Source of the DNA: Ochrobactrum quorumnocens
GTDB lineage: Bacteria; Pseudomonadota; Alphaproteobacteria; Rhizobiales; Rhizobiaceae
Direction: 5' to 3'
DNA length: 64,000 nt
Assembly: GCF_002278035.1 (NCBI RefSeq)
Contig: NZ_CP022604.1
Span: 1 to 64,000, forward strand
Under the pieces are notes generated by a model. The model was not told where the DNA came from. It saw nothing but the letters and a program-made list of their open reading frames with translations, and made no database searches. Below are positions 1-64,000 of this stretch, piece by piece. Position 1 is the first letter of the stretch; each line of letters begins with the position of its first letter. Made by a program: the position numbers and the translations under genes.

Positions 1-1566
1 ATGATGACTGGTAAGTCGACGGCAACGATGGGTGATGATGCGCATGCGAACCGTATCCATGGATCTTCTGCTACTGGAAAAGAAAACAGCCTCATGGTGA
101 GCGCTGGTAATGTCGTCGGTGATGACGTTTTCGAACGTCTGACAGCAAAGCTGAAAGCCCGCGTCGGCAGCGAGATCTATTCAAGCTGGTTTGGCCGTCT
201 GAAGCTCGACGATCTGTCCAAAAGCGTGGTTCGCCTGTCGGTTCCGACAGCTTTCCTTCGCTCATGGATTAACAATCATTATTCTGAACTGCTGACCGAA
301 CTATGGCAGGAAGAACACCCGCAGATTCTCAAAGTTGAAGTGGTTGTGCGCGGAGTGAGCCGTGTCGTTCGCACTGCAGCACCTGCTGAAACCAACGAAG
401 CCATTGACGCCAAGTCACCTTCCGCCATGCGTGAAAAGGTCGTTTTCCCAGTTGGTCAGCCAAGCGCTGAAAAGCGTGGCTCGGCTGTCGTGGCAGAATC
501 GGCTTCCGGTTCGGTTCTCGGCTCCCCGCTCGATCCGCGTTACACGTTTGATTCTTTCATCGATGGTGCATCCAACCGCGTGGCTCTTGCTGCTGCCCGC
601 ACCATTGCAGAAGCAGGCTCAAGTGCCGTGCGCTTCAACCCGCTTTTCATCCATGCATCTGTCGGTCTTGGTAAGACTCACCTTTTGCAGGCGATTGCGG
701 CGGCTGCCCTGCAGCGTCAGGAAAAGGCCCGCGTCGTTTACCTGACTGCCGAATATTTCATGTGGCGTTTTGCGACTGCGATTCGCGACAACAATGCGCT
801 TTCTTTCAAGGAACAGCTGCGTGACATCGACCTGCTCGTCATCGACGACATGCAGTTTCTGCAGGGCAAGTCGATCCAGCATGAGTTCTGTCATCTTCTC
901 AACACGCTGCTCGATAGCGCCAAGCAAGTTGTTGTTGCAGCAGACCGCCCGCCATCGGAGCTGGAATCACTTGATGTCCGCGTTCGCTCGCGCCTTCAGG
1001 GTGGCGTTGCTCTTGAAGTTGCAGCACCTGATTACGAAATGCGTGTTGAAATGCTGCGTCGTCGCCTCACGACCGCACAGCTTGAAGATTCAAGCCTCAA
1101 CATTGACGATGAAATTCTCGCGCATGTTGCTCGCACCGTCACCGGGTCGGGTCGCGAGCTGGAAGGCGCTTTCAACCAGCTTCTGTTCCGCCAGTCATTC
1201 GAGCCAAACCTGTCCATCGACCGTGTCGATGAACTCCTCGGTCATCTGACCCGCGTTGGCGAACCTAAGCGTATTCGCATTGAAGAAATTCAGCGTATCG
1301 TGGCACGTCATTACAATGTGTCGAAGCAGGATCTGCTTTCGAATCGCCGCACACGCACCATTGTGAAGCCGCGTCAGGTTGCCATGTATCTGGCCAAGAT
1401 GCTGACTCCGCGTTCGCTGCCGGAAATCGGTCGTCGTTTTGGTGGGCGCGATCACACCACTGTGCTTCATGCTGTGCGTAAGATCGAAGATCTGGTCGGT
1501 GCCGATGGCAAGCTGGCGCAGGAACTCGAGCTGCTGAAGCGCCTCATCAACGATCAGGCTGCTTGA
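1..1566 (+). CDS. dnaA: Chromosomal replication initiator protein DnaA
   Basis: DnaA binds DnaA boxes and opens the replication origin as an ATP-dependent AAA+ oligomer. The 521-residue product has an N-terminal domain I (about residues 43-115), a variable linker, the AAA+ core with P-loop ASVGLGKT (219-226) and Walker B DLLVIDD (277-283), and a C-terminal DNA-binding domain with the signature [12 protein letters not shown] (from 481). The first P-loop glycine is Ala here; GKT is intact. The first 42 residues before domain I are longer than usual and low in complexity. An internal ATG at base 94 (codon 32) could be the true start, and an upstream start outside the window cannot be excluded. 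dnaN follows after a terminator-like hairpin. Family assignment is firm; the start is less certain. Confidence 0.97.
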
Positions 1567-1585
1567 TCTGTAGAAATTCGTTAAA

Positions 1586-1630
1586 AAGCCTGCGCCGTGT
1601 CGTTTTGCGATGCGGCGTGGGCTTGCTTTT
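1586..1630 (+). terminator. Terminator-like hairpin after dnaA
   Basis: A 12-bp stem (1586-1597 with 1613-1624, two G-T wobbles) starts 20 bases after the dnaA stop and is followed by a short T-rich stretch. It probably ends or attenuates the dnaA transcript before dnaN. Confidence 0.6.
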
Positions 1631-1742
1631 CGGCTCAAAAATCTGCCACTTTAGCAAACCTTCTGGCGCTAAGGCGCCTTATTGATGGGGGCATCTGCCC
1701 GTTACGCGGTTGCCCTGTCCTAGAGAGCGAGTGCGTTTCAAT

Positions 1743-2861
1743 ATGCGTGTTACCCTAGAGCGATCAAACCTTCTCAAGTCACTCAACCACGTCCACCGTG
1801 TCGTGGAGCGTCGCAACACGATTCCGATTCTGTCCAATGTGCTTTTGCAAGCCGAAGGCGCAAGCCTCGCGCTCAAGGCAACGGACCTTGATCTTGAAGT
1901 GAACGAAGCAACCGCTGCCATGGTCGAACAGGCCGGAGCAACAACGGTTCCAGCGCATCTTCTCTACGATATCGTGCGCAAGCTGCCTGATGGCGCAGAA
2001 GTCATGCTGTCGACCAACCCCGATGGCGGCTCGATGTCCGTCATTTCGGGCAAGTCATCGTTCCGCTTGCAGTGCCTGCCACAGTCTGATTTCCCGGAAC
2101 TGACAGCCGGTTCGTTCTCGCATTCCTTCCGCATCGATGCGCAGGCTTTAAAGCGCCTCATCGACCGCACACAGTTTGCGATCTCGACGGAAGAAACCCG
2201 CTATTATCTCAACGGTATCTATTTCCATGCCATTGAAAGCGACGGTGCACTGAAGCTGCGCGCAGTTGCAACCGATGGTCATCGTCTTGCTCGCGCTGAG
2301 CTGGAAGCACCGTCGGGCACGGAAGGAATGCCAGGCATCATCATTCCGCGCAAAACTGTTGCTGAACTGCAGAAGCTCGTTGATGTGCCGGACACTGTTG
2401 TGTCGGTTGAACTGTCGGATGCGAAGATTCGCTTTACAGTCGGTTCCGTCGTTCTAACTTCCAAGTTGATCGACGGCACATTCCCGGATTATCAGCGGGT
2501 GATTCCTTCGGGCAATGACAAGAAGCTTACCATCAGCCGTCAGGATTTTGCGGCTTCTGTTGATCGCGTTTCCACCATTTCGAGCGAACGTGGCCGTGCG
2601 GTTAAGCTTTCTATTGCCGATGGCCAGCTGACACTGACGGTCAACAATCCCGATTCGGGTAGTGCTACTGACGAACTGGCTGCCGATTACGATGCTGATC
2701 CGATCGATATCGGCTTCAACTCAAAGTACCTGCTCGACATCACAAGCCAGCTTTCCGGTTCCGAAGCAGTTTTCATGCTGGCCGATGCCGGTTCGCCGAC
2801 ACTCGTGCGCGATACGGGTGACGAAGATGTGCTTTATGTCCTGATGCCGATGCGTGTTTAG
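1743..2861 (+). CDS. dnaN: DNA polymerase III beta subunit (sliding clamp)
   Basis: This is the processivity clamp that encircles DNA and tethers polymerase III and other repair and replication proteins. The 372-residue product starts MRVTLERSNLLKSLNHVHRV and ends VLYVLMPMRV, the typical C-terminal clamp ending. Three repeated clamp domains of about 120 residues fit the length. I chose the ATG at 1743 because the family begins at this Met; an in-frame upstream ATG at 1710 would add eleven residues with no family match. It lies between dnaA and recF, the classic bacterial replication cluster, and recF begins 20 bases downstream, so the two are probably co-transcribed. Confidence 0.97.
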   Translation: MRVTLERSNLLKSLNHVHRVVERRNTIPILSNVLLQAEGASLALKATDLDLEVNEATAAMVEQAGATTVPAHLLYDIVRKLPDGAEVMLSTNPDGGSMSVISGKSSFRLQCLPQSDFPELTAGSFSHSFRIDAQALKRLIDRTQFAISTEETRYYLNGIYFHAIESDGALKLRAVATDGHRLARAELEAPSGTEGMPGIIIPRKTVAELQKLVDVPDTVVSVELSDAKIRFTVGSVVLTSKLIDGTFPDYQRVIPSGNDKKLTISRQDFAASVDRVSTISSERGRAVKLSIADGQLTLTVNNPDSGSATDELAADYDADPIDIGFNSKYLLDITSQLSGSEAVFMLADAGSPTLVRDTGDEDVLYVLMPMRV

Positions 2862-2881
2862 GACCTTAAAGAAAACAGATC

Positions 2882-4048
2882 GTGAGCATCTCTGAACCAA
2901 ATCTAAGCCGTCCGGATCGAGTCTCGGTCCGGCGGCTTAAACTTTCTGATTTCCGTAATTATTCGGAACTCACGTTGCCGCTTGGCTCCGGCCATGTTGT
3001 GCTGACTGGCGAAAACGGTTCAGGCAAAACCAATCTCATTGAGGCTTTGTCCTTCCTGTCTCCGGGCAGGGGATTGCGGCGCGCATCCTATGATGATGTC
3101 GCGCGAACGAATGGGTCCGAAATTAAGCATGATGGCTTTGCCATCCACGCATCACTCGATTGTATGATTTATGGCGATGTCGAAATCGGCACAGGTACTG
3201 CAGGTGGCGGCGAAGGTGGCCGCAAGGTCCGTATCAATGGTATTGCCGCATCGGGCGATGAACTCCTTGATTATGCGCGCGTTCTCTGGGTTGTTCCGTC
3301 GATGGACGGGCTGTTTACCGGCGGCGCATCGGATCGGCGACGGTTTCTCGATCGCATGGTGCTGGCAATCGATACCAGTCACGGCAAGCGCGTGCTTGAT
3401 TATGAAAAGGCGATGCGTTCTCGCAATCGTCTGTTGAGCGACGGAAACAGCGATAATCAGTGGCTGGAAGCGATTGAAAGCCAAATGGCCGAACTCGGCA
3501 TCGCGATCGCTGCTGCGCGCGCTGAGGCAATGCGTATGATTGCTGCGATGATTGAGCGGCTTCCCAGTGATGGTCCATTTCCCAAAGCGGATTGCTTTCT
3601 CGAAGGATCGCTTGAACAACGGATTAGTTTGGAAGCAGCCCTTGATCTTGAAGAGGATTTTCGGCGCACATTGCGCGACGGGCGTGCTCGGGATCGCGCT
3701 GCCGGACGCACTTTGGATGGCCCGCATCGTACTGATCTCATTGTTCAGCATCGGCCCAAATCCATGCCTGCAGCACTTTGCTCTACCGGCGAGCAGAAGG
3801 CGTTGCTGATCGGCCTCATTCTGGCGCATGCAAGGTTGACGGGCGAGCTTTCGGGCATGGCGCCGATTCTGCTGCTTGATGAAATTGCGGCTCACCTCGA
3901 TATCGGGCGCCGTGCCGCTCTGTTCGGAATTCTGGATGATCTTGGTGGGCAGGTCTTCATGACTGGCACCGACCGGTCGCTGTTCGAAGCGCTAGAAGGT
4001 GACGCGCAGTTTTTCAACGTGGCGGCGGGCGAACTGACAAAAATCTAA
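2882..4048 (+). CDS. recF: DNA replication and repair protein RecF
   Basis: RecF is an SMC-like ATPase that works with RecO and RecR to load RecA at single-strand gaps. The 388-residue product has Walker A GENGSGKT at residues 43-50, the ABC-type signature region STGEQKALLIGLILAHA near the C terminus and Walker B ILLLDEIAAHLD. The start is a GTG at 2882; there is no good upstream ATG and the N-terminal RRLKLSDFRNY matches the family. It follows dnaN by 20 bases and is probably in the same transcript. recR is also in this window (22573-23178), but not linked to it. Confidence 0.96.
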   Translation: MSISEPNLSRPDRVSVRRLKLSDFRNYSELTLPLGSGHVVLTGENGSGKTNLIEALSFLSPGRGLRRASYDDVARTNGSEIKHDGFAIHASLDCMIYGDVEIGTGTAGGGEGGRKVRINGIAASGDELLDYARVLWVVPSMDGLFTGGASDRRRFLDRMVLAIDTSHGKRVLDYEKAMRSRNRLLSDGNSDNQWLEAIESQMAELGIAIAAARAEAMRMIAAMIERLPSDGPFPKADCFLEGSLEQRISLEAALDLEEDFRRTLRDGRARDRAAGRTLDGPHRTDLIVQHRPKSMPAALCSTGEQKALLIGLILAHARLTGELSGMAPILLLDEIAAHLDIGRRAALFGILDDLGGQVFMTGTDRSLFEALEGDAQFFNVAAGELTKI

Positions 4049-4094
4049 AAATAGTCGCTGACAGGTCATTTGAGCGGGCCTATGTTCAAGCATC

Positions 4095-4865
4095 ATGAAT
4101 GCACCATCAAAGCCCTTTTCATCCGAAGAACTGGAGCGCTATGCGCGCCATATTGTGCTGCCGGAAATCGGTGGCCCAGGTCAGCAAATGCTGAAAGCCG
4201 CTCGCGTCCTTGTTGTGGGCGCAGGCGGACTTGGCGCGCCTGTGCTGCAATATCTGGCCGCTGCCGGTATAGGCACGCTCGGCCTCGTCGATGACGATAC
4301 GGTTTCATTGTCGAACCTGCAAAGGCAGGTGATCCACGATACGGAAAGTGTCGGCCAGGCAAAGGTGGAGAGCGCCAAGTCTTCGATTGCTCGCATTAAT
4401 CCACATGTGAAGGTTGAAGGCTATTCGTTGCGGCTCAATGCCGAGAACGCACAAGCTCTCATCAGCGATTACGACGTTGTTGTCGATGGCTCTGACAATT
4501 TTGCTACCCGTTATGCGCTGGCTGACGCTGCAGCCTTGGCTGGACGCCCTCTGGTGACGGGCGCTATGGGTCGCTTTGATGGAACAGTCACGGTGCTTAT
4601 GCCTTATGCCAGTGGTGCTGACGGCAATCCCAATCCATCTTATCGCGATCTGTTTCCAGACATGCCGCCACCGGGCTCAGTGCCGACTTGTGCAGAAGCT
4701 GGCGTTTTAGGCGTTTTACCGGGGGTGATTGGCAGTTTGCAGGCCATGGAAGTGATCAAGCTGGTGACCGGTATTGGTGAGCCTCTTGTTGGTCGGCTTC
4801 TGCTCTACAATGCATTGAATGTGCGGTTCGAAATCATTCGCTATAAGGCACGTAAACCCAAATGA
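4095..4865 (+). CDS. moeB: HesA/MoeB/ThiF-family sulfur-carrier adenylyltransferase
   Basis: Members adenylate the C-terminal glycine of ubiquitin-like sulfur carriers (MoaD or ThiS) for molybdopterin or thiamine synthesis. The 256-residue product has the nucleotide-binding motif GAGGLG (42-47), DDDTVSLSNLQRQ (67-79) and the conserved cysteine region PTCAEAGVLGVLPG with Cys199. The zinc CxxC pairs of E. coli MoeB are absent: the first is replaced around PNPSYRDLFPD, and the C terminus has no cysteine. There is no rhodanese domain. Its stop overlaps the next gene start (ATGA, 4862-4865), so it is translationally coupled to the acetyltransferase. No molybdopterin or thiamine gene is adjacent, so the carrier partner is unknown and the symbol is provisional. 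Confidence 0.85.
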   Translation: MNAPSKPFSSEELERYARHIVLPEIGGPGQQMLKAARVLVVGAGGLGAPVLQYLAAAGIGTLGLVDDDTVSLSNLQRQVIHDTESVGQAKVESAKSSIARINPHVKVEGYSLRLNAENAQALISDYDVVVDGSDNFATRYALADAAALAGRPLVTGAMGRFDGTVTVLMPYASGADGNPNPSYRDLFPDMPPPGSVPTCAEAGVLGVLPGVIGSLQAMEVIKLVTGIGEPLVGRLLLYNALNVRFEIIRYKARKPK

Positions 4866-5362
4866 CGGCTCTCCGCATTTGCCTCATCGGTTCGGATTTT
4901 GATCGCTGGAAAGATCTTCTCCGGCTCATTCAGGAGAGTTTTGCCTATATGGATGGTATTATTGATCCACCATCTTCCGCACGCCATCTGACGGCAGATA
5001 ATCTGCAGGAGAAGGCGAAAGACGAAACGGGATTTGCAGCTTTCATTGGTGAAGAACTGGCAGGCTGTGTGTTCATCAAGGAAAAAGATGATCACTTCTA
5101 TCTTGGTAAGCTCGCAGTCGCCCGTGGCTTTGAAGGTCAGGGGACTGGGCGCAACCTCGTGGAAAAGGTTGAGCAGCATGCAGTAACGTGTGGCAAACCC
5201 GTGATGGAGCTGCAGACCCGCATTGAGCTTACGCGCAACCATGCGGTCTTTGAGAAATTAGGCTATCGCAAGGTAGCGGAGACGGCTCATACTGGCTTTA
5301 CGCGCACGACATCGATCACCATGCGCAAGGAGATCACACGTGGCACTGACATTAACGCATGA
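4862..5362 (+). CDS. GNAT-family N-acetyltransferase
   Basis: The 166-residue product has a GNAT fold: the core strand LGKLAVARGFEG followed by the acetyl-CoA pyrophosphate loop EGQGTGRNLVE, and a C-terminal region with NHAVFEKLGYRKV, the usual end of the fold. GNAT enzymes transfer an acetyl group from acetyl-CoA to small molecules or proteins; the substrate cannot be read from sequence. The start overlaps the preceding stop in ATGA, and the end overlaps the next gene by 23 bases, so it sits in the middle of a four-gene coupled run. The role with the aconitase-X pair is unknown. Confidence 0.88.
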   Translation: MTALRICLIGSDFDRWKDLLRLIQESFAYMDGIIDPPSSARHLTADNLQEKAKDETGFAAFIGEELAGCVFIKEKDDHFYLGKLAVARGFEGQGTGRNLVEKVEQHAVTCGKPVMELQTRIELTRNHAVFEKLGYRKVAETAHTGFTRTTSITMRKEITRGTDINA

Positions 5363-6599
5363 AGAGCAGTCGATAGCGTCCGGTGCTGAGGGCGAAGGTT
5401 CTGCGATGGCTATGCGTATTGTGGCTGATACAGCACGACTGATGGGCGCACCGCGTCTTATCCCAATTGCTTCAGCTCATATTGATGGTGCGCTCTATCA
5501 TGGGGACAGCGGTACGCTGTTTGCCGAAAGGCTGGTTGATGGTGGTGCGAAAACCAAAGTGCGCGCAACGCTGAATGTTGGTTCCATCGATCTCACCGGT
5601 TGCTCGCACAATCTCCTTCCGCAGCATGAGGCGGAAATGGCCAAGCGCATGATGCGCGCCTATATCAAGCTTGGTTGCGAGCCGACTTGGACTTGTGCGC
5701 CTTATCAGGCGGGTCATCGCCCGGAAAAAGGAACCGATGTTGCCTGGGGCGAATCGAATGCCGTTGTTTTTTGTAATTCCGTGCTGGGCGCACGGACCAA
5801 CCGTTATGGCGATTTCCTCGATATAGCTTGTGCTATCGCTGGTCGTGCGCCGGATTACGGGCTGCATCGAACTGAGAATCGTCGCGCGACGGTCGTTCTC
5901 GATATTTCGGCAATCAATCCTGCGTTTCTTGGTTCTGAGGTCGCATGGCCGATTCTAGGCAACCTGTTTGGGCGCAGTGTGGGCACAAATATTGGCGTGG
6001 TGGCAGGAGCCCGTGTGCACCCGGATGAAGATGCACTGAAAGCTTTTGGTGCTGCCGCAGCCTCGGTGGGTTCAGTCGGGCTTTTCCATGTTGCCGGTGT
6101 AACGCCGGAAGCACCCGATCTTGAAACCGCCCTTCAGCATCAGAGGCCTGAAGGCATCATCCATGTGACGCAGGAAATGATTGAGGCCACGCGCAAACGT
6201 TTGTCGACGGTCGACCATGTGGATGCGATTGATGCGGTCGCTATTGGCAGTCCGCATTTGTCGATTGCTGAGTTCGACCGTCTTGAAAGAGCCATTGCTG
6301 CCCGCAAGCTGGCCGTGCCGCTTTATGCCTGCACCGGACGACATGCTCTTGTGGAACTGGAAAAGAATGGGCGCAGACAACTGCTTGAAAAAGCAGGCGT
6401 TGTGATTGTCGCTGATACTTGCGTTGTTGTCACACCTATTTTGCCAACTAAGGATAATGCCGTTCTGATGACCAATTCGGGTAAATTTGCCCATTATGCG
6501 CCGGGAAATACGGGCTATGGCGTGCTGTATGGGTCGCTTGAGGAATGCGTTGAGAGTGCTGTCGCTGGCCGCCCGATTTTTGCGAGGCAGGCAGCGTGA
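5340..6599 (+). CDS. Aconitase X large (catalytic) subunit
   Basis: This belongs to the AcnX family (DUF521), Fe-S dehydratases distantly related to aconitase; characterised members are cis-3-hydroxy-L-proline dehydratases in bacteria and mevalonate 5-phosphate dehydratases in archaea. The 419-residue product shows family segments: LTHEEQSIASG at the N terminus, CSHNLLPQHEAEM, TCAPYQ, VVFCNSVLGARTNRYGD, a cysteine in ADTCVVVTP and the terminal NSGKFAHYAPG motif. I keep the GTG start at 5340 because the N-terminal EE-containing segment is conserved in the family and would be lost from the ATG at 5406. The small swivelling domain is encoded separately by the next gene. The substrate is not proven; hydroxyproline degradation is a reasonable guess only. 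Confidence 0.85.
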   Translation: MALTLTHEEQSIASGAEGEGSAMAMRIVADTARLMGAPRLIPIASAHIDGALYHGDSGTLFAERLVDGGAKTKVRATLNVGSIDLTGCSHNLLPQHEAEMAKRMMRAYIKLGCEPTWTCAPYQAGHRPEKGTDVAWGESNAVVFCNSVLGARTNRYGDFLDIACAIAGRAPDYGLHRTENRRATVVLDISAINPAFLGSEVAWPILGNLFGRSVGTNIGVVAGARVHPDEDALKAFGAAAASVGSVGLFHVAGVTPEAPDLETALQHQRPEGIIHVTQEMIEATRKRLSTVDHVDAIDAVAIGSPHLSIAEFDRLERAIAARKLAVPLYACTGRHALVELEKNGRRQLLEKAGVVIVADTCVVVTPILPTKDNAVLMTNSGKFAHYAPGNTGYGVLYGSLEECVESAVAGRPIFARQAA

Positions 6600-7018
6600 G
6601 TGAAATCACTTTCACATCGTCCGTCCTCGTCGCCGGAAAGGCCGCTCAAGCTCAGGCTTTGGTCCTCTCAGCCCCTATCAGTTTCTGGGGCGGTGTTGAT
6701 CCCAAAACCGGCCGTATCGCCGATGTTCGTCATCCTGAACATGGTCAGAGCATTTCGGGTTATGTCTTATGCCTGCCGGGCACCATCGGGTCGTCTTCTG
6801 CGGCAGCTGTGTTGCTGGAACTGGTTCATGCTGGCCTGGCCCCGGCGGCGATTGTTCTGCACGAACCAGATGCCATTCTGCTTCTTGGTCTCATCGTTGC
6901 GCGCGAGATGGGACATGACGTGCCGATTGCCGTCGAGTATGATCGGGAGGCCCAAAAGAAACTCGCCGGCCATCACGTGATGGTCGGCGAGGACGGAAAG
7001 ATTTCAATTAGGACTTAA
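6596..7018 (+). CDS. Aconitase X small (swivelling) subunit, DUF126
   Basis: The 140-residue product matches the small AcnX domain: SFWGGVDPKTGRIADVRHPEHGQSISG at the front and LPGTIGSSSAAAVLLELVHAG in the middle, the conserved serine-rich loop. In many bacteria this domain is fused to the large subunit; here it is separate and starts with a GTG inside the stop of the large subunit (GTGA, 6596-6599), consistent with a stoichiometric heterodimer. It ends one base before the stop of the convergent dehydrogenase gene, with no room for a terminator between them. Confidence 0.87.
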   Translation: MSEITFTSSVLVAGKAAQAQALVLSAPISFWGGVDPKTGRIADVRHPEHGQSISGYVLCLPGTIGSSSAAAVLLELVHAGLAPAAIVLHEPDAILLLGLIVAREMGHDVPIAVEYDREAQKKLAGHHVMVGEDGKISIRT

Positions 7019-7019
7019 C

Positions 7020-7976
7020 TTAATATTGCGTGGTGCGATCCACCACATTTTCCAAAGTTCCGTCACGCTCGAAAGCTTCAATCTGACGGATGATCTGGGG
7101 AACAATGGCAGATGCTGACGAGCTTGCAGCCGAATGCGGGGTGATCGTCACTTTCGGATGTGTCCAGAGCGGGCTATCAACTGGCAACGGTTCCTGATTG
7201 AAAACGTCAAGCGTTACAGCCGAAAGCAGCCCGCGATCCAGTGCTGCCAGAATATCCGCTTCGTTCTGCAAGCCGCCACGACCTGCGTTGATCAGCACAG
7301 GCGCGCCCAGTGGGCCGTCGCTTTTCAATTGCGCAAACATTGTCATCGACAGAATGCCTTTGGTGTCAGGTGTCAAAGGCAGAAGACAGACGAAAATATC
7401 GGCCGTTTTGAGAAAGCGTACGAAGCCTTCCTTGCCGTTGAAGCTCTGAACGCCCTCGATTTCCTGGGGGCGACGGCTCCAGCCGGTGACATTGAAGCCG
7501 AGCGTCTTGAGCTTGGCTGCTGCATCGCGACCGAGAACCCCCAGCCCCATGATACCGACAGTCACTTCATGGGCCGCTGGCTGGCGCGGGTCTTCATGCC
7601 AGACCCGGTTCTTCTGCTGTTTGCGGTAATTTGCGCCAAGACGATGGTGATCAAGCACCTGCCAGACCACATATTCGGTCATGCGCATGGTGAGATCATC
7701 TGAGATAACACGCACGAGCGGCACGTCTGGAATGTGCGGATCGTGAAAGACATGATCAACGCCAGCACCGAGCGAGAAAATCACTTTGAGATTTGGAAGA
7801 TTGGCCAGCGAGCCGGGCTTCTGCTTCCAGACGAGCGCATACTCGACGCTTTGATCGGTTTCGCCACGTTCAGTCACGACATTGCGCTCAGGCGCGTGTG
7901 TCTTAAAGCTGTCGACCCAAATAGCCGGATCCCAGTTGGTCAAAGACAGAAAGATTTTTTTGTCCGCTGTCGTCAT
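7020..7976 (-). CDS. ghrA: D-2-hydroxyacid dehydrogenase, glyoxylate/hydroxypyruvate reductase A type
   Basis: GhrA-type enzymes reduce glyoxylate and hydroxypyruvate with NAD(P)H. The 318-residue product has the nucleotide-binding segment VGIMGLGVLGRDAAAKL, a catalytic Arg in LINAGRGGLQNE, a glutamate in LDVFNQEPLP and a catalytic His in ITPHSAAS. The MRMTEYVVWQVLDHHR segment fits the GhrA subgroup rather than SerA. Its ATG overlaps the yejF stop (TCAT at 7973-7976 on the plus strand), so it is the last gene of the yej operon, an unexpected partner for a peptide transporter. Exact substrate is inferred from family only. Confidence 0.88.
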   Translation of the reverse strand: MTTADKKIFLSLTNWDPAIWVDSFKTHAPERNVVTERGETDQSVEYALVWKQKPGSLANLPNLKVIFSLGAGVDHVFHDPHIPDVPLVRVISDDLTMRMTEYVVWQVLDHHRLGANYRKQQKNRVWHEDPRQPAAHEVTVGIMGLGVLGRDAAAKLKTLGFNVTGWSRRPQEIEGVQSFNGKEGFVRFLKTADIFVCLLPLTPDTKGILSMTMFAQLKSDGPLGAPVLINAGRGGLQNEADILAALDRGLLSAVTLDVFNQEPLPVDSPLWTHPKVTITPHSAASSSASAIVPQIIRQIEAFERDGTLENVVDRTTQY

Positions 7977-9625
7977 TGTCTTATTCCTCCCTCGGTAGCC
8001 TCCATGTGGAAGGCCGCCGCCATCAACGCCTTGGTATAGTCGGTTTTTGGATTGGCAAAGACTTCCTTTGACGTTCCATATTCGACTGCCTTGCCATTGC
8101 GCATCACCAGCACATCATTGGCCAGCGCCCGCACCACTTTCAAGTCGTGGCTTATGAAAAGATAAGCCAGGTCATGCTTTTTCTGCAATGCGCGTAAAAG
8201 ATCGACCACCTGAGCCTGAACACTCATGTCGAGCGCTGAGGTCGGCTCGTCCAGCATGACGAATTTCGGGTTGAGAACCATCGCCCGCGCAATCGCGACA
8301 CGCTGGCGCTGACCGCCCGAGAACTCGTGCGGATAGCGGAAGCGGCTGTCGGGATCGAGGTTCACTTCCTTGAGTGCCGCCACCACACGTTCATCACGTG
8401 CGTCGGCCGACAGCTTCGGCTCATGCACCAGAAGCCCTTCGGCGATGATATCGGCAATGGTCATGCGTGGGCTCAGCGAGCCGAATGGGTCCTGAAACAC
8501 AATCTGCATTTCGCGACGCAACGGGCGCATGTCCTTAAAGCTGTATTTCGCAATATCGCGTCCCTCAAAGCGGATTTCCCCCTGCGACGAAATCATGCGT
8601 GAAAGAGCGAGACCAAGTGTTGTCTTGCCGGACCCTGATTCTCCGACAACGCCGAGCGTCTGACCGGCACGCAATTCGATATTGATGCCGTCCACTGCCT
8701 TCACATGATCAACGGTCTTGCGCAGGAACCCTTTCTTAATCGGGAACCAGACGCGGACGTCCTTGCCTTCCATCACCTTCTTTGCGCTGAGATCAGCCAG
8801 CGGAGGCTCGCCCTTTGGTTCTGCCGCGAGAAGATGTTTTGTATATTCATGCTGCGGATTGTCGAAGATTTCCCTGGTCGGACCGGTTTCGACGATCTTC
8901 CCTTTGCTCATCACACAAACCCGATCGGCGATTTTGCGCACGATACCAAGATCATGGGTGATGAAGAGCATCGACATGCCCTGAGCGCTTTTAAGCTCTG
9001 CGAGAAGTTGTAATATCTGCGCCTGCACCGTCACATCGAGCGCGGTTGTAGGTTCATCGGCTATCAGCAGCTTAGGCTTATTGGCAAGTGCCATGGCGAT
9101 CATCACGCGTTGACGCTGACCACCTGAAAGTTGGTGCGGGAAGGCGCTCAGGCGCTTTTCCGGTTCACGAATGCCAACCTCGTGCAAAAGCTCCAGCGTT
9201 CGTGCACGTGCGGCCTGATCACCCATGCCCTGATGCATTTTCAGGATTTCGCTGATCTGCCGTTCCACTGAATGCAGCGGATTGAGCGAGGTCATCGGCT
9301 CCTGAAAAATCATGGTGACATCATTGCCGCGCACGCGGCGTAATTCAGGCTCTGATGCCGTCATCAAATCCTTGCCGTTGAAAAGAATTTCACCGGATGG
9401 ATGACTTGCTGCCGGATAAGGCAGGAGCTTGAGAATAGACAGCGCAGAAACTGACTTGCCCGAACCGGATTCACCGACAAGTGCCACGGTTTCACCCTCT
9501 GCAATATCGAAGGAAACGTGGTCGACGGAAATTCGCTCCTCGCCGTTCTGACGGAAGGCCACCGAAAGATCACGGACGGAAAGAAGCATCTTTTTATTCA
9601 TTGATCCGCTCGTTGGCCCACTCAT
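7973..9625 (-). CDS. yejF: Peptide ABC transporter, duplicated ATP-binding protein YejF
   Basis: The 550-residue protein carries two complete ABC ATPase modules, each with Walker A (VGESGSGKS and VGESGSGKT), signature (LSGGQRQRV and FSGGQRQRV) and Walker B ([24 protein letters not shown]). It powers the YejB/YejE permease pair. An in-frame Met 35 codons upstream (9730) would place the start inside yejE; I chose the ATG at 9625, which overlaps the yejE stop in ATGA and gives a protein of normal length. In Brucella, yejABEF has been linked to resistance to antimicrobial peptides and survival in host cells; that is literature knowledge, not visible here. Confidence 0.94.
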
Positions 9626-10764
9626 TGAAATGCCTTTCGTGGATCGAATGCATCGCGTGTTGCTTCGCCAATAAAGATCAAAAGCGACAGCATCAATGAG
9701 ATCACCACAAAGCCGGTAATACCAAGCCACGGCGCCTGAAGGTTGTTCTTGCCCTGCGCGAGCAACTCTCCAAGCGAAGCAGAGCCCGGAGGCAATCCGA
9801 ACCCAAGGAAGTCAAGCGAAGTGAGTGTGGTGATGGAGCCATTGAGAATGAACGGTAAGAAGGTCAGTGTTGCAACCATGGCATTGGGCAAAAGGTGTCG
9901 CCACATGATTGTGCCATTCTTCACACCAAGGGCGCGCGCCGCATTCACATATTCGAAGTTTCTGGCGCGCAGGAATTCCGCACGCACCACGCCAACGAAA
10001 GCGACCCATGAAAACAGCAACATGATGCCGAGCAACACCCAGAACCCCGGCGGTAAGATCGCAGCTATAATTAGCAGCAAATAAAGCACCGGAATCGATG
10101 ACCAGATTTCAATGACGCGCTGGAAGATGAGATCAACCCAGCCGCCGAAATAACCCTGCACTGCACCTGCCGTCACACCAATGATTGCCGAGAAGAACGT
10201 CAGGATCAGGCCGAACATCACAGAAATGCGGAAGCCGTAAAGCGCACGCGCAAAGACATCACGTGCCTGATCATCAGTGCCGAGCCAGTTGAAATTGCCG
10301 ACAATGCAATTGGGATCATTCACCCCTTGCGGATAACGCTGGCAGCGCTGCTCTTCGGTATACAGCCAGAAAGGCTTTGAGGGAGCTGCTTCCGGAATGT
10401 CGTTATTGACGGTGTTGTAGGAGTAGCGGACCGGCGGCCAGATGGCCCAGCCATTCTGGTTGATTTCGTCCTGAATGACAGGATCACGATAATCGGTCAC
10501 GGCATAAAAGCCGCCAAATTTCTCTTCCGGATAGTCGACAAAAACCGGCGCCAGCAATTCGCCCTTATAGGAAACGAGAATGGGGCGGTCATTGGCGATA
10601 AACTCGGAGCAGAGCGCTGCAACAAGCAGAAACAGGAAAATCCACAGTGACCAGTAACCGCGTTTATTGGCTTTGAAATTCTGCCAACGGCGGCGGTTGA
10701 GCGGCGAAAGGAATGGGCGCTTCACAGGTTTTGTGGCCGGGGTGAGAATGGTATCTGTCATCAC
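9622..10764 (-). CDS. yejE: Peptide ABC transporter permease YejE
   Basis: The 380-residue inner-membrane permease has a long N-terminal region with one membrane segment ([19 protein letters not shown]), a periplasmic stretch of about 130 residues and then the five or so C-terminal membrane helices of the binding-protein-dependent transport fold. The EAA loop is visible as [21 protein letters not shown]. YejE-type permeases have this large periplasmic insert compared with OppC. It overlaps yejB by 4 bases upstream and yejF by 4 bases downstream, so translation is coupled. Confidence 0.93.
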
Positions 10765-11858
10765 ACATCCCTCCGGTCAAAGTCGATGCGCGGATCAATC
10801 CATGTGTACATGAGATCGGATAGGAGTCCGACGAGAAGCCCGATCAGCGAGAAAATGAACAGATTGGCGAATACGACTGGATAATCGCGATTGATAATTG
10901 ATTGATAGCCAAGCAGGCCCAACCCATCGAGTGAGAAGATGGTTTCAATCAGCAGCGAGCCAGTAAAGAAGGCCGAGATGAAAGCGCCCGGAAAACCGGC
11001 AATCACGATCAGCATTGCATTGCGGAAAACATGGCCGTAAAGCACCTGATTTTCGGTCAGGCCCTTGGCACGTGCAGTCGTGACATATTGCTTGCGGATT
11101 TCTTCCAGAAATGAATTCTTGGTCAGAAGCGTGGTGGTGGCGAAGGCCGAGAGCACCAAAGCAGTCACAGGCAGCACCATATGCCAAAGGTAATCGCCGA
11201 TTTTGCCCCAGAATGACATTTGCGCGAAATCAGGTGAGGTCAGGCCGCGTAGCGGGAACCAGTCAAAGAACGAGCCGCCCGCAAAAAGCACGATCAGCAG
11301 GATCGCAAAGAGGAAGCTCGGAATTGCATAGCCGACGATGATGATAGCACTGGTCCAGGTATCGAAACGCGTTCCTTCCTTGATCGCCTTACGAATGCCA
11401 AGCGGGATCGAAATCAGATAGGACAGGAATGTGAGCCACAGACCGAGCGAAATCGACACTGGCATCTTTTCCTTGATGAGGTCGATCACGCTGATATCGC
11501 GGAAATAGCTATGCCCGAAATCGAAGCGCATATAGTTCCAGAGCATCAGACCGAAGCGTTCAAGCGGTGGTTTGTCGAAACCGAATTGCTTTTCAAGATC
11601 AGCGATGAATTGCGGGTCGAGGCCCTGCGCACCGCGATATTTGGAGTTGACGGAGCCGCTATCCATGCCACTCTGGCCGAAGTCGCCGCCACCGCCGGAA
11701 AGGCGGTCTAACGCATCGCCACCCTGACCGGAAAGCTGAGCAATGACGCGTTCAACTGGCCCACCGGGGGCAAACTGAACGACGGCAAAAGATATGGCCA
11801 TAATGCCCAAGATGGTCGGGATCATCAGGAGAAGGCGGCGTAAAATATAAGCGCCCAT
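10761..11858 (-). CDS. yejB: Peptide ABC transporter permease YejB
   Basis: The 365-residue permease starts [20 protein letters not shown], typical of the OppB/YejB group, and has six predicted membrane segments plus an EAA loop ([20 protein letters not shown]). A glycine-rich periplasmic insert around residues 45-70 ([19 protein letters not shown]) is characteristic of YejB. It pairs with YejE to form the channel. It begins about 110 bases after the first solute-binding gene, in a gap that holds a palindromic repeat, so expression of the permease may differ from that of the binding proteins. Confidence 0.93.
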
Positions 11859-11931
11859 CAGCCTTCAATGCTCCGGATGTTCATTTTGTTCTTATGGCTT
11901 GCCAACAATTTTTGCCTTCTTGTTTATTATG

Positions 11932-11974
11932 AGCATGATCCCGAAAACCGGTTTCCACTTTTCGGGCTCATGCT
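11932..11974. repeat. Palindromic intergenic repeat, AGCATGA type
   Basis: A 43-base imperfect palindrome: AGCATGATCCCGAAAA facing CTTTTCGGGCTCATGCT around a short centre. It belongs to the dispersed repeat family of this window. Its right arm overlaps the stop codon of the upstream binding-protein gene (TGA, complement of 11968-11970). Confidence 0.8.
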
Positions 11975-13815
11975 TTAATCCACCAAAGCGTCTCGACTGG
12001 AAAGCCGTAATCAGGCTTTGGCTCCTTGAAACCAAAACGATCCCAATAAGCTACCAGGTGATTCGCCACCGTCCAATTTGGAATCCACTCAAGCCTGATA
12101 CGCAAGTACCGATCAAGCACCCTGATCGTTGCGACCAGTTCGTCACGCGTGGATGCTTTGCCCACATCCTCGATCAATGCGTCGATAATGGGGTCAGATG
12201 TGCCGGGAAGATTATAACTTCCGGGTGTTTTGGCTGATTCTGATCCGAACATGCCAGCCAGTGATTCTTTGGTGGGCGTTGCGCCAAACTGCATCGCAAT
12301 GCCGACGAGATCGAAGTCGAAATCCTGCATGCGGGCCTGGTATTGGCTCGGATCCACCAATCGTACACTGGCATCGATGCCAATGGCGCGCATTTTCTGG
12401 ACAAGAGGATTGTAGACCCGATTGAGAGATTCGGAATTGCTTAGAATTTCGAGCGTGAATTTTTCACCGTTTTTGCCGTGAAACTGGCCTTTGTTTCGCT
12501 CAAAGCCTGCAGCTTCCATCAACTCGATAGCGCGGGAAAACTGCTTACGGTCGCGGCCTGTACCATCTGAAACAGGCATGACAGGGACTTCGCCAAAGGC
12601 CGCTTCGGGAATTTTGCCCCGAAATCGTTCAAGTACCTTCAGTTCATCAGCAGTCGGCATGCCCACGGCCTGAAAGTCGGAACCGTTGAAGTTAGATTGC
12701 GACCGTTGGTAGGTATCATAGAACAGGTTTGCATTGGTCCACTCGAAATCGAAGCACAGATTGATCGCTTCACGCACACGTGGGTCGCTGAAACGCTCGC
12801 GGCGCTGGTTGATCGCCCAGGCCTGCATGAGTGGGCGCTTTTCCCTTGGAAATGTGCGTTTGATGATCTTATTTTGCTGAATGGCAGGAAAATCGTAAGC
12901 TGTGGCCCAGTTCTTTGCTACGTTTTCAGATCGAAAATCGATATTGCCTTTCTTGAAGGCTTCGAATTCTGGCTGTCTATCACGGTAGAACTCAATGCGG
13001 ATGCGGCCAAAGTTGCTGGAGCCGCGCTGCACTGGTAAATCCTTGGCCCAATAATCATCAACCCGGTCATATTCAATCGCTTGCCCGGCAGAGACTTTCC
13101 CGACGCGATAAGCACCTGATCCAAGGATCGGTTCCAGGCCTGTCGCATCGAAATTTCGCTCCTTGAACCAGTCTTTGGAGAGAATTGGCAGTGTAACTGC
13201 GTCGAGAATGGCATTGGGGCCACTTTCAGCCGAAAAATGCATCTGCACTTCGCGTTCACTGATTTCTTTTACAGCTTCGAGCGCTGCAAGAATCTGCCTT
13301 AATTGCGGATGTCCCTTTTCCTTAAGCGTCTCGTAAGTGAACACAACATCCTTCGCTTCAATTGGCGAACCATCGTGAAAACGAGCTTCTTTGCGCAGCT
13401 TGAAGAGGCAGGTCTGATGGTCTTTGGATAGTGTTACATTTTCAGCGATCAGGCCATAAACAGCGTCGGGCTCATCAAGTGCTGACACCATCAATGTGTC
13501 GAAGGTCAGCTCCATGCGCGGCGGCGCATCACCCTTGAACGTCAGCGTGTTTAGCGTATTGAAAGTCTCCATGTTCTGGTTCCACACCCATGTGGATGGC
13601 GCCAGCGTAAAGGTGCCACCCTTTGGCGCATCGGGGTTCACATAGTCGAAATGGGCGAAATCGGGCGGATACTTCAGTTCGCCGAAAGCAGATAGACCAT
13701 GCAAGGGCTTGTCTGTGGGGAGCTTTGCAAAAGCAATTTCCGGAAAGCAGGCTGCGAGAGCGGCACTGCCTGAAAGTCCAAGGAAATGGCGGCGATTGAG
13801 ATGAAAGCCCGACAT
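11968..13815 (-). CDS. yejA: Extracellular peptide-binding protein of the yej operon (copy 1)
   Basis: The 615-residue protein is a family 5 solute-binding protein of the YejA/Opp type. The N terminus carries a twin-arginine-like signal (NRRHFLGLSGSAALAACF), so export through Tat is likely. Conserved family segments are DYVNPDAPKGGTF near residue 60 and the dipeptide-binding core FKLRKEARFHDGSPIEAKDVVFTYE around 130-155. It captures peptides in the periplasm and delivers them to YejB/YejE. The last codons and stop lie inside a palindromic repeat. A second binding protein of the same size and family is directly upstream in the same orientation. Confidence 0.92.
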   Translation of the reverse strand: MSGFHLNRRHFLGLSGSAALAACFPEIAFAKLPTDKPLHGLSAFGELKYPPDFAHFDYVNPDAPKGGTFTLAPSTWVWNQNMETFNTLNTLTFKGDAPPRMELTFDTLMVSALDEPDAVYGLIAENVTLSKDHQTCLFKLRKEARFHDGSPIEAKDVVFTYETLKEKGHPQLRQILAALEAVKEISEREVQMHFSAESGPNAILDAVTLPILSKDWFKERNFDATGLEPILGSGAYRVGKVSAGQAIEYDRVDDYWAKDLPVQRGSSNFGRIRIEFYRDRQPEFEAFKKGNIDFRSENVAKNWATAYDFPAIQQNKIIKRTFPREKRPLMQAWAINQRRERFSDPRVREAINLCFDFEWTNANLFYDTYQRSQSNFNGSDFQAVGMPTADELKVLERFRGKIPEAAFGEVPVMPVSDGTGRDRKQFSRAIELMEAAGFERNKGQFHGKNGEKFTLEILSNSESLNRVYNPLVQKMRAIGIDASVRLVDPSQYQARMQDFDFDLVGIAMQFGATPTKESLAGMFGSESAKTPGSYNLPGTSDPIIDALIEDVGKASTRDELVATIRVLDRYLRIRLEWIPNWTVANHLVAYWDRFGFKEPKPDYGFPVETLWWIKA

Positions 13816-13833
13816 TGGAAAGGCGTCCTTAAA

Positions 13834-13877
13834 GCATTTTCAGCAAAAGTGCGAAGCGGTTTTGCGTAGGATAATGC
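13834..13877. repeat. Degenerate palindromic intergenic repeat
   Basis: A partly decayed copy of the dispersed repeat: GCATTTTCAGCAAAA facing TTTTGCGTAGGATAATGC with the centre gtgcgaagcgg. It lies between the two binding-protein genes and could form a hairpin in the operon mRNA. Confidence 0.6.
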
Positions 13878-13931
13878 GTAAAAACAAATAGATAGAACGG
13901 TTTCAACTATTCAATCTTAATTGAGGCCACT

Positions 13932-15800
13932 CTAGTCGGAACTGTTTTTAAGCTTGGCTTCTTTCGTCGGGTCGATCCACCACGAGAATGGGTCAATCCC
14001 AAGATAGTCGGGTTGCTGTTCCGGCATGCCGAATTTGTTCCAATAGGCGACGTTGATGTGGTCTGAATACCATTGTGGAATGACGTAATAGTTCCACAGC
14101 AATGCGCGGTCGAGCGCGTGGCTCGCCGCCACCAGCTCATCACGATCCTTGGCATAGATGATGCGGTCGATCAGCTTGTCGATGGCCGGGTTCTTGATAC
14201 CCGCATAATTGCGGCTGCCTTTGAAGTCGGCGGCTTTCGAGCCCCACATATCGCGCTGCTCGTTGCCGGGAGAGGCAGTCTGTGCCGTGATCGAAGTGAT
14301 TACGTCATAATCGAAATCATTGACGCGGGCCTGGTATTGAGCTGTATCGACAATACGCACAGTCGCATTGATACCGATCTTGCGTAGGCTTGCGGCAAAC
14401 GGGTTATAGATGCGCTCGTCGGTTGGATCTTTACCAAGAAATTCGATCGTGAACTGCTGACCATTGGCATCAACGAGCTTGTTACCTTGCAGTTTCCAGC
14501 CTGCCTCACCAAAAAGCTGAAGCGCTTTGCGCAGATTATCGCGCGTTGCCTGTGGAGTATCGTAGACTGGCAGCTTGAATTCTTCAGTCAGCGCTTCGGG
14601 CGGAAGCGAATCCTTCACAGTTTCAAGAATTGCTTTTTCTTCTGGCGTCGGTGCACCGCTCAGCTGTAGTTCGTTGCCCGCGAAATAGCTGTTGATGCGC
14701 GTGTACTGATTGAAGAACAGCAGGCGGTTCATGGTTTCAAAGTCGAACGCATAGGTCAGTGCCTGACGCACTTGCGGGTCTTTGAATTTCTCCTTGCGTG
14801 TATTCAGGAAATAGCCCTGCATTCGGCCAACAGCATTGAACGGAAAGGATTTCTTGACGACATCGCCACGCTGCACGGCTGGGAAGTTATACTGCTCCGC
14901 CCAGCGCTGAGCGCGATTCTCATTACGATAATCGTACTGGCCACCTTTTTTGAAGGCCTCCCACGTCGCATCTTCATTGAAGTAATATTCGTAGCGCACT
15001 TCATCAAAGTTGTTGCGCCCAACATTGACGCCAAGGTCCTTGCCCCAGTAATCGGCAACACGTCCCCACACGATGGAGCGGCCCGGCACCATGCTCTTGA
15101 TCTTGTAGGCGGCCGATCCGAGTGGAATTTCCAGCGTCGGACGGCTGATGTCACGCTGCTTGCCTTGCGCATCCTTGCCTTCCCACCAATGCTTGGGCAG
15201 GATTGCGAGCTGCCCCACGATCTGTGGCAGTTCGCGGTTGCCTGACTGCGAGAAGGTGAACTTCACCTCATGGTCGCCGGTCTTTTCGGCTTTCTCCACG
15301 TCGCCATAATATTTGTTGTAGAGCGGCGACTGCTTCTTGAGAATATCAAACGACCAGATCACGTCATCGACGGTAATCGGTTCTCCATCATGCCATTTGG
15401 CATTGGGATTGAGCTTGAATTTCACCCATGAAAAATCATCAGGATACTGCAAAGCTTCAGCGATCAACGGATATTGCGTTGAGCCCTGATCAAGCGCATC
15501 GGTCATCAATGTATCGTAGAGCATTCCGCCGCCGAAATCGGCGAGGCCTGCGGCGGCAACACCCTGAACCACGAATGGATTGAGGCTGTCGAAGGTGCCG
15601 ACCGCCACCTGATTGAGGACGCCCCCTTTGGGTGCACCAGGGTTCACATAATCATAATGCTTGAAATCAGCCGGATATTTGGGCTCGCCGATAAGGCTTG
15701 AAGCATATCGCCATTCTGGCGCGGCATCCGTTGCGTAACTAAACGATACCGTGCTCGCCAGCATGGTGACCGCGAACGCTCCCGCCCAAAAACCTCTCAT
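13932..15800 (-). CDS. yejA: Extracellular peptide-binding protein of the yej operon (copy 2)
   Basis: The 622-residue protein is a paralogue of the downstream binding protein: it shares the DYVNPGAPKGGVL segment and the core FKLNPNAKWHDGEPITVDDVIWSFD. Its signal peptide is of the ordinary Sec type (MRGFWAGAFAVTMLASTVSFSYA, cleavage likely after SYA), unlike the twin-arginine signal of copy 1, so the two are exported by different routes. As the first gene of the minus-strand operon it is followed by copy 1, yejB, yejE, yejF and ghrA. Two binding proteins sharing one permease suggest different peptide preferences; that is inference. Confidence 0.92.
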   Translation of the reverse strand: MRGFWAGAFAVTMLASTVSFSYATDAAPEWRYASSLIGEPKYPADFKHYDYVNPGAPKGGVLNQVAVGTFDSLNPFVVQGVAAAGLADFGGGMLYDTLMTDALDQGSTQYPLIAEALQYPDDFSWVKFKLNPNAKWHDGEPITVDDVIWSFDILKKQSPLYNKYYGDVEKAEKTGDHEVKFTFSQSGNRELPQIVGQLAILPKHWWEGKDAQGKQRDISRPTLEIPLGSAAYKIKSMVPGRSIVWGRVADYWGKDLGVNVGRNNFDEVRYEYYFNEDATWEAFKKGGQYDYRNENRAQRWAEQYNFPAVQRGDVVKKSFPFNAVGRMQGYFLNTRKEKFKDPQVRQALTYAFDFETMNRLLFFNQYTRINSYFAGNELQLSGAPTPEEKAILETVKDSLPPEALTEEFKLPVYDTPQATRDNLRKALQLFGEAGWKLQGNKLVDANGQQFTIEFLGKDPTDERIYNPFAASLRKIGINATVRIVDTAQYQARVNDFDYDVITSITAQTASPGNEQRDMWGSKAADFKGSRNYAGIKNPAIDKLIDRIIYAKDRDELVAASHALDRALLWNYYVIPQWYSDHINVAYWNKFGMPEQQPDYLGIDPFSWWIDPTKEAKLKNSSD

Positions 15801-15898
15801 CCAGCATCTCCGTTTCTGCTTCGGATATTGTCGAATTGATTTTTATGGGTTTTTGCGGAGGAAGAAAGGCACAAGTTGAAAAAACATGCCGGCAATAA

Positions 15899-15926
15899 AA
15901 AAGCCGGGTCGAAACCCGGCTTTTTC
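15899..15926. terminator. Bidirectional terminator
   Basis: An 11-bp perfect stem AAAAGCCGGGT / ACCCGGCTTTT with loop CGAA lies 19 bases beyond the cytochrome c stop, with T runs on both strands. It ends the cytochrome c transcript on the minus strand. Confidence 0.9.
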
Positions 15927-15942
15927 TTGAAATTTAATCAGC

Positions 15943-16635
15943 TTAGTTCGCTGGGGCAGGCTGTGCCGGAGCAGGTGCCTGTTCGGCAGGCTTCTGTTCT
16001 CCAGCTGGAGCTTCCGCAGGTTTTTCTGCTTCGCCTGCAGGGGCTGCACCTTCTGGCTTGGCTTCCGTGCCTTCAGCAGGAGTCGCGTCAGCGGTTGGAA
16101 GCGGCGCTGGGTTGTCAGATAATGTGCGCAGATAAGCGATCAGATCGGCGCGTTCATTGTCTTTCTTGTCCCCAGCAAAGCCCATAGCCGTGCCTTTGAT
16201 GAAGCCCTTTGGCGAAGTGAGGAACTTGTTGAGATGTTCATAATCCCACTTGTTCCCGCCTGCGCCGAATTCCTTCATTGCAGCCGAATAGCCAAAGCCT
16301 TCAACAGAGGCAGCCGGACGGTCCAGAACATCCCAAAGATGTGGTCCGACCTTGTTGGCGCCACCCTTTTCGCCTGTATGGCATGCTGCGCAACGCTTGA
16401 AGACGGTTTCGCCGCGTGCCGGATCAGCGGATTGCATCAGTGTAGCAATCGACACTTCTTCCTTGGCTGGTGCAGCTTCCCCACCAGTCGAAGCCTCTGC
16501 CGCTTCGATTATGAAACCTGGCTTCTCAGGGGCTGGCGCATGAAACAGCGTGTCGGACAGAATGCCCGTCGTCATAACAACGAAAACCGTTGCCAGAAAA
16601 GCCATGATAAACTTATTAGTCCGGGTTGAATTCAT
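15943..16635 (-). CDS. Membrane-anchored class I cytochrome c
   Basis: The 230-residue protein has an N-terminal membrane anchor ([18 protein letters not shown]), a class I cytochrome c domain with the haem motif CAACH in [13 protein letters not shown] and a likely axial methionine in KGTAMGFAG, and a low-complexity tail of about 60 residues rich in Pro, Ala and Glu. It resembles CycM-type cytochrome c552 of rhizobia, which carries electrons to aa3 oxidase; a specific partner is not proven here. The proline-rich tail after the haem domain is unusual compared with classic CycM and may span the cell wall. It is divergent from kdsB. Confidence 0.9.
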
Positions 16636-16881
16636 CGCCGGTCAGCGCTCCCTCTACTCAACGCCCTCCAAAGCCGGCATGCAAAACCTGTGTTAAAAGG
16701 CTGGCAAGTCTCTCCCCGGCGTCGGGCGGAAACTAGGTCTTTTACAGGGGTGATGCAACACCTATAAGGGGTTCCAGACCCGTGACTTTTTGACACTTTT
16801 GCTGCATTTGCCGTGCAGATAAAGATTGCCAGAAGGCTTCGACAGACCTTTTACGGCCAAATTAAACACCAAGAGGCGATC

Positions 16882-17631
16882 ATGCTTCAGACTTTGAAAA
16901 CACTGACACTTATACCGGCGCGGATGGCTTCAACACGCCTGCCGAACAAGCCGCTGGCCGATATTTGCGGCAAGCCGATGATCGTGCATGTGGCAGATCG
17001 TGCGGCGGCGGCATCGCTTGGACGCACCGTGGTCGCGACCGACAGTGAAGAGATTTTTGCAGCTGTTCGGGCGCATGGTCATGAGGTCATTATGACGCGC
17101 GGCGATCATGAATCGGGTTCTGATCGCATTTATGAGGCTCTTCAGAAAGTTGATCCGCAGGGTGAAGTCGAGGCGATCATCAATGTGCAGGGCGATCTGC
17201 CGACGATCGATCCGGAAACCATCCGTCGTGCGCTCCGCCCTTTGGAAGATGGGCCTGCAGATATTGCGACACTTGGCGTCGAAATCACACTGGACGAAGA
17301 AAAGATCAATCCGAATGTGGTGAAGATTGTCGGTTCACCACAGCCCGGCGGTGAGCGTCTGCGTGCGCTTTATTTTACCCGCGCGACAGCTCCTTATGGC
17401 GACGGCCCGCTCTACCATCATATTGGGCTTTATGCTTATCGCCGTGCAGCACTTGAGCGCTTTGTGAAGATTGGACCGTCGCCGCTTGAAAAGCGCGAAA
17501 AGCTGGAACAGCTGCGTGCACTTGAAGATGGAATGCGCATTGACGCAGAGATCGTCAAAACAGTTCCGCTGGGCGTTGATACGCAGGCTGATCTTGACCG
17601 GGCACGTGAAATTATCGCAAAGGGTTTATAA
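16882..17631 (+). CDS. kdsB: 3-deoxy-manno-octulosonate cytidylyltransferase
   Basis: KdsB makes CMP-Kdo, the activated sugar needed for the lipopolysaccharide inner core. The 249-residue product has the nucleotide-binding start [19 protein letters not shown], the metal- and sugar-binding [10 protein letters not shown] and the C-terminal [12 protein letters not shown]. The ATG at 16882 was chosen over an in-frame ATG 69 bases upstream because it has an AGAGG ribosome-binding site at 16872-16876 and gives the normal family length of about 248. pheA follows 49 bases later, with a small hairpin between the two genes. Confidence 0.95.
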
Positions 17632-17639
17632 CCAAGAAA

Positions 17640-17659
17640 GCCCTCAGTTCTTCGAGGGC
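17640..17659 (+). other. Small hairpin between kdsB and pheA
   Basis: GCCCTC / GAGGGC (6 bp, loop of 8) followed by ATTTG. Too weak and T-poor to be a firm terminator; it may modulate read-through into pheA. Confidence 0.4.
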
Positions 17660-17680
17660 ATTTGAGAAAGTACGAACACG

Positions 17681-18544
17681 ATGAAGACCAACCGGATTTC
17701 CTTTCAGGGTGAAGCGGGCGCCAATTCCGACACGGCTTGCCGCAACATGTTTCCCGATATGGAGCCTTTACCGTGTCCGACTTTTGAAGATGCGTTTAAC
17801 GCTGTAGAAAGCGGTGCTGCTGATCTTGCGATGATTCCGATCGAGAACACGCTTGCGGGTCGCGTTGCAGATATTCACTACCTGCTGCCGCTTGCCGATA
17901 TGCACATTGTTGGCGAATATTTCTTGCCGATCCATTTCCAGCTCATGGTTCTTCCCGGTGTGAAGCGCGATGAGATCAAGACGGTTCACAGCCATATCCA
18001 TGCGCTTGGTCAGTGCCGCAACATCATTCGGAGTAATGGCTGGAAGCCGGTGATCGCAGGCGATACCGCAGGCGCTGCTCGCCTTGTGGCTGATTTGCAG
18101 GATCGTTCGATGGCAGCTCTTGCACCTAGTCTCGCGGCTGAACTTTATGGTCTTGATATCATAGAGGAAAATGTTGAGGACGCGGAAGACAACGTGACCC
18201 GCTTCGTTGTTCTCTCGAAGACAAAGAAATGGGAACTGCGCCCGGAAAAAGACGAACGTATCATCACCACGTTTGTCTTCCGTGTGCGTAACGTGCCGGC
18301 CGCGCTATATAAGGCAATGGGTGGCTTTGCGACCAATGGCGTGAACATGACCAAGCTTGAAAGTTATCAGCTGGGCGGCCGGTTTATCGCGACACAATTC
18401 TACGCGGATATCGAGGGTCATCCGGAAGACCGCAATGTGCAGCTCGCTTTGGAAGAACTTGAATTCTTCTCCAAAGAAGTGCGCGTACTTGGTGTCTATA
18501 AGGGGAGCGACATTCGCGGTACGCAGCTGCTGGCAGCTGAATAA
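17681..18544 (+). CDS. pheA: Prephenate dehydratase
   Basis: This enzyme converts prephenate to phenylpyruvate in phenylalanine synthesis. The 287-residue product is the monofunctional type: a catalytic domain with ISFQGEAGANSDTA at the start, MIPIENTLAGRV and the active-site motif NVTRFVVL, followed by an ACT domain (VPAALYKAMGGFATNGVNMT, then LESYQ) that normally binds phenylalanine for feedback inhibition. No chorismate mutase domain is fused. It is downstream of kdsB and may share its promoter. A decayed repeat copy lies between its stop and nudC. Confidence 0.95.
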   Translation: MKTNRISFQGEAGANSDTACRNMFPDMEPLPCPTFEDAFNAVESGAADLAMIPIENTLAGRVADIHYLLPLADMHIVGEYFLPIHFQLMVLPGVKRDEIKTVHSHIHALGQCRNIIRSNGWKPVIAGDTAGAARLVADLQDRSMAALAPSLAAELYGLDIIEENVEDAEDNVTRFVVLSKTKKWELRPEKDERIITTFVFRVRNVPAALYKAMGGFATNGVNMTKLESYQLGGRFIATQFYADIEGHPEDRNVQLALEELEFFSKEVRVLGVYKGSDIRGTQLLAAE

Positions 18545-18548
18545 TTCC

Positions 18549-18625
18549 AGCATCTCCCGCAAAACGGGGAACCGCTTTTTCGGAGGGAAAATGCGCAAAC
18601 AAAGAACTAAAGCGGTTGAGCCGCT
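18549..18625. repeat. Degenerate composite intergenic repeat
   Basis: Contains the module-A core (aaccgctttttcggaggg) and a second short palindrome AGCGGTTGAGCCGCT directly before the nudC stop. It fills the space between the convergent genes pheA and nudC and may act as their terminator. Confidence 0.55.
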
Positions 18626-19567
18626 CTAGTTCTCGGCCCAGGCTCTGATCAGATGGGTTGCAATAGCTCCGGTTGCCGGGACACGCAGCCCATTTTCATG
18701 TGTGTCAGCAAGCATCTCACGCACTTCAGCTTTTTCGAACCAGCGGCCATCTTCGAGCTCCGTGCGGTCGATTGCGAAATCGTCTGACAGCACTTCGGCA
18801 TGGCAACCGATCATCAATGAATAAGGAAATGGCCATGGTTGGCTGGCGTGATAGCCAACGCGCCCGATCGCTAAGCCCATTTCCTCAAAACTTTCGCGGC
18901 GAACGGCGGCTTCAATCGTCTCGCCATGCTCGATAAAACCTGCAAGGCAAGAATAGGACCCGGCAGCGAAGTGCGCGCTGCGTGCCAGAATGCATTTTTC
19001 ACCGCGAATGGGCAGCATGATCGCGACCGGATCGGTTCGTGGAAAATGTTCGGCTCCACAATTTGGGCAGACGCGTTTTGCACCACCGGCGCGCATTTCG
19101 CTTTTTGTGCCGCAACGTCCGCAAAATCGGTGATTGCTATGCCATGCAGTTAGGGCTGCAGCCTGTGCCAGCGCACCGATGATATCGGCGGGCACAAGAC
19201 CTTCCATATAAATGCTGCGATAATCCTGCGCCTTATAGGGAGCCTCAAGCTGGTCGGGATCAAGTGGAGCCGTGAGTGCAACCATCGGTGCACCGTCCTG
19301 TAAACCCAGCAGCACCGGTTCATGCAGATCGGGCAAAAAAGCTTGAGCTTCTTTCAGTGTAAATAGCGCGCGAGGAGCGCTGTCCTTTGTGTAATCGAGA
19401 AGCAGTCGGCTTCCGCCCAGAATCATTATCCGCGTTTCGGGCAGTTCCAGTGCGGTGAAAGCCGAATCATCCTGTCGCTTTTCGGAAAGACGGTCGATGC
19501 GGTTGCCAGCGAAGCCGACGAAACGGCTCGGTTCAATTTCCGGCAGGTCGTAAAGGCGGAAAGCCAT
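18626..19567 (-). CDS. nudC: NAD(+) diphosphatase / RNA decapping Nudix hydrolase
   Basis: NudC splits NADH/NAD+ to NMN and AMP and in E. coli removes NAD caps from RNA. The 313-residue product has a zinc ribbon CGRCGTKSEMRAGGAKRVC ending in PNCG (four cysteines in two CxxC pairs) followed by the Nudix box GFIEHGETIEAAVRRESFEE, complete with the catalytic glutamates, and the NudC-specific SQPWPFPYSLM motif just after it. It is followed on the same strand (upstream by transcription) by the HIT gene, 31 bases away, so the two are probably co-transcribed. Confidence 0.95.
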   Translation of the reverse strand: MAFRLYDLPEIEPSRFVGFAGNRIDRLSEKRQDDSAFTALELPETRIMILGGSRLLLDYTKDSAPRALFTLKEAQAFLPDLHEPVLLGLQDGAPMVALTAPLDPDQLEAPYKAQDYRSIYMEGLVPADIIGALAQAAALTAWHSNHRFCGRCGTKSEMRAGGAKRVCPNCGAEHFPRTDPVAIMLPIRGEKCILARSAHFAAGSYSCLAGFIEHGETIEAAVRRESFEEMGLAIGRVGYHASQPWPFPYSLMIGCHAEVLSDDFAIDRTELEDGRWFEKAEVREMLADTHENGLRVPATGAIATHLIRAWAEN

Positions 19568-19598
19568 GATGATCTCGGGGGAATGTTTCAGGGAGGAA

Positions 19599-20003
19599 TT
19601 AGAGGGCAGTTCGGATTTTTTCGATCAGCGTGTGCGCATCTGTGTCGCCATAGGTTTCGCGGGTGCCATGACCCCAGACAGGGCCGGGCCAACCAGCATC
19701 GCCTTCATTGCGCGCAATCACATGCATATGGAGCTGACGAACAATGTTGCCCAAAGCGCCGGTGTTGATCTTGTGGCAGTCAGTTGCCTTCTTGAGCGCT
19801 TGTGAAACAATGGCGGCTTCAAAAGTCAGCATGGTCTGATCGAGCGGCGTCATATCGTGAATTTCAGCCAGTTTTGCGCGGCGCGGCACGAGGATCAGCC
19901 ATGGCCAGCGCTTGTCATTCATGAGACGCAGTTCGCACAAGCCGAGCTTGGCGACTGAAAAAGTATCGGCATCAAGCCGTTTATCGAGTTCAAACTGTTC
20001 CAT
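19599..20003 (-). CDS. HIT-family nucleotide-binding protein
   Basis: The 134-residue product is a small HIT protein, a family of nucleotidyl hydrolases and transferases. The signature region reads GNIVRQLHMHVIARNEGD: the first histidine of the HxHxH triad is Gln, while the middle (nucleophile in characterised members) and third are present. The start was set at the ATG 20003; the open frame continues upstream into the SRP RNA gene, which is not coding. It precedes nudC in the same direction. Substrate unknown. Confidence 0.85.
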   Translation of the reverse strand: MEQFELDKRLDADTFSVAKLGLCELRLMNDKRWPWLILVPRRAKLAEIHDMTPLDQTMLTFEAAIVSQALKKATDCHKINTGALGNIVRQLHMHVIARNEGDAGWPGPVWGHGTRETYGDTDAHTLIEKIRTAL

Positions 20004-20070
20004 AACTGATTTCTTATCATTTTTTTTGACCCTTCGCTTGCTTTTTGCTTCGCAATTGACGATATGCAGC

Positions 20071-20172
20071 GTGGGAGGTTGGTGGTGGACGAGCCACTCG
20101 CCAACCGGGTCAGGTCCGGAAGGAAGCAGCCCTAACGAGCCAGGCACGGGTCGCCGTGCCAGCCTCCCACCT
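20071..20172 (+). ncRNA. ffs: Signal recognition particle RNA (4.5S type)
   Basis: The conserved apical domain of SRP RNA is exact: GGTCAGGTCCGGAAGGAAGC then AGCCCTAA (20107-20134). The ends pair perfectly (GTGGGAGG at 20071-20078 with CCTCCCAC at 20163-20170), giving a single rod of about 100 nt, the usual size for the short bacterial form lacking the Alu domain. A T-run (CTTTTC) follows. The RNA binds Ffh and targets nascent membrane proteins. Location just upstream of dnaX is common in alphaproteobacteria. Confidence 0.96.
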
Positions 20173-20298
20173 TTTCTTTCACGACGATGATGGCTGTTGA
20201 TTGGCAGTAAACCACTGTCGAAGGCACTTTCGTCTCCGATCCAAACTGTTTAGAGTTTCGAGATTGGAAAAAAGCGAACAGGGAACGGAAGGGTCGCA

Positions 20299-22125
20299 AT
20301 GGACACGAAATCCGCAGACTTGGCCGCCGATGGCGCCTACCGCGTTCTCGCCCGCAAATATCGTCCTCAGAATTTTAATGATCTTATCGGTCAGGAGCCG
20401 ATGGTTCGCACGCTGAAAAATGCGTTCGAGACTGGCCGCATTGCGCAGGCCTGGATGTTGACCGGTGTGCGCGGTGTGGGCAAGACCACGACGGCGCGCA
20501 TTCTGGCGCGTGCACTCAATTACAAGACTGATTCTATTGACCAGCCGACAATCGATCTGTCAGTGCTTGGCGAACATTGTCAGGCTATCATGGAAGGCCG
20601 CCATGTCGATGTGATCGAAATGGATGCGGCCTCCCATACGGGTATCGATGATATCCGCGAGATTATAGAGCAGGTGCGTTATCGCCCTGTTTCGGCACGC
20701 TACAAAGTCTACATCATTGACGAAGTGCACATGCTGTCCAATCAGGCCTTCAACGGCCTTTTGAAGACGCTTGAAGAACCGCCGCCGCACGTCAAATTCA
20801 TCTTTGCTACCACCGAAATCCGAAAAGTTCCGATCACGGTCCTGTCGCGTTGTCAGCGTTTTGATCTGCGCCGCATCGAATCGGGCACTTTGGCCGCACA
20901 TCTGCGGCGGATTGCGGAAGCCGAACAGATCCAGGTCGACGATACATCGCTTGCGATGATTGCGCGCGCGGGCGAAGGCTCGGCCCGCGATTCGCTCTCC
21001 ATCTTCGATCAGGCGATTGCCCATGGCGCTGGTCATGTTTCGGCAGAGGCAGTGCGTTCCATGCTGGGTCTTGCCGACCGTGCGCGCATTATCGATCTCT
21101 TCGAGATGCTAATGTGTGGCGATGTGGCTGGCGCTCTGACCGAATTTCGTGCGCAATATGACGTCGGTGCTGATCCGTCGGTCGTGCTGACTGATCTCGC
21201 AGACTTCAATCATCTGGTGACGCGCCTGCGCTTCACGCCTGACGTTGCGGAAGATGTTTCGCTGTCGGAAGATGAGCGTGTGCGTGGCCGCGATTTTTCG
21301 CAAAAGCTTTCGGTCCGTGTGCTTTCGCGCACATGGCAGATGCTGCTCAAGGGCATTGCGGAAGTCGACACCGCAACCCGTCCTATTCAGGCAGCTGAAA
21401 TGCTGTTGATCCGTCTGGCGCATGCTGCCGATTTGCCAACGCTCGATGAAGCGCTGAAGGGACTGGAGAACGGTTCGGTTTCGGCATCGCGTCCGCAGCC
21501 ATCGGGTGGAGCAAAGCCTAATGGTGGCTCTCAGTCCGAGGCACGGGTAAATGCGGATGCAATTGCGTCGTCCATGATGCCCGTATCGGGTGGACCTGCG
21601 ACTGCGATGCGCCTTGTGGAAACACAGCCGCAGCCAGTACAGCCTCCTGCGCCCCAGCAATTCGTCGATAATACGCCGCAGCCTTCTGTTCCGATCAACA
21701 GCCTTGCTGATATCGTTGCTCTGGCTGACAAGTATCGTGACATGCAGTTCAAGATTCTGGTCAAGAACTGCGTGCGATTGTCATCCATCGCCGCCGGGCG
21801 GCTTGAAATCGGCCTGACGGATGATGCACCGAAATCATTGCCGAGCGATATCTCGCAGCGCCTGCTTAACTGGACCGGCATTCGCTGGATTGTGACCGTA
21901 GCGCGTGATGTTTCAGGACAGACGGTTGCGGAAGCTGAAACCGAGCGTCGCGACAATCTTGTCACCGATGCGCGGGCAGACCCGGATGTTGCCGCCATTT
22001 TGGCTGCTTTTCCTGGCGCAAAGATTACGGATGTCCGTATTGCCGTTGCAGAACAGAGTGACGATGACGATATTGATCTGGATACGATTGAAGACGTGCC
22101 TGGCGCGCCTTCTGACGACGACTGA
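20299..22125 (+). CDS. dnaX: DNA polymerase III gamma/tau subunit
   Basis: DnaX is the ATPase of the clamp loader. The 608-residue product has [13 protein letters not shown] (21-33), Walker A GVRGVGKT (56-63), the DEVHMLS Walker B and the sensor segment [18 protein letters not shown], then a long C-terminal region ending in an acidic tail. The zinc module that normally has four cysteines is degraded: only Cys94 in [11 protein letters not shown] remains. I could not find a clear slippery heptamer for a shorter gamma product. ybaB and recR follow closely, the widespread dnaX-ybaB-recR arrangement. Confidence 0.95.
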
Positions 22126-22151
22126 ATTTTAAAAGACTATGGAGTGAACCC

Positions 22152-22475
22152 ATGCGTGACATGATGGGCATGATGAAGCAGGCGAAAGAATTGCAGGCCA
22201 AGATGAAGGCCATGCAAGACGAGATTGCCAATCTTGAAGCAACCGCATCTTCGGGTGGTGGTCTGGTCACGATCACGCTTTCAGGCAAAGGCACACTATC
22301 GGCTCTCAAGATCGATCCGTCGCTTGCCAAGGAAGAAGAGGTGGAAATCCTCGAAGATCTGATCATTGCGGCCCACAACGATGCCAAGGCGAAGCTCGAA
22401 GCCGAAATGGCCGAAAAGACGCAGTCACTGACCGCTGGGTTGCCGATCCCTCCGGGCTTCAAGTTGCCGTTTTGA
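22152..22475 (+). CDS. ybaB: YbaB/EbfC family nucleoid-associated protein
   Basis: The 107-residue protein starts [20 protein letters not shown] and has a central [26 protein letters not shown], the typical YbaB pattern: a helical arm followed by a beta-hairpin that dimerises and clamps DNA. It starts 26 bases after dnaX and is followed by recR; the three genes are usually one operon linked to recombinational repair. A GGAG ribosome-binding site (22141-22144) precedes it. Confidence 0.94.
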
Positions 22476-22481
22476 TAGAGT

Positions 22482-22518
22482 AAGGCAGCAGAGAGCATGA
22501 TTGCTCCTCTGCTGCCTT
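22482..22518 (+). other. Strong hairpin between ybaB and recR
   Basis: A perfect 12-bp stem AAGGCAGCAGAG / CTCTGCTGCCTT with an inner 4-bp helix. The tail (TGCCTAC) is not T-rich, so it may be an mRNA stabiliser or weak attenuator rather than a full terminator. Confidence 0.6.
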
Positions 22519-22572
22519 TGCCTACATCCTTATTCCTCTACTCCCCGAAGCAGCCCTACGTCCCAAAGCAGC

Positions 22573-23178
22573 ATGTCCAAACGTATAGCCGGTCCTGAAA
22601 TCGAACGTCTTATCCAGCTTCTGGCCCGTGTGCCGGGGCTTGGCCCGCGTTCGGCACGCCGCGCGGCGCTGCACCTGATCAAGAAGAAAGAAGCGCTGCT
22701 GATCCCGCTGGGCGGGGCGATGCAGGATGCTGCCGAAAAAGTGCGCATCTGCTCATGCTGCGGCAATGTCGATACATCCGATCCTTGCACCATTTGTACT
22801 GATGATCGCCGCGATCCATCCATGCTGATCGTCGTGGAAGACGTGTCCGATCTTTGGGCCCTGGAACGGGCTGGCACGATGAATGTTCGCTATCATGTGC
22901 TTGGCGGGCGGCTGTCGCCGCTTGATGGCATTGGTCCGGATGATCTCAACATCAAGGGGCTGGTTGAACGCGTAGCATCTGGCGAAATCAAGGAAGTGAT
23001 TCTTGCTGTTAACGCGACGGTGGAAGGGCAGACGACCGCCCATTACATTACCGATCAGCTAACCGATTTCGATGTGCGTGTCACACGACTTGCGCATGGT
23101 GTGCCAGTGGGTGGTGAGCTTGATTATCTGGACGAAGGAACGCTTGCAGCAGCTCTGCGAGCGCGAACCGCACTATAA
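22573..23178 (+). CDS. recR: Recombination mediator RecR
   Basis: RecR works with RecO and RecF in gap repair. The 201-residue product has the helix-hairpin-helix [15 protein letters not shown] (21-35), a C4 zinc finger with Cys60, Cys63, Cys72 and Cys75, and a Toprim domain ([12 protein letters not shown]). I chose the ATG at 22573, which matches the family length of about 200; the open frame extends upstream into the hairpin region. It is third in the dnaX-ybaB-recR group. Confidence 0.95.
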
Positions 23179-23205
23179 ACATTCTGAAATTTGGAGACAG
23201 GCGTG

Positions 23206-24462
23206 ATGGCAGGAAGATGGACCCGAAGCTTGAAACTTGCTCTCGGCCTGTTCGCGGCTTCTGCCATTACTCCATCGATTGCAGCACCGTCCAAAGCGCA
23301 AATTGAAAGCCAGTATCGCAACTGGATAGAAAAAGATCTCTGGCCTGAAGCCAAAGCTGCCGGCGTTTCACGTGCAATTTTCGAACAAGCTTTTGCAGGC
23401 GTTACCATCAACTGGAAGCTGCCTGATCTGGTGATTCCCGGCGAAAAGCCAACGACGCCCAAAGAACAGAAGCAGGCCGAATTCGGTGCCCCTGGCAAAT
23501 ATTTCAACGCCAAGACGCTTGGTTCCGTCACCAGTGGTGGCAAGGCGCGTCTTGGCCAGAATGCAAGTCTGCTTAAAAAAATTGAGCAGCAATATGGCGT
23601 GCCGGGGCGCATCGTTGTCGCCATTTGGGGACGTGAGTCGGGCTTCGGTACGGTCAAGATTCCATACAATGCGTTTGAAGTGCTCGGCACCAAAGCATTC
23701 ATGGCAACGCGCAAGGACATGTTCCGCAAGGAGCTGATCGCAGCACTTGAGATCACCTCACGCGGTTACATTGCCAATGGTTCGATGAAAAGTTCATGGG
23801 CCGGCGCACTCGGTCAGCCGCAATTCATGCCGACTTCTTATCTCAAACACGCCGTTGATTTTGATGGCGATGGCAAGCGCGATATCTGGAACTCAGTCCC
23901 GGATACGCTGGCATCGATTGCCAATTATCTCAAAATCCATGGCTGGCAGAGCGGGCGCGATTGGGGCTACGAGGTCAATGTGCCTCAGAGTGTTTCTTGT
24001 TCGCTGGAAGGGCCTGATCAGGGCAAGACGTTTGGCGAGTGGGCAAAGCTCGGCATCAGTCGTGCTAACGGCAAGGCATTTCCTGCCAATGAAATGAAGG
24101 GCGAAGGCTTTTTGCTTATGCCCGCTGGTCGCTATGGCCCAGCCTTCATCGTGACGCCTAATTTCTACGTGATTAAAGATTACAATATGAGCGATCTTTA
24201 TGCGCTCTTCATCGGTCATGTTGGTGATCGCATTGCCTATGGTGCGGGCGATTTCCAGACACAATGGGGCAATGTCGGCACCATGTACCGTTCTGACATT
24301 CAGGCCATGCAAAAGCGCATGCAGGTACAGGGATATGATGTTGGCAAGGCTGATGGCCTGCCTGGCTTTAAAACCCGCCGCTCAATCGGTCTGTGGCAAT
24401 CCAAGAATGGAATGGCCCCGACCTGCTTCACCCAGCCTGAACTGGTAAAATCAATTCGCTAA
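23206..24462 (+). CDS. Lytic murein transglycosylase (MltB family)
   Basis: This enzyme cleaves peptidoglycan glycan strands to 1,6-anhydromuramoyl products. The 418-residue product has a Sec signal peptide (cleavage likely after SIA or IAA), the SLT domain with the catalytic glutamate in IWGRESGFGTV, and the MltB segments SSWAGALGQPQFMPTSYLKHAVDFDGDG. The C-terminal 60 residues (YRSDIQAMQKRMQVQGYDVG) form a peptidoglycan-binding type 1 domain. No lipobox is present, so it is probably a soluble periplasmic form. The ATG at 23206 has a GGAGA site at 23193-23197. Confidence 0.93.
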   Translation: MAGRWTRSLKLALGLFAASAITPSIAAPSKAQIESQYRNWIEKDLWPEAKAAGVSRAIFEQAFAGVTINWKLPDLVIPGEKPTTPKEQKQAEFGAPGKYFNAKTLGSVTSGGKARLGQNASLLKKIEQQYGVPGRIVVAIWGRESGFGTVKIPYNAFEVLGTKAFMATRKDMFRKELIAALEITSRGYIANGSMKSSWAGALGQPQFMPTSYLKHAVDFDGDGKRDIWNSVPDTLASIANYLKIHGWQSGRDWGYEVNVPQSVSCSLEGPDQGKTFGEWAKLGISRANGKAFPANEMKGEGFLLMPAGRYGPAFIVTPNFYVIKDYNMSDLYALFIGHVGDRIAYGAGDFQTQWGNVGTMYRSDIQAMQKRMQVQGYDVGKADGLPGFKTRRSIGLWQSKNGMAPTCFTQPELVKSIR

Positions 24463-24466
24463 CGTT

Positions 24467-24494
24467 GATGCCGGGAGCCAAAACTCCCGGCATC
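24467..24494. terminator. Bidirectional terminator between convergent genes
   Basis: A perfect 11-bp inverted repeat GATGCCGGGAG / CTCCCGGCATC with loop CCAAAA, lying between the transglycosylase stop and the fdhA stop. T-rich sequence (TATTTTAA) follows on the plus strand. Confidence 0.85.
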
Positions 24495-24500
24495 AGTATT

Positions 24501-25691
24501 TTAAGCGGCCTTTGTCAGCATCCCGTGCGGGTCGAGGACGAATTTCTTCGCCACGCCCTGATCGAAGCTTTCATAGCCTTGTGGTGCGTCATCCAACGAA
24601 ATCACCTGCGCATTGACGATTTCGGCAATGTTCAGACGTCCGTGCAAAATGGCCTGCATCAGTTGGCGATTATATTTAACCACTGGCGTCTGTCCTGTAT
24701 GGAAAGACTGCGCCTTTGCCCAGCCAAGACCAAAGCGTAAGGAAAGACTTCCCTGCTGGGCTGCCTTGTCGACAGCACCCGGATCTTCCGTCACATAAAG
24801 ACCTGGAATGCCGATGGAACCGGCAGGGCGCGTGATTTCCATCATCTGGTTGAGCACGATTGCCGGCTGCTCACCGCCACTGTGACCACGTGCTTCAAAG
24901 CCTACCGCATCAATGGCGCTATCCACTTCATTGCTGCCGGTTACTTCGGCAATCATATCGCCGAGGCGATCGCTGGCGGACAGATCAATCGGCTCGAAGC
25001 CCACTTTCCGTGCGTGCTCAAGACGTTCCTTATTGAAGTCTCCAACCATGACGACTGCAGCGCCCAGGATGCGGGCGGATGCTGCTGCAGCAAGCCCAAC
25101 AGGACCGGCACCTGCCACATAGACGATCGAGCCTACCCCAACGCCAGCCTTCACCGCACCATGGAAGCCGGTGGGCAGAATGTCGGAAAGCATGGTCAGG
25201 TCGCGAATTTTCTCGATGGCCTGTTCACGATCTGGAAATTTCAGCAGGTTGAAGTCTGCATAAGGCACCATGACATAGCGCGCTTGCCCGCCAATCCAGC
25301 CGCCCATATCGACATAGCCATAAGCGCCACCGGCGCGCGAGGGGTTGACTGTGAGGCAGACACCTGTGTCCTGCGATTTGCAGCAGCGGCAGCGCCCACA
25401 GGCGACGTTAAACGGTACCGAAACGATGTCGCCCACTTCAAGCATTTCGACATCGCTGCCTTTTTCAATCACTTCGCCTGTGATTTCGTGACCGAGCACA
25501 AGGCCGGGCATGGCAGTGGTACGACCACGCACCATGTGTTGGTCGGAGCCGCAAATATTGGTTGTGATGACTTTCAGGATGACGGCGTGATCAAGTTTGC
25601 GACCATCAGGTGCGCTCAATACCGGATCATCAATGTCACGAACTTCGACTTTACCCGGGCGCATATACACGACGCCTCTATTCCTGCTCAT
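24501..25691 (-). CDS. fdhA: Glutathione-independent formaldehyde dehydrogenase
   Basis: A zinc- and NAD-dependent medium-chain dehydrogenase that oxidises formaldehyde without glutathione. The 396-residue product has the catalytic zinc site TNICGSDQHMVRGR and GHEITGE, the structural zinc cluster CGRCRCCKSQDTGVC, and the NAD-binding AGAGPVGLAAA. The length and the N-terminal NRGVVYMRPGKVEV match the Pseudomonas putida type. It is flanked by a LysR gene on the same strand 97 bases away and may be detoxification of formaldehyde; nothing adjacent suggests a methylotrophic pathway. Confidence 0.93.
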   Translation of the reverse strand: MSRNRGVVYMRPGKVEVRDIDDPVLSAPDGRKLDHAVILKVITTNICGSDQHMVRGRTTAMPGLVLGHEITGEVIEKGSDVEMLEVGDIVSVPFNVACGRCRCCKSQDTGVCLTVNPSRAGGAYGYVDMGGWIGGQARYVMVPYADFNLLKFPDREQAIEKIRDLTMLSDILPTGFHGAVKAGVGVGSIVYVAGAGPVGLAAAASARILGAAVVMVGDFNKERLEHARKVGFEPIDLSASDRLGDMIAEVTGSNEVDSAIDAVGFEARGHSGGEQPAIVLNQMMEITRPAGSIGIPGLYVTEDPGAVDKAAQQGSLSLRFGLGWAKAQSFHTGQTPVVKYNRQLMQAILHGRLNIAEIVNAQVISLDDAPQGYESFDQGVAKKFVLDPHGMLTKAA

Positions 25692-25714
25692 GTCTACCTC
25701 CTCCAGATCGACAG

Positions 25715-25736
25715 TGCGGATCAGTCCCGATCCGCA
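25715..25736. other. Hairpin between the lysR and fdhA genes
   Basis: Perfect 8-bp inverted repeat TGCGGATC / GATCCGCA with loop AGTCCC. On the minus strand it lies after the LysR gene and in the fdhA leader, so it could be a weak terminator or a leader structure. A second short one (CGGGG gacat CCCCG) follows at about 25755-25771. Confidence 0.45.
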
Positions 25737-25788
25737 TAATGGGGTCGAGATGTGCGGGGGACATCCCCGTGCTGGAAGCCTACAGCGC

Positions 25789-26706
25789 TTATCGGTCGGG
25801 GAGTTGTTCTGTGCGCGACATGTCTGGTTCTTTCATCAGCATGGCGGCGAAAGATTTGAGCGCCTTGGTCTGATAGCGATCATTGTGCGAAAGCATGAGA
25901 AACTGTCTCTGTGGCAACACGAAGTTGGCTTTTACCAGTGTGCCCGCGGCAAGATGTGGCGCTGCCACCAGTTCAGAAATCGCGGTGACATAGTTGCCAG
26001 ACAATACGGCAGAGCAGATGGCCTCGTTGGATGGCAATTCCAGTGCGATGTTAAGACGTGAAGGATTGTAGCCTGCGACGCGCATTGCATCCTCGAATAC
26101 GCTGCGGGTGCCTGAGCCATGTTCGCGCAGTATCCACTTTCCATGAAACAGCGTGTCCCATGCGAGCTTACCGGCATCGCACCATTCGTGATCAGGTCGT
26201 GTGACGACAATGAGCTGATCTGTGCCGACCTTGCGCAATGAAAGTGTGGGTGCCTGAACAGCGCCTTCAACCAGCCCGATATCGGCGAGCCCTGCTTCGG
26301 TAGCTTCAGTCACACTTTCTGTATTGCCAAGCGTAAGCCGAACCTCGATGAGGGGTGAGGTGGCATGAAACCGTGCGAGATAGGGCGGCAGCCAGTAGCT
26401 GGCGATGGTCTGGCTCGCATGTATGGCAAGCGAGCCGCGTTTGCCGCCGCCAAGCTCCGAAAGCATACGCTCCGCCGATTGTGCTCGCGCAAGTGTTGCG
26501 CGGGCTTCATCGAGAAACATACGCCCATCACCGGTCAGCTCAATCCGACGCCCAATGCGATTGAAAAGCATCGCACCATAGCGGTCTTCCAGCGTTCGGA
26601 TCGCTGAACTCACCGCCGATGGCGTCAGATGAAGCGCTTCGGAAGCACGGGTGAGATGCTCACGCTCGGCGACTTCAATGAAAATACGTAATTGTTCCAG
26701 TGTCAT
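25789..26706 (-). CDS. LysR-family transcriptional regulator (YeiE-like)
   Basis: The 305-residue product has the N-terminal winged helix-turn-helix (LEQLRIFIEVAEREHLTRAS, then ALHLTPSAVSSAIRTLE) and a C-terminal effector domain of the periplasmic-binding type. It is divergent from the YeiH exporter gene with 103 bases between the two starts, the same pairing as yeiE/yeiH in enterobacteria, so it probably controls yeiH. A palindrome in the shared region is a likely operator. The effector is unknown from sequence. Confidence 0.9.
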   Translation of the reverse strand: MTLEQLRIFIEVAEREHLTRASEALHLTPSAVSSAIRTLEDRYGAMLFNRIGRRIELTGDGRMFLDEARATLARAQSAERMLSELGGGKRGSLAIHASQTIASYWLPPYLARFHATSPLIEVRLTLGNTESVTEATEAGLADIGLVEGAVQAPTLSLRKVGTDQLIVVTRPDHEWCDAGKLAWDTLFHGKWILREHGSGTRSVFEDAMRVAGYNPSRLNIALELPSNEAICSAVLSGNYVTAISELVAAPHLAAGTLVKANFVLPQRQFLMLSHNDRYQTKALKSFAAMLMKEPDMSRTEQLPDR

Positions 26707-26717
26707 AGCGTCAATCG

Positions 26718-26750
26718 TTCGATCTTATCGAATGAATTGTGACATATAAT
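26718..26750 (+). promoter_or_regulatory. Divergent lysR/yeiH control region
   Basis: Contains the perfect palindrome TTCGAT-CTT-ATCGAA (26718-26732, fits T-N11-A LysR boxes) and a consensus -10 TATAAT (26745-26750) for yeiH. There is no -35 match at the usual distance, as expected for an activator-dependent promoter. Confidence 0.55.
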
Positions 26751-26809
26751 GTGATGGAATGAACAGAAGAAATGCGGCATCTGATTGGAAAATATTTCTC
26801 AAGATATGA

Positions 26810-27841
26810 ATGCCAAACCAGATGACAGCCGCAACATCGAATAAATTCAAGAACATTCTCCCCGGCCTAGCACTTAGCCTCGCCGTCTCAGCAGTTGCTG
26901 TCGGGCTTGAAAAGGTCGAGGAGCACTATACGGGCAAAGCTTGGCTCGAAGCGCTGGTATTGGCGATCCTGATCGGGACTGCAGTCAGAAGCATTTTTCG
27001 CCCCGGCAAGCAATTTGCCAAAGGCATCAGCTTTTCAGCAAAAATGCTGCTGGAGATTGCCGTTGTCTTGCTCGGTGCTTCCATCAGTGCAAGTGCTGTG
27101 ATTGATGCCGGACCAGGCTTAATACTCGGCATTGCCTGCGTTGTGATGATGGCGATTACCTTCAGCTATGGCATCGGGCGGCTGTTTAAATTGCCTCATC
27201 GCATGGCCGTTCTGGTTGCTTGTGGCAATTCAATCTGCGGCAACTCGGCCATCGCGGCCACAGCACCAGTCATTGGGGCAGACAGCGAAGATATCGCGGC
27301 CTCAATCGCGTTTACTGCCATTCTCGGTGTTGTCGTCGTGCTGTGCCTGCCGCTGCTGGTGCCACTGCTGGGCCTGTCACATACACAATATGGCATTCTC
27401 GCCGGTTTAACGGTTTATGCCGTGCCGCAGGTTCTCGCAGCCACTGCGCCGATAGCCACCATCAGCGTGCAGCTTGGAACATTGGTCAAGCTGGTGCGCG
27501 TGCTGATGCTGGGGCCGGTCATTCTGACGCTATCGGTTCTGGCCGGTAACAAGGACGCAGAGGTAAAGCCCGGCTTCCTGCAACTCGTGCCTTGGTTCAT
27601 CATTGGATTTCTCGGTATGATGGCGCTGCGCTCGCTGCATCTCATCCCGAACACCATTCTGCCAGGCATTCAATTCGCATCGACAGCCTTGACGATTATT
27701 TCCATGGCTGCACTGGGATTGGGTGTCGATATACGCTCCGTTGCCTCAGCGGGTGGACGCGTAACGCTCACCGCCATTCTTTCGCTGCTGGTTCTGGGGG
27801 CAATCAGCTTGGGTCTCATCCATCTGCTCGGCGTCGTGTGA
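26810..27841 (+). CDS. yeiH: YeiH family putative sulfate exporter
   Basis: The 343-residue membrane protein belongs to UPF0324/YeiH with about ten hydrophobic segments. Family motifs are visible: FAKGISFSAKMLLEIAVVLLGA near residue 65, ACGNSICGNSAIAA around 140 and AALGLGVDIRSV near the C terminus. Transport of sulfate or sulfite-related anions has been proposed for the family, but the substrate is not settled. Two nearby in-frame ATGs (26810, 26822) are possible starts. It is divergent from the LysR regulator. Confidence 0.87.
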   Translation: MPNQMTAATSNKFKNILPGLALSLAVSAVAVGLEKVEEHYTGKAWLEALVLAILIGTAVRSIFRPGKQFAKGISFSAKMLLEIAVVLLGASISASAVIDAGPGLILGIACVVMMAITFSYGIGRLFKLPHRMAVLVACGNSICGNSAIAATAPVIGADSEDIAASIAFTAILGVVVVLCLPLLVPLLGLSHTQYGILAGLTVYAVPQVLAATAPIATISVQLGTLVKLVRVLMLGPVILTLSVLAGNKDAEVKPGFLQLVPWFIIGFLGMMALRSLHLIPNTILPGIQFASTALTIISMAALGLGVDIRSVASAGGRVTLTAILSLLVLGAISLGLIHLLGVV

Positions 27842-27848
27842 GGATGGA

Positions 27849-27960
27849 ATTTTAAAGCATAATTCCGAGCAGAATGAAACGAGGGTCGATAAGATCGTGC
27901 TTCAATTAAAAGGAGTTTAGAGCGTTGAATCTCACTCTTATCAGCTCAAATCGCGTCTGA
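27849..27960. repeat. Decayed composite intergenic repeat
   Basis: Resembles the two-module repeat: AGCATAATTCCGAGCAG and GATAAGATCGTGCTT for module A, then TTTAGAGCGTTGAATCTCACTC for module B. Strongly diverged, so the assignment is tentative. Confidence 0.4.
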
Positions 27961-28006
27961 GAACTAAGCGCCGAAGCTCTTATGGATATGCATATGCAGA
28001 AAAGAA

Positions 28007-28030
28007 AAAGCCCGCCGAATGGCGGGCTTT
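28007..28030 (-). terminator. rpsA terminator
   Basis: Perfect 10-bp stem AAAGCCCGCC / GGCGGGCTTT with loop GAAT, 28 bases beyond the rpsA stop; on the minus strand it is followed by TTTTTCTTTTCT. Confidence 0.92.
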
Positions 28031-28058
28031 CTCATTTTTGGCAGAAGATCAGAACCTA

Positions 28059-29759
28059 TTAGTTGGTTTCCGACTTCTTCATGGCTGCAGCAAGAATATC
28101 GCCGAGCGAAGCGCCTGAGTCGGACGAACCGTACTGAGCAACTGCTTCTTTTTCTTCAGCGATTTCGAGTGCCTTGATCGAGACCTGCAGCTTGCGGGTC
28201 TTCTTGTCGAAGGCGATGACGCGAGCGTCAACCTTCTGACCAACGGTGAAGCGTTCTGGACGCTGTTCATCGCGGTCACGAGACAGATCAGAGCGCTTGA
28301 TGAAGCTGTCGAGGTCGTGGTCGACGAGACGAACTTCAAGACCACCATCGGTAACTGCTGTGACTTCACAGGTTACAACGGCGTTCTTGCGCAGTTCACC
28401 CGAAGCTGCTGCTTCGCCGACCTTGTCGCCGGAAAGCTGCTTGATGCCGAGCGAGATGCGTTCCTTCTCGATGTCAACATCGAGAACGACAGCCTTAACG
28501 ACTTCACCCTTGTTGTACTCTTCGATAACCTGTTCGCCTGGACGGTTCCAGTCGAGGTCGGAGAGGTGAACCATGCCGTCAACGTCGCCGTCGAGACCAA
28601 TAAACAGGCCGAATTCGGTCTTGTTCTTGACTTCGCCTTCAACGATCGTGCCCTGTGGGTACTTCTGAGCGAACGTGGTCCATGGGTTGTCGAGGGTCTG
28701 CTTGAGACCGAGGGAGATGCGGCGCTTGACCGGATCCACTTCGAGAACAACGACTTCGACTTCCTGAGTGGTCGAAAGAATTTTGCCCGGATGGACATTC
28801 TTCTTGGTCCACGACATTTCGGAAACGTGGATCAGGCCTTCGATGCCTGGCTCGATTTCGACGAATGCACCGTAGTCGGTGATGTTCGTGACAGTGCCGG
28901 TGATCTTTTTGCCGATCGGGTACTTCGCGCCGATGCCATCCCAAGGATCGTTCTCGAGCTGCTTCATGCCGAGCGAGATACGATGAGTTTCCTGGTTGAT
29001 ACGGATAATCTGCACCTTGACCGTCTGGCCGATGGTGAGGATTTCCGAAGGATGGTTGACGCGGCGCCATGCCATGTCAGTAACGTGCAGGAGGCCGTCG
29101 ATGCCGCCGAGGTCAACGAACGCACCGTAATCGGTGATGTTCTTGACAACGCCTTCAACAACCTGACCTTCTTCAAGGTTCTGAACGATTTCCGAACGCT
29201 GTTCCGCACGGCTTTCTTCAAGAACGGTACGACGCGAGACAACGATGTTGCCGCGACGCTTGTCCATCTTGAGAATTTCGAAAGGCTGTGGGACGTGCAT
29301 GAGCGGGGTAACGTCGCGGATCGGACGAATGTCGACCTGCGAACGTGGAAGGAATGCAACTGCGCCATCGAGATCGACGGTGAAACCACCCTTGACCTGA
29401 TTGAAGATAACGCCATCGACGCGCTCGCCATTGGCGAACTTCTGCTCGAGCTTGCCCCAGCTTTCTTCACGACGTGCTTTTTCGCGCGACAGAACAGCTT
29501 CGCCGAGTGCGTTTTCGATGCGCTCAACGTAAACTTCAACTTCGTCGCCCGGCTTCATCGAGCCGTCTTTGCCCTTCGCGCCGAATTCCTTCAGCGGTAC
29601 GCGACCTTCGACCTTGAGGCCTGCATCGATGATTGCCATATCTTTTTCGATGGCAACGATGCGACCCTTTACAACATAACCTTCTGCAAGGTCATTGTTG
29701 GCAAAGGATTCGGCCAGCAGCGACTCGAAGTCTGCGAGAGAGGGATTGAATTCAGACAT
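28059..29759 (-). CDS. rpsA: 30S ribosomal protein S1
   Basis: S1 binds mRNA and helps place it on the 30S subunit. The 566-residue product contains six S1 (OB-fold) repeats from about residue 25 to 540; the central ones repeat ITDYGAFVDLGGIDGLLHVTDM and ITDYGAFVEIEPGIEGLIHV. The start has a GGAG site seven bases upstream, with a leader hairpin just beside it. It is preceded by cmk, the common aroA-cmk-rpsA order. A very long open frame on the opposite strand is a shadow of its codon use. Confidence 0.97.
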   Translation of the reverse strand: MSEFNPSLADFESLLAESFANNDLAEGYVVKGRIVAIEKDMAIIDAGLKVEGRVPLKEFGAKGKDGSMKPGDEVEVYVERIENALGEAVLSREKARREESWGKLEQKFANGERVDGVIFNQVKGGFTVDLDGAVAFLPRSQVDIRPIRDVTPLMHVPQPFEILKMDKRRGNIVVSRRTVLEESRAEQRSEIVQNLEEGQVVEGVVKNITDYGAFVDLGGIDGLLHVTDMAWRRVNHPSEILTIGQTVKVQIIRINQETHRISLGMKQLENDPWDGIGAKYPIGKKITGTVTNITDYGAFVEIEPGIEGLIHVSEMSWTKKNVHPGKILSTTQEVEVVVLEVDPVKRRISLGLKQTLDNPWTTFAQKYPQGTIVEGEVKNKTEFGLFIGLDGDVDGMVHLSDLDWNRPGEQVIEEYNKGEVVKAVVLDVDIEKERISLGIKQLSGDKVGEAAASGELRKNAVVTCEVTAVTDGGLEVRLVDHDLDSFIKRSDLSRDRDEQRPERFTVGQKVDARVIAFDKKTRKLQVSIKALEIAEEKEAVAQYGSSDSGASLGDILAAAMKKSETN

Positions 29760-29762
29760 AAA

Positions 29763-29800
29763 TACTCCTGATGCATCCGGTATGAAACAACATCGGATGC
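29763..29800 (-). promoter_or_regulatory. rpsA leader hairpin beside the ribosome-binding site
   Basis: A perfect 7-bp inverted repeat (GCATCCG 29773-29779, CGGATGC 29794-29800) with a 14-base loop ends five bases before the GGAGTA site of rpsA. It may take part in translational self-control by S1. Confidence 0.45.
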
Positions 29801-29980
29801 GGCGCCGGGGGTTAGCGTTGCGTTAGGCCTGTCCTTCGGTTCCGTCCCTTTGGGACAACCGGCGCGTGGAACGCGAAGTCAGGTTATAAATGCGGGTGAG
29901 ACCTATATAGGAACAAACCCCGAATTATCCAGCATTTCTAGGGCATAATTATACCAGAAAGTCTCGCGACTATCCCGATA

Positions 29981-32360
<2,380 letters not shown>

Positions 32361-32747
32361 GTGGCAAAATCTGAACTTGGTACCAAGCGCATCGATCCGG
32401 AAACGGGCAAGAAGTTTTACGATCTCAATCGCGACCCGATTGTTTCGCCTTACACCGGCATTTCGTACCCACGGTCGTATTTTGAAGCGACTGTAGCGGA
32501 AAGCCGTGCGGCCGAACAGGAAGAAGAAGCCGAAGAGCTGGATACCGCACTGGAAAAGCCAGAATTCGTTTCTCTCGAGGATGCGGACGACGAAGCCAAG
32601 GGCGGCGAAGATCTGCCGGAAATCGACGACGACGTCGATCTTGGCGACGATGATGACGATACATTCCTCGAAGAAGAGGAAGACGAAGACGACGACGTAT
32701 CCGGTATTCTGGGTGGCGGCGTCGGCGGTGACGACGAAGAAGTCTAA
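32361..32747 (+). CDS. FYDLN acid domain protein (TIGR02300 family)
   Basis: The 128-residue protein has an N-terminal conserved domain ELGTKRIDPETGKKFYDLNRD followed by PIVSPYTGISYPRSYF, then a highly acidic Asp/Glu tail. In many alphaproteobacteria the first domain is a zinc ribbon with two CxxC pairs around FYDLN; here all four cysteine positions hold other residues (DPETG and SPYTG), so it cannot bind zinc that way. Function of the family is unknown. The start is a GTG with GAGG at 32351-32354. A strong terminator follows. Confidence 0.88.
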   Translation: MAKSELGTKRIDPETGKKFYDLNRDPIVSPYTGISYPRSYFEATVAESRAAEQEEEAEELDTALEKPEFVSLEDADDEAKGGEDLPEIDDDVDLGDDDDDTFLEEEEDEDDDVSGILGGGVGGDDEEV

Positions 32748-32770
32748 TCCGGTCTTCACGGATCAGTTTC

Positions 32771-32799
32771 AACAAGGCGGCTCATTGGGCCGCCTTGTT
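32771..32799 (+). terminator. Terminator after the FYDLN gene
   Basis: Perfect 11-bp stem AACAAGGCGGC / GCCGCCTTGTT, followed by GCGTTTTAATATTTC. Confidence 0.88.
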
Positions 32800-32941
32800 G
32801 CGTTTTAATATTTCTTTTTGCGGCTTTGGCCTATCTTGAAGGCAGCTTGAGCATAATCGGCAAATTATTTTTGGCAGATACCAAAAGAGTTGTGATTTAG
32901 CTCTTGATCTTCTGTAGCGAGCCATTTAATAAGCCGCCACA

Positions 32942-32979
32942 CCAGACAGTAATTCCTGTCTGGCCCACCTCGAAAGAGG
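32942..32979 (+). other. Two hairpins in the tRNA-Ala leader
   Basis: CCAGACAG / CTGTCTGG (8 bp, loop TAATTC, 32942-32963), then CCTC-GAAA-GAGG (32968-32979, GNRA-type loop), directly before the tRNA. A likely promoter (TTGATC, then TAATAA, 17-base gap) lies just upstream at about 32908-32936. Confidence 0.6.
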
Positions 32980-32985
32980 CCGGAT

Positions 32986-33061
<76 letters not shown>

Positions 33062-33203
33062 AAATCCCCAGTGATGTTAGATTTACAAAAACATTCAGAA
33101 AAACCTGATTTGGTTTCATATTTGCCAATATTAAGTTTCGCTCGACTTTTCACTCAATATTGCTACTGAAGTTTCATTGAAACAATTGTCAGTGATACGT
33201 TGA

Positions 33204-34325
33204 ATGAAGAGGATTGCTGAATTCGACGGTTTGCGGTTTCTTCTGTGCTTGGGAATCGCAATCTTTCATTTTTCCTTCCGGCTTCCCGTGAAGAGCGATC
33301 ACCTGCAAGAGCTTATATTAACATTCTCTTATTTTACCGATGTCTTTTTTATTGTTTCTGGATTGTTTCTTGCACGTCGAGATAATTATATATGGAATAG
33401 GCGCCATTATATTGGCTTTGTCGGAAAGCGTCTGGCGCGAATTTATCCGCTACACGCAATAACCTTTGCGTGCTTTGCGCTTCTGTCTGTCCTCACTGCC
33501 ACCGGCCTGCTTCATCCTACTGCTGAACCCAATATGAGCCTGTCGGATGGGCTCACGCAATTGCTGCTTATTCACGATTGGGGGCTCGGAAGAACACTTT
33601 CTTATAATTACGTCAGCTGGTCGCTGAGCGCGCTCTTCTTAATGTATCTCTGTTTTCCGCTGTTCGACATTCTGTGCCACCGTCTTGGAGGCTTGATCCT
33701 CATCGTCATCATCGTTGCTGTGATGGGCGGGGAATATCTGGCGCAGAAGCTGAATGTATTGTCGATCACTCGTATTCAGTTTGCTGATATTGGCGTTTTA
33801 CGCGCTCTGCCGTCGTTCCTCTTTGGAATGTGGCTTGCACGGCAAACGCACCATAAAGTTCCAGCAATCTTAATTAAGATTGCGCTCGCTGCTTGTCTGA
33901 TGATCTTTCTATTTTATCATCCAGAAAGCGTTGCAGGCGAGCCGGCCACGCTGGAGGGTCCGTTGCGTTTGGCCTTTCTCTATTTTTGCCTTTACGTGCT
34001 TTATCTTGCCGCCATAGAGAATATCTATACGCCGCTGCGGCTTCGTCCACTGGTGACGCTGTCCCGATACAGCTTCGGCATTTTCATTCTGCATCCTCTC
34101 GTAGGGCTCGTCTTTTTCAATGCCATTCCGCAACATTGGGGAGAGACCACAATGGGGGCAATATTGCTGATCGGTGGTGGTGTTTCGGCAAGCCTTCTGG
34201 CAGCAGTTGTCGCTTGGCACCTTTTCGAAAACCCAATCAATCGCTGGCTCGTTATGCGTATTAATGCGTGGGTAAACCAAGAAGATGAATCTACGAAGTT
34301 GCCGCTTCCAGAGGGAACCGCCTGA
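33204..34325 (+). CDS. Acyltransferase 3 family membrane protein
   Basis: The 373-residue membrane protein belongs to the OafA/YrhL acyltransferase 3 family, which O-acylates surface sugars. It starts with the family pattern EFDGLRFLLCLGIAIFHFS, containing the catalytic-type histidine, and has about ten hydrophobic segments. The gene and its upstream region are clearly richer in A and T than the neighbours, and it lies alone next to tRNA-Ala, which together suggest horizontal acquisition. I found no copy of the tRNA 3' end downstream of it. The acylated target is unknown. Confidence 0.88.
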   Translation: MKRIAEFDGLRFLLCLGIAIFHFSFRLPVKSDHLQELILTFSYFTDVFFIVSGLFLARRDNYIWNRRHYIGFVGKRLARIYPLHAITFACFALLSVLTATGLLHPTAEPNMSLSDGLTQLLLIHDWGLGRTLSYNYVSWSLSALFLMYLCFPLFDILCHRLGGLILIVIIVAVMGGEYLAQKLNVLSITRIQFADIGVLRALPSFLFGMWLARQTHHKVPAILIKIALAACLMIFLFYHPESVAGEPATLEGPLRLAFLYFCLYVLYLAAIENIYTPLRLRPLVTLSRYSFGIFILHPLVGLVFFNAIPQHWGETTMGAILLIGGGVSASLLAAVVAWHLFENPINRWLVMRINAWVNQEDESTKLPLPEGTA

Positions 34326-34466
34326 CCTTTGTAAAGAACATCGCATTGCATCAAGAAAATATGTTTCTCAGCAAAGGCATGGACGAGGCGGCAAGTCTCT
34401 TTTAGAAATTCGTGTTGGAGCTGACCGGAAGACGGTTTTCAGCTTCACATGATTCTGGGAGGAATG

Positions 34467-36446
34467 ATGATTAAAGAGGCTATTTCCGTTGACATCCATC
34501 CGCTGTGGCAACCCGATGCTAGGCGCATCGCGGCAAGCGCGCTCGAGAAGTTTCGCGTGCAGGCAGAGGAGAGGACAGGTCGGAAACTTGCTGATTATCA
34601 GGCATTGCATTGCTGGTCCGTAGAAGATCGTGCCGGTTTCTGGACGTCGCTCTGGGATTTCTGCGATGTAATTGGTACACGTGGCGAGATAGCTCTTATC
34701 GACGAAGGCCATATGCGTACGGCGCAATTTTTCCCTCAAGCCATGCTCAATTTCGCAGAGAACCTCCTGCACAAGAAAGGCGAGACTGAAGCAATCGTCT
34801 TTCGTGGGGAGAACAAGGTCGAGCGCCGCCTGACATGGGATGACCTTCATGCACTCGTCTCTAAGCTCCAGCAATTTATGCTGGCAGAAGGGGTAAAGCC
34901 CGGTGATCGTATCGCGGGTATGATGCCCAATATGCCGGAAGCCGTGGCTCTCATGCTGGCGACCTCGTCGATTGGTGCTGTCTGGTCATCCTGCTCGCCG
35001 GATTTTGGCGTTCAGGGTGTGCTGGACCGCTTCGGTCAGATTGAGCCAAAACTGTTTTTCGCTTGCGATGGTTACTGGTACAATGGCAAGCGCATAGACG
35101 TATCCGACAAGATTGCAGAAGTGACGGCGAAGTTGCCGGGATTAAAACGATCCGTCATTGTGACCTATCTTGGTGAGGCAGAAGCTGTTGCAAGCCGAGC
35201 CGAGAGGGGCATTGCGCTTGATAATGCACTTGCATCAATCATGGCAAAAGAGGTCGAATTCACCCGCCAGCCATTCGATCATCCGCTTTGTATCCTGTTT
35301 TCGTCCGGCACGACGGGCATTCCGAAATGCATCGTACATCGCGCGGGCGGCGTGCTGTTGCAGCATTTGAAGGAACACCGCCTGCATGCGGATATTCGCG
35401 ATGGCGACCGTTTCTTTTATTTCACCACCTGTGGCTGGATGATGTGGAACTGGCTGGCGTCAGGCATCGCCACCGGCGCAACATTGTTGCTCTATGACGG
35501 CTCGCCTTTCCATCCTGATGGGAACGCATTGTTTGACTATGCGGCAGCCGAAGGCATGACCTATTTCGGCACGTCGGCCAAGTTCATCGATGCTGTAGCG
35601 AAGGCGGGATTGAAGCCCAGCGAGACACATGATCTTTCCGCACTGCGGACAATCTCCTCCACCGGCTCGCCCTTGTCGCCGGAAGGCTTTGCCTTCGTCT
35701 ATGAGGGGATCAAGAAGGACGTGCATCTGGCGTCAATCTCAGGCGGTACGGATATCGTTTCCTGCTTCGTACTCGGTGTGCCGACCGAGCCAGTGTGGCA
35801 AGGCGAGATTCAAGGCGCGGGTCTCGGCATGGCTGTCGATGTGTGGGACGACGATGGTAAGCCGGTACGTGAGCAAAAAGGCGAACTGGTCTGCACCAAA
35901 GCCTTCCCCTCTATGCCGTTACAATTCTGGAATGACCCGGGCGGCGAGAAATATAAGGCGGCTTATTTCGAGCGTTTCGACAATATCTGGTGTCATGGCG
36001 ATTTCGCTGAATGGACCGCGCATGATGGCATCATCATTCATGGCCGTTCGGATGCGACGCTTAATCCAGGCGGTGTGCGGATCGGCACGGCGGAGATTTA
36101 CAATCAGGTAGAGCAGATGCCGGAGATCGTGGAAGCGCTCTGCATCGGGCAGGATTGGGATCATGACGTGCGCGTGGTGCTGTTCGTGCGGTTGATTGAG
36201 GGTGTTGCGCTTGACGATGATCTGAAAGCACGCATCAAGACGAAAGTCCGCACAGGTGCTACGCCGCGCCATGTGCCAGCGAAGATCGTGGCGGTCAAAG
36301 ATATTCCGCGTACTAAGTCTGGAAAAATCGTTGAACTTGCCGTGCGTGACATTGTGCACGGACGCGACGTGAAAAACAGGGAAGCGCTGGCGAACCCGGA
36401 AGCACTGGAACTTTATCGCAATCTTGTCGATCTTGAGCAGGATTAG
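34467..36446 (+). CDS. acsA: Acetoacetyl-CoA synthetase
   Basis: This enzyme activates acetoacetate to its CoA ester with ATP. The 659-residue product is of the ANL superfamily: P-loop [53 protein letters not shown] and the C-terminal catalytic lysine in [26 protein letters not shown] at the N terminus and the subfamily pattern favour acetoacetyl-CoA over acetyl-CoA synthetase. The ATG at 34467 was chosen because GGGAGGA lies just upstream at 34457-34463; an ATG at 34449 is also in frame. It precedes the leucine genes, whose last product is acetoacetate. Confidence 0.9.
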
Positions 36447-36593
36447 ACAGCGAAAGATAATTTCGTTATAGGGTAATAAATAGCCACAGAACGCCGCGCA
36501 AACCCATTGCCTATTTGATCGCCACGGGACACTCTGACCGGAACATAGCTGTTCTTAAAAACAGCAGCCGGGCAGAACTTGTGGAGGACGAGT

Positions 36594-37757
36594 ATGTTTG
36601 CATCGGGCATGAACTTCGGTCTTGGCGAGGAGATCGAAGCCCTTCGGGATACTGTGCGCCGTTTTGCGGAAAGCCGCATTGCGCCGCTTGCTGCCGACAC
36701 CGACCGCAACAATGCATTTCCCATGGATCTCTGGCGTGAACTGGGTGAGCTTGGTGTGCTTGGGATCACCGCTCCTGAAGACTATGGCGGTGCTGGTATG
36801 GGCTATCTCGCTCATTGTATTGCCATGGAAGAAATCAGCCGCGCGTCGGCGTCGATTGGCCTGAGCTATGGCGCGCATTCCAATCTCTGTGTCAATCAGA
36901 TCAAGCGTAACGGCTCTCCCGAACAACGCGCAAAATATCTGCCAAAACTTATTTCCGGCGAGCATGTCGGCGCGCTCGCCATGTCTGAGCCGGGTGCTGG
37001 TTCCGATGTCGTTTCGATGAAACTTGCCGCCGAGAAACGCGGCGACCGTTACGTTCTCAACGGAAACAAGATGTGGATCACCAACGGCCCGGATGCCGAT
37101 GTGCTGGTGGTTTATGCCAAGACCGATCCGTCGGCAGACCCGCGCGGGATCAGTGCCTTCATCGTCGAAAAAGGTTTCAAGGGGTTTTCGACCGCGCAGA
37201 AGCTCGACAAGCTTGGTATGCGCGGTTCCAACACCTGCGAACTTGTGTTCGAGGATTGTGAAGTGCCAGCTGAAAATCTGCTTGGGCAGGTGGGCAAGGG
37301 CGTCAATGTGCTGATGTCCGGCCTGGATTATGAGCGCGTGGTGTTGGCGGGTGGTCCGCTTGGTATCATGGCGGCTTGTCTGGATGTCGTCGTGCCTTAT
37401 GTGCATGAGCGCAAGCAGTTCGACCAACCGATTGGCGAGTTTCAGCTTATGCAAGGCAAACTTGCCGATATGTATGTGCTGTTCAATGCCTCACGCGCCT
37501 ATGTTTATGCTGTGGCAGCGGCCTGTGATCGTGGCGAGACGACGCGTAAGGACGCGGCTGGCTGCATTCTCTATGCAGCTGAAAACGCCACGCAGATGGC
37601 GTTGCAGGCAATACAGGCACTGGGCGGCAATGGGTATATCAATGATTATCCGACCGGGCGTCTGCTGCGGGATGCAAAACTATATGAAATCGGCGCAGGC
37701 ACATCTGAAATCCGCCGCATGCTGATTGGACGGGAACTCTTTCAGGAGACCCGCTGA
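36594..37757 (+). CDS. ivd: Isovaleryl-CoA dehydrogenase
   Basis: A FAD acyl-CoA dehydrogenase that turns isovaleryl-CoA into 3-methylcrotonyl-CoA in leucine breakdown. The 387-residue product has [56 protein letters not shown] and the C-terminal [20 protein letters not shown]. The catalytic glutamate of IVD-type enzymes, [14 protein letters not shown], is present at the alternative position used by isovaleryl-CoA dehydrogenases. The ATG at 36594 has GGAGG at 36583-36587. It heads a five-gene run with overlapping or nearly overlapping ends. Confidence 0.94.
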
Positions 37758-39364
37758 TGCCGGTTCTGAAATCAGAAATCTCGACCCGCAGCACCACTTT
37801 TGAAGCCAATCGCAAGGCGATGCTGGCGGCGATCGATGTCGTAGCGGAAGCGTCTCAACTTGCCATCGATGGTGGCGGCGAGAAAGCGCGTGAACGCCAT
37901 GTTTCGCGGGGGAAAATTCTGCCACGTGACCGCGTCGCGCAATTGCTTGATCCTGGTTCGCCTTTTCTGGAAGTAGGGCTGACAGCAGCTCACGGCACGT
38001 ATGAGGGTGCAGCGCCTTCAGGCGGCATTATCACCGGCATCGGGCGTGTATCTGGCCGCGAATGCATGATCGTCTGTAATGATGCGACGGTGAAGGGCGG
38101 CACCTATTATCCTATCACCGTGAAAAAGCATCTGCGGGCGCAGGAGATCGCTGGCGAAAACCGCCTTCCATGCGTCTATCTGGTCGATTCAGGCGGTGCG
38201 AACTTACCTAATCAAGATGAGGTATTCCCGGATCGCGATCATTTCGGGCGCATCTTTTATAATCAGGCGCAAATGTCGGCGGCGGGCATTCCGCAAATCG
38301 CCGTGGTCATGGGTTCTTGCACGGCAGGCGGTGCGTACGTGCCTGCCATGAGCGACGAGACAGTGATCGTGCGCAATCAGGGCACCATCTTTCTGGCGGG
38401 TCCACCGTTGGTCAAAGCTGCAACCGGAGAGGTGGTGAGCGCGGAAGATCTCGGCGGTGGTGACACGCATACAAGGCTTTCCGGCGTTGCCGATCATCTG
38501 GCCAATGACGATGCGCATGCGCTGCAAATTGCGCGTGCGATTGCTGCTAATCTCAACCGCGAAAAGCGCGGGTTCATTCCAAGAGGCGACGGCGCTCCCC
38601 CGCTTTATGACCCGGAAGAAATCCTGGGCGTCGTTTCCGCCGATACGCGCATTCCCTATGATGTGCGCGAGGTGATCGCACGTCTGGTCGACGGTTCCGA
38701 TTTCGATGAGTTCAAGGCGCGCTACGGCACCACGCTTGTGTGCGGTTTTGCTAGCGTCTACGGTATGCCGGTTGGCATTATCGCCAATAATGGCGTGCTG
38801 TTTTCTGAAGCAGCACTCAAGGGCGCGCATTTCATCGAGCTTTGCTGCCAGCGTAATATTCCGCTGGTTTTTCTGCAAAACATCACCGGCTTCATGGTTG
38901 GGCGAAAATATGAGGCCGAAGGCATAGCCAAGAACGGGGCCAAGCTGGTGACGGCAGTTGCGACCGCCAATGTGCCCAAAATCACCATGCTGATTGGCGC
39001 CTCCTATGGCGCGGGCAATTACGGCATGGCGGGGCGGGCTTATTCGCCGCGCTTTTTGTGGACATGGCCGAACAGCCGCATCGCGGTGATGGGCGGCGAA
39101 CAGGCGGCAGGCGTGCTGGCAACGGTCAAGCGTGATGGGATTGAACGAACCGGCGGTAGCTGGTCGGCAGAGGAAGAAGCGGAATTCAAGCGCCCAACAC
39201 TGGAAATGTTCGAGCGCCAAAGCCACCCGCTTTATGCGTCGGCAAGGCTTTGGGATGACGGTATTGTCGATCCGCGCAAGAGCCGCGAAGTGCTCGGTCT
39301 TTCACTCTCTGCAACGCTGAATGCGCCGGTTGAGCTGACGCGTTTCGGCCTGTTTAGAATGTGA
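37757..39364 (+). CDS. mccB: Methylcrotonoyl-CoA carboxylase, carboxyltransferase (beta) subunit
   Basis: The non-biotin subunit transfers carboxyl from carboxybiotin to 3-methylcrotonyl-CoA. The 535-residue product has the N-terminal and C-terminal carboxyltransferase domains: [41 protein letters not shown] (a hallmark of MCC beta), [17 protein letters not shown] and [20 protein letters not shown]. Its ATG shares one base with the ivd stop (TGATG), so translation is coupled. The biotin subunit follows after 10 bases. Confidence 0.95.
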
Positions 39365-39374
39365 GGGCTATCAG

Positions 39375-41342
39375 ATGTTCAAAAAGATACTGATTGCCAA
39401 TCGCGGAGAAATTGCCTGCCGGGTTATCCGCACCGCACGCAAAATGGGCATTATCACTGTCGCAATTTATTCCGATGCAGACACGAATGCGCTGCATGTC
39501 GAAATGGCCGATGAGGCGGTGCATGTCGGCCCGGCACCGTCCGCGCAAAGCTATCTCAATATCCAAGCGATCATAAAAGCTGCCATGGATACCGGAGCAG
39601 AAGCCATCCATCCGGGTTATGGTTTCTTGTCTGAAAACGCAGGCTTTGTGGACGCAGTCGAGGCCGCGGGGCTTGTCTTCATCGGCCCTTCGGCCAAGGC
39701 TATCCGCGCCATGGGCTTAAAAGATGCCGCCAAGGCGCTGATGGAAAAAGCAGGTGTGCCTGTCGTGCCCGGCTATCACGGTGACAATCAGGACGGCGTT
39801 TTTCTTAAAAATAAGGCTGATGCAATCACCTATCCGGTGCTCATCAAGGCGCGGGCTGGTGGCGGCGGCAAGGGTATGAGGCGTGTCAATCAGGGCGCGG
39901 ATTTCGCAACTGCACTTGAAAGCGCTCGGCGCGAGGCGCAAGCTTCGTTCGGCGATGATGCGGTGTTGGTCGAAAAATACATGACCAAGCCGCGCCATAT
40001 CGAAGTACAGGTCTTTGGCGATAGTTTTGGCAATGCCGTGCATCTGTTTGAGCGCGATTGTTCGCTGCAACGCCGCCACCAAAAGGTGATCGAGGAAGCA
40101 CCTGCCCCCTGTATGACGGAAGAGATGCGCGCTGCGATGGGCGAGGCTGCGGTCAAGGCCGCACAAGCTATTGGCTATAGTGGTGCGGGTACGGTGGAAT
40201 TCATCGCCGATGTGTCGGAAGGACTTCGCGCCGACCGCTTCTTCTTCATGGAAATGAATACGCGGCTACAGGTTGAGCATCCTGTGACGGAAGCAATTAC
40301 CGGACTTGATCTGGTCGAATGGCAGTTGCGTGTGGCATCAGGCGAAGCTTTGCCGAAACGTCAGGACGAGCTTACGATCAATGGCTGGGCTTTCGAGGCA
40401 CGGCTTTATGCGGAAGATCCGGCGCGCGATTTTCTGCCCGCAACAGGCAAGCTTGCACTGTTTGCACCGCCGGAAAATGCACGTGTCGATTCAGGTGTGC
40501 GTACGGGTGATACGATCACGCCGTTCTACGATCCGATGATCGCAAAGATCATCACCCATGGAGCAACGCGCGACGAGGCGCTGAACCGGCTCGATATAGC
40601 GCTGGGCAAAACTCGTATCGCCGGACTTGTCACCAATCGGCAGTTCCTGTCCGATCTTTGCAAGCTTGAGGCTTTCCGTAAAGGCGATGTCGATACTGGC
40701 TTGATTGCACGTGAGACGGCCGTTCTGTTCAGGGACGAGAAGCCTTCCGAGATTGCTTTCGCACTGGCTGTACTCGGTGCGCTCGATCTTCTCAATGCAC
40801 CGCAAGAAAGCGATCCCTGGGCGCGCCTGCCGGGCTTTCGTTTGTGGGGTGATGCATCGCATTCGGTTCTGCTCGATCATCACGGCGAGCGCCAGTTGGT
40901 GCGCTTCACCATCAAAGGCAGTAGGCATTTCGACTTCGTCTTTGGCGGTCTCGAAGTCTGCTCGTACGACAATGGTCTGGTTCGGTTTGCTATTGATGGC
41001 CGCGTTGCTGCGGCGTCTGTTCTGCGTATCGGTCACGATGTAACCGTGCAGTTTGAAGGCTACGACACCATATTTCATCATGTGCAGTCTGTCAGTGGGC
41101 AAGAGGAAGCTTCAGGCGAAAGCCGCATTCTATCGCCGATGCCCGGATTGATAAGGCTGGTTTCGGTTGTCGAAGGAGCCAACGTCGCCAAAGGCGATAG
41201 GATGGTCACGATGGAAGCCATGAAGATGGAGCTTTCACTGACAGCGCCGCGTGATGGCAAGGTCGCGTCTGTAAGCGTTGCTGCGGGCGATCAGGTCAAT
41301 GAGGGTGCGTTGTTAATCGAACTGGAGGAAGAACATGGCTGA
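39375..41342 (+). CDS. mccA: Methylcrotonoyl-CoA carboxylase, biotin carboxylase (alpha) subunit
   Basis: The 655-residue biotin-dependent subunit starts FKKILIANRGEIACRVIRTA, has the ATP-grasp core (KARAGGGGKGMRRV, VEKYMTKPRHIEVQVFGD), the EMNTRLQVEHPVTE motif and a C-terminal biotinyl domain with the biotin lysine in MEAMKMEL. It works with MccB to make 3-methylglutaconyl-CoA. It overlaps the HMG-CoA lyase gene by 8 bases. Confidence 0.95.
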   Translation: MFKKILIANRGEIACRVIRTARKMGIITVAIYSDADTNALHVEMADEAVHVGPAPSAQSYLNIQAIIKAAMDTGAEAIHPGYGFLSENAGFVDAVEAAGLVFIGPSAKAIRAMGLKDAAKALMEKAGVPVVPGYHGDNQDGVFLKNKADAITYPVLIKARAGGGGKGMRRVNQGADFATALESARREAQASFGDDAVLVEKYMTKPRHIEVQVFGDSFGNAVHLFERDCSLQRRHQKVIEEAPAPCMTEEMRAAMGEAAVKAAQAIGYSGAGTVEFIADVSEGLRADRFFFMEMNTRLQVEHPVTEAITGLDLVEWQLRVASGEALPKRQDELTINGWAFEARLYAEDPARDFLPATGKLALFAPPENARVDSGVRTGDTITPFYDPMIAKIITHGATRDEALNRLDIALGKTRIAGLVTNRQFLSDLCKLEAFRKGDVDTGLIARETAVLFRDEKPSEIAFALAVLGALDLLNAPQESDPWARLPGFRLWGDASHSVLLDHHGERQLVRFTIKGSRHFDFVFGGLEVCSYDNGLVRFAIDGRVAAASVLRIGHDVTVQFEGYDTIFHHVQSVSGQEEASGESRILSPMPGLIRLVSVVEGANVAKGDRMVTMEAMKMELSLTAPRDGKVASVSVAAGDQVNEGALLIELEEEHG

Positions 41343-42198
41343 GCACGTGGAAATCGTCGAAATGGCAGCGCGTGACGGCCTGCAAAATGAAAAACGTTTT
41401 GTGCCGACTCGTGACAAGATCGCGCTGATCGACCGGCTTTCCGATTGCGGGTTTTCCCGTATAGAGGCAACGAGTTTCGTCAGCCCCAAATGGGTGCCAC
41501 AACTGGCAGATGCTTCGGACGTCATGGCTGGTATCCGCCGTGCCGGCAGCGTTCGTTATTCGGCACTGGTGCCGAATATGAGGGGCTATGAAGCGGCAGC
41601 CGCTGCTGGTGTCGATGAAATTGCCGTTTTTATTTCGGCTTCCGAAGGTTTCTCCAAGGCCAATATCAACTGCACGATTGCGGAAAGCATCGAGCGGCTT
41701 GCACCGGTCATTGGGGCTGCCATCAATGACGGTCTGGCTATTCGCGGCTATGTAAGCTGCGTGGTGGAATGCCCCTATGATGGTCCAACAGCCCCGCAGG
41801 CAGTGGCTGATGTCACGGAACAGCTCTTTTCGCTTGGCTGTCATGAAGTGAGCCTCGGCGACACAATCGGGCGAGGAACACCGGAAACGGTTATACCAAT
41901 GCTTGATGCAGTTTTGAACATCGCTCCTGCACACAGTCTTGCCGGTCATTACCATGACACCAATGGGCGGGCGCTTGATAATATTCGCGTCAGTCTGGAG
42001 AACGGCTTGCGCGTGTTCGACGCTTCGGTCGGAGGCTTGGGCGGCTGTCCATTTGCACCAGGTGCCAAGGGCAACGTCGATACGCTATTGGTCGCCGAGA
42101 TGTTGCATGGACTTGGTTTTGAAACCGGCCTTGATATCGACAGGCTCCGATCAGCCGCGTTGTTCGCACAGGCGCTACGGCAGGACAGGGCGGCATGA
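41335..42198 (+). CDS. mvaB: Hydroxymethylglutaryl-CoA lyase
   Basis: The last enzyme of leucine breakdown, splitting HMG-CoA to acetyl-CoA and acetoacetate. The 287-residue TIM-barrel product has the N-terminal VEIVEMAARDGLQNEKRFVP, ATSFVSPKWVPQLADA, YVSCVVECPYDGP, SLGDTIGRGTPETV, HYHDTNGRALDN and the catalytic-cysteine loop GGLGGCPFAPGAKGN. It overlaps mccA by 8 bases and the hydratase by 4 bases. Its acetoacetate product would be used by the acetoacetyl-CoA synthetase encoded at 34467. Confidence 0.95.
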   Translation: MAEHVEIVEMAARDGLQNEKRFVPTRDKIALIDRLSDCGFSRIEATSFVSPKWVPQLADASDVMAGIRRAGSVRYSALVPNMRGYEAAAAAGVDEIAVFISASEGFSKANINCTIAESIERLAPVIGAAINDGLAIRGYVSCVVECPYDGPTAPQAVADVTEQLFSLGCHEVSLGDTIGRGTPETVIPMLDAVLNIAPAHSLAGHYHDTNGRALDNIRVSLENGLRVFDASVGGLGGCPFAPGAKGNVDTLLVAEMLHGLGFETGLDIDRLRSAALFAQALRQDRAA

Positions 42199-42989
42199 CA
42201 GACTTTGAGACGATCCGCATTGCTGTCGATGAGCGCGGCGTCGCGACACTGACGCTGAACCGTCCTGAGCAGCATAATGCGCTTTCCGATCTGATGATCG
42301 ATGAGCTGCTAAACGCAACGCTTCGACTGGCAAATGATGATGCTGTGTGTATCGTGGTACTGACGGGCAGTGGCGCAAGTTTTTGTGCTGGCGGCGATCT
42401 TGGCTGGATGCAGGCACAGGTGAATGCAACGCGCGCGGACCGTATTGAGGCGGCGCGCAAGCTGGCGCTGATGCTGAAAGCCTTGCGCGACCTGCCAAAG
42501 CCATTGATCGGGCGCGTCAACGGGCAAGCCTATGGCGGCGGTGTTGGCCTTATCAGCGTGTGCGATGCCGCGATTGGTTTGACCGGCGCACGCTTCGGGC
42601 TGACGGAAACCAAACTAGGACTTATTCCTGCAACCATCAGCCCCTATGTGGTGGCTCGCATCGGTCAGGCGCATGCGCTGCGCACATTCACCTCGGCACG
42701 GCTGTTTGATGCAGAAGCAGCAAGGCATATGGGCTTGCTGCACGAGGTGGTCGAATTCGAGAGTCTCGATGCAGCGATTGAAGCTGAGATAAAACCCTAT
42801 TTCTCGACGGCCCCGGCAGCGGTCGCGGCCTCAAAACGGCTGGTGCATTCACTCGGCGCGCCGATTGATGAAGCAGTGATTGAAATGACGCTCACCAGCC
42901 TTGCCGATACATGGGAAACGCCAGAGGCCGCCGAGGGGATCGCGGCCTTTTTTGCGAAGCTTTCACCATCATGGAAAAGAGGAGGGTAG
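42195..42989 (+). CDS. Enoyl-CoA hydratase, probable methylglutaconyl-CoA hydratase
   Basis: The 264-residue crotonase-family product has LNRPEQHNALSDLMIDEL, the oxyanion-hole segments GSGASFCAGGDLGWM and GRVNGQAYGGGVGLISVCD, and the conserved GLTETKLGLIPATISPYV. Its start overlaps the lyase stop in ATGA, and its position in a leucine operon makes methylglutaconyl-CoA hydratase (LiuC type) the best guess; the sequence alone only proves a crotonase. It is the last gene of the cluster. Confidence 0.9.
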   Translation: MTDFETIRIAVDERGVATLTLNRPEQHNALSDLMIDELLNATLRLANDDAVCIVVLTGSGASFCAGGDLGWMQAQVNATRADRIEAARKLALMLKALRDLPKPLIGRVNGQAYGGGVGLISVCDAAIGLTGARFGLTETKLGLIPATISPYVVARIGQAHALRTFTSARLFDAEAARHMGLLHEVVEFESLDAAIEAEIKPYFSTAPAAVAASKRLVHSLGAPIDEAVIEMTLTSLADTWETPEAAEGIAAFFAKLSPSWKRGG

Positions 42990-43320
42990 GCATTTATTGG
43001 GAGGCCGATTTTCGTTGTAGTTGCGGGCACTTGGCCCCTTGCAATCGGAAGCCGGAAATGCATTCTTATTACATCATGAAAGCTCGCTCCCATTCTGGAG
43101 CATGATTCCGAAAGAGCAGGTGCGATTTCGGATAATATTATGGCTCTGGCACCTGAAAAGGGTGATGGTGCGGCGTGCTTTTGGATTGACCCTTTGAGAT
43201 CGTACGATGAAAAAAAGGGAGGGCCCGGTAAATCGGCAGCGCAAGCGCGCTGAGATTTGACCGGCATGGGTTGTCTGAGGTCATCGGGAAAAAACGAGAC
43301 CTCACCAAAGGAGAAAAAGA
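42990..43320 (+). other. Intergenic region before the amino acid binding protein
   Basis: 331 bases without a gene. It holds a decayed repeat (43098-43141), a possible promoter around 43180-43210, and the AAAGGAG ribosome-binding site (43307-43313) of the binding-protein gene. I see no clear terminator for the leucine operon. Confidence 0.5.
43098..43141. repeat. Decayed palindromic intergenic repeat
   Basis: GAGCATGATTCCGAAA facing TTTCGGATAATATTATGGCTC: a partial copy of the module-A palindrome. Confidence 0.5.
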
Positions 43321-44427
43321 ATGAATCTGAAACTGCTTTCCAGCGTGGCTTTCGCCGCTACACTCGGCTTCGCCGGTGCCGCTTATGCAGATATCACGAT
43401 TGGCGTTGTTGCGCCGCTTACCGGTCCGGTTGCTGCTTATGGCGATCAGGTCAAGAAGGGCGCGGAAACCGCCGTTGAAGTCATCAATGCGAAGGGTGGG
43501 ATTAAGGGCGAAAAAATCGTTCTGAAGTTTGCTGACGACGCCGGTGAACCAAAGCAGGGCGTTTCGGCTGCCAACCAGATCGTTGGCGACGGCATCAAGT
43601 TCGTTGTGGGTCCGGTCACGACCGGCGTGGCAATTCCTGTTTCCGACGTTTTCTCGGAAAACGGCGTTCTGATGGTTACGCCAACTGCAACGGGTCCGGA
43701 TCTGACCGCACGTGGTCTGGAAAACGTGTTCCGCACTTGTGGCCGCGACGACCAGCAGGCTGATGTCATGGCCGACTACTTCCTGAAGAACTTCAAAGAC
43801 AAGAAGGTCGCAATCGTTCATGACAAGGGCGCTTACGGCAAGGGTCTCGCAGATTCCTTCAAGGCTGCAATCAACAAAGGCGGTATCACCGAAGTTCAAT
43901 ATGATTCGGTTACCCCAGGCGACAAGGACTTCAGCGCGCTCGTCTCCAAGCTGAAAGCCGCCGGAACCGAAATCGTTTACTTCGGCGGCTATCATGGTGA
44001 AGGCGGTCTTCTGTCCCGTCAGCTGCATGATGCGGGCCTCAAAGCTTTGATCCTAGGCGGCGAAGGCCTGTCCAATACCGAATATTGGGCCATCGGTGGC
44101 ACCAATGCTGAAGGCACGCTCTTCACCAACGCCGTTGATGCGACCAAAAACCCGGCTTCGAAGGAAGCTGTTGATGCGCTGACAGCCAAGAACATTCCGG
44201 TCGAAGCATTCACAATGAATGCATATGCCGCTGTTCAGGTTCTTGCGAGCGGTATTGAACGCGCCGGTACGACTGACGATTCAGCAGCAGTTGCGAAGGC
44301 TCTTCGTGACGGTCAGCCAATCGAAACGGTTATCGGCAAGCTGACTTACGGCGAAACGGGCGATCTGTCTTCGCCAAGCTTCGACGTGTTCAAGTGGTCG
44401 GATGGCAAGATCGTCGGTCTCGACTGA
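43321..44427 (+). CDS. Branched-chain amino acid ABC transporter substrate-binding protein
   Basis: The 368-residue product has a Sec signal peptide (cleavage after AYA), then the LivJ/BraC fold starting [39 protein letters not shown] and the [10 protein letters not shown] and [10 protein letters not shown] segments. It binds Leu, Ile or Val in the periplasm. No permease or ATPase gene is adjacent, so it must use a transporter encoded elsewhere. Its position just after a leucine breakdown operon suggests coordinated uptake and use. A strong terminator follows. Confidence 0.93.
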
Positions 44428-44446
44428 TCTCTGTCTGAAATAACAG

Positions 44447-44475
44447 AAAACGCCGGGGTTCATCCCCGGCGTTTT
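44447..44475 (+). terminator. Terminator after the binding-protein gene
   Basis: Perfect 12-bp stem AAAACGCCGGGG / CCCCGGCGTTTT, loop TTCAT, then TTGTTTTGG. Confidence 0.93.
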
Positions 44476-44517
44476 TGTTTTGGGCTCGCAGTGCGCTTCC
44501 CAATTTTCGTTCGATTT

Positions 44518-45120
44518 TCAGGAACCGGGAAAGCCAAGTTCAGCTTCGATAGCTTCAAAGCTCTGCTCCATTGCATAAGTCGGACTGAATGGAACGCCGA
44601 AATGACCGTAAACGATTGACATCTGGCCTTCGGCCTTGCGCTCGCTTCCTTTGGCGACGGCCGCTACATAGAGCGCTGCGGCGAGGCCGGTTCTGTCGGA
44701 TCCCGCTTTGCAATGAATAAGGATCGGCTTTTCAGCTTTTTGCATGAGCGTGATGAGTTCGCGTGTTCGCTCGGCCGTCAATTGTCGGCTGGACGACATC
44801 GCGTAATCAGTGTGTTGAATGCCGAGGGCCTTGGAAGTTGCAACCTCTTCATCATACCATTTTGCGCCAGGCTCAGCGCCGCGCAGGTTTATGATCGTCT
44901 TGATGCCATAAAGTGCTTGCAGCTGAGTGATACGAGACGGATTTGGCTGATTGGAGCGATAGGCTTGTCCTGCGATAATCGTATGGACATTACCCTTATA
45001 TTGAATCGTAATAAGATAGCCGCCCAGAAAACCTGCTCCGATTAGGATCAGGAGGCCGGGCAAGCGCATGCGGTTTAAAGACCATGATGCATGACTTTTG
45101 AAGAAGTTCATGGTTTTCAT
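44518..45120 (-). CDS. Membrane-anchored dual-specificity/tyrosine phosphatase-like protein
   Basis: The 200-residue protein has one N-terminal membrane segment (LPGLLILIGAGFLGGYLI) and a phosphatase domain with the active-site loop HCKAGSDRTGLAAAL, the CX5R signature of cysteine phosphatases. A conserved YRSNQPNPSRI segment (residues 53-63) and INLRG fit the plant/fungal-like dual-specificity phosphatase group found in bacteria. The catalytic domain probably faces the periplasm, where its substrate is unknown. Starts at 45120 or 45111 are both possible. It stands alone. Confidence 0.85.
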   Translation of the reverse strand: MKTMNFFKSHASWSLNRMRLPGLLILIGAGFLGGYLITIQYKGNVHTIIAGQAYRSNQPNPSRITQLQALYGIKTIINLRGAEPGAKWYDEEVATSKALGIQHTDYAMSSSRQLTAERTRELITLMQKAEKPILIHCKAGSDRTGLAAALYVAAVAKGSERKAEGQMSIVYGHFGVPFSPTYAMEQSFEAIEAELGFPGS

Positions 45121-45395
45121 TTAAAAGCACATGATTAAATGAAGGGCGAAATTGTTTTTTGCTTGGATTCCTCAATCTATGTAGTAAGAATAAGGCGCAA
45201 TATTGTTGTTATAAGAATATATTTTGATTTTATTTAATAGGGGCTTTTTTAGGTTTGGTATCACTAATCAATACGAAAATGAACCAACAAGCGGGGGCCG
45301 ATTTTTCCGGAATGGTTATCAAAAGGTAAGCTTCGGTTAACCATACTGGTTTAGTCTGTCTGTATCATAATGGGGCAATTAGCGGAGCAGGTTTT
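45121..45395 (+). promoter_or_regulatory. AT-rich region upstream of the 66-codon gene
   Basis: A 275-base A+T-rich stretch. Near its right end lie ATGGTTAT and TTAACCAT (45313-45344); TTAACCAT (45337-45344) resembles the 8-base CtrA recognition variant. No gene is visible. Confidence 0.35.
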
Positions 45396-45596
45396 ATGCA
45401 GCGCTATAGATTTGACGACAAAAGAGTTCTGACCGAGGCAATCGTTGAGCTTCTCAACAGAGGTGTGGAGCCTGATGAGCTGGATCTCGTACTAAGCCGG
45501 ATTGGTCCGGTGGATCTTGATCTGATGCGGCAGTGTTTGATCGAAGTTTGGGAATACAACCATCAGGAACCGACGCACACGCCAATGGCAGCGTGA
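45396..45596 (+). CDS. Small conserved-looking protein of unknown function
   Basis: A 66-residue frame starting MQRYRFDDKRVLTEAIVEL with an AGCGGAG site at 45380-45386. The composition is that of a folded helical protein (no low-complexity, charged residues evenly spaced), and codon use resembles the neighbours, so I think it is real. I do not recognise a family. It is followed by a copy of the intergenic repeat. Confidence 0.6.
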   Translation: MQRYRFDDKRVLTEAIVELLNRGVEPDELDLVLSRIGPVDLDLMRQCLIEVWEYNHQEPTHTPMAA

Positions 45597-45616
45597 TCGG
45601 AAGCTGTTTGATTTAA

Positions 45617-45705
45617 GCGCATCCGTAAAACTGTGAAACGGTTTTCGGAAAAGATGCGCGCAAAAGCGAACAATTGGAGCGTTGATCTCATTGATTGAGA
45701 GCGAA
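45617..45705. repeat. Composite intergenic repeat
   Basis: Module A is GCGCATC / GATGCGC (45617-45659) with the inner core AAACTGTGAAACGGTTTTCGG; module B follows with GGAGCGTTGATCTCATTGATT and the partial return GAGAGCGAAC. Confidence 0.75.
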
Positions 45706-45834
45706 CCCCGCTCCAAGGGCGAGCAATTTGTTAAGAGCTGAACTATCAGCCTGTTTGGTTTTGGCTGCAAATACCTTAGGCAATCAGGCGGAATGTTTGT
45801 GATTGTCACAATCTTGAAATGGTGGGGTGCTAAA

Positions 45835-45931
45835 TCTCTCTATGTATCGGGAATTCATTCGGCAATGCGACCACGGATGTACTGGCGCAACCAGAATGAA
45901 AGCGGAAGGTCGGGTTCAGCCCGGCCTTTTT
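45835..45931 (+). ncRNA. Candidate small RNA with its own terminator
   Basis: The 3' end is well defined: AAGGTCGGG / CCCGGCCTT (45906-45914 with 45920-45928), loop TTCAG, then TTTTCGTTTT. No coding gene ends nearby on this strand (the last one stops at 45596). The 5' end is a guess; no strong promoter is visible, and it could equally be the 3' end of a long leaderless transcript. Confidence 0.35.
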
Positions 45932-46190
45932 CGTTTTGGAAACGACACACTGGACTTTGACCGCATTTGCCCTTTCAGGGGGAGTGGTGCGGCTTTCGTT
46001 CGAAACTACCTAACGAAAAAGAGTGAGACGCAGCCCCAACGATTCACTCTTAACCGGAGCCGTTCGAAATCGGGAATGAAAACTTCCTCATGCCTATGGC
46101 TTTTGATTTCATACATATCTTCCTGAAAATCGTTTCACAGTTTCCGCGATACGTCATAATGTGGCGCGATATTTCATGGGGAGGTAACGA

Positions 46191-46499
46191 ATGATACGCC
46201 ACATCGTTCTTATTCGGTTCAGGTCTGATATCGGGTCTGGTGATATTGAGGATGCGCTTAATCAGGTTATCGCGCTGCGGGATAAGATTGATGGCATTGT
46301 TGCCGTCAGCACAGGCGGGAATGTCAGTCCTGAAGCTCTGGAGAAGGGTTTCCGGCATGGCTTTGTCGTCGATTTTGCGGATATAGCAGCGCGCAATGCC
46401 TATCTTCCTCACCCTGACCACGTGATTGTTGGAACAAGGCTTGTCGAACTTGCCGAAAATGGCATCGAAGGCATTCTTGTGTTCGACTACGACGCTTAA
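46191..46499 (+). CDS. Dabb (stress-responsive alpha/beta-barrel) family protein
   Basis: The 102-residue product starts MIRHIVLIRFRSD and has FRHGFVVDFADIAARNAYLPHPDH, the pattern of the Dabb dimeric ferredoxin-like fold. Family members are small and of mostly unknown function; plant homologues respond to salt stress. GGGGAGG (46180-46186) precedes the ATG. It is convergent with the molybdopterin-binding gene. Confidence 0.85.
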   Translation: MIRHIVLIRFRSDIGSGDIEDALNQVIALRDKIDGIVAVSTGGNVSPEALEKGFRHGFVVDFADIAARNAYLPHPDHVIVGTRLVELAENGIEGILVFDYDA

Positions 46500-46540
46500 G
46501 CGTTTTCAGAAAGCTATTTCACGCTTTTCGGAGGGCAGCT
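46500..46540. repeat. Decayed repeat between convergent genes
   Basis: CGTTTTCAGAAAGCTATTTC and ACGCTTTTCGGAGGGCAGC resemble the module-A core. It lies exactly between the Dabb stop and the stop of the molybdopterin-binding gene. Confidence 0.45.
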
Positions 46541-47506
46541 TTAAAGCAGAAGCCCTCCAACGCCCATTTTCCCAAGATCATTTGCAGTAAGATCCATGTT
46601 TGCCATCAGGCGATCCAGAACCCAGTCGAGGCTGTTCTCGCGAGCACTGCGCGCTGATCCGGGGGCGACGACGATAGGTTTGGTGCGGCACTGTGCCAGA
46701 ACGAGAAGGTTGCCCGGATCAACCGGCATTCCTATGCGCAAAATCTCTCCGCCAGACGCCACGATTGAGCGCGGAACAATATCAGCTGCGTCTGCGATTG
46801 AAGCGGCGCTGAAGATCAGGACCACATCGCAGGACGAAAGAAGTTCGTCGATTGCCTTTGCTATTGCATCTTGTTCATGAGCAACACGACACTCCTTTAT
46901 GACTGAGCCGTGATTGCGCTCCACGCGTTTGGCAATCAACTCCGTTGTTTTGTCGAGAACGGTGTCACGTATGGTGGGCAATTGAGATTGTATCATCCCA
47001 ATCTTCGTCGCCTTGAATGATCTGACATCAAGAACGTTCTGCCCGCCTTGTAAGATGTGGAGGCTCTCGATCAGCATTGCCGGGACGGCAAAGGGAATGA
47101 TTTTAACCGTAGCCACCATCTGGCCGCCTTTAACGCGGCAATCGTTGCGCAAGGTTGCGACCGAAATGCGTGAATCGAGCAGGTTGATTTTGTCGATGGC
47201 TGTCGCATCTGCGTGGAACAGTCCGTCGTGACGGGCGAAGAGATTTATACGACCAGTAACAGGTTTGCCCGGCTCTATATTGTCTGAAATCAGCAGTTTT
47301 CCGATAGCAAGAGCCGCTTCATCTTCGCCAATGTCGTATTCCTCAAGGCGCGCGGCAAAAACATGCGTGATGCCTTGCTGTCCTAATATCTTGATCTGAT
47401 CGCGTGTGAGCAGAGTGCCTTTTCGAAAGCTGTGGGAGCCTGCAGCAATTGCATAAGCAAGCATCGCTCCTTCAGTTTCTTCAATCGGCCAATTACCAAA
47501 AATCAT
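46541..47506 (-). CDS. Molybdopterin-binding domain protein (MoeA/CinA-like)
   Basis: The 321-residue product starts MIFGNWPIEETEGAMLAYAI and carries a MoCF_biosynth-type domain in its second half (SCDVVLIFSAASIADAADIVP, then MPVDPGNLLVLAQC and VVAPGSARSARENSLDWVLDRLMA). Homologues in alphaproteobacteria exist alone or fused to a MobA-like nucleotidyltransferase; here the protein stops at MGVGGLLL, where the fusion partner would begin. It may help insert or cytidylate molybdopterin for xanthine-dehydrogenase-type enzymes; that is inference. Confidence 0.82.
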   Translation of the reverse strand: MIFGNWPIEETEGAMLAYAIAAGSHSFRKGTLLTRDQIKILGQQGITHVFAARLEEYDIGEDEAALAIGKLLISDNIEPGKPVTGRINLFARHDGLFHADATAIDKINLLDSRISVATLRNDCRVKGGQMVATVKIIPFAVPAMLIESLHILQGGQNVLDVRSFKATKIGMIQSQLPTIRDTVLDKTTELIAKRVERNHGSVIKECRVAHEQDAIAKAIDELLSSCDVVLIFSAASIADAADIVPRSIVASGGEILRIGMPVDPGNLLVLAQCRTKPIVVAPGSARSARENSLDWVLDRLMANMDLTANDLGKMGVGGLLL

Positions 47507-48127
47507 AAGCGTTCCGTTAGATCATATTCCTGCAAGTGTAACCTATAACATCAAAACACGAACTGGAATCGATCTGAGCGCACCCCGAAAAGTGTGAAAC
47601 AGTTTCGGAAAAGATGCGCCTTAAAATAAAACGTTAAAGCGCTGATCTGATTCAATCAGATTGAAGAGCCCTCTAGAGTCCAATGCGAAGCGAAATGCAT
47701 AGAGTTATTTGCATCGCTATGTTATAGGCAATGTCGAAGCTGTTATATGTTGAACTTATTAACCTTCGCAAATTTGAATAAACTCTATTAGTATTATTTA
47801 ATCTTCATGAATTCTATATATTTGATTTTCGAGTAAGGTTTAATCACTTTCAGTTTAACATTGAATATCGTCTTGAAAATTCAGAGATGAACTTGTAGGG
47901 AGCCACCGACGGGAATTGGTTTTATCCAATTTGATTCCGGGTGGGGCGATTATGACTCACATTGCATATGCAGCCGCGACATTTCGATCCAATACATTTT
48001 TGGTCTGACGCGTGACAAACGGAATTATTCGTTATAACGGTACGTTTGAAATTTTCAGAACTTACCGAAATCTAGGAAATGACGAATGCACCAGAGCAAA
48101 AGCTCTGCGCGCAGGATGGAAAGACAA
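47507..48127. promoter_or_regulatory. Long upstream region of the cyo operon
   Basis: About 620 bases without a gene. It holds a repeat copy (47576-47661), a strongly AT-rich stretch (about 47740-47880), a nested inverted repeat (47903-47944), and a possible promoter near 48019-48045 (GTGACA ... TATAAC). A long leader is expected for an oxygen-regulated oxidase operon, but no known regulator site is certain. Confidence 0.45.
47576..47665. repeat. Composite intergenic repeat
   Basis: Module A: GAGCGCACCCCGAAAAGTG through GGAAAAGATGCGCC (47576-47620). Module B: AAAGCGCTGATCTGATT / AATCAGATTGAAGAGC with the hairpin TCTGATT-C-AATCAGA. Confidence 0.75.
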
Positions 48128-49129
48128 ATGAAACACGGCACCCCCCGGACGATCGTTTCGTTCGCCGTCTTGGCCCTCACGGCGTTCCTCGCCGGCTGCG
48201 AGAACCAGGTCCTGCTCTCTCCGAAGGGAGAGATCGGTGTGGCAGAACGCGATCTCATGCTTTTTGCGACTGGATTGATGCTTCTCGTCGTGCTGCCGGT
48301 CATCTTTATGACCCTTTACTTCGCCTGGAAGTATCGTGCCACCAACGACAAGGCAGAGTACAAGCCAGATTGGCATCACTCGACGAAGATTGAAGCTGCA
48401 GTCTGGCTTATTCCATGCGCCATCATTGTGGTTCTTGGTACAGTGACATGGATCGCCACGCACAAGCTTGATCCTTATCGTCCGCTGGAATCCAATGTGA
48501 AGCCGATCAATGTCGAAGTTGTTGCGCTCGACTGGAAGTGGCTGTTCATCTACCCGGATCAGGGTGTTGCATCGGTCAATGAAATGGCAATGCCAGTCGG
48601 TGTGCCGGTCAATTTCAAGCTAACCTCCAGCAATATCATGAACTCCTTCTTCATTCCGCAGCTCGGTAGTCAGGTCTATTCCATGCCAAGCATGCAGACC
48701 AAGCTGCACCTGATTGCCGATCATGAAGGTGTGTTTGACGGTATTTCCGCCAATTATAGCGGTCAGGGCTTTGCCCAGATGCGTTTCAAGGCTCATTCTG
48801 TTGATCAGGCAGGCTTTGACAAATGGATCGCCGATGCCAAGGCCTCGGGTCAGGAACTGTCGCGTGAGCGTTATGCTTCGCTCGTTCAGCCGAGCGAGAA
48901 GTCTCCGGTTCAGCACTTTGCCTATAATGACAAGGCACTGTTTCATAACATCGTGAACCGTTGCTGGGACGGCAAGTCCGTCTGCCTTGATGATCAGATG
49001 CATCAGGCCCAGATGGCTCAAGCCGCTCGCGCAAATCTACGCAAGTCATCGCCGGTCGATTTCAGCCTGTGGGCAAATGACATCATTTGCGCCATCCAGC
49101 CGCAGCGTCTTACGCAGCTTGAAAACTGA
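48128..49129 (+). CDS. cyoA: Cytochrome o ubiquinol oxidase subunit II
   Basis: CyoA is the quinol-binding lipoprotein subunit of the bo3 oxidase. The 333-residue product has a lipoprotein signal with lipobox LAGC (LTAFLAGCENQVLL), two membrane helices and a cupredoxin domain (VEVVALDWKWLFIYPDQG, SNIMNSFFIPQLGSQVYSM) without the CuA cysteines, as expected for a quinol oxidase. I start at 48128 because GGAAAG lies at 48118-48123 and the signal peptide has normal length; ATGs at 48086 and 48116 are alternatives. A long perfect hairpin separates it from cyoB. Confidence 0.94.
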   Translation: MKHGTPRTIVSFAVLALTAFLAGCENQVLLSPKGEIGVAERDLMLFATGLMLLVVLPVIFMTLYFAWKYRATNDKAEYKPDWHHSTKIEAAVWLIPCAIIVVLGTVTWIATHKLDPYRPLESNVKPINVEVVALDWKWLFIYPDQGVASVNEMAMPVGVPVNFKLTSSNIMNSFFIPQLGSQVYSMPSMQTKLHLIADHEGVFDGISANYSGQGFAQMRFKAHSVDQAGFDKWIADAKASGQELSRERYASLVQPSEKSPVQHFAYNDKALFHNIVNRCWDGKSVCLDDQMHQAQMAQAARANLRKSSPVDFSLWANDIICAIQPQRLTQLEN

Positions 49130-49138
49130 TTTGCCGAT

Positions 49139-49176
49139 GCAGCTTAGCCCCGATGTTCTATCCGGGGCTAAGCTGC
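49139..49176 (+). other. Perfect 14-bp hairpin between cyoA and cyoB
   Basis: GCAGCTTAGCCCCG / CGGGGCTAAGCTGC with loop ATGTTCTATC. No T-run follows, so it is more likely an mRNA processing or stability element than a terminator. Confidence 0.75.
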
Positions 49177-49207
49177 TGATCGCACTCCAATCGAAGTAAG
49201 AATAGAA

Positions 49208-51187
49208 ATGTTCGGAAAACTTACGCTCGAAGCGATCCCCTATCACGAGCCTATCATCATGGTCACACTGACCGCGATAGCTGGTGGGGCGCTCGCTATT
49301 CTCGCAGCCATTACCTACTATAAAAAGTGGGGCGTTCTGTGGAACGACTGGCTGACCTCTGTCGATCACAAGCGCATCGGCATCATGTACATCATCCTGG
49401 CCTTCGTGATGCTGTTCCGCGGCTTCTCGGACGCTGTGATGATGCGTGCCCAGCAGGCTTTGGCTTCGGGCGCCAATGAAGGCTTCCTACCGCCGCACCA
49501 TTACGATCAGATATTCACCGCTCACGGCGTGATCATGATCTTCTTCGTGGCAATGCCTTTCATTGTTGGTCTGATGAACTTTGCCGTACCGCTTCAGATC
49601 GGTGCGCGTGACGTGGCATTCCCATACCTCAACTCGTTGAGCTTCTGGCTGACGGTTGCTGGTGCGATCCTGATCAATCTTTCTCTCGGTATCGGTGAAT
49701 TCGCGAAAACTGGTTGGCTGGCTTACCCGCCACTTTCCGGCAAGGAGTTCAGTCCAGATGTCGGGGTGGATTATTACATCTGGGCCCTGCAGATTTCCGG
49801 TATGGGTACGCTGCTTTCGGGCGTGAACCTCATCACCACCATCATTAAGATGCGTGCTCCCGGCATGGGTATGATGCAGGTTCCGGTTTTCACCTGGACC
49901 GCACTCTGCTCGAACGTCTTGATCGTGGCTGCGTTCCCGATCCTGACTGTGACACTCGCCCTGCTGTCACTTGACCGTTATCTGGATTTCCACTTCTTCA
50001 CCAATGATGGTGGCGGTAATCCGATGATGTATGTCAACCTCATCTGGATCTGGGGACACCCGGAAGTCTATATTCTGGTTCTGCCTTGCTTCGGTGTTTT
50101 CTCCGAAATCATTGCGACCTTCTCGGGCAAGCGCCTGTTTGGCTATGCGTCGATGGTTTATGCGACCGTTGCCATCACCATTCTGTCGTTCCTCGTCTGG
50201 GTTCACCACTTCTTCACCATGGGTGGCGGTGCAAGCGTAAACGCTTTCTTCGGCGTTGCGACCATGATCATCTCGATCCCCACAGGTGCAAAAGTCTTCA
50301 ACTGGCTCTTCACTATGTATAAGGGGCGCGTCCGCATGGAAACGCCGGTCATGTGGACCATCGGCTTCATGTGTACCTTCGTTGTTGGTGGTATGACGGG
50401 CGTTCTGCTTGCTGTTCCGCCTGCAGATTTCGTGCTGCACAATTCCGTATTCCTGATCGCCCACTTCCATAATGTGATCATCTCGGGCGTTCTGTTCGGT
50501 TGCTTTGCCGGTCTCATCTACTGGTGGCCAAAGGCTTTCGGCTTCAAGCTGCATGAAGGTCTCGGCAAGAAGGCGTTCTGGTGCTGGCTCGTTGGCTTCA
50601 TCATGGCGTTCATGCCACTCTACGTGCTCGGCTTGATGGGTATGACCCGTCGTCTGAACCACACCGAAAATCCGGCATGGCACATCTACCTGATCATTGC
50701 AGCTGTTGGCGTTGCGATCATCCTGCTTGGCATCGTCTTCCAGGTTCTCCAGATCATGATCTCTATTCGTGATCGCGAAAAACTGCGCGTCGTTGATGGC
50801 GACTCCTGGGGTACTGGACGTACGCTCGAGTGGTCGATTTCTTCGCCTCCACCATTCTACAACTTCGCTGAAGTTCCGCACGTGCGTGATCACGACAGCT
50901 GGTGGGATATGAAACAGAACGGTTATGTTCGTCGTACCGAAAAGTTCGCTCGCATTCACATGCCGAAGAACACCGGAACAGGCTTTATCATCGGTATCCT
51001 GTGCATTCCATTTGGCTTCGCAATGGTGTGGCATATCTGGTGGCTGGCAATTGCATCGTTTATCGCGGTCTTCGCAGTTGCTATCGCCCACTCCTTCAAC
51101 AATGACAGAGACTTCTATGTCTCGGCCGATGAAGTACAGCGCGTCGAAGACGCACATACTCGGCAACTGAATGCTCAGGAGGCCTGA
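49208..51187 (+). CDS. cyoB: Cytochrome o ubiquinol oxidase subunit I
   Basis: The catalytic haem-copper subunit with low-spin haem b, haem o3 and CuB. The 659-residue product (E. coli 663) has about fifteen membrane helices. Key segments: [19 protein letters not shown] with a haem-ligand histidine, [20 protein letters not shown] (CuB histidine cross-linked to tyrosine), [11 protein letters not shown] (CuB histidines) and [18 protein letters not shown] (haem ligands). It follows cyoA and is three bases from cyoC. A long reverse-strand open frame opposite it is a codon-bias shadow. Confidence 0.97.
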
Positions 51188-51190
51188 TCC

Positions 51191-51820
51191 ATGAGCGCGA
51201 CCGTTACGACTACCGGCCCTTTCAAGGGCGGAAACGAGCATCCCGCTCACGAAGATCATCATGATGCAGGGTCGACCACGCTGGTCGGCTTCTGGATCTA
51301 TCTGATGAGCGACTGCGTTCTCTTCTCGGGATTGTTTGCGACCTATGCCGTTCTGGCGCATCAGTTCGCGGGCGGCCCAACCGGCCGTGAACTCTTCGAC
51401 CTGCAGTTTGTGTTGACTGAAACCATGCTGCTGCTGGCGTCGTCCCTGACCTATGGTCTGGCGACGCTGTCGATGTACAGGAATAACCGTGCAGGTGTTC
51501 TGTTCTGGCTGGGCGTTACCTTCCTGCTCGGTGCAGCGTTCTTGGTCATGGAAATCTATGAATTCCATCACCTGATCGTTGAAGGTGCAGGTCCGGGCCG
51601 CTCGGCATTCCTTTCGGCATTCTTTGCGCTGGTCGGAACGCACGGTCTCCACATTACTTCAGGTCTGGTCTGGATTCTGGTGCTTTCGGCCCAGCTTCTG
51701 CGTGACGGCCTGACTGAAAAGAACCGGACGCGCGTGATGTGCTTGAGCCTCTTCTGGCACTTCCTGGACATCATCTGGATTGGCGTCTTTACCCTTGTCT
51801 ATCTGCTGGGTGTATTGTGA
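51191..51820 (+). CDS. cyoC: Cytochrome o ubiquinol oxidase subunit III
   Basis: The 209-residue product has five membrane helices and family segments [40 protein letters not shown] and [16 protein letters not shown]. Subunit III stabilises subunit I. Its stop overlaps the cyoD start by one base (TGATG, 51818-51822). Confidence 0.95.
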
Positions 51821-52185
51821 TGAGCTCTGGACACGAAACACACGATCAAGCCGCACATGGCAGCCTGAAGTCCTACCTGATTGGTTTGGCTCTTGCGATC
51901 ATTCTCACCATCGTTCCGTTTATGCTGGCAATGAACGGTTACTTTACGCCAGCAACGACTGCAGCAATCGTCATCGGTATGGCTGCTGTTCAGATCGTGG
52001 TGCATTTGGTTTACTTCCTGCACCTTGACCCGAAGTCGGAAAATGGCTGGAACATCCTCGCGCTGATCTTCACGGTCATCATTCTGGCTATCGTGCTTGC
52101 TGGTTCTATCTGGGTCATGCATCACCTCGATACCAACATGATGCCGATGTATATGACGCCGGACGATGCGCGTAATCTGCCATAA
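51820..52185 (+). CDS. cyoD: Cytochrome o ubiquinol oxidase subunit IV
   Basis: The 121-residue product starts [20 protein letters not shown] and has three membrane helices with FYFLHL-like VHLVYFLHLDPKSENGWN. I set the start at the ATG 51820 that overlaps the cyoC stop; the frame extends upstream inside cyoC without family match. No cyoE (haem O synthase) follows, so that function must come from elsewhere in the genome. The region just downstream contains the first small-RNA candidate. Confidence 0.95.
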   Translation: MSSGHETHDQAAHGSLKSYLIGLALAIILTIVPFMLAMNGYFTPATTAAIVIGMAAVQIVVHLVYFLHLDPKSENGWNILALIFTVIILAIVLAGSIWVMHHLDTNMMPMYMTPDDARNLP

Positions 52186-52196
52186 ACGCATTTCAA

Positions 52197-52218
52197 AAGG
52201 CCGGTTTTGGCCGGCCTT
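52197..52218 (+). terminator. Hairpin just after cyoD
   Basis: Perfect 8-bp stem AAGGCCGG / CCGGCCTT, loop TTTTGG, 12 bases after the cyoD stop. The tail CTGATC is not T-rich, so termination here may be weak and the transcript may continue into the hairpins at 52254-52327. Confidence 0.55.
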
Positions 52219-52234
52219 CTGATCATCTGATACC

Positions 52235-52327
52235 AGGCCTGACGGCCCGGTTCCGCGGCTTTTTTCCTCCCTCTCCCCCTTAAAAGCCGCGTGGCGCCCC
52301 GGTTCCCTCCGGGGCGCTTTCATTTTG
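52235..52327 (+). ncRNA. Candidate small RNA with C/U-rich loop (element 1)
   Basis: Two strong hairpins: CGCGGCTTTT / AAAAGCCGCG (52254-52263 with 52282-52291) exposing the 18-base loop with CCTCCCTCTCCCCC, then a terminator GCGCCCCGG / CCGGGGCGC (52294-52302 with 52309-52317) and tail TTTCATTTT. The loop is complementary to GGAGG ribosome-binding sites. Shares TCCGCGGCT and TCATTTTG with element 2 at 55169-55217. No protein is encoded. The 5' end is unknown: it may be cut from the cyo mRNA. Confidence 0.6.
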
Positions 52328-52349
52328 GAAGCATATAGCTCTTCTTATT

Positions 52350-53234
52350 TCATCGCTCCAATTGCGCCAGATCTTCCAGCAATCCGGGTCCGAGTGAATT
52401 CCAGCCGAGCCGCTCGCGTGTCAATGTGTTTGACGCCGACATATCTTTGCTGACAAATGCTGTAAGCCAGCCAAAGTGTTCAGCCGCTTCCTGCCCATTA
52501 AGTGATGCCACCGGTAGATTGAGCGCTGCGCCGACGGCCTCAGCAATCGCGCGGAACGCAATGCCTTGCTCGGCTGTGGCATGATAACGCGCGCCCGGTT
52601 CCGCCCGCTCCACTGCAAGCCGGTAGAGGTGCGCAGTGTCATCAATATGGGCTGCCGACCACTGATTGGCGCCTTCGCCGATATAGGCTGAGACCCCGGA
52701 CCCGACCGCAAGCGGGATGAGTTCGCTCACAAGGCCTTGCTTGCGTGTGTCGTGGATTTGCGAAAGCCGCATAACGGATACATTGACGCCGCGTTGCAAC
52801 TGCTCATATCCCGCTAGTTCTGAAGCCACACGTGGGTTGGGATGATGGGGATTGAAGTGACTTTCGACAGCAGGTTCACCAGGAACTGCCGCTCCCATGG
52901 CAGTGGCTGAGGTTATGACGAGCGGGCGCTCAGTCCCTTCAAGCGCAGAGCCAAGGGCTTCGATCACGCGATTATCCTTCGCGCAGTTGGCCTGAAAGTT
53001 CGCGAAGTTATGGTCGAACGCGGTGTGTATGACGGCATCGCATTGAGCAGCACCTCGACGAAGGCTTTCGAGGTCTTCGATATCACCGCGATGTGCTTCT
53101 GCTCCGGCCGCTACGAGCTTTTCAGCGCCAGCATCGGAGCGGGTGAGGCCGAGCACTTCATGGCCCTCCCAGATAAGTTCAGGGATGATATGTGAACCGA
53201 TAAAGCCCGTCGCGCCTGTAAGAAAAATTCGCAT
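52350..53234 (-). CDS. NAD(P)-dependent epimerase/dehydratase family (extended SDR) protein
   Basis: The 294-residue product starts with the nucleotide-binding motif MRIFLTGATGFIGSHIIPEL and has DAVIHTAFDH; the usual YxxxK appears replaced or shifted (AGYEQLQRG), as in many atypical SDRs. Family and substrate cannot be narrowed. It is divergent from an XRE-type regulator, a frequent pairing in proteobacteria in which the regulator represses the oxidoreductase. Confidence 0.87.
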   Translation of the reverse strand: MRIFLTGATGFIGSHIIPELIWEGHEVLGLTRSDAGAEKLVAAGAEAHRGDIEDLESLRRGAAQCDAVIHTAFDHNFANFQANCAKDNRVIEALGSALEGTERPLVITSATAMGAAVPGEPAVESHFNPHHPNPRVASELAGYEQLQRGVNVSVMRLSQIHDTRKQGLVSELIPLAVGSGVSAYIGEGANQWSAAHIDDTAHLYRLAVERAEPGARYHATAEQGIAFRAIAEAVGAALNLPVASLNGQEAAEHFGWLTAFVSKDMSASNTLTRERLGWNSLGPGLLEDLAQLER

Positions 53235-53302
53235 GAAGATGGTCTCCTTGTTGTTCTGGCGACAATCTGCGATGCTTAATCATCCTATTAAAGTAGTGAC
53301 AT

Positions 53303-53318
53303 TATCATAGTATCATAA
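53303..53318 (+). promoter_or_regulatory. Tandem 8-base repeat in the SDR/XRE control region
   Basis: TATCATAG followed at once by TATCATAA, 15 bases before the XRE start, overlapping the likely -10 region. A candidate operator for the divergent regulator. Confidence 0.4.
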
Positions 53319-53332
53319 CTAACAGGCAAACC

Positions 53333-54181
53333 ATGTCGGAAAAGACCAATTCCCTGCTTGGCTCATATCTCAAAGACCGTCGTGCGCGGCTTGATCCGAC
53401 CGCCTTGGGCTTTGCTGCAGGTCGCCGCCGCACGCCCGGGTTAAGGCGTGAGGAGGTAGCGCAGCGCGCCAATATCAGCCCAACATGGTACACTTGGCTT
53501 GAGCAGGGGCGGGGTGGCTCACCCTCGACGGATGTCCTAAATCGGATTGCGGCCGGACTGATGATGACTGAACCGGAGCGCGAACATCTTTTCATGCTTG
53601 CCTTCGGTCATCCTCCCGAAGTGTTTTACAAACGGCCATCAGAAATCACTCCTCGGCTGCAACGTCTGATCGACGCAATGGTAACCAGCCCTGCGATCAT
53701 CAAGACAGCCACATGGGATGTTGTGGCATGGAACCGGGCCGCCGCAATTGTGCTGACAGATTACAGCACTCTGCCGCCGGAAGATCGCAATATTCTCAAA
53801 CGGATCTTTTGCAATTCCGACATCAGGGCCAAACAGGATGGCTGGGGCGAGGTGGCCCGCTTTGTATTGGGGGCATTTCGCGCCGATGCGACACGTGCTG
53901 GAGCGGCATCGGAGGTTACTGAACTGGTCGAGGAACTGTGTCAACAAAGCGCGGAATTTGCAGCTCTTTGGCGTGACAATGACATCGGTGTTTACAGCGA
54001 AGGAACCAAGCGACTTTTGCATCCAAAGCTTGGGCGTTTGGAACTTGAATATTCGGGATTCGCCGTCGACGGACGTCCGGACCTTGGGATGATCGTCTAT
54101 AATCCCGTGTTGCCTTCGGACGCAGATAGGATACGGCGGCTGGTTTTCGCGGGCGCGCAAAGTTTGCCCCAAAATATCTGA
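53333..54181 (+). CDS. XRE-family regulator with MmyB-like ligand-binding domain
   Basis: The 282-residue product has an N-terminal helix-turn-helix (RRTPGLRREEVAQRANIS, then PTWYTWLEQGRG) and a C-terminal MmyB-type domain, which binds fatty-acid-like ligands in a studied homologue. The GLRREEVA pattern is a hallmark of this group. It is divergent from the SDR gene and probably controls it and itself. Confidence 0.9.
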   Translation: MSEKTNSLLGSYLKDRRARLDPTALGFAAGRRRTPGLRREEVAQRANISPTWYTWLEQGRGGSPSTDVLNRIAAGLMMTEPEREHLFMLAFGHPPEVFYKRPSEITPRLQRLIDAMVTSPAIIKTATWDVVAWNRAAAIVLTDYSTLPPEDRNILKRIFCNSDIRAKQDGWGEVARFVLGAFRADATRAGAASEVTELVEELCQQSAEFAALWRDNDIGVYSEGTKRLLHPKLGRLELEYSGFAVDGRPDLGMIVYNPVLPSDADRIRRLVFAGAQSLPQNI

Positions 54182-54416
54182 AGAGCGACCCAATCGGTAG
54201 TTCGAATTATATAAGTAAATAAATGTAAAATTTTAATCAATTTATTGTAAACACAGCATATATATCGCATATAACTAAGTATAGATTATTCTAATATAAG
54301 TCATGCATTTACCACTATTGTGTATGTTGTTTGCACTGTGAGCAATATTGTTATAGTGTGCATCGTGTTTGATAATTAATTCGTCTCTATTTGCTCTGTG
54401 TTTTGGAGAATTTGTG
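54182..54416 (+). promoter_or_regulatory. AT-rich upstream region of the SH3 gene
   Basis: A 235-base stretch far richer in A+T than its surroundings, with many TATA-like runs. A possible promoter is TTTGCA ... TATAGT near 54330-54357. The ribosome-binding site GGAGA lies at 54405-54409. No gene is visible. Confidence 0.4.
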
Positions 54417-55112
54417 ATGTCTTTATTTAAGAATATGCTTGTAAAAAACCACCTTGTTGGTATGGCAATTGTAGCCTCAGCACTCTTCACTCCCGCAATT
54501 GCTTCTGCGGCTACGGCTTATATATCCGCTTCAGTCAATGTTCGCTCCGGCCCAGGTGCAAATTACGGACGGCTTGCAACACTTCCTGCAGGTATTACGG
54601 TTAATGCCGGTTCCTGCCGCAACGGCTGGTGCCAGATTTATAATGGCAGCAGTGTTGGTTTCGTCTCGGCGCGTTATGTCCGCTTTGGTTCGTATAATGG
54701 CGCTTACGCTGCCCCATCCAACACGACCGTAATCGTCAGTAATGACGGATACGATAATGGTTGGGCTCCCGGCTTCGGACTCGGTCTCGGTTTAGGTTGG
54801 GCATCGGGCGGTGGCTATTGGGGACCAGGCTGGGGTGGTGGTCCCGGCTGGCGCGGTGGCCCGAATTACATCAATGGTTGTATCGGTCGCAACTGCCAGT
54901 CCAATCGTGGCGGTGGACGCAATGGCTGGAACCCACGTTGGGGGCATGGCCCGCAATGGGGCGGCAGAGGATGGCCGAACGGCGGACGTGGAAACTGGGG
55001 GCCTGGTCGGGGTGTAGGACCACGTTTCACGTCTGGCCCAGATCACTTCGGTGGTTTCGGCGGCGGTGGCATGCATTTTGGAAACATGCGGCCAATGCAC
55101 GCCGGGCGTTAA
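54417..55112 (+). CDS. Secreted SH3-domain protein with Gly/Trp-rich tail
   Basis: The 231-residue protein has a Sec signal peptide (cleavage likely after ASA), a bacterial SH3 domain (YISASVNVRSGPGANYGRLA ... NGWCQIYNGSSVGFVSARYV, residues 37-93) and a tail of about 120 residues rich in Gly, Trp, Arg and Asn. SH3b domains often bind the cell wall. The tail could pack at the envelope surface. The ATG at 54417 has GGAGA seven bases upstream; a start 16 codons earlier lacks one. The upstream DNA is AT-rich, and a small-RNA candidate lies just downstream. Confidence 0.85.
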   Translation: MSLFKNMLVKNHLVGMAIVASALFTPAIASAATAYISASVNVRSGPGANYGRLATLPAGITVNAGSCRNGWCQIYNGSSVGFVSARYVRFGSYNGAYAAPSNTTVIVSNDGYDNGWAPGFGLGLGLGWASGGGYWGPGWGGGPGWRGGPNYINGCIGRNCQSNRGGGRNGWNPRWGHGPQWGGRGWPNGGRGNWGPGRGVGPRFTSGPDHFGGFGGGGMHFGNMRPMHAGR

Positions 55113-55132
55113 AAATAATAGCGGTCTTTTAA

Positions 55133-55217
55133 ATATCAGGTCGTTATCCTCCCCTCCTGATGACCTGATCCGCGGCTCGCTGGACTCCCCTCCCTCCAGC
55201 GGGCCGCAATCATTTTG
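55133..55217 (+). ncRNA. Candidate small RNA with C/U-rich loops (element 2)
   Basis: Hairpin 1 is ATCAGGTC / GACCTGAT (55135-55142 with 55162-55169), its loop holding CCTCCCCTCC. Hairpin 2 is a 12-bp stem (55172-55183 with 55196-55207) with loop ACTCCCCTCCCT, followed by the tail AATCATTTTG. Both loops can pair with GGAGG-type ribosome-binding sites. Shares TCCGCGGCT and TCATTTTG with element 1 at 52252-52327. It begins about 20 bases after the SH3 stop, so it may be a processed 3' untranslated RNA or have its own promoter. Confidence 0.6.
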
Positions 55218-55240
55218 CTATCTGAGCGGTTCCAACTTTA

Positions 55241-55344
55241 GAGCGCATCTTATCCGAAAAGTGTGAAGCGGTTTTCGGATAAGATGCGCGTAGAAAAATG
55301 ATTAGCGAGCCGATTTGGTCCGGTCAGATCGAAACGCATTCTAG
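55241..55344. repeat. Composite intergenic repeat, best-preserved copy
   Basis: Module A has perfect 18-base arms, GCGCATCTTATCCGAAAA (55243-55260) and its complement (55272-55289), around GTGTGAAGCGG. Module B (to 55344, ending CTAG) is more diverged. Confidence 0.85.
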
Positions 55345-55361
55345 CAGTCTCAATATTAACG

Positions 55362-55383
55362 CTCTCCATTAACTCTCCATTGA
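55362..55383 (+). repeat. 11-base tandem duplication
   Basis: CTCTCCATTAA followed at once by CTCTCCATTGA, 250 bases upstream of tamA. Function unknown. Confidence 0.7.
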
Positions 55384-55632
55384 CTCAATCTATTCAAAAT
55401 AGGGAATAGTTGACCTTTGAGCTTTGGAAGCGCTTTGAGATTCTAATCGGACCGTCGCGTATATTCGGTTTTTCTTAGATTAAATCTCATCCGGGCTTGA
55501 AATGTCATAACGCATTTGGGTTGAAGCTTGGCCTTCCCACTACTCTATGTTAATCCCTGAATCGTCCTGGGATTGGGGGAGGACGAAGCGCTACCCAAGC
55601 GGTCGTGAAATAGAAACCGGACAGTAACGTGT

Positions 55633-57600
55633 ATGACTTGGAGTAACAGGACGATACAGGGAAGAAGTCTCATTGTGCTCGCGCTCGCGGTGCAATTTGC
55701 TTCAATGACGGTGTCGCCTGCATTGGCGTTCGAAATTTTTGGCGTCCGTCTTTGGGGTAAAGAGAAGACGGAAGATGCCGATGCGGTCATCTCTGATCCG
55801 AAACACTATTCAGTGAATGTAGAAGCGACAGGCAGTCGAAAGAATGCCGACGGCAGCGATGCGGATTTGAAATCTGTTATTGAAGGCGCATCCGGTCTGG
55901 TTTCAGACGAGGATAAGCCCGCCTCAGGTTCCGCTGGACTGCTTGCCAAGGCACGCGGTGATTACCGCCGTATCCTGTCGTCGCTTTATGGCGAAGGGCG
56001 CTATGGCGGCACGATTTCCCTCAAGGTTGATGGACGCGAAGCCAACGACATTCCCGTAGATGCGGATATTCCCGACAATGCCAAAATCGATATTTCAGTC
56101 GATCCCGGTCCGCAGTTTTTGTTCTCGCGTACGGCAATTTCCAATATCGCGCCACCACCTGTCGATAAGAAAGACAAGGTGCAATCGCCTGAAGAAGCAG
56201 GTTTCGCACCGGGCAAAGTTGCACGTTCCGGTACAATCCTGAAAGCTGAACGTCTCGCGGTTGAAGCGTGGCGTCAGCAAGGCTATGCGAAAGCCAAGGT
56301 GACAGGCGAAGATATCGTCGCCGATCACGATGGAAACACGCTTGCAGCCGACGTATCACTCGATCCTGGTCGCAAGGCACATTATGGCCCTGTAAGCGTG
56401 GTGGGTACTGCGCGTATGGACCCGCAATTCATCGCCTGGATGACAGGATTGAAACCGGGGCAGGAATATGATCCAGACGATATTGAGAAGGCGAAGAAGC
56501 GTCTTGGACGCATGGAAGTCTTCCGTGCAATGAATTTTGAGGAAGCCGAGCAGATTGAACCGGATGGCAATCTGCCGATGACGCTCAATGTTCAGGAGCG
56601 CAAACCACGCCGCTTTGGCTTTGGTGCTGAATATTCGACGCTCGATGGTTTTGGTGTGACAGGATATTGGATGCATCGCAACCTGTTTGGCAAAGGCGAG
56701 CGTCTGCGCTTTGATGCCAAGGTCAGCGGTGTCGGTGGCTCGCAGGACAACTCGTTCGATCCGGCCAACTTCACCTATATGGTTGGCACAAGCTTCACGA
56801 AGCCGGGCGTTTTCACACCGGATACGGATTTCGTGGCCGCACTTGATGCCAAGCGCGAAGTGCTCGACGCTTATACCGAAACCTCGATCAACGCGAAAAC
56901 CGGGTTTACGCAGATTTTCAGCGATGAGCTTTCAGGTGCGCTTTATGCCAAGGCGAGCCATGGCCGCTTCGATGACGATTATTTCGGAACACGCGAATTC
57001 ACGACCGGCGGGCTTGAAGGCAATCTCCTTTATGATGGCCGTAACAACAAGCCTGATCCAAGCTCCGGCGTTTATCTCGAAGGCAATGTTCAACCGTTCT
57101 ACGAATTCCAGCGGGGCAATTTTGCGACCCGTTTCACCGCGGAAGGCCGTGCCTATTACGGTTTTGGCGCAACAAACCGCGTGATTCTTGCAGGCCGCGT
57201 GAAAGTTGGTTCTATCGTCGGTGCGGAGATTGAAGATCTCCCACCGAATCAGCTCTTCCTTGCAGGCGGCGGCGGTTCAATCCGTGGCTATTCCTATCGT
57301 GGCGTTGGTGTTGAAACATCGACTGGTGACGTTATCGGTGGTCGCTCTCTGGTCGAGGCATCGGGCGAAGTACGCACACGCGTAACCGATTCCATCGGTG
57401 TGGTCGGCTTTGTCGATGCGGGCTATGTGGGCGAGCAATCCTATCCAGATTTTTCGGAAGAAATGCGTATCGGCGCGGGCTTGGGTCTGCGCTACCTGAC
57501 GGGGCTTGGACCTATCCGTCTTGACGTCGCACTTCCACTTAACCGCCGCTCGGGCGATCCGAGCTATGCGTTCTACGTAGGCATAGGACAGGCGTTTTGA
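55633..57600 (+). CDS. tamA: Autotransporter assembly outer-membrane protein TamA
   Basis: TamA is a BamA-like outer-membrane barrel that works with inner-membrane-anchored TamB. The 655-residue product has a signal peptide (cleavage likely after ALA), three POTRA domains (about residues 60-310) and a C-terminal barrel with LFLAGGGGSIRGYSYRGVG, the conserved RGY motif of Omp85 proteins, and a C-terminal aromatic residue (GIGQAF). tamB starts inside its stop codon (TTGA), so the two are translationally coupled. Confidence 0.94.
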   Translation: MTWSNRTIQGRSLIVLALAVQFASMTVSPALAFEIFGVRLWGKEKTEDADAVISDPKHYSVNVEATGSRKNADGSDADLKSVIEGASGLVSDEDKPASGSAGLLAKARGDYRRILSSLYGEGRYGGTISLKVDGREANDIPVDADIPDNAKIDISVDPGPQFLFSRTAISNIAPPPVDKKDKVQSPEEAGFAPGKVARSGTILKAERLAVEAWRQQGYAKAKVTGEDIVADHDGNTLAADVSLDPGRKAHYGPVSVVGTARMDPQFIAWMTGLKPGQEYDPDDIEKAKKRLGRMEVFRAMNFEEAEQIEPDGNLPMTLNVQERKPRRFGFGAEYSTLDGFGVTGYWMHRNLFGKGERLRFDAKVSGVGGSQDNSFDPANFTYMVGTSFTKPGVFTPDTDFVAALDAKREVLDAYTETSINAKTGFTQIFSDELSGALYAKASHGRFDDDYFGTREFTTGGLEGNLLYDGRNNKPDPSSGVYLEGNVQPFYEFQRGNFATRFTAEGRAYYGFGATNRVILAGRVKVGSIVGAEIEDLPPNQLFLAGGGGSIRGYSYRGVGVETSTGDVIGGRSLVEASGEVRTRVTDSIGVVGFVDAGYVGEQSYPDFSEEMRIGAGLGLRYLTGLGPIRLDVALPLNRRSGDPSYAFYVGIGQAF

Positions 57601-60600
57601 CCAGATTTCTCGCACTCTTAGCCTTCATTCTCTTTGCCATTCCTGTGGTCGCGCAGGAGCAGGCGGAAGAAGAGAAGTCGTATTTTATTTCTTTTGTGGA
57701 GAGCAAACTTTCCGCACCGAACCGTCGCATCCAGTTTTCGGGCTTGAGTGGCCTTCTGTCGTCTGAAGCAAGTGTTGGCGCTATAACCATTGCCGACCGT
57801 GAAGGCGTGTGGCTGCGTATCGAGAATGCCAAGCTCAACTGGAGCCGTACGGCACTCTTCACTGGTCGCCTGAGCATCCAGTCGTTGGTGGCCGAGCGTA
57901 TCGATATCATCCGCAAGCCATTGCCGGACAACAGCCTGCCATCGCCGGAATCGTCAAGCTTCAGCCTGCCGGAGCTACCGCTCTCGGTCAATATAGATAG
58001 TCTCGATGTGGCGCGCTTGCATTTTGGGCAGGATATTTTTGGGCTTCAGTCGGAAGTATCACTCAACGGCAATCTGTCGCTCGCCGACGGATCGTTGAAT
58101 TCAGCCTTTGATATCAAGCGTCTTGATGGGCCGGGCGGCAATTTTGCGCTCAGAGCGGCTTATGCCAATGCCGATCAGAAGCTTGATCTTGATCTCAAAG
58201 TCGCAGAGCCTGCCAATGGCATCGTCGCCAATCTGCTCAATATCGATGGACGCCCGCCGGTTGATCTCACTTTGACGGGTAAGGGAACGCTTGACGATCT
58301 CAAGATTGACCTGGCACTTGATACCAATCGCAATCGCACGCTGACAGGTGGCTTCACATTGGCGCGTCAGGCCGATGGCCGCGTCTTTGCAACTCGTGTG
58401 GATGGTCCGATCGCTGTTTTGGTTCCTCCGGCATTTCGCGACTTCTTTGGTGCTGAAACTGCCTTGTCTGCGAACGGTTTTCTGAAAGATGGTGGTGGTT
58501 TCCGCCTTGACGATCTGGCGTTGACGACGGCTGCATTGAAGGTGAAAGCCTCTGCGGAATCGGGCAGCGATGGCTTTCTGAACAAGCTGCGCGTTGATGC
58601 GAATATTCAGGATGATAGCAAGGGGCAGGTGCTCTTGCCGGTCAAGGGTGGTGAGACAACCATCAACAATGCAACGCTTCAGATTGCTTACGGCGACCGT
58701 CCGACCAATGACTGGACCGGAAAGCTTGCGATTGCTGGCTTCAAGAATGCGACTGTTTCCGCGTCGAGCATCGCGCTCGACATGGGTGGCGCTGCTGAAA
58801 ACCTCAACGATGCCGCCAATCGCCGTGTAACCTTTGATGTTAAGGGCGGCGTGAGCGGTATCGATGCGACAGACGCAAAAATTGCTGAGGCGCTTGGCGA
58901 CAAAATTGATCTGGCGATCGCAGGTGGCTGGCGTGCCGGTACTGCTGTCGATCTTGACAAAGCAAGCATCGAAGGCAACGGCCTCAGCTTAGAGCTTCAG
59001 GGTAAGATCAATGATTTTGTTTTCAACGGCGATATTCTCGCTAAGGTCGCAAGCCTCGCGCCTTATGGTGCGCTGGCCGATCGCGATCTGGCGGGCAGCA
59101 TTGATGTGAAGGCATCAGGCAATCTTAGCCCGATCAGCGGTGCGTTTGACTTTATGCTGGATGGCAACGCACAGAATATGCGCACCGGCACGGAAGCGGT
59201 CGACAATATTCTTGACGGCAATGTTCAGCTGAGCGGTGGAATCGCAAGAAGCGCACAAGGGTTTTCTGCGCGCAATTTTCGCATCGGCAACGAGCTGAGC
59301 GAAATTACCGCTAATGGCTCTTTCGCATCCGACAAAGCCGATTTCGATTTTGGCGTCGCGCTGTCTGATCTCAAGCTTCTGTCTGACAAAGCCTCCGGTC
59401 GCATGACGATCAAAGGCAGCGCGCGCGGCGAGGACAAGCTGATTGCACTGGCACTGCGCGCCGATGCTCCACAAGGGGCGCTTGCGGACCGCAAGCTTTC
59501 CGAAGGGGCTCTTGATTTCAACGCGCTTCTGGATGGCAATGCAACTACGGGTGCATCGCTTTCAGGCAAGCTTGCAGGCGGTGCATTCCTTAATGGAGAA
59601 CGCGTCGATATCGGGTCGCTGATCGATATCGTCAATGACGAGAAGCGTCTGACGAACCTCGTCTTCAACGCAGGTGGCGCGCATCTTTCGGGCAATTTCA
59701 CACAGAACGCCAAGGGACTGCTGGCTGGTCAGTTAAATGTGGATGCGCCGGATATTTCGACGGCTGCCGCCCTTTTCCTTGCCGATGCAACAGGCGCTGC
59801 GAATGCCGACATCACGCTAGATGCAAATGGCGAGCGCCAGAATGCGACCGTCAATGCCAAGGCCAGTGGTCTGAAGATCAACGGCAATCACATTGCGTCT
59901 GCTGACATCGCGCTTACAGCACAAGACCTGTTCGGTGTTCCGGTTGTGGATGGTGCCGCGGGTGCCCGCGACATTCTGGTAGGCACTTTTGGGATCGATA
60001 ATTTCGATGCCAAGGCCAATGCAACCGGCACAAAGACTGATTTTACGGCCAGCACCAAACTCAAAATTGGTACGGTTGCGAATGCTGCCGGCTCACTTGA
60101 ACCCAAGGACGGCGGGTTTGAACTGGGGCTGACATCGGCCGACGTGAAGCAGGGCGCATTGTCAGCAACGCTTGCGGCACCTGCAACCATTGCCATGAAG
60201 GGAAGCGACATCTCGTTTGGCGATATCATCGTCAATACGGGTGACGGTCAGGTCAAGGTCAATGGTGCAATCGGAGAGCGTCTTGATCTTTCGGTTGCTC
60301 TTTCCAATCTGCCGCTTGCACTTGCCAATACATTCAAACCTGAGCTTGGCCTCGGCGGTACGATCAACGGTACGGCACGCGTCACAGGTACGCGTGAAAA
60401 GCCAAATGCGGCTTTCGATATTGCTGCGCGCGGCTTGACTGCGGCTGAGCTGAAAAATCAAGGCATCGCACCACTTAATGCGGATGCAAAGGGCAGCTCC
60501 GACAACAATCGTCTGAATGTTGATGCCCATGTCACGGGCGGAGGCGGCATCGATGTCACTGCGAAGGGCGGAGTACCGCTTGGGCAGGGCGACATGGCGG

Positions 60601-62219
60601 TCGATATCAATCTCGCCAATCTGCCGCTGACTGCTCTTAATGGTGCCGTTAAGGGGCAGGACCTTGCCGGCAATGTAACAGGCACGGCGCGCATTACAGG
60701 CCCTCTCACCAATCCAGCCGCAAGCTTTAATCTGCGTGGCACAGGTTTGGCGGCAAAACCTCTGCGCGATAATGGCCTAGCACCTTTGAGCCTTCAGGCT
60801 GCAGGAAATTACGCCGCTAAGGCCGTCGATATTTCCTCGCTGACAGTTGATGGCCCGCAGGGCCTCAATGTTACCGCAAACGGCAAGGTGCCGTTCTCAG
60901 GACAGGGGCTCGGTGTGAATGTTTCGGGCAGCTTGCCTCTGGCGCTCGCCAATCGCTTCCTCGCGGATCGCGGTGCGCAGGCAAGTGGTACGCTGTCGCT
61001 CACAGCAAGTGTTTCGGGTGGCTTTGATAAGCCGCAGCTGCGCGGTATGTTCTCGACGTCTGGCGCACAGTTCATTGATCCTGAAACTAATGTTCGCCTC
61101 AACAACATCAATGTCATGGGGGCGATGGAGGGTGAGACCATTACACTCCGTCAGGTCAATGCAGCTTTTGGCAGCGGTGGCGCAATTTCTGCGACCGGCA
61201 CGATCTCGACCAATGCAGCGGCCAATTTCCCTGCCTATATCGACATCAAGCTTGACCGTGCTCGCTACGCGGACGGCAAGCTGGTAGTCGCGACCGTCAA
61301 TGGCGGCATCTCGATCACCGGCCCGCTGATGCGCGATCCGCTGATTTCAGGCCGTATTGATGTTGATCGTGCCGAGATTACGGTTCCAGAAAATCTCGGC
61401 GGCGGAGCGGCTTACGTTCCTGTTCGCCATATAAATACGCCAAAGAATGTTCAGGCAACGCTCGATCGTGCCAAGGTAGAGACGCGCCGCAGCAGGGTGC
61501 CAACACCGACAGCACGTCCAACAGTGCCACGTCTCGATGTCACTGTGAACGCGCCAAACCAGATCTTTGTGCGGGGTCGCGGCCTCGATACGGAATTGGG
61601 TGGACGCGTTCGTTTGACCGGACCTGTGACGGATATCAAACCGGTGGGTTCGTTCGACCTGATCCGTGGCCGCATCGGCATTCTTGGTCAGCGCATTACC
61701 TTTGATGAAGGTCACGTAACGCTGGTGGGTGATCTTAATCCGCAGCTTAATTTCGTTGCGCGCAGCGAAGGTGATGATATTACGGCCATTGTGACAGTCA
61801 CTGGCACGGTCGACAATCTCAATATCGTCTTCTCTTCCTCGCCGGAACTGCCGCAGGATGAAGTGCTTGCTCATCTCATCTTTAAGCGCTCGATTGGCGA
61901 ATTGTCGGCCTTCCAGATTGCGCAGCTCGCAGCCGCAGCGGCCGAACTTGCTGGCGGTTCCAACAACTCGCTGATGGGCAAACTGCGCCAGGGAACGGGC
62001 TTAGACGATATTGATGTCGTAACCGACAGCAAGGGCGAAACCGCTGTACGCGCCGGTCGTTATATTCGCGATAATATCTATCTTGGCGTGGAAGCTGGTT
62101 CCGGCGGTTCGACCAAGGGCACCGTCAATCTCGACATTTCCAGAAACCTCAAGGTCAAGGGTGCTTTGGGATCGGAAGGCGATTCCAGCGGCGGTATTTT
62201 CTATGAAAAAGATTATTGA
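57597..62219 (+). CDS. tamB: Translocation and assembly module protein TamB
   Basis: TamB spans the periplasm and is linked to outer-membrane protein insertion and, in recent work, to phospholipid transport. The 1540-residue product begins with a signal-anchor (FLALLAFILFAIPVV) and then has a long repetitive beta-rich body and a C-terminal TamB (DUF490) domain with FDLIRGRIGILGQRITFDEG and SSSPELPQDEVLAHLIFKRS. The start is a TTG overlapping the tamA stop; no ATG lies near enough to keep the anchor. A strong terminator follows. Confidence 0.94.
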   Translation: MTRFLALLAFILFAIPVVAQEQAEEEKSYFISFVESKLSAPNRRIQFSGLSGLLSSEASVGAITIADREGVWLRIENAKLNWSRTALFTGRLSIQSLVAERIDIIRKPLPDNSLPSPESSSFSLPELPLSVNIDSLDVARLHFGQDIFGLQSEVSLNGNLSLADGSLNSAFDIKRLDGPGGNFALRAAYANADQKLDLDLKVAEPANGIVANLLNIDGRPPVDLTLTGKGTLDDLKIDLALDTNRNRTLTGGFTLARQADGRVFATRVDGPIAVLVPPAFRDFFGAETALSANGFLKDGGGFRLDDLALTTAALKVKASAESGSDGFLNKLRVDANIQDDSKGQVLLPVKGGETTINNATLQIAYGDRPTNDWTGKLAIAGFKNATVSASSIALDMGGAAENLNDAANRRVTFDVKGGVSGIDATDAKIAEALGDKIDLAIAGGWRAGTAVDLDKASIEGNGLSLELQGKINDFVFNGDILAKVASLAPYGALADRDLAGSIDVKASGNLSPISGAFDFMLDGNAQNMRTGTEAVDNILDGNVQLSGGIARSAQGFSARNFRIGNELSEITANGSFASDKADFDFGVALSDLKLLSDKASGRMTIKGSARGEDKLIALALRADAPQGALADRKLSEGALDFNALLDGNATTGASLSGKLAGGAFLNGERVDIGSLIDIVNDEKRLTNLVFNAGGAHLSGNFTQNAKGLLAGQLNVDAPDISTAAALFLADATGAANADITLDANGERQNATVNAKASGLKINGNHIASADIALTAQDLFGVPVVDGAAGARDILVGTFGIDNFDAKANATGTKTDFTASTKLKIGTVANAAGSLEPKDGGFELGLTSADVKQGALSATLAAPATIAMKGSDISFGDIIVNTGDGQVKVNGAIGERLDLSVALSNLPLALANTFKPELGLGGTINGTARVTGTREKPNAAFDIAARGLTAAELKNQGIAPLNADAKGSSDNNRLNVDAHVTGGGGIDVTAKGGVPLGQGDMAVDINLANLPLTALNGAVKGQDLAGNVTGTARITGPLTNPAASFNLRGTGLAAKPLRDNGLAPLSLQAAGNYAAKAVDISSLTVDGPQGLNVTANGKVPFSGQGLGVNVSGSLPLALANRFLADRGAQASGTLSLTASVSGGFDKPQLRGMFSTSGAQFIDPETNVRLNNINVMGAMEGETITLRQVNAAFGSGGAISATGTISTNAAANFPAYIDIKLDRARYADGKLVVATVNGGISITGPLMRDPLISGRIDVDRAEITVPENLGGGAAYVPVRHINTPKNVQATLDRAKVETRRSRVPTPTARPTVPRLDVTVNAPNQIFVRGRGLDTELGGRVRLTGPVTDIKPVGSFDLIRGRIGILGQRITFDEGHVTLVGDLNPQLNFVARSEGDDITAIVTVTGTVDNLNIVFSSSPELPQDEVLAHLIFKRSIGELSAFQIAQLAAAAAELAGGSNNSLMGKLRQGTGLDDIDVVTDSKGETAVRAGRYIRDNIYLGVEAGSGGSTKGTVNLDISRNLKVKGALGSEGDSSGGIFYEKDY

Positions 62220-62240
62220 TTGATCGGCAGAATTTGATCA

Positions 62241-62270
62241 AAAAGGCCGGGCTCATGCCCGGCCTTTTTT
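62241..62270 (+). terminator. tamAB terminator
   Basis: Perfect 12-bp stem AAAAGGCCGGGC / GCCCGGCCTTTT, loop TCAT, with a run of six Ts. Confidence 0.95.
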
Positions 62271-62321
62271 ATTAATCAACAATTGGCGGCAACCATTTTT
62301 CTTAACGTTTACGCGAGTGGA

Positions 62322-62337
62322 TTAACGCTTCCTCAAC
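62322..62337 (+). promoter_or_regulatory. Possible CtrA-like site upstream of the L,D-transpeptidase
   Basis: TTAA-CGCTTCC-TCAAC matches the CtrA box TTAA-N7-TTAAC with one mismatch, 69 bases before the gene start. A single match can occur by chance. Confidence 0.3.
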
Positions 62338-62405
62338 CATAAGGACGCAAATTGTCGAAACGATAAGAAGGCATTTTGCCGATTGTTTCGAGTTGGGCGA
62401 TTTGT

Positions 62406-63131
62406 ATGTCTAAGTTGAATGAGAAATTAAGCCGTCGTCATTTTCTGCTCGGTACGGGTGCTGTCTTGCTGGGTGGCGTTACGGGCTGTTCACAAACGAT
62501 GGACATGTCTGCATTCCAGATGAACGTCGATCCGATGTCCACCGGCGGCATTACACCGATGCGTCCGCAAATTAGCGTGGACAAGGCGATCACTACGCCT
62601 GACGTGATGTATGCGGCGGTGCAGGAAGGGCAATATGCGCTTCCAGCGATTCCTTATGCCAAAGTGCCGAAAGAATTCCGTCGCCAGATAGTGCCGGATC
62701 CGACAGGCGAAGCGCCGGGAACGATTGTGGTCAGCACCAAGGACCACTTCCTATACTACGTGCTCCCTGGTGGTGAAGCGCTCCGTTATGGCGTTGGCAT
62801 CGGTAAGGCGGGCTTTGAATGGCAGGGCCGCGCCAATGTTCAGTACAAGAAGCAATGGCCGCGCTGGACGCCTCCGCCGGAAATGATCCAGCGCAGGCCA
62901 GACCTTGAAAAGTATCGCAACGGTCAGGAGCCGGGCCCGCAAAACCCGCTCGGCGCGCGTGCGCTTTATATCTTCCAGAATGGTCGCGACACGGGTTACC
63001 GCATCCACGGATCACCTGAATGGTGGTCGATTGGCCAGTCGATGTCGTCGGGCTGTATCCGCCTGATGAATCAGGACATCATTGATCTATATAATCGTGT
63101 TCAGGGAAAGGCACCGATCATCGTTGGATGA
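62406..63131 (+). CDS. L,D-transpeptidase (YkuD family), probable lipoprotein
   Basis: These enzymes make 3-3 cross-links in peptidoglycan or anchor proteins to it. The 241-residue product has a twin-arginine-like signal with a lipobox (SRRHFLLGTGAVLL, then GVTGC), and a YkuD domain with HGSPEWWSIGQSMSSGCIRL containing the catalytic histidine and Cys. In Brucella, such enzymes tether outer-membrane barrels to the wall. I chose the ATG at 62406; the frame has an earlier ATG at 62376 that would misplace the signal. It stands alone. Confidence 0.92.
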   Translation: MSKLNEKLSRRHFLLGTGAVLLGGVTGCSQTMDMSAFQMNVDPMSTGGITPMRPQISVDKAITTPDVMYAAVQEGQYALPAIPYAKVPKEFRRQIVPDPTGEAPGTIVVSTKDHFLYYVLPGGEALRYGVGIGKAGFEWQGRANVQYKKQWPRWTPPPEMIQRRPDLEKYRNGQEPGPQNPLGARALYIFQNGRDTGYRIHGSPEWWSIGQSMSSGCIRLMNQDIIDLYNRVQGKAPIIVG

Positions 63132-63158
63132 TCGGTGTTTCATCTCGCAAAAGAATTA

Positions 63159-63245
63159 GAGCGCATCCGGAAAAATTTGAAGCGGTTTTCGGATAAGACG
63201 CGCAAAGAGAAAAGAGCGTGTGCATTCAGGAAATGCACACGCTCT
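63159..63245. repeat. Composite intergenic repeat with perfect module-B hairpin
   Basis: Module A: GAGCGCATCCGGAAAAATTT through GGATAAGACGCGC (63159-63203). Module B: AGAGCGTGTGCATT / AATGCACACGCTCT, a perfect 14-bp stem with loop CAGGA (63213-63245). It probably also serves as terminator between the convergent genes. Confidence 0.8.
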
Positions 63246-63308
63246 AAAGTTTTCCGGGCTGACTGGAGGTCGTATTGCCCGGTTATTCGGATGCTTCGTT
63301 CGCGACGA

Positions 63309-63524
63309 TTATTCGTAACGACCTGTCTTGGCTGCTGTGTCGGCAAAAGCGACGAGGCGTGAAAGCTCAATCTTCATGCTATCCACTGAAGCGTGGAGTG
63401 TCTGTGATTTCGGGGCGGTCATATCTTGCGCCATCTGGGTGGATATTGCCGGCATGGCAAAGGATGCTGTCGTTAGAGCAATGGCTGCAACAAAGCCGAG
63501 GCGTCGTTCGGTTCTGGCTTGCAT
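63309..63524 (-). CDS. Small exported protein of unknown function
   Basis: A 71-residue frame with a likely signal peptide (FVAAIALTTASFAMPAIS) and a short, partly helical mature part of about 40 residues (SVDSMKIELSRLVAFADT). The ATG at 63524 has AGGAG seven bases upstream; codons further upstream are part of the ribosome-binding region. No family recognised. It is convergent with the L,D-transpeptidase gene. Confidence 0.6.
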   Translation of the reverse strand: MQARTERRLGFVAAIALTTASFAMPAISTQMAQDMTAPKSQTLHASVDSMKIELSRLVAFADTAAKTGRYE

Positions 63525-63590
63525 TTTGTTCTCCTCGCGCCGCAATGAGCGGTCTCAATCAAAGTGGTTTCCTACGCAGCGTTCCTGAAA

Positions 63591-63965
63591 TTAGTGAAAG
63601 GTCGCGCGACGGGTAATGTTCAAAGCAATGTCGATGGCATGGATCGGTATTGGCAACAAAGTCTGTCCGAAATCGGCCAATGTGTCGGCAAAATTGCGGG
63701 CCGCATCTGCCACATCGTCGCAACGCCGTTTACAGGCGATTGCCTCAAGGCAGGTATCGAGCAGCAAGCCATCCTGATTTTGGATACCTGAAATCAGGCC
63801 CAGCGTCAGACATTCCTCTCGGCACACATGGTGCGAGTCGAATGGAAAAGCTCTCAACTGACAGCTTGCACAATGGCGCAGCACACGAATAAACTGGGAA
63901 AGCTCGGCGATTGCACGCTTTGCTTCAGAGGTCCCAAGCACTTCCGAATAGAGGCCCCAGGTCAT
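63591..63965 (-). CDS. Small cysteine-rich protein of unknown function
   Basis: The 124-residue frame starts MTWGLYSEVLGTSEAKRAIA and contains several spaced cysteines: HCASC, VCREEC, DTCLEAIACKRRC. Sequence between them looks helical, and the frame has no better competitor on either strand. Spaced cysteines along helices occur in copper-storage proteins, but I cannot assign this protein to a family. A GGGAA lies just upstream of the ATG. It faces left and its promoter is near the window end. Confidence 0.6.
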   Translation of the reverse strand: MTWGLYSEVLGTSEAKRAIAELSQFIRVLRHCASCQLRAFPFDSHHVCREECLTLGLISGIQNQDGLLLDTCLEAIACKRRCDDVADAARNFADTLADFGQTLLPIPIHAIDIALNITRRATFH

Positions 63966-63984
63966 TTCCCAGGGAATGATCGAT

Positions 63985-64000
63985 CCGGTTTCAAAACCGG
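63985..64000. other. Palindrome at the window edge
   Basis: CCGGTTT-CA-AAACCGG, cut by the end of the window, so its full extent is unknown. It lies 20 bases upstream of the cysteine-rich gene start and may be part of its promoter or another repeat copy. Confidence 0.4.

What the first reader, a model, noticed from the sequence alone, without database searches (positions are those of the whole stretch)
55133..55217. Second, apparently paralogous C/U-loop RNA after the SH3 gene
Two hairpins, with loops containing CCTCCCCTCC and ACTCCCCTCCCT, lie just after a secreted SH3 protein gene. The second stem begins with TCCGCGGCT and the tail is TCATTTTG, both identical to element 1 nearly 3 kb away. 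Shared stem start, loop type and tail argue for common descent rather than chance. Two such loops in one RNA could act on many mRNAs by blocking ribosome-binding sites.
Basis: partly seen in the sequence, partly recalled or inferred. Interest (0 to 1): 0.72.

Follow-up and report, generated by a model that had tools for sequence, protein, structure and literature searches.

The report
Conserved ribosome-site-mimic hairpins after SH3 gene
Just behind a gene for a secreted SH3-domain protein, this Brucella/Ochrobactrum-group genome carries two RNA hairpins, the first of which keeps an exposed sequence able to cover ribosome-binding sites in the related species that have the gene; it looks like a gene-attached relative of a known class of regulatory small RNAs.

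Summary
The two hairpins are real (55135-55169, 55172-55207, + strand, tail to 55217) and form a conserved structured RNA. A covariance model found one copy in each of 26 of 35 genus genomes, between an SH3_3 gene and tamA in 26 of 26. Stem 2 shows compensatory changes; G-U pairs favour the + strand. In the other nine genomes, one has SH3 plus a diverged hairpin pair; eight have neither at this site. Loop 1 varies but stays pyrimidine with an anti-Shine-Dalgarno core (CCTCC in 25 of 27 folded loops). Hairpin 2 looks mainly like a terminator. The genome also has six Rfam ar14 arrays, two just behind DUF1127 genes. The element scores 33.7 bits for ar14 (cut-off 58.8): it resembles that kind but fails membership. 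Best reading: a 3'-UTR-borne, ar14/CcsR-like regulator ending the SH3 mRNA. Kinship with element 1 is undecided: the model matches element 1 weakly (30.2 bits), somewhat above the ar14 arrays (23-25), but the shared 9-mer and tail are lineage-specific. Transcription and targets are untested.

The parts
55135..55169 (+). Hairpin 1: 12-pair stem, loop TCCTCCCCTCC (anti-Shine-Dalgarno type)
   Evidence: Fold; conserved structure; loop survey in 27 loci
55172..55207 (+). Hairpin 2: 13-pair GC-rich stem, loop CTCCCCTCCC; probable terminator stem
   Evidence: Fold; 8 of 13 pairs with two-sided changes; loop without CCTCC in 13 of 27 loci
55208..55217 (+). Weak T-rich tail (AATCATTTTG)
   Evidence: At least 5 T in the 12 bases after stem 2 in 16 of 26 loci
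54417..55112 (+). Host gene: SH3_3-domain, glycine-rich protein with a signal-like N-terminus, 231 aa
   Evidence: Pfam PF08239 48.3 bits; upstream of the element in 26 of 26 loci
55633..57600 (+). Downstream neighbour, tamA-like (POTRA + Omp85)
   Evidence: Pfam; downstream in 26 of 26 loci
52254..52318 (+). Element 1, after the cytochrome oxidase genes: C/U-loop hairpin plus terminator hairpin; compared, not part of the unit

Best explanation
A 3'-UTR-borne regulatory RNA module. The SH3 gene is transcribed; its mRNA ends in hairpin 1, whose single-stranded pyrimidine loop copies the 16S anti-Shine-Dalgarno sequence, and hairpin 2, which with its T-rich tail ends the transcript. The 3' fragment (about 80 nt) is cut out or stays attached, and loop 1 pairs with GGAGG-type ribosome-binding sites of mRNAs in trans (possibly its own) and lowers their translation, as ar14/NfeR1 does. 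Shown here: structure, selection at the RNA level, strand, loop conservation, linkage to the SH3 gene. Inferred: transcription, processing, targets, repression.
For: 97.5% of pair cells are standard and 9 pairs have two-sided changes, 0 of 500 shuffles as high for either; slid controls pair 19-45%. G-U cells 35 against A-C cells 3 of 360. One model hit in each of 26 of 35 genus genomes; SH3 upstream and tamA downstream in 26 of 26. A 27th genome, G021, has SH3 followed by a hairpin with a different stem and loop CTTCCTCCTCCC, then a hairpin with loop TAAAAA and a T tract (33.2 bits to R1): stem and loop 2 changed, the aSD loop stayed. The 17 distinct forms of loop 1 hold CCTCC in 15 (shuffled mean 8.8; 10 of 5000 as high) and CCTCCTCCC in 8 (0.7; 0 of 5000). 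True ar14 arrays with that loop motif exist in the genome. NfeR1 (ar14) silences ntrB through such loops (PMC10746234, passages); CcsR1-4 are cut from a 3' UTR (PMC8625941, passages).
Against: No transcript data. The window's loops lack the exact CCUCCUCCC and the ar14 score is below the cut-off. The count of further pair types is not clearly above shuffles (19 against 16.8; 32 of 500 as high). The reversed motif CCCTCCTCC is in 6 of the 17 loop forms, against 8 for CCTCCTCCC, so the exact order is not firmly selected. The + strand folds better than - in only 19 of 26. The pairing core is short and fits most SD sequences. Hits in the family are few: 3 of 199, all of the genus, with stricter filters and few candidates scored per genome.
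Confidence: 0.6

Rival explanations
1. Only the 3' end of the SH3 mRNA: hairpin 2 is an intrinsic terminator and hairpin 1 a stabilising stem; the C/U loops have no partner.
For: Hairpin 2 is GC-rich; the 12 bases after it hold at least 5 T in 16 of 26 loci; its loop holds CCTCC in only 14 of 27. It lies directly behind the SH3 gene.
Against: A stabilising stem does not need a loop that is 98% pyrimidine with CCTCC in 15 of 17 distinct forms. Elsewhere in the sampled genome such loops are at chance level. The own tail is a weak T tract; the consensus scan, limited to loops of 3-8, could not list it.
Confidence: 0.25
2. cis feedback: loop 1 pairs with the SD of its own SH3 mRNA and limits SH3 synthesis, without a free small RNA.
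For: GGAG lies at SD distance before the SH3 start in the window and in the 22 upstream regions aligned, complementary to CTCC; linkage to the SH3 gene is tight.
Against: GGAG is a generic SD, so the match says little; covariation between loop and SD was not tested.
Confidence: 0.1
3. The opposite strand is the active one: GGAGG-loop hairpins that bind a CsrA/RsmA-like protein.
For: The reverse complement has GGA-rich loops; a sub-threshold PrrB/RsmZ match (18.6 bits, cut-off 44) covers element 1 on the - strand.
Against: G-U cells outnumber A-C cells 35 to 3; gene order and T-rich tails lie on the + strand.
Confidence: 0.03

Closest known systems
Rfam RF02344 ar14 (SmelA075/NfeR1; the 'cuckoo' group, that name recalled and seen in a reference list)
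   Same: Hairpins with pyrimidine loops; CCUCCUCCC in loop 1 of 13 of 27 loci; ar14 is the best match on the element apart from a repeat artefact
   Different: Two hairpins, not three; own loop CCTCCCCTCC; 33.7 bits against a cut-off of 58.8; behind an SH3 gene
CcsR1-4 of Rhodobacter (3' UTR of the DUF1127 gene ccaF1)
   Same: aSD-motif hairpins carried behind a protein gene (PMC10253847, PMC8625941, passages; a two-hairpin form RS0680a in PMC3927594 section 2.7; that RS0680a is CcsR1 is recalled)
   Different: Host gene is SH3_3, not DUF1127; CcsR1 model not listed for the window at E <= 5; one orthologue (L079) 28.7 bits against a cut-off of 65.3
Double-hairpin CU-rich RNAs RF02278 of Burkholderia, and NmsR of Neisseria
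   Same: Two hairpins with CU-rich unpaired stretches predicted to cover ribosome-binding sites (PMC5688073, passages)
   Different: RF02278 not listed; other class of bacteria

Membership tests
ar14 (RF02344) | Score at or above the curated cut-off of 58.8 bits | tested here: not met
   33.7 bits in the window; best of 20 loci given: 37.8. Six other loci of the same genome score 77.8-87
ar14 (RF02344) | Three hairpins, each with CCUCCUCCC | tested here: not met
   Two hairpins; the exact motif is absent in the window copy but in loop 1 of 13 of 27 loci
ar14 / aSD-loop RNAs | Silences mRNAs by loop pairing at the SD | not testable with these tools
   Shown for NfeR1 in PMC10746234 (passages); not for this RNA
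CcsR / CIN1 locus | Lies behind a DUF1127 gene | tested here: not met
   Host gene is SH3_3; the seven DUF1127 matches lie elsewhere, two just before ar14 arrays
CcsR1 (RF02791) | Score at or above 65.3 bits | tested here: not met
   Not listed for the window at E <= 5
BASRCI408 (RF02599) | Match over the hairpins themselves | tested here: not met
   48.8 bits against a cut-off of 398; the confident columns lie in the palindrome downstream
Intrinsic terminator (hairpin 2) | GC-rich stem followed by a T tract | tested here: inconclusive
   13-pair stem; 6 T in the next 12 bases; at least 5 T in 16 of 26 loci; the scan does not allow a 10-nt loop
Paralogue of element 1 | Shared stem start and tail kept in both elements across the genus | tested here: not met
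   9-mer in both in 4 of 22, tail in both in 3 of 22 genomes
Paralogue of element 1 | Profile similarity beyond that to other C/U-loop RNAs | tested here: inconclusive
   30.2 bits for element 1 of the window against 23-25 for ar14 arrays; about 20-31 bits in 22 of 30 element-1 loci, lower or unlisted in the rest

The most novel reading that the evidence does not exclude
Anti-Shine-Dalgarno hairpins of the ar14/CcsR kind can be attached to the 3' ends of unrelated genes. Here one became tied to a secreted SH3 protein between the cyo operon and tamA, so that expression of an envelope protein releases a broad translation damper; gene and RNA are gained or lost as one unit, and element 1 behind the oxidase genes may be a second, distantly related case.
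Probability: 0.35. Interest if true: 0.6.

Novelty: new variant of a known kind. Interest (0 to 1): 0.45.

Why it matters
It adds a host-gene-linked RNA to the aSD-loop RNAs, described so far (in the papers seen) from arrays and DUF1127 loci. It shows a loop keeping the anti-SD core while stem and terminator loop change, and gives a clear site (SH3 present or absent) at which gain or loss of such an RNA can be followed.

Tried and rejected
Rejected: identity with the Brucella sRNA BASRCI408, whose match is carried by a palindrome. Disfavoured: minus-strand reading. Mended on checking: score only part of their first-look candidates; one search listed element 2 alone in the own genome at E <= 10, but a direct search of the window finds element 1 at 30.2 bits, so my earlier 'not related' became 'undecided'. 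Led nowhere: aSD hairpins behind SH3 homologues outside the genus; 27 loci examined of 44 genomes with a match; 4 had a hairpin with CTCC or CCTC in a loop somewhere downstream, none with CCTCC. SH3 paralogues elsewhere in the genus: 10 loci from 9 genomes read; none has a long C/U loop, but 3 have a hairpin with the 6-nt loop GCCTCC behind the match. Other CTCCCCTCC sites in the genome: 13 in all, 2 of them this element; the other 11 are not in C/U-loop hairpins by folding. Promoter scan: 5 sites against 3.2 expected. Literature: in searches no title or abstract start listed names this SH3-linked element; only listings were seen except for the passages and the one section cited. The cuckoo paper and the CcaF1 NAR paper are not held.

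Full report
What is there. Window 55135-55207 (+) folds into two adjacent uninterrupted hairpins, MFE -41.4 kcal/mol, z = -7.95, 0 of 200 shuffles as stable. Loop 1 is TCCTCCCCTCC, loop 2 CTCCCCTCCC. They start 22 bases after the stop codon of a 231-aa SH3_3 protein gene. About 420 bases further on is a POTRA/Omp85 (tamA-like) gene. Named records with a close SH3 gene are Brucella of the former Ochrobactrum group, such as B. pituitosa, B. rhizosphaerae and B. grignonensis (13 loci, two of them distant Xanthobacteraceae).

Conservation. blastn with 171 bases matched 19 of 60 genomes, own included, all of the genus; one (G031) matched only through the downstream palindrome. The other 18 copies were aligned. 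On 15 distinct rows and 24 pairs, 97.5% of cells are standard pairs and 9 pairs carry two-sided changes, 0 of 500 shuffles reaching either value; further pair types are less clear (32 of 500 as high). Sliding the partner drops pairing to 19-45%. Stem 1 is nearly invariant (1 pair with a two-sided change); 8 of the 9 such pairs are in stem 2. G-U cells number 35 and A-C cells 3 of 360, which puts the RNA on the + strand; folding energy favours + in 19 of 26. The covariance model R1 hits once in each of 26 of 35 genus genomes, own included, among the candidates scored, and in 3 of 199 family genomes, all of the genus, with stricter filters.

Linkage. In 26 of 26 the SH3 gene is upstream and tamA downstream; in G001 the SH3 match is in three pieces. 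The nine other genomes were read around element 1 (eight, G016). G021 has SH3 and behind it a hairpin with a different stem and loop CTTCCTCCTCCC, then a hairpin with loop TAAAAA and a T tract; R1 gives it 33.2 bits. Seven run from element 1 to tamA without SH3 between, and G031 showed neither gene within 1.5 kb. In these eight the scan saw no C/U-loop hairpin besides element 1. So at this site 27 of 27 genomes with SH3 have an aSD-loop hairpin and 0 of 8 without. SH3 paralogues elsewhere (10 loci in 9 genomes) have no long C/U loop behind them; three have a hairpin with loop GCCTCC.

Loops. Over the 27 loci the folded loop 1 contains CCTCC in 25 and CCTCCTCCC in 13; loop 2 contains CCTCC in 14. 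In the two exceptions (G002, G005) CCTCC lies in the tract but partly outside the folded loop. The 12 bases after stem 2 hold at least 5 T in 16 of 26. The 17 distinct loop-1 forms hold CCTCC in 15 against 8.8 expected from shuffled letters (10 of 5000 as high) and CCTCCTCCC in 8 against 0.7 (0 of 5000); the reversed motif CCCTCCTCC is in 6, so the exact order is less sure. Related loops are not independent, so these figures are indicative. I read hairpin 1 as the acting part and hairpin 2 as mainly the terminator.

Family context in the same genome. CCTCCTCCC occurs 37 times, the reversed motif 39 times, so the total is not enriched, but 18 of the 37 fall in six clusters of 2-4. These fold into hairpin arrays with loops such as ACTCCTCCTCCCA, and all six score 77.8-87 bits for Rfam ar14. 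Two lie just behind DUF1127 genes (C3:917 kb, C2:226 kb), like the CcsR/CIN1 loci of PMC10253847 (passages). The window element scores 33.7 bits for ar14 and lacks three hairpins and the exact motif, so it is not filed as a member. PMC3927594 section 2.7 (read) describes RNAs with three and four CCUCCUCCC-loop hairpins, variable stems and several copies per genome. PMC10746234 (passages) shows NfeR1 silencing ntrB through such loops.

Element 1. It is conserved (31 of 35 genus genomes), with CCTCCCTCTC in the loop of 28 of 30 loci read and a separate terminator hairpin. Kinship with element 2 is undecided. R1 matches element 1 of the window at 30.2 bits (E 0.0015 in 100 kb) and element 1 at about 20-31 bits in 22 of 30 loci (one more, G016, at 21.7), the rest being lower or unlisted, whereas 13 x 20 kb of other own sequence reached 11.8 at best. 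The whole-genome search had not listed it, as it scored 150 of 2175 candidates. But ar14 arrays reach 23-25 bits and the reverse strand of element 2 orthologues up to 24. The 9-mer is in both elements in 4 of 22 genomes, the tail in 3 of 22; unmasked alignments nevertheless beat all but 6 or fewer of 300 shuffles in 9 of 22. Masked, 17 nt at the terminator end align, 19 of 2000 shuffles as good; unmasked 13 of 2000. TCCGCGGCT...CTCCC occurs only at these two places in the genome, reversed control none. I would put common descent of the two at about 0.3, raised from near 0.1.

Background. With stem >= 9, at least 4 G-C pairs and a loop of at least 8 bases, 80% pyrimidine with CTCC, 324 kb on both strands gave 4 hairpins, three of them elements 1 and 2. 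Behind 27 SH3 homologues outside the genus no CCTCC-loop hairpin was found.

Shown and inferred. Shown: structure, RNA-level selection, orientation, loop conservation, linkage. Inferred: that it is transcribed from the SH3 promoter, processed or not, and that loop 1 blocks ribosome-binding sites. No transcript data were available.

Noticed in passing
window 52254-52318: Element 1 behind the cytochrome oxidase genes: CCTCCCTCTC in the loop of 28 of 30 genus loci; best Rfam match is Burkholderia ncS54, 27.6 bits, below its cut-off of 43.
   Followed up: partly
window 55243-55289: Exact 18-bp inverted repeat, part of a dispersed repeat; it carries the Rfam BASRCI408 match.
   Followed up: partly
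window 54307-54335: Conserved block (TTTACCA, TATT and GTTTGC) about 80-110 bases upstream of the SH3 start in most of 22 aligned orthologues, perhaps promoter or regulator site.
   Followed up: no
L173-L178 (own genome): Six ar14 arrays above the cut-off; a group II intron match (55.1 bits, cut-off 40) lies beside one of them (L176, 1126-1208).
   Followed up: partly
L226, L227, L228: A second SH3_3-like gene in three genus genomes is followed by a hairpin with a CTCCTGACA stem and loop GCCTCC; perhaps another aSD-like loop.
   Followed up: no
window 52350-54181: An epimerase-like gene (function recalled from its sequence) and a MmyB-like regulator gene lie between element 1 and the SH3 gene; several relatives have only about 1 kb between the elements, so this may be an insertion.
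   Followed up: no
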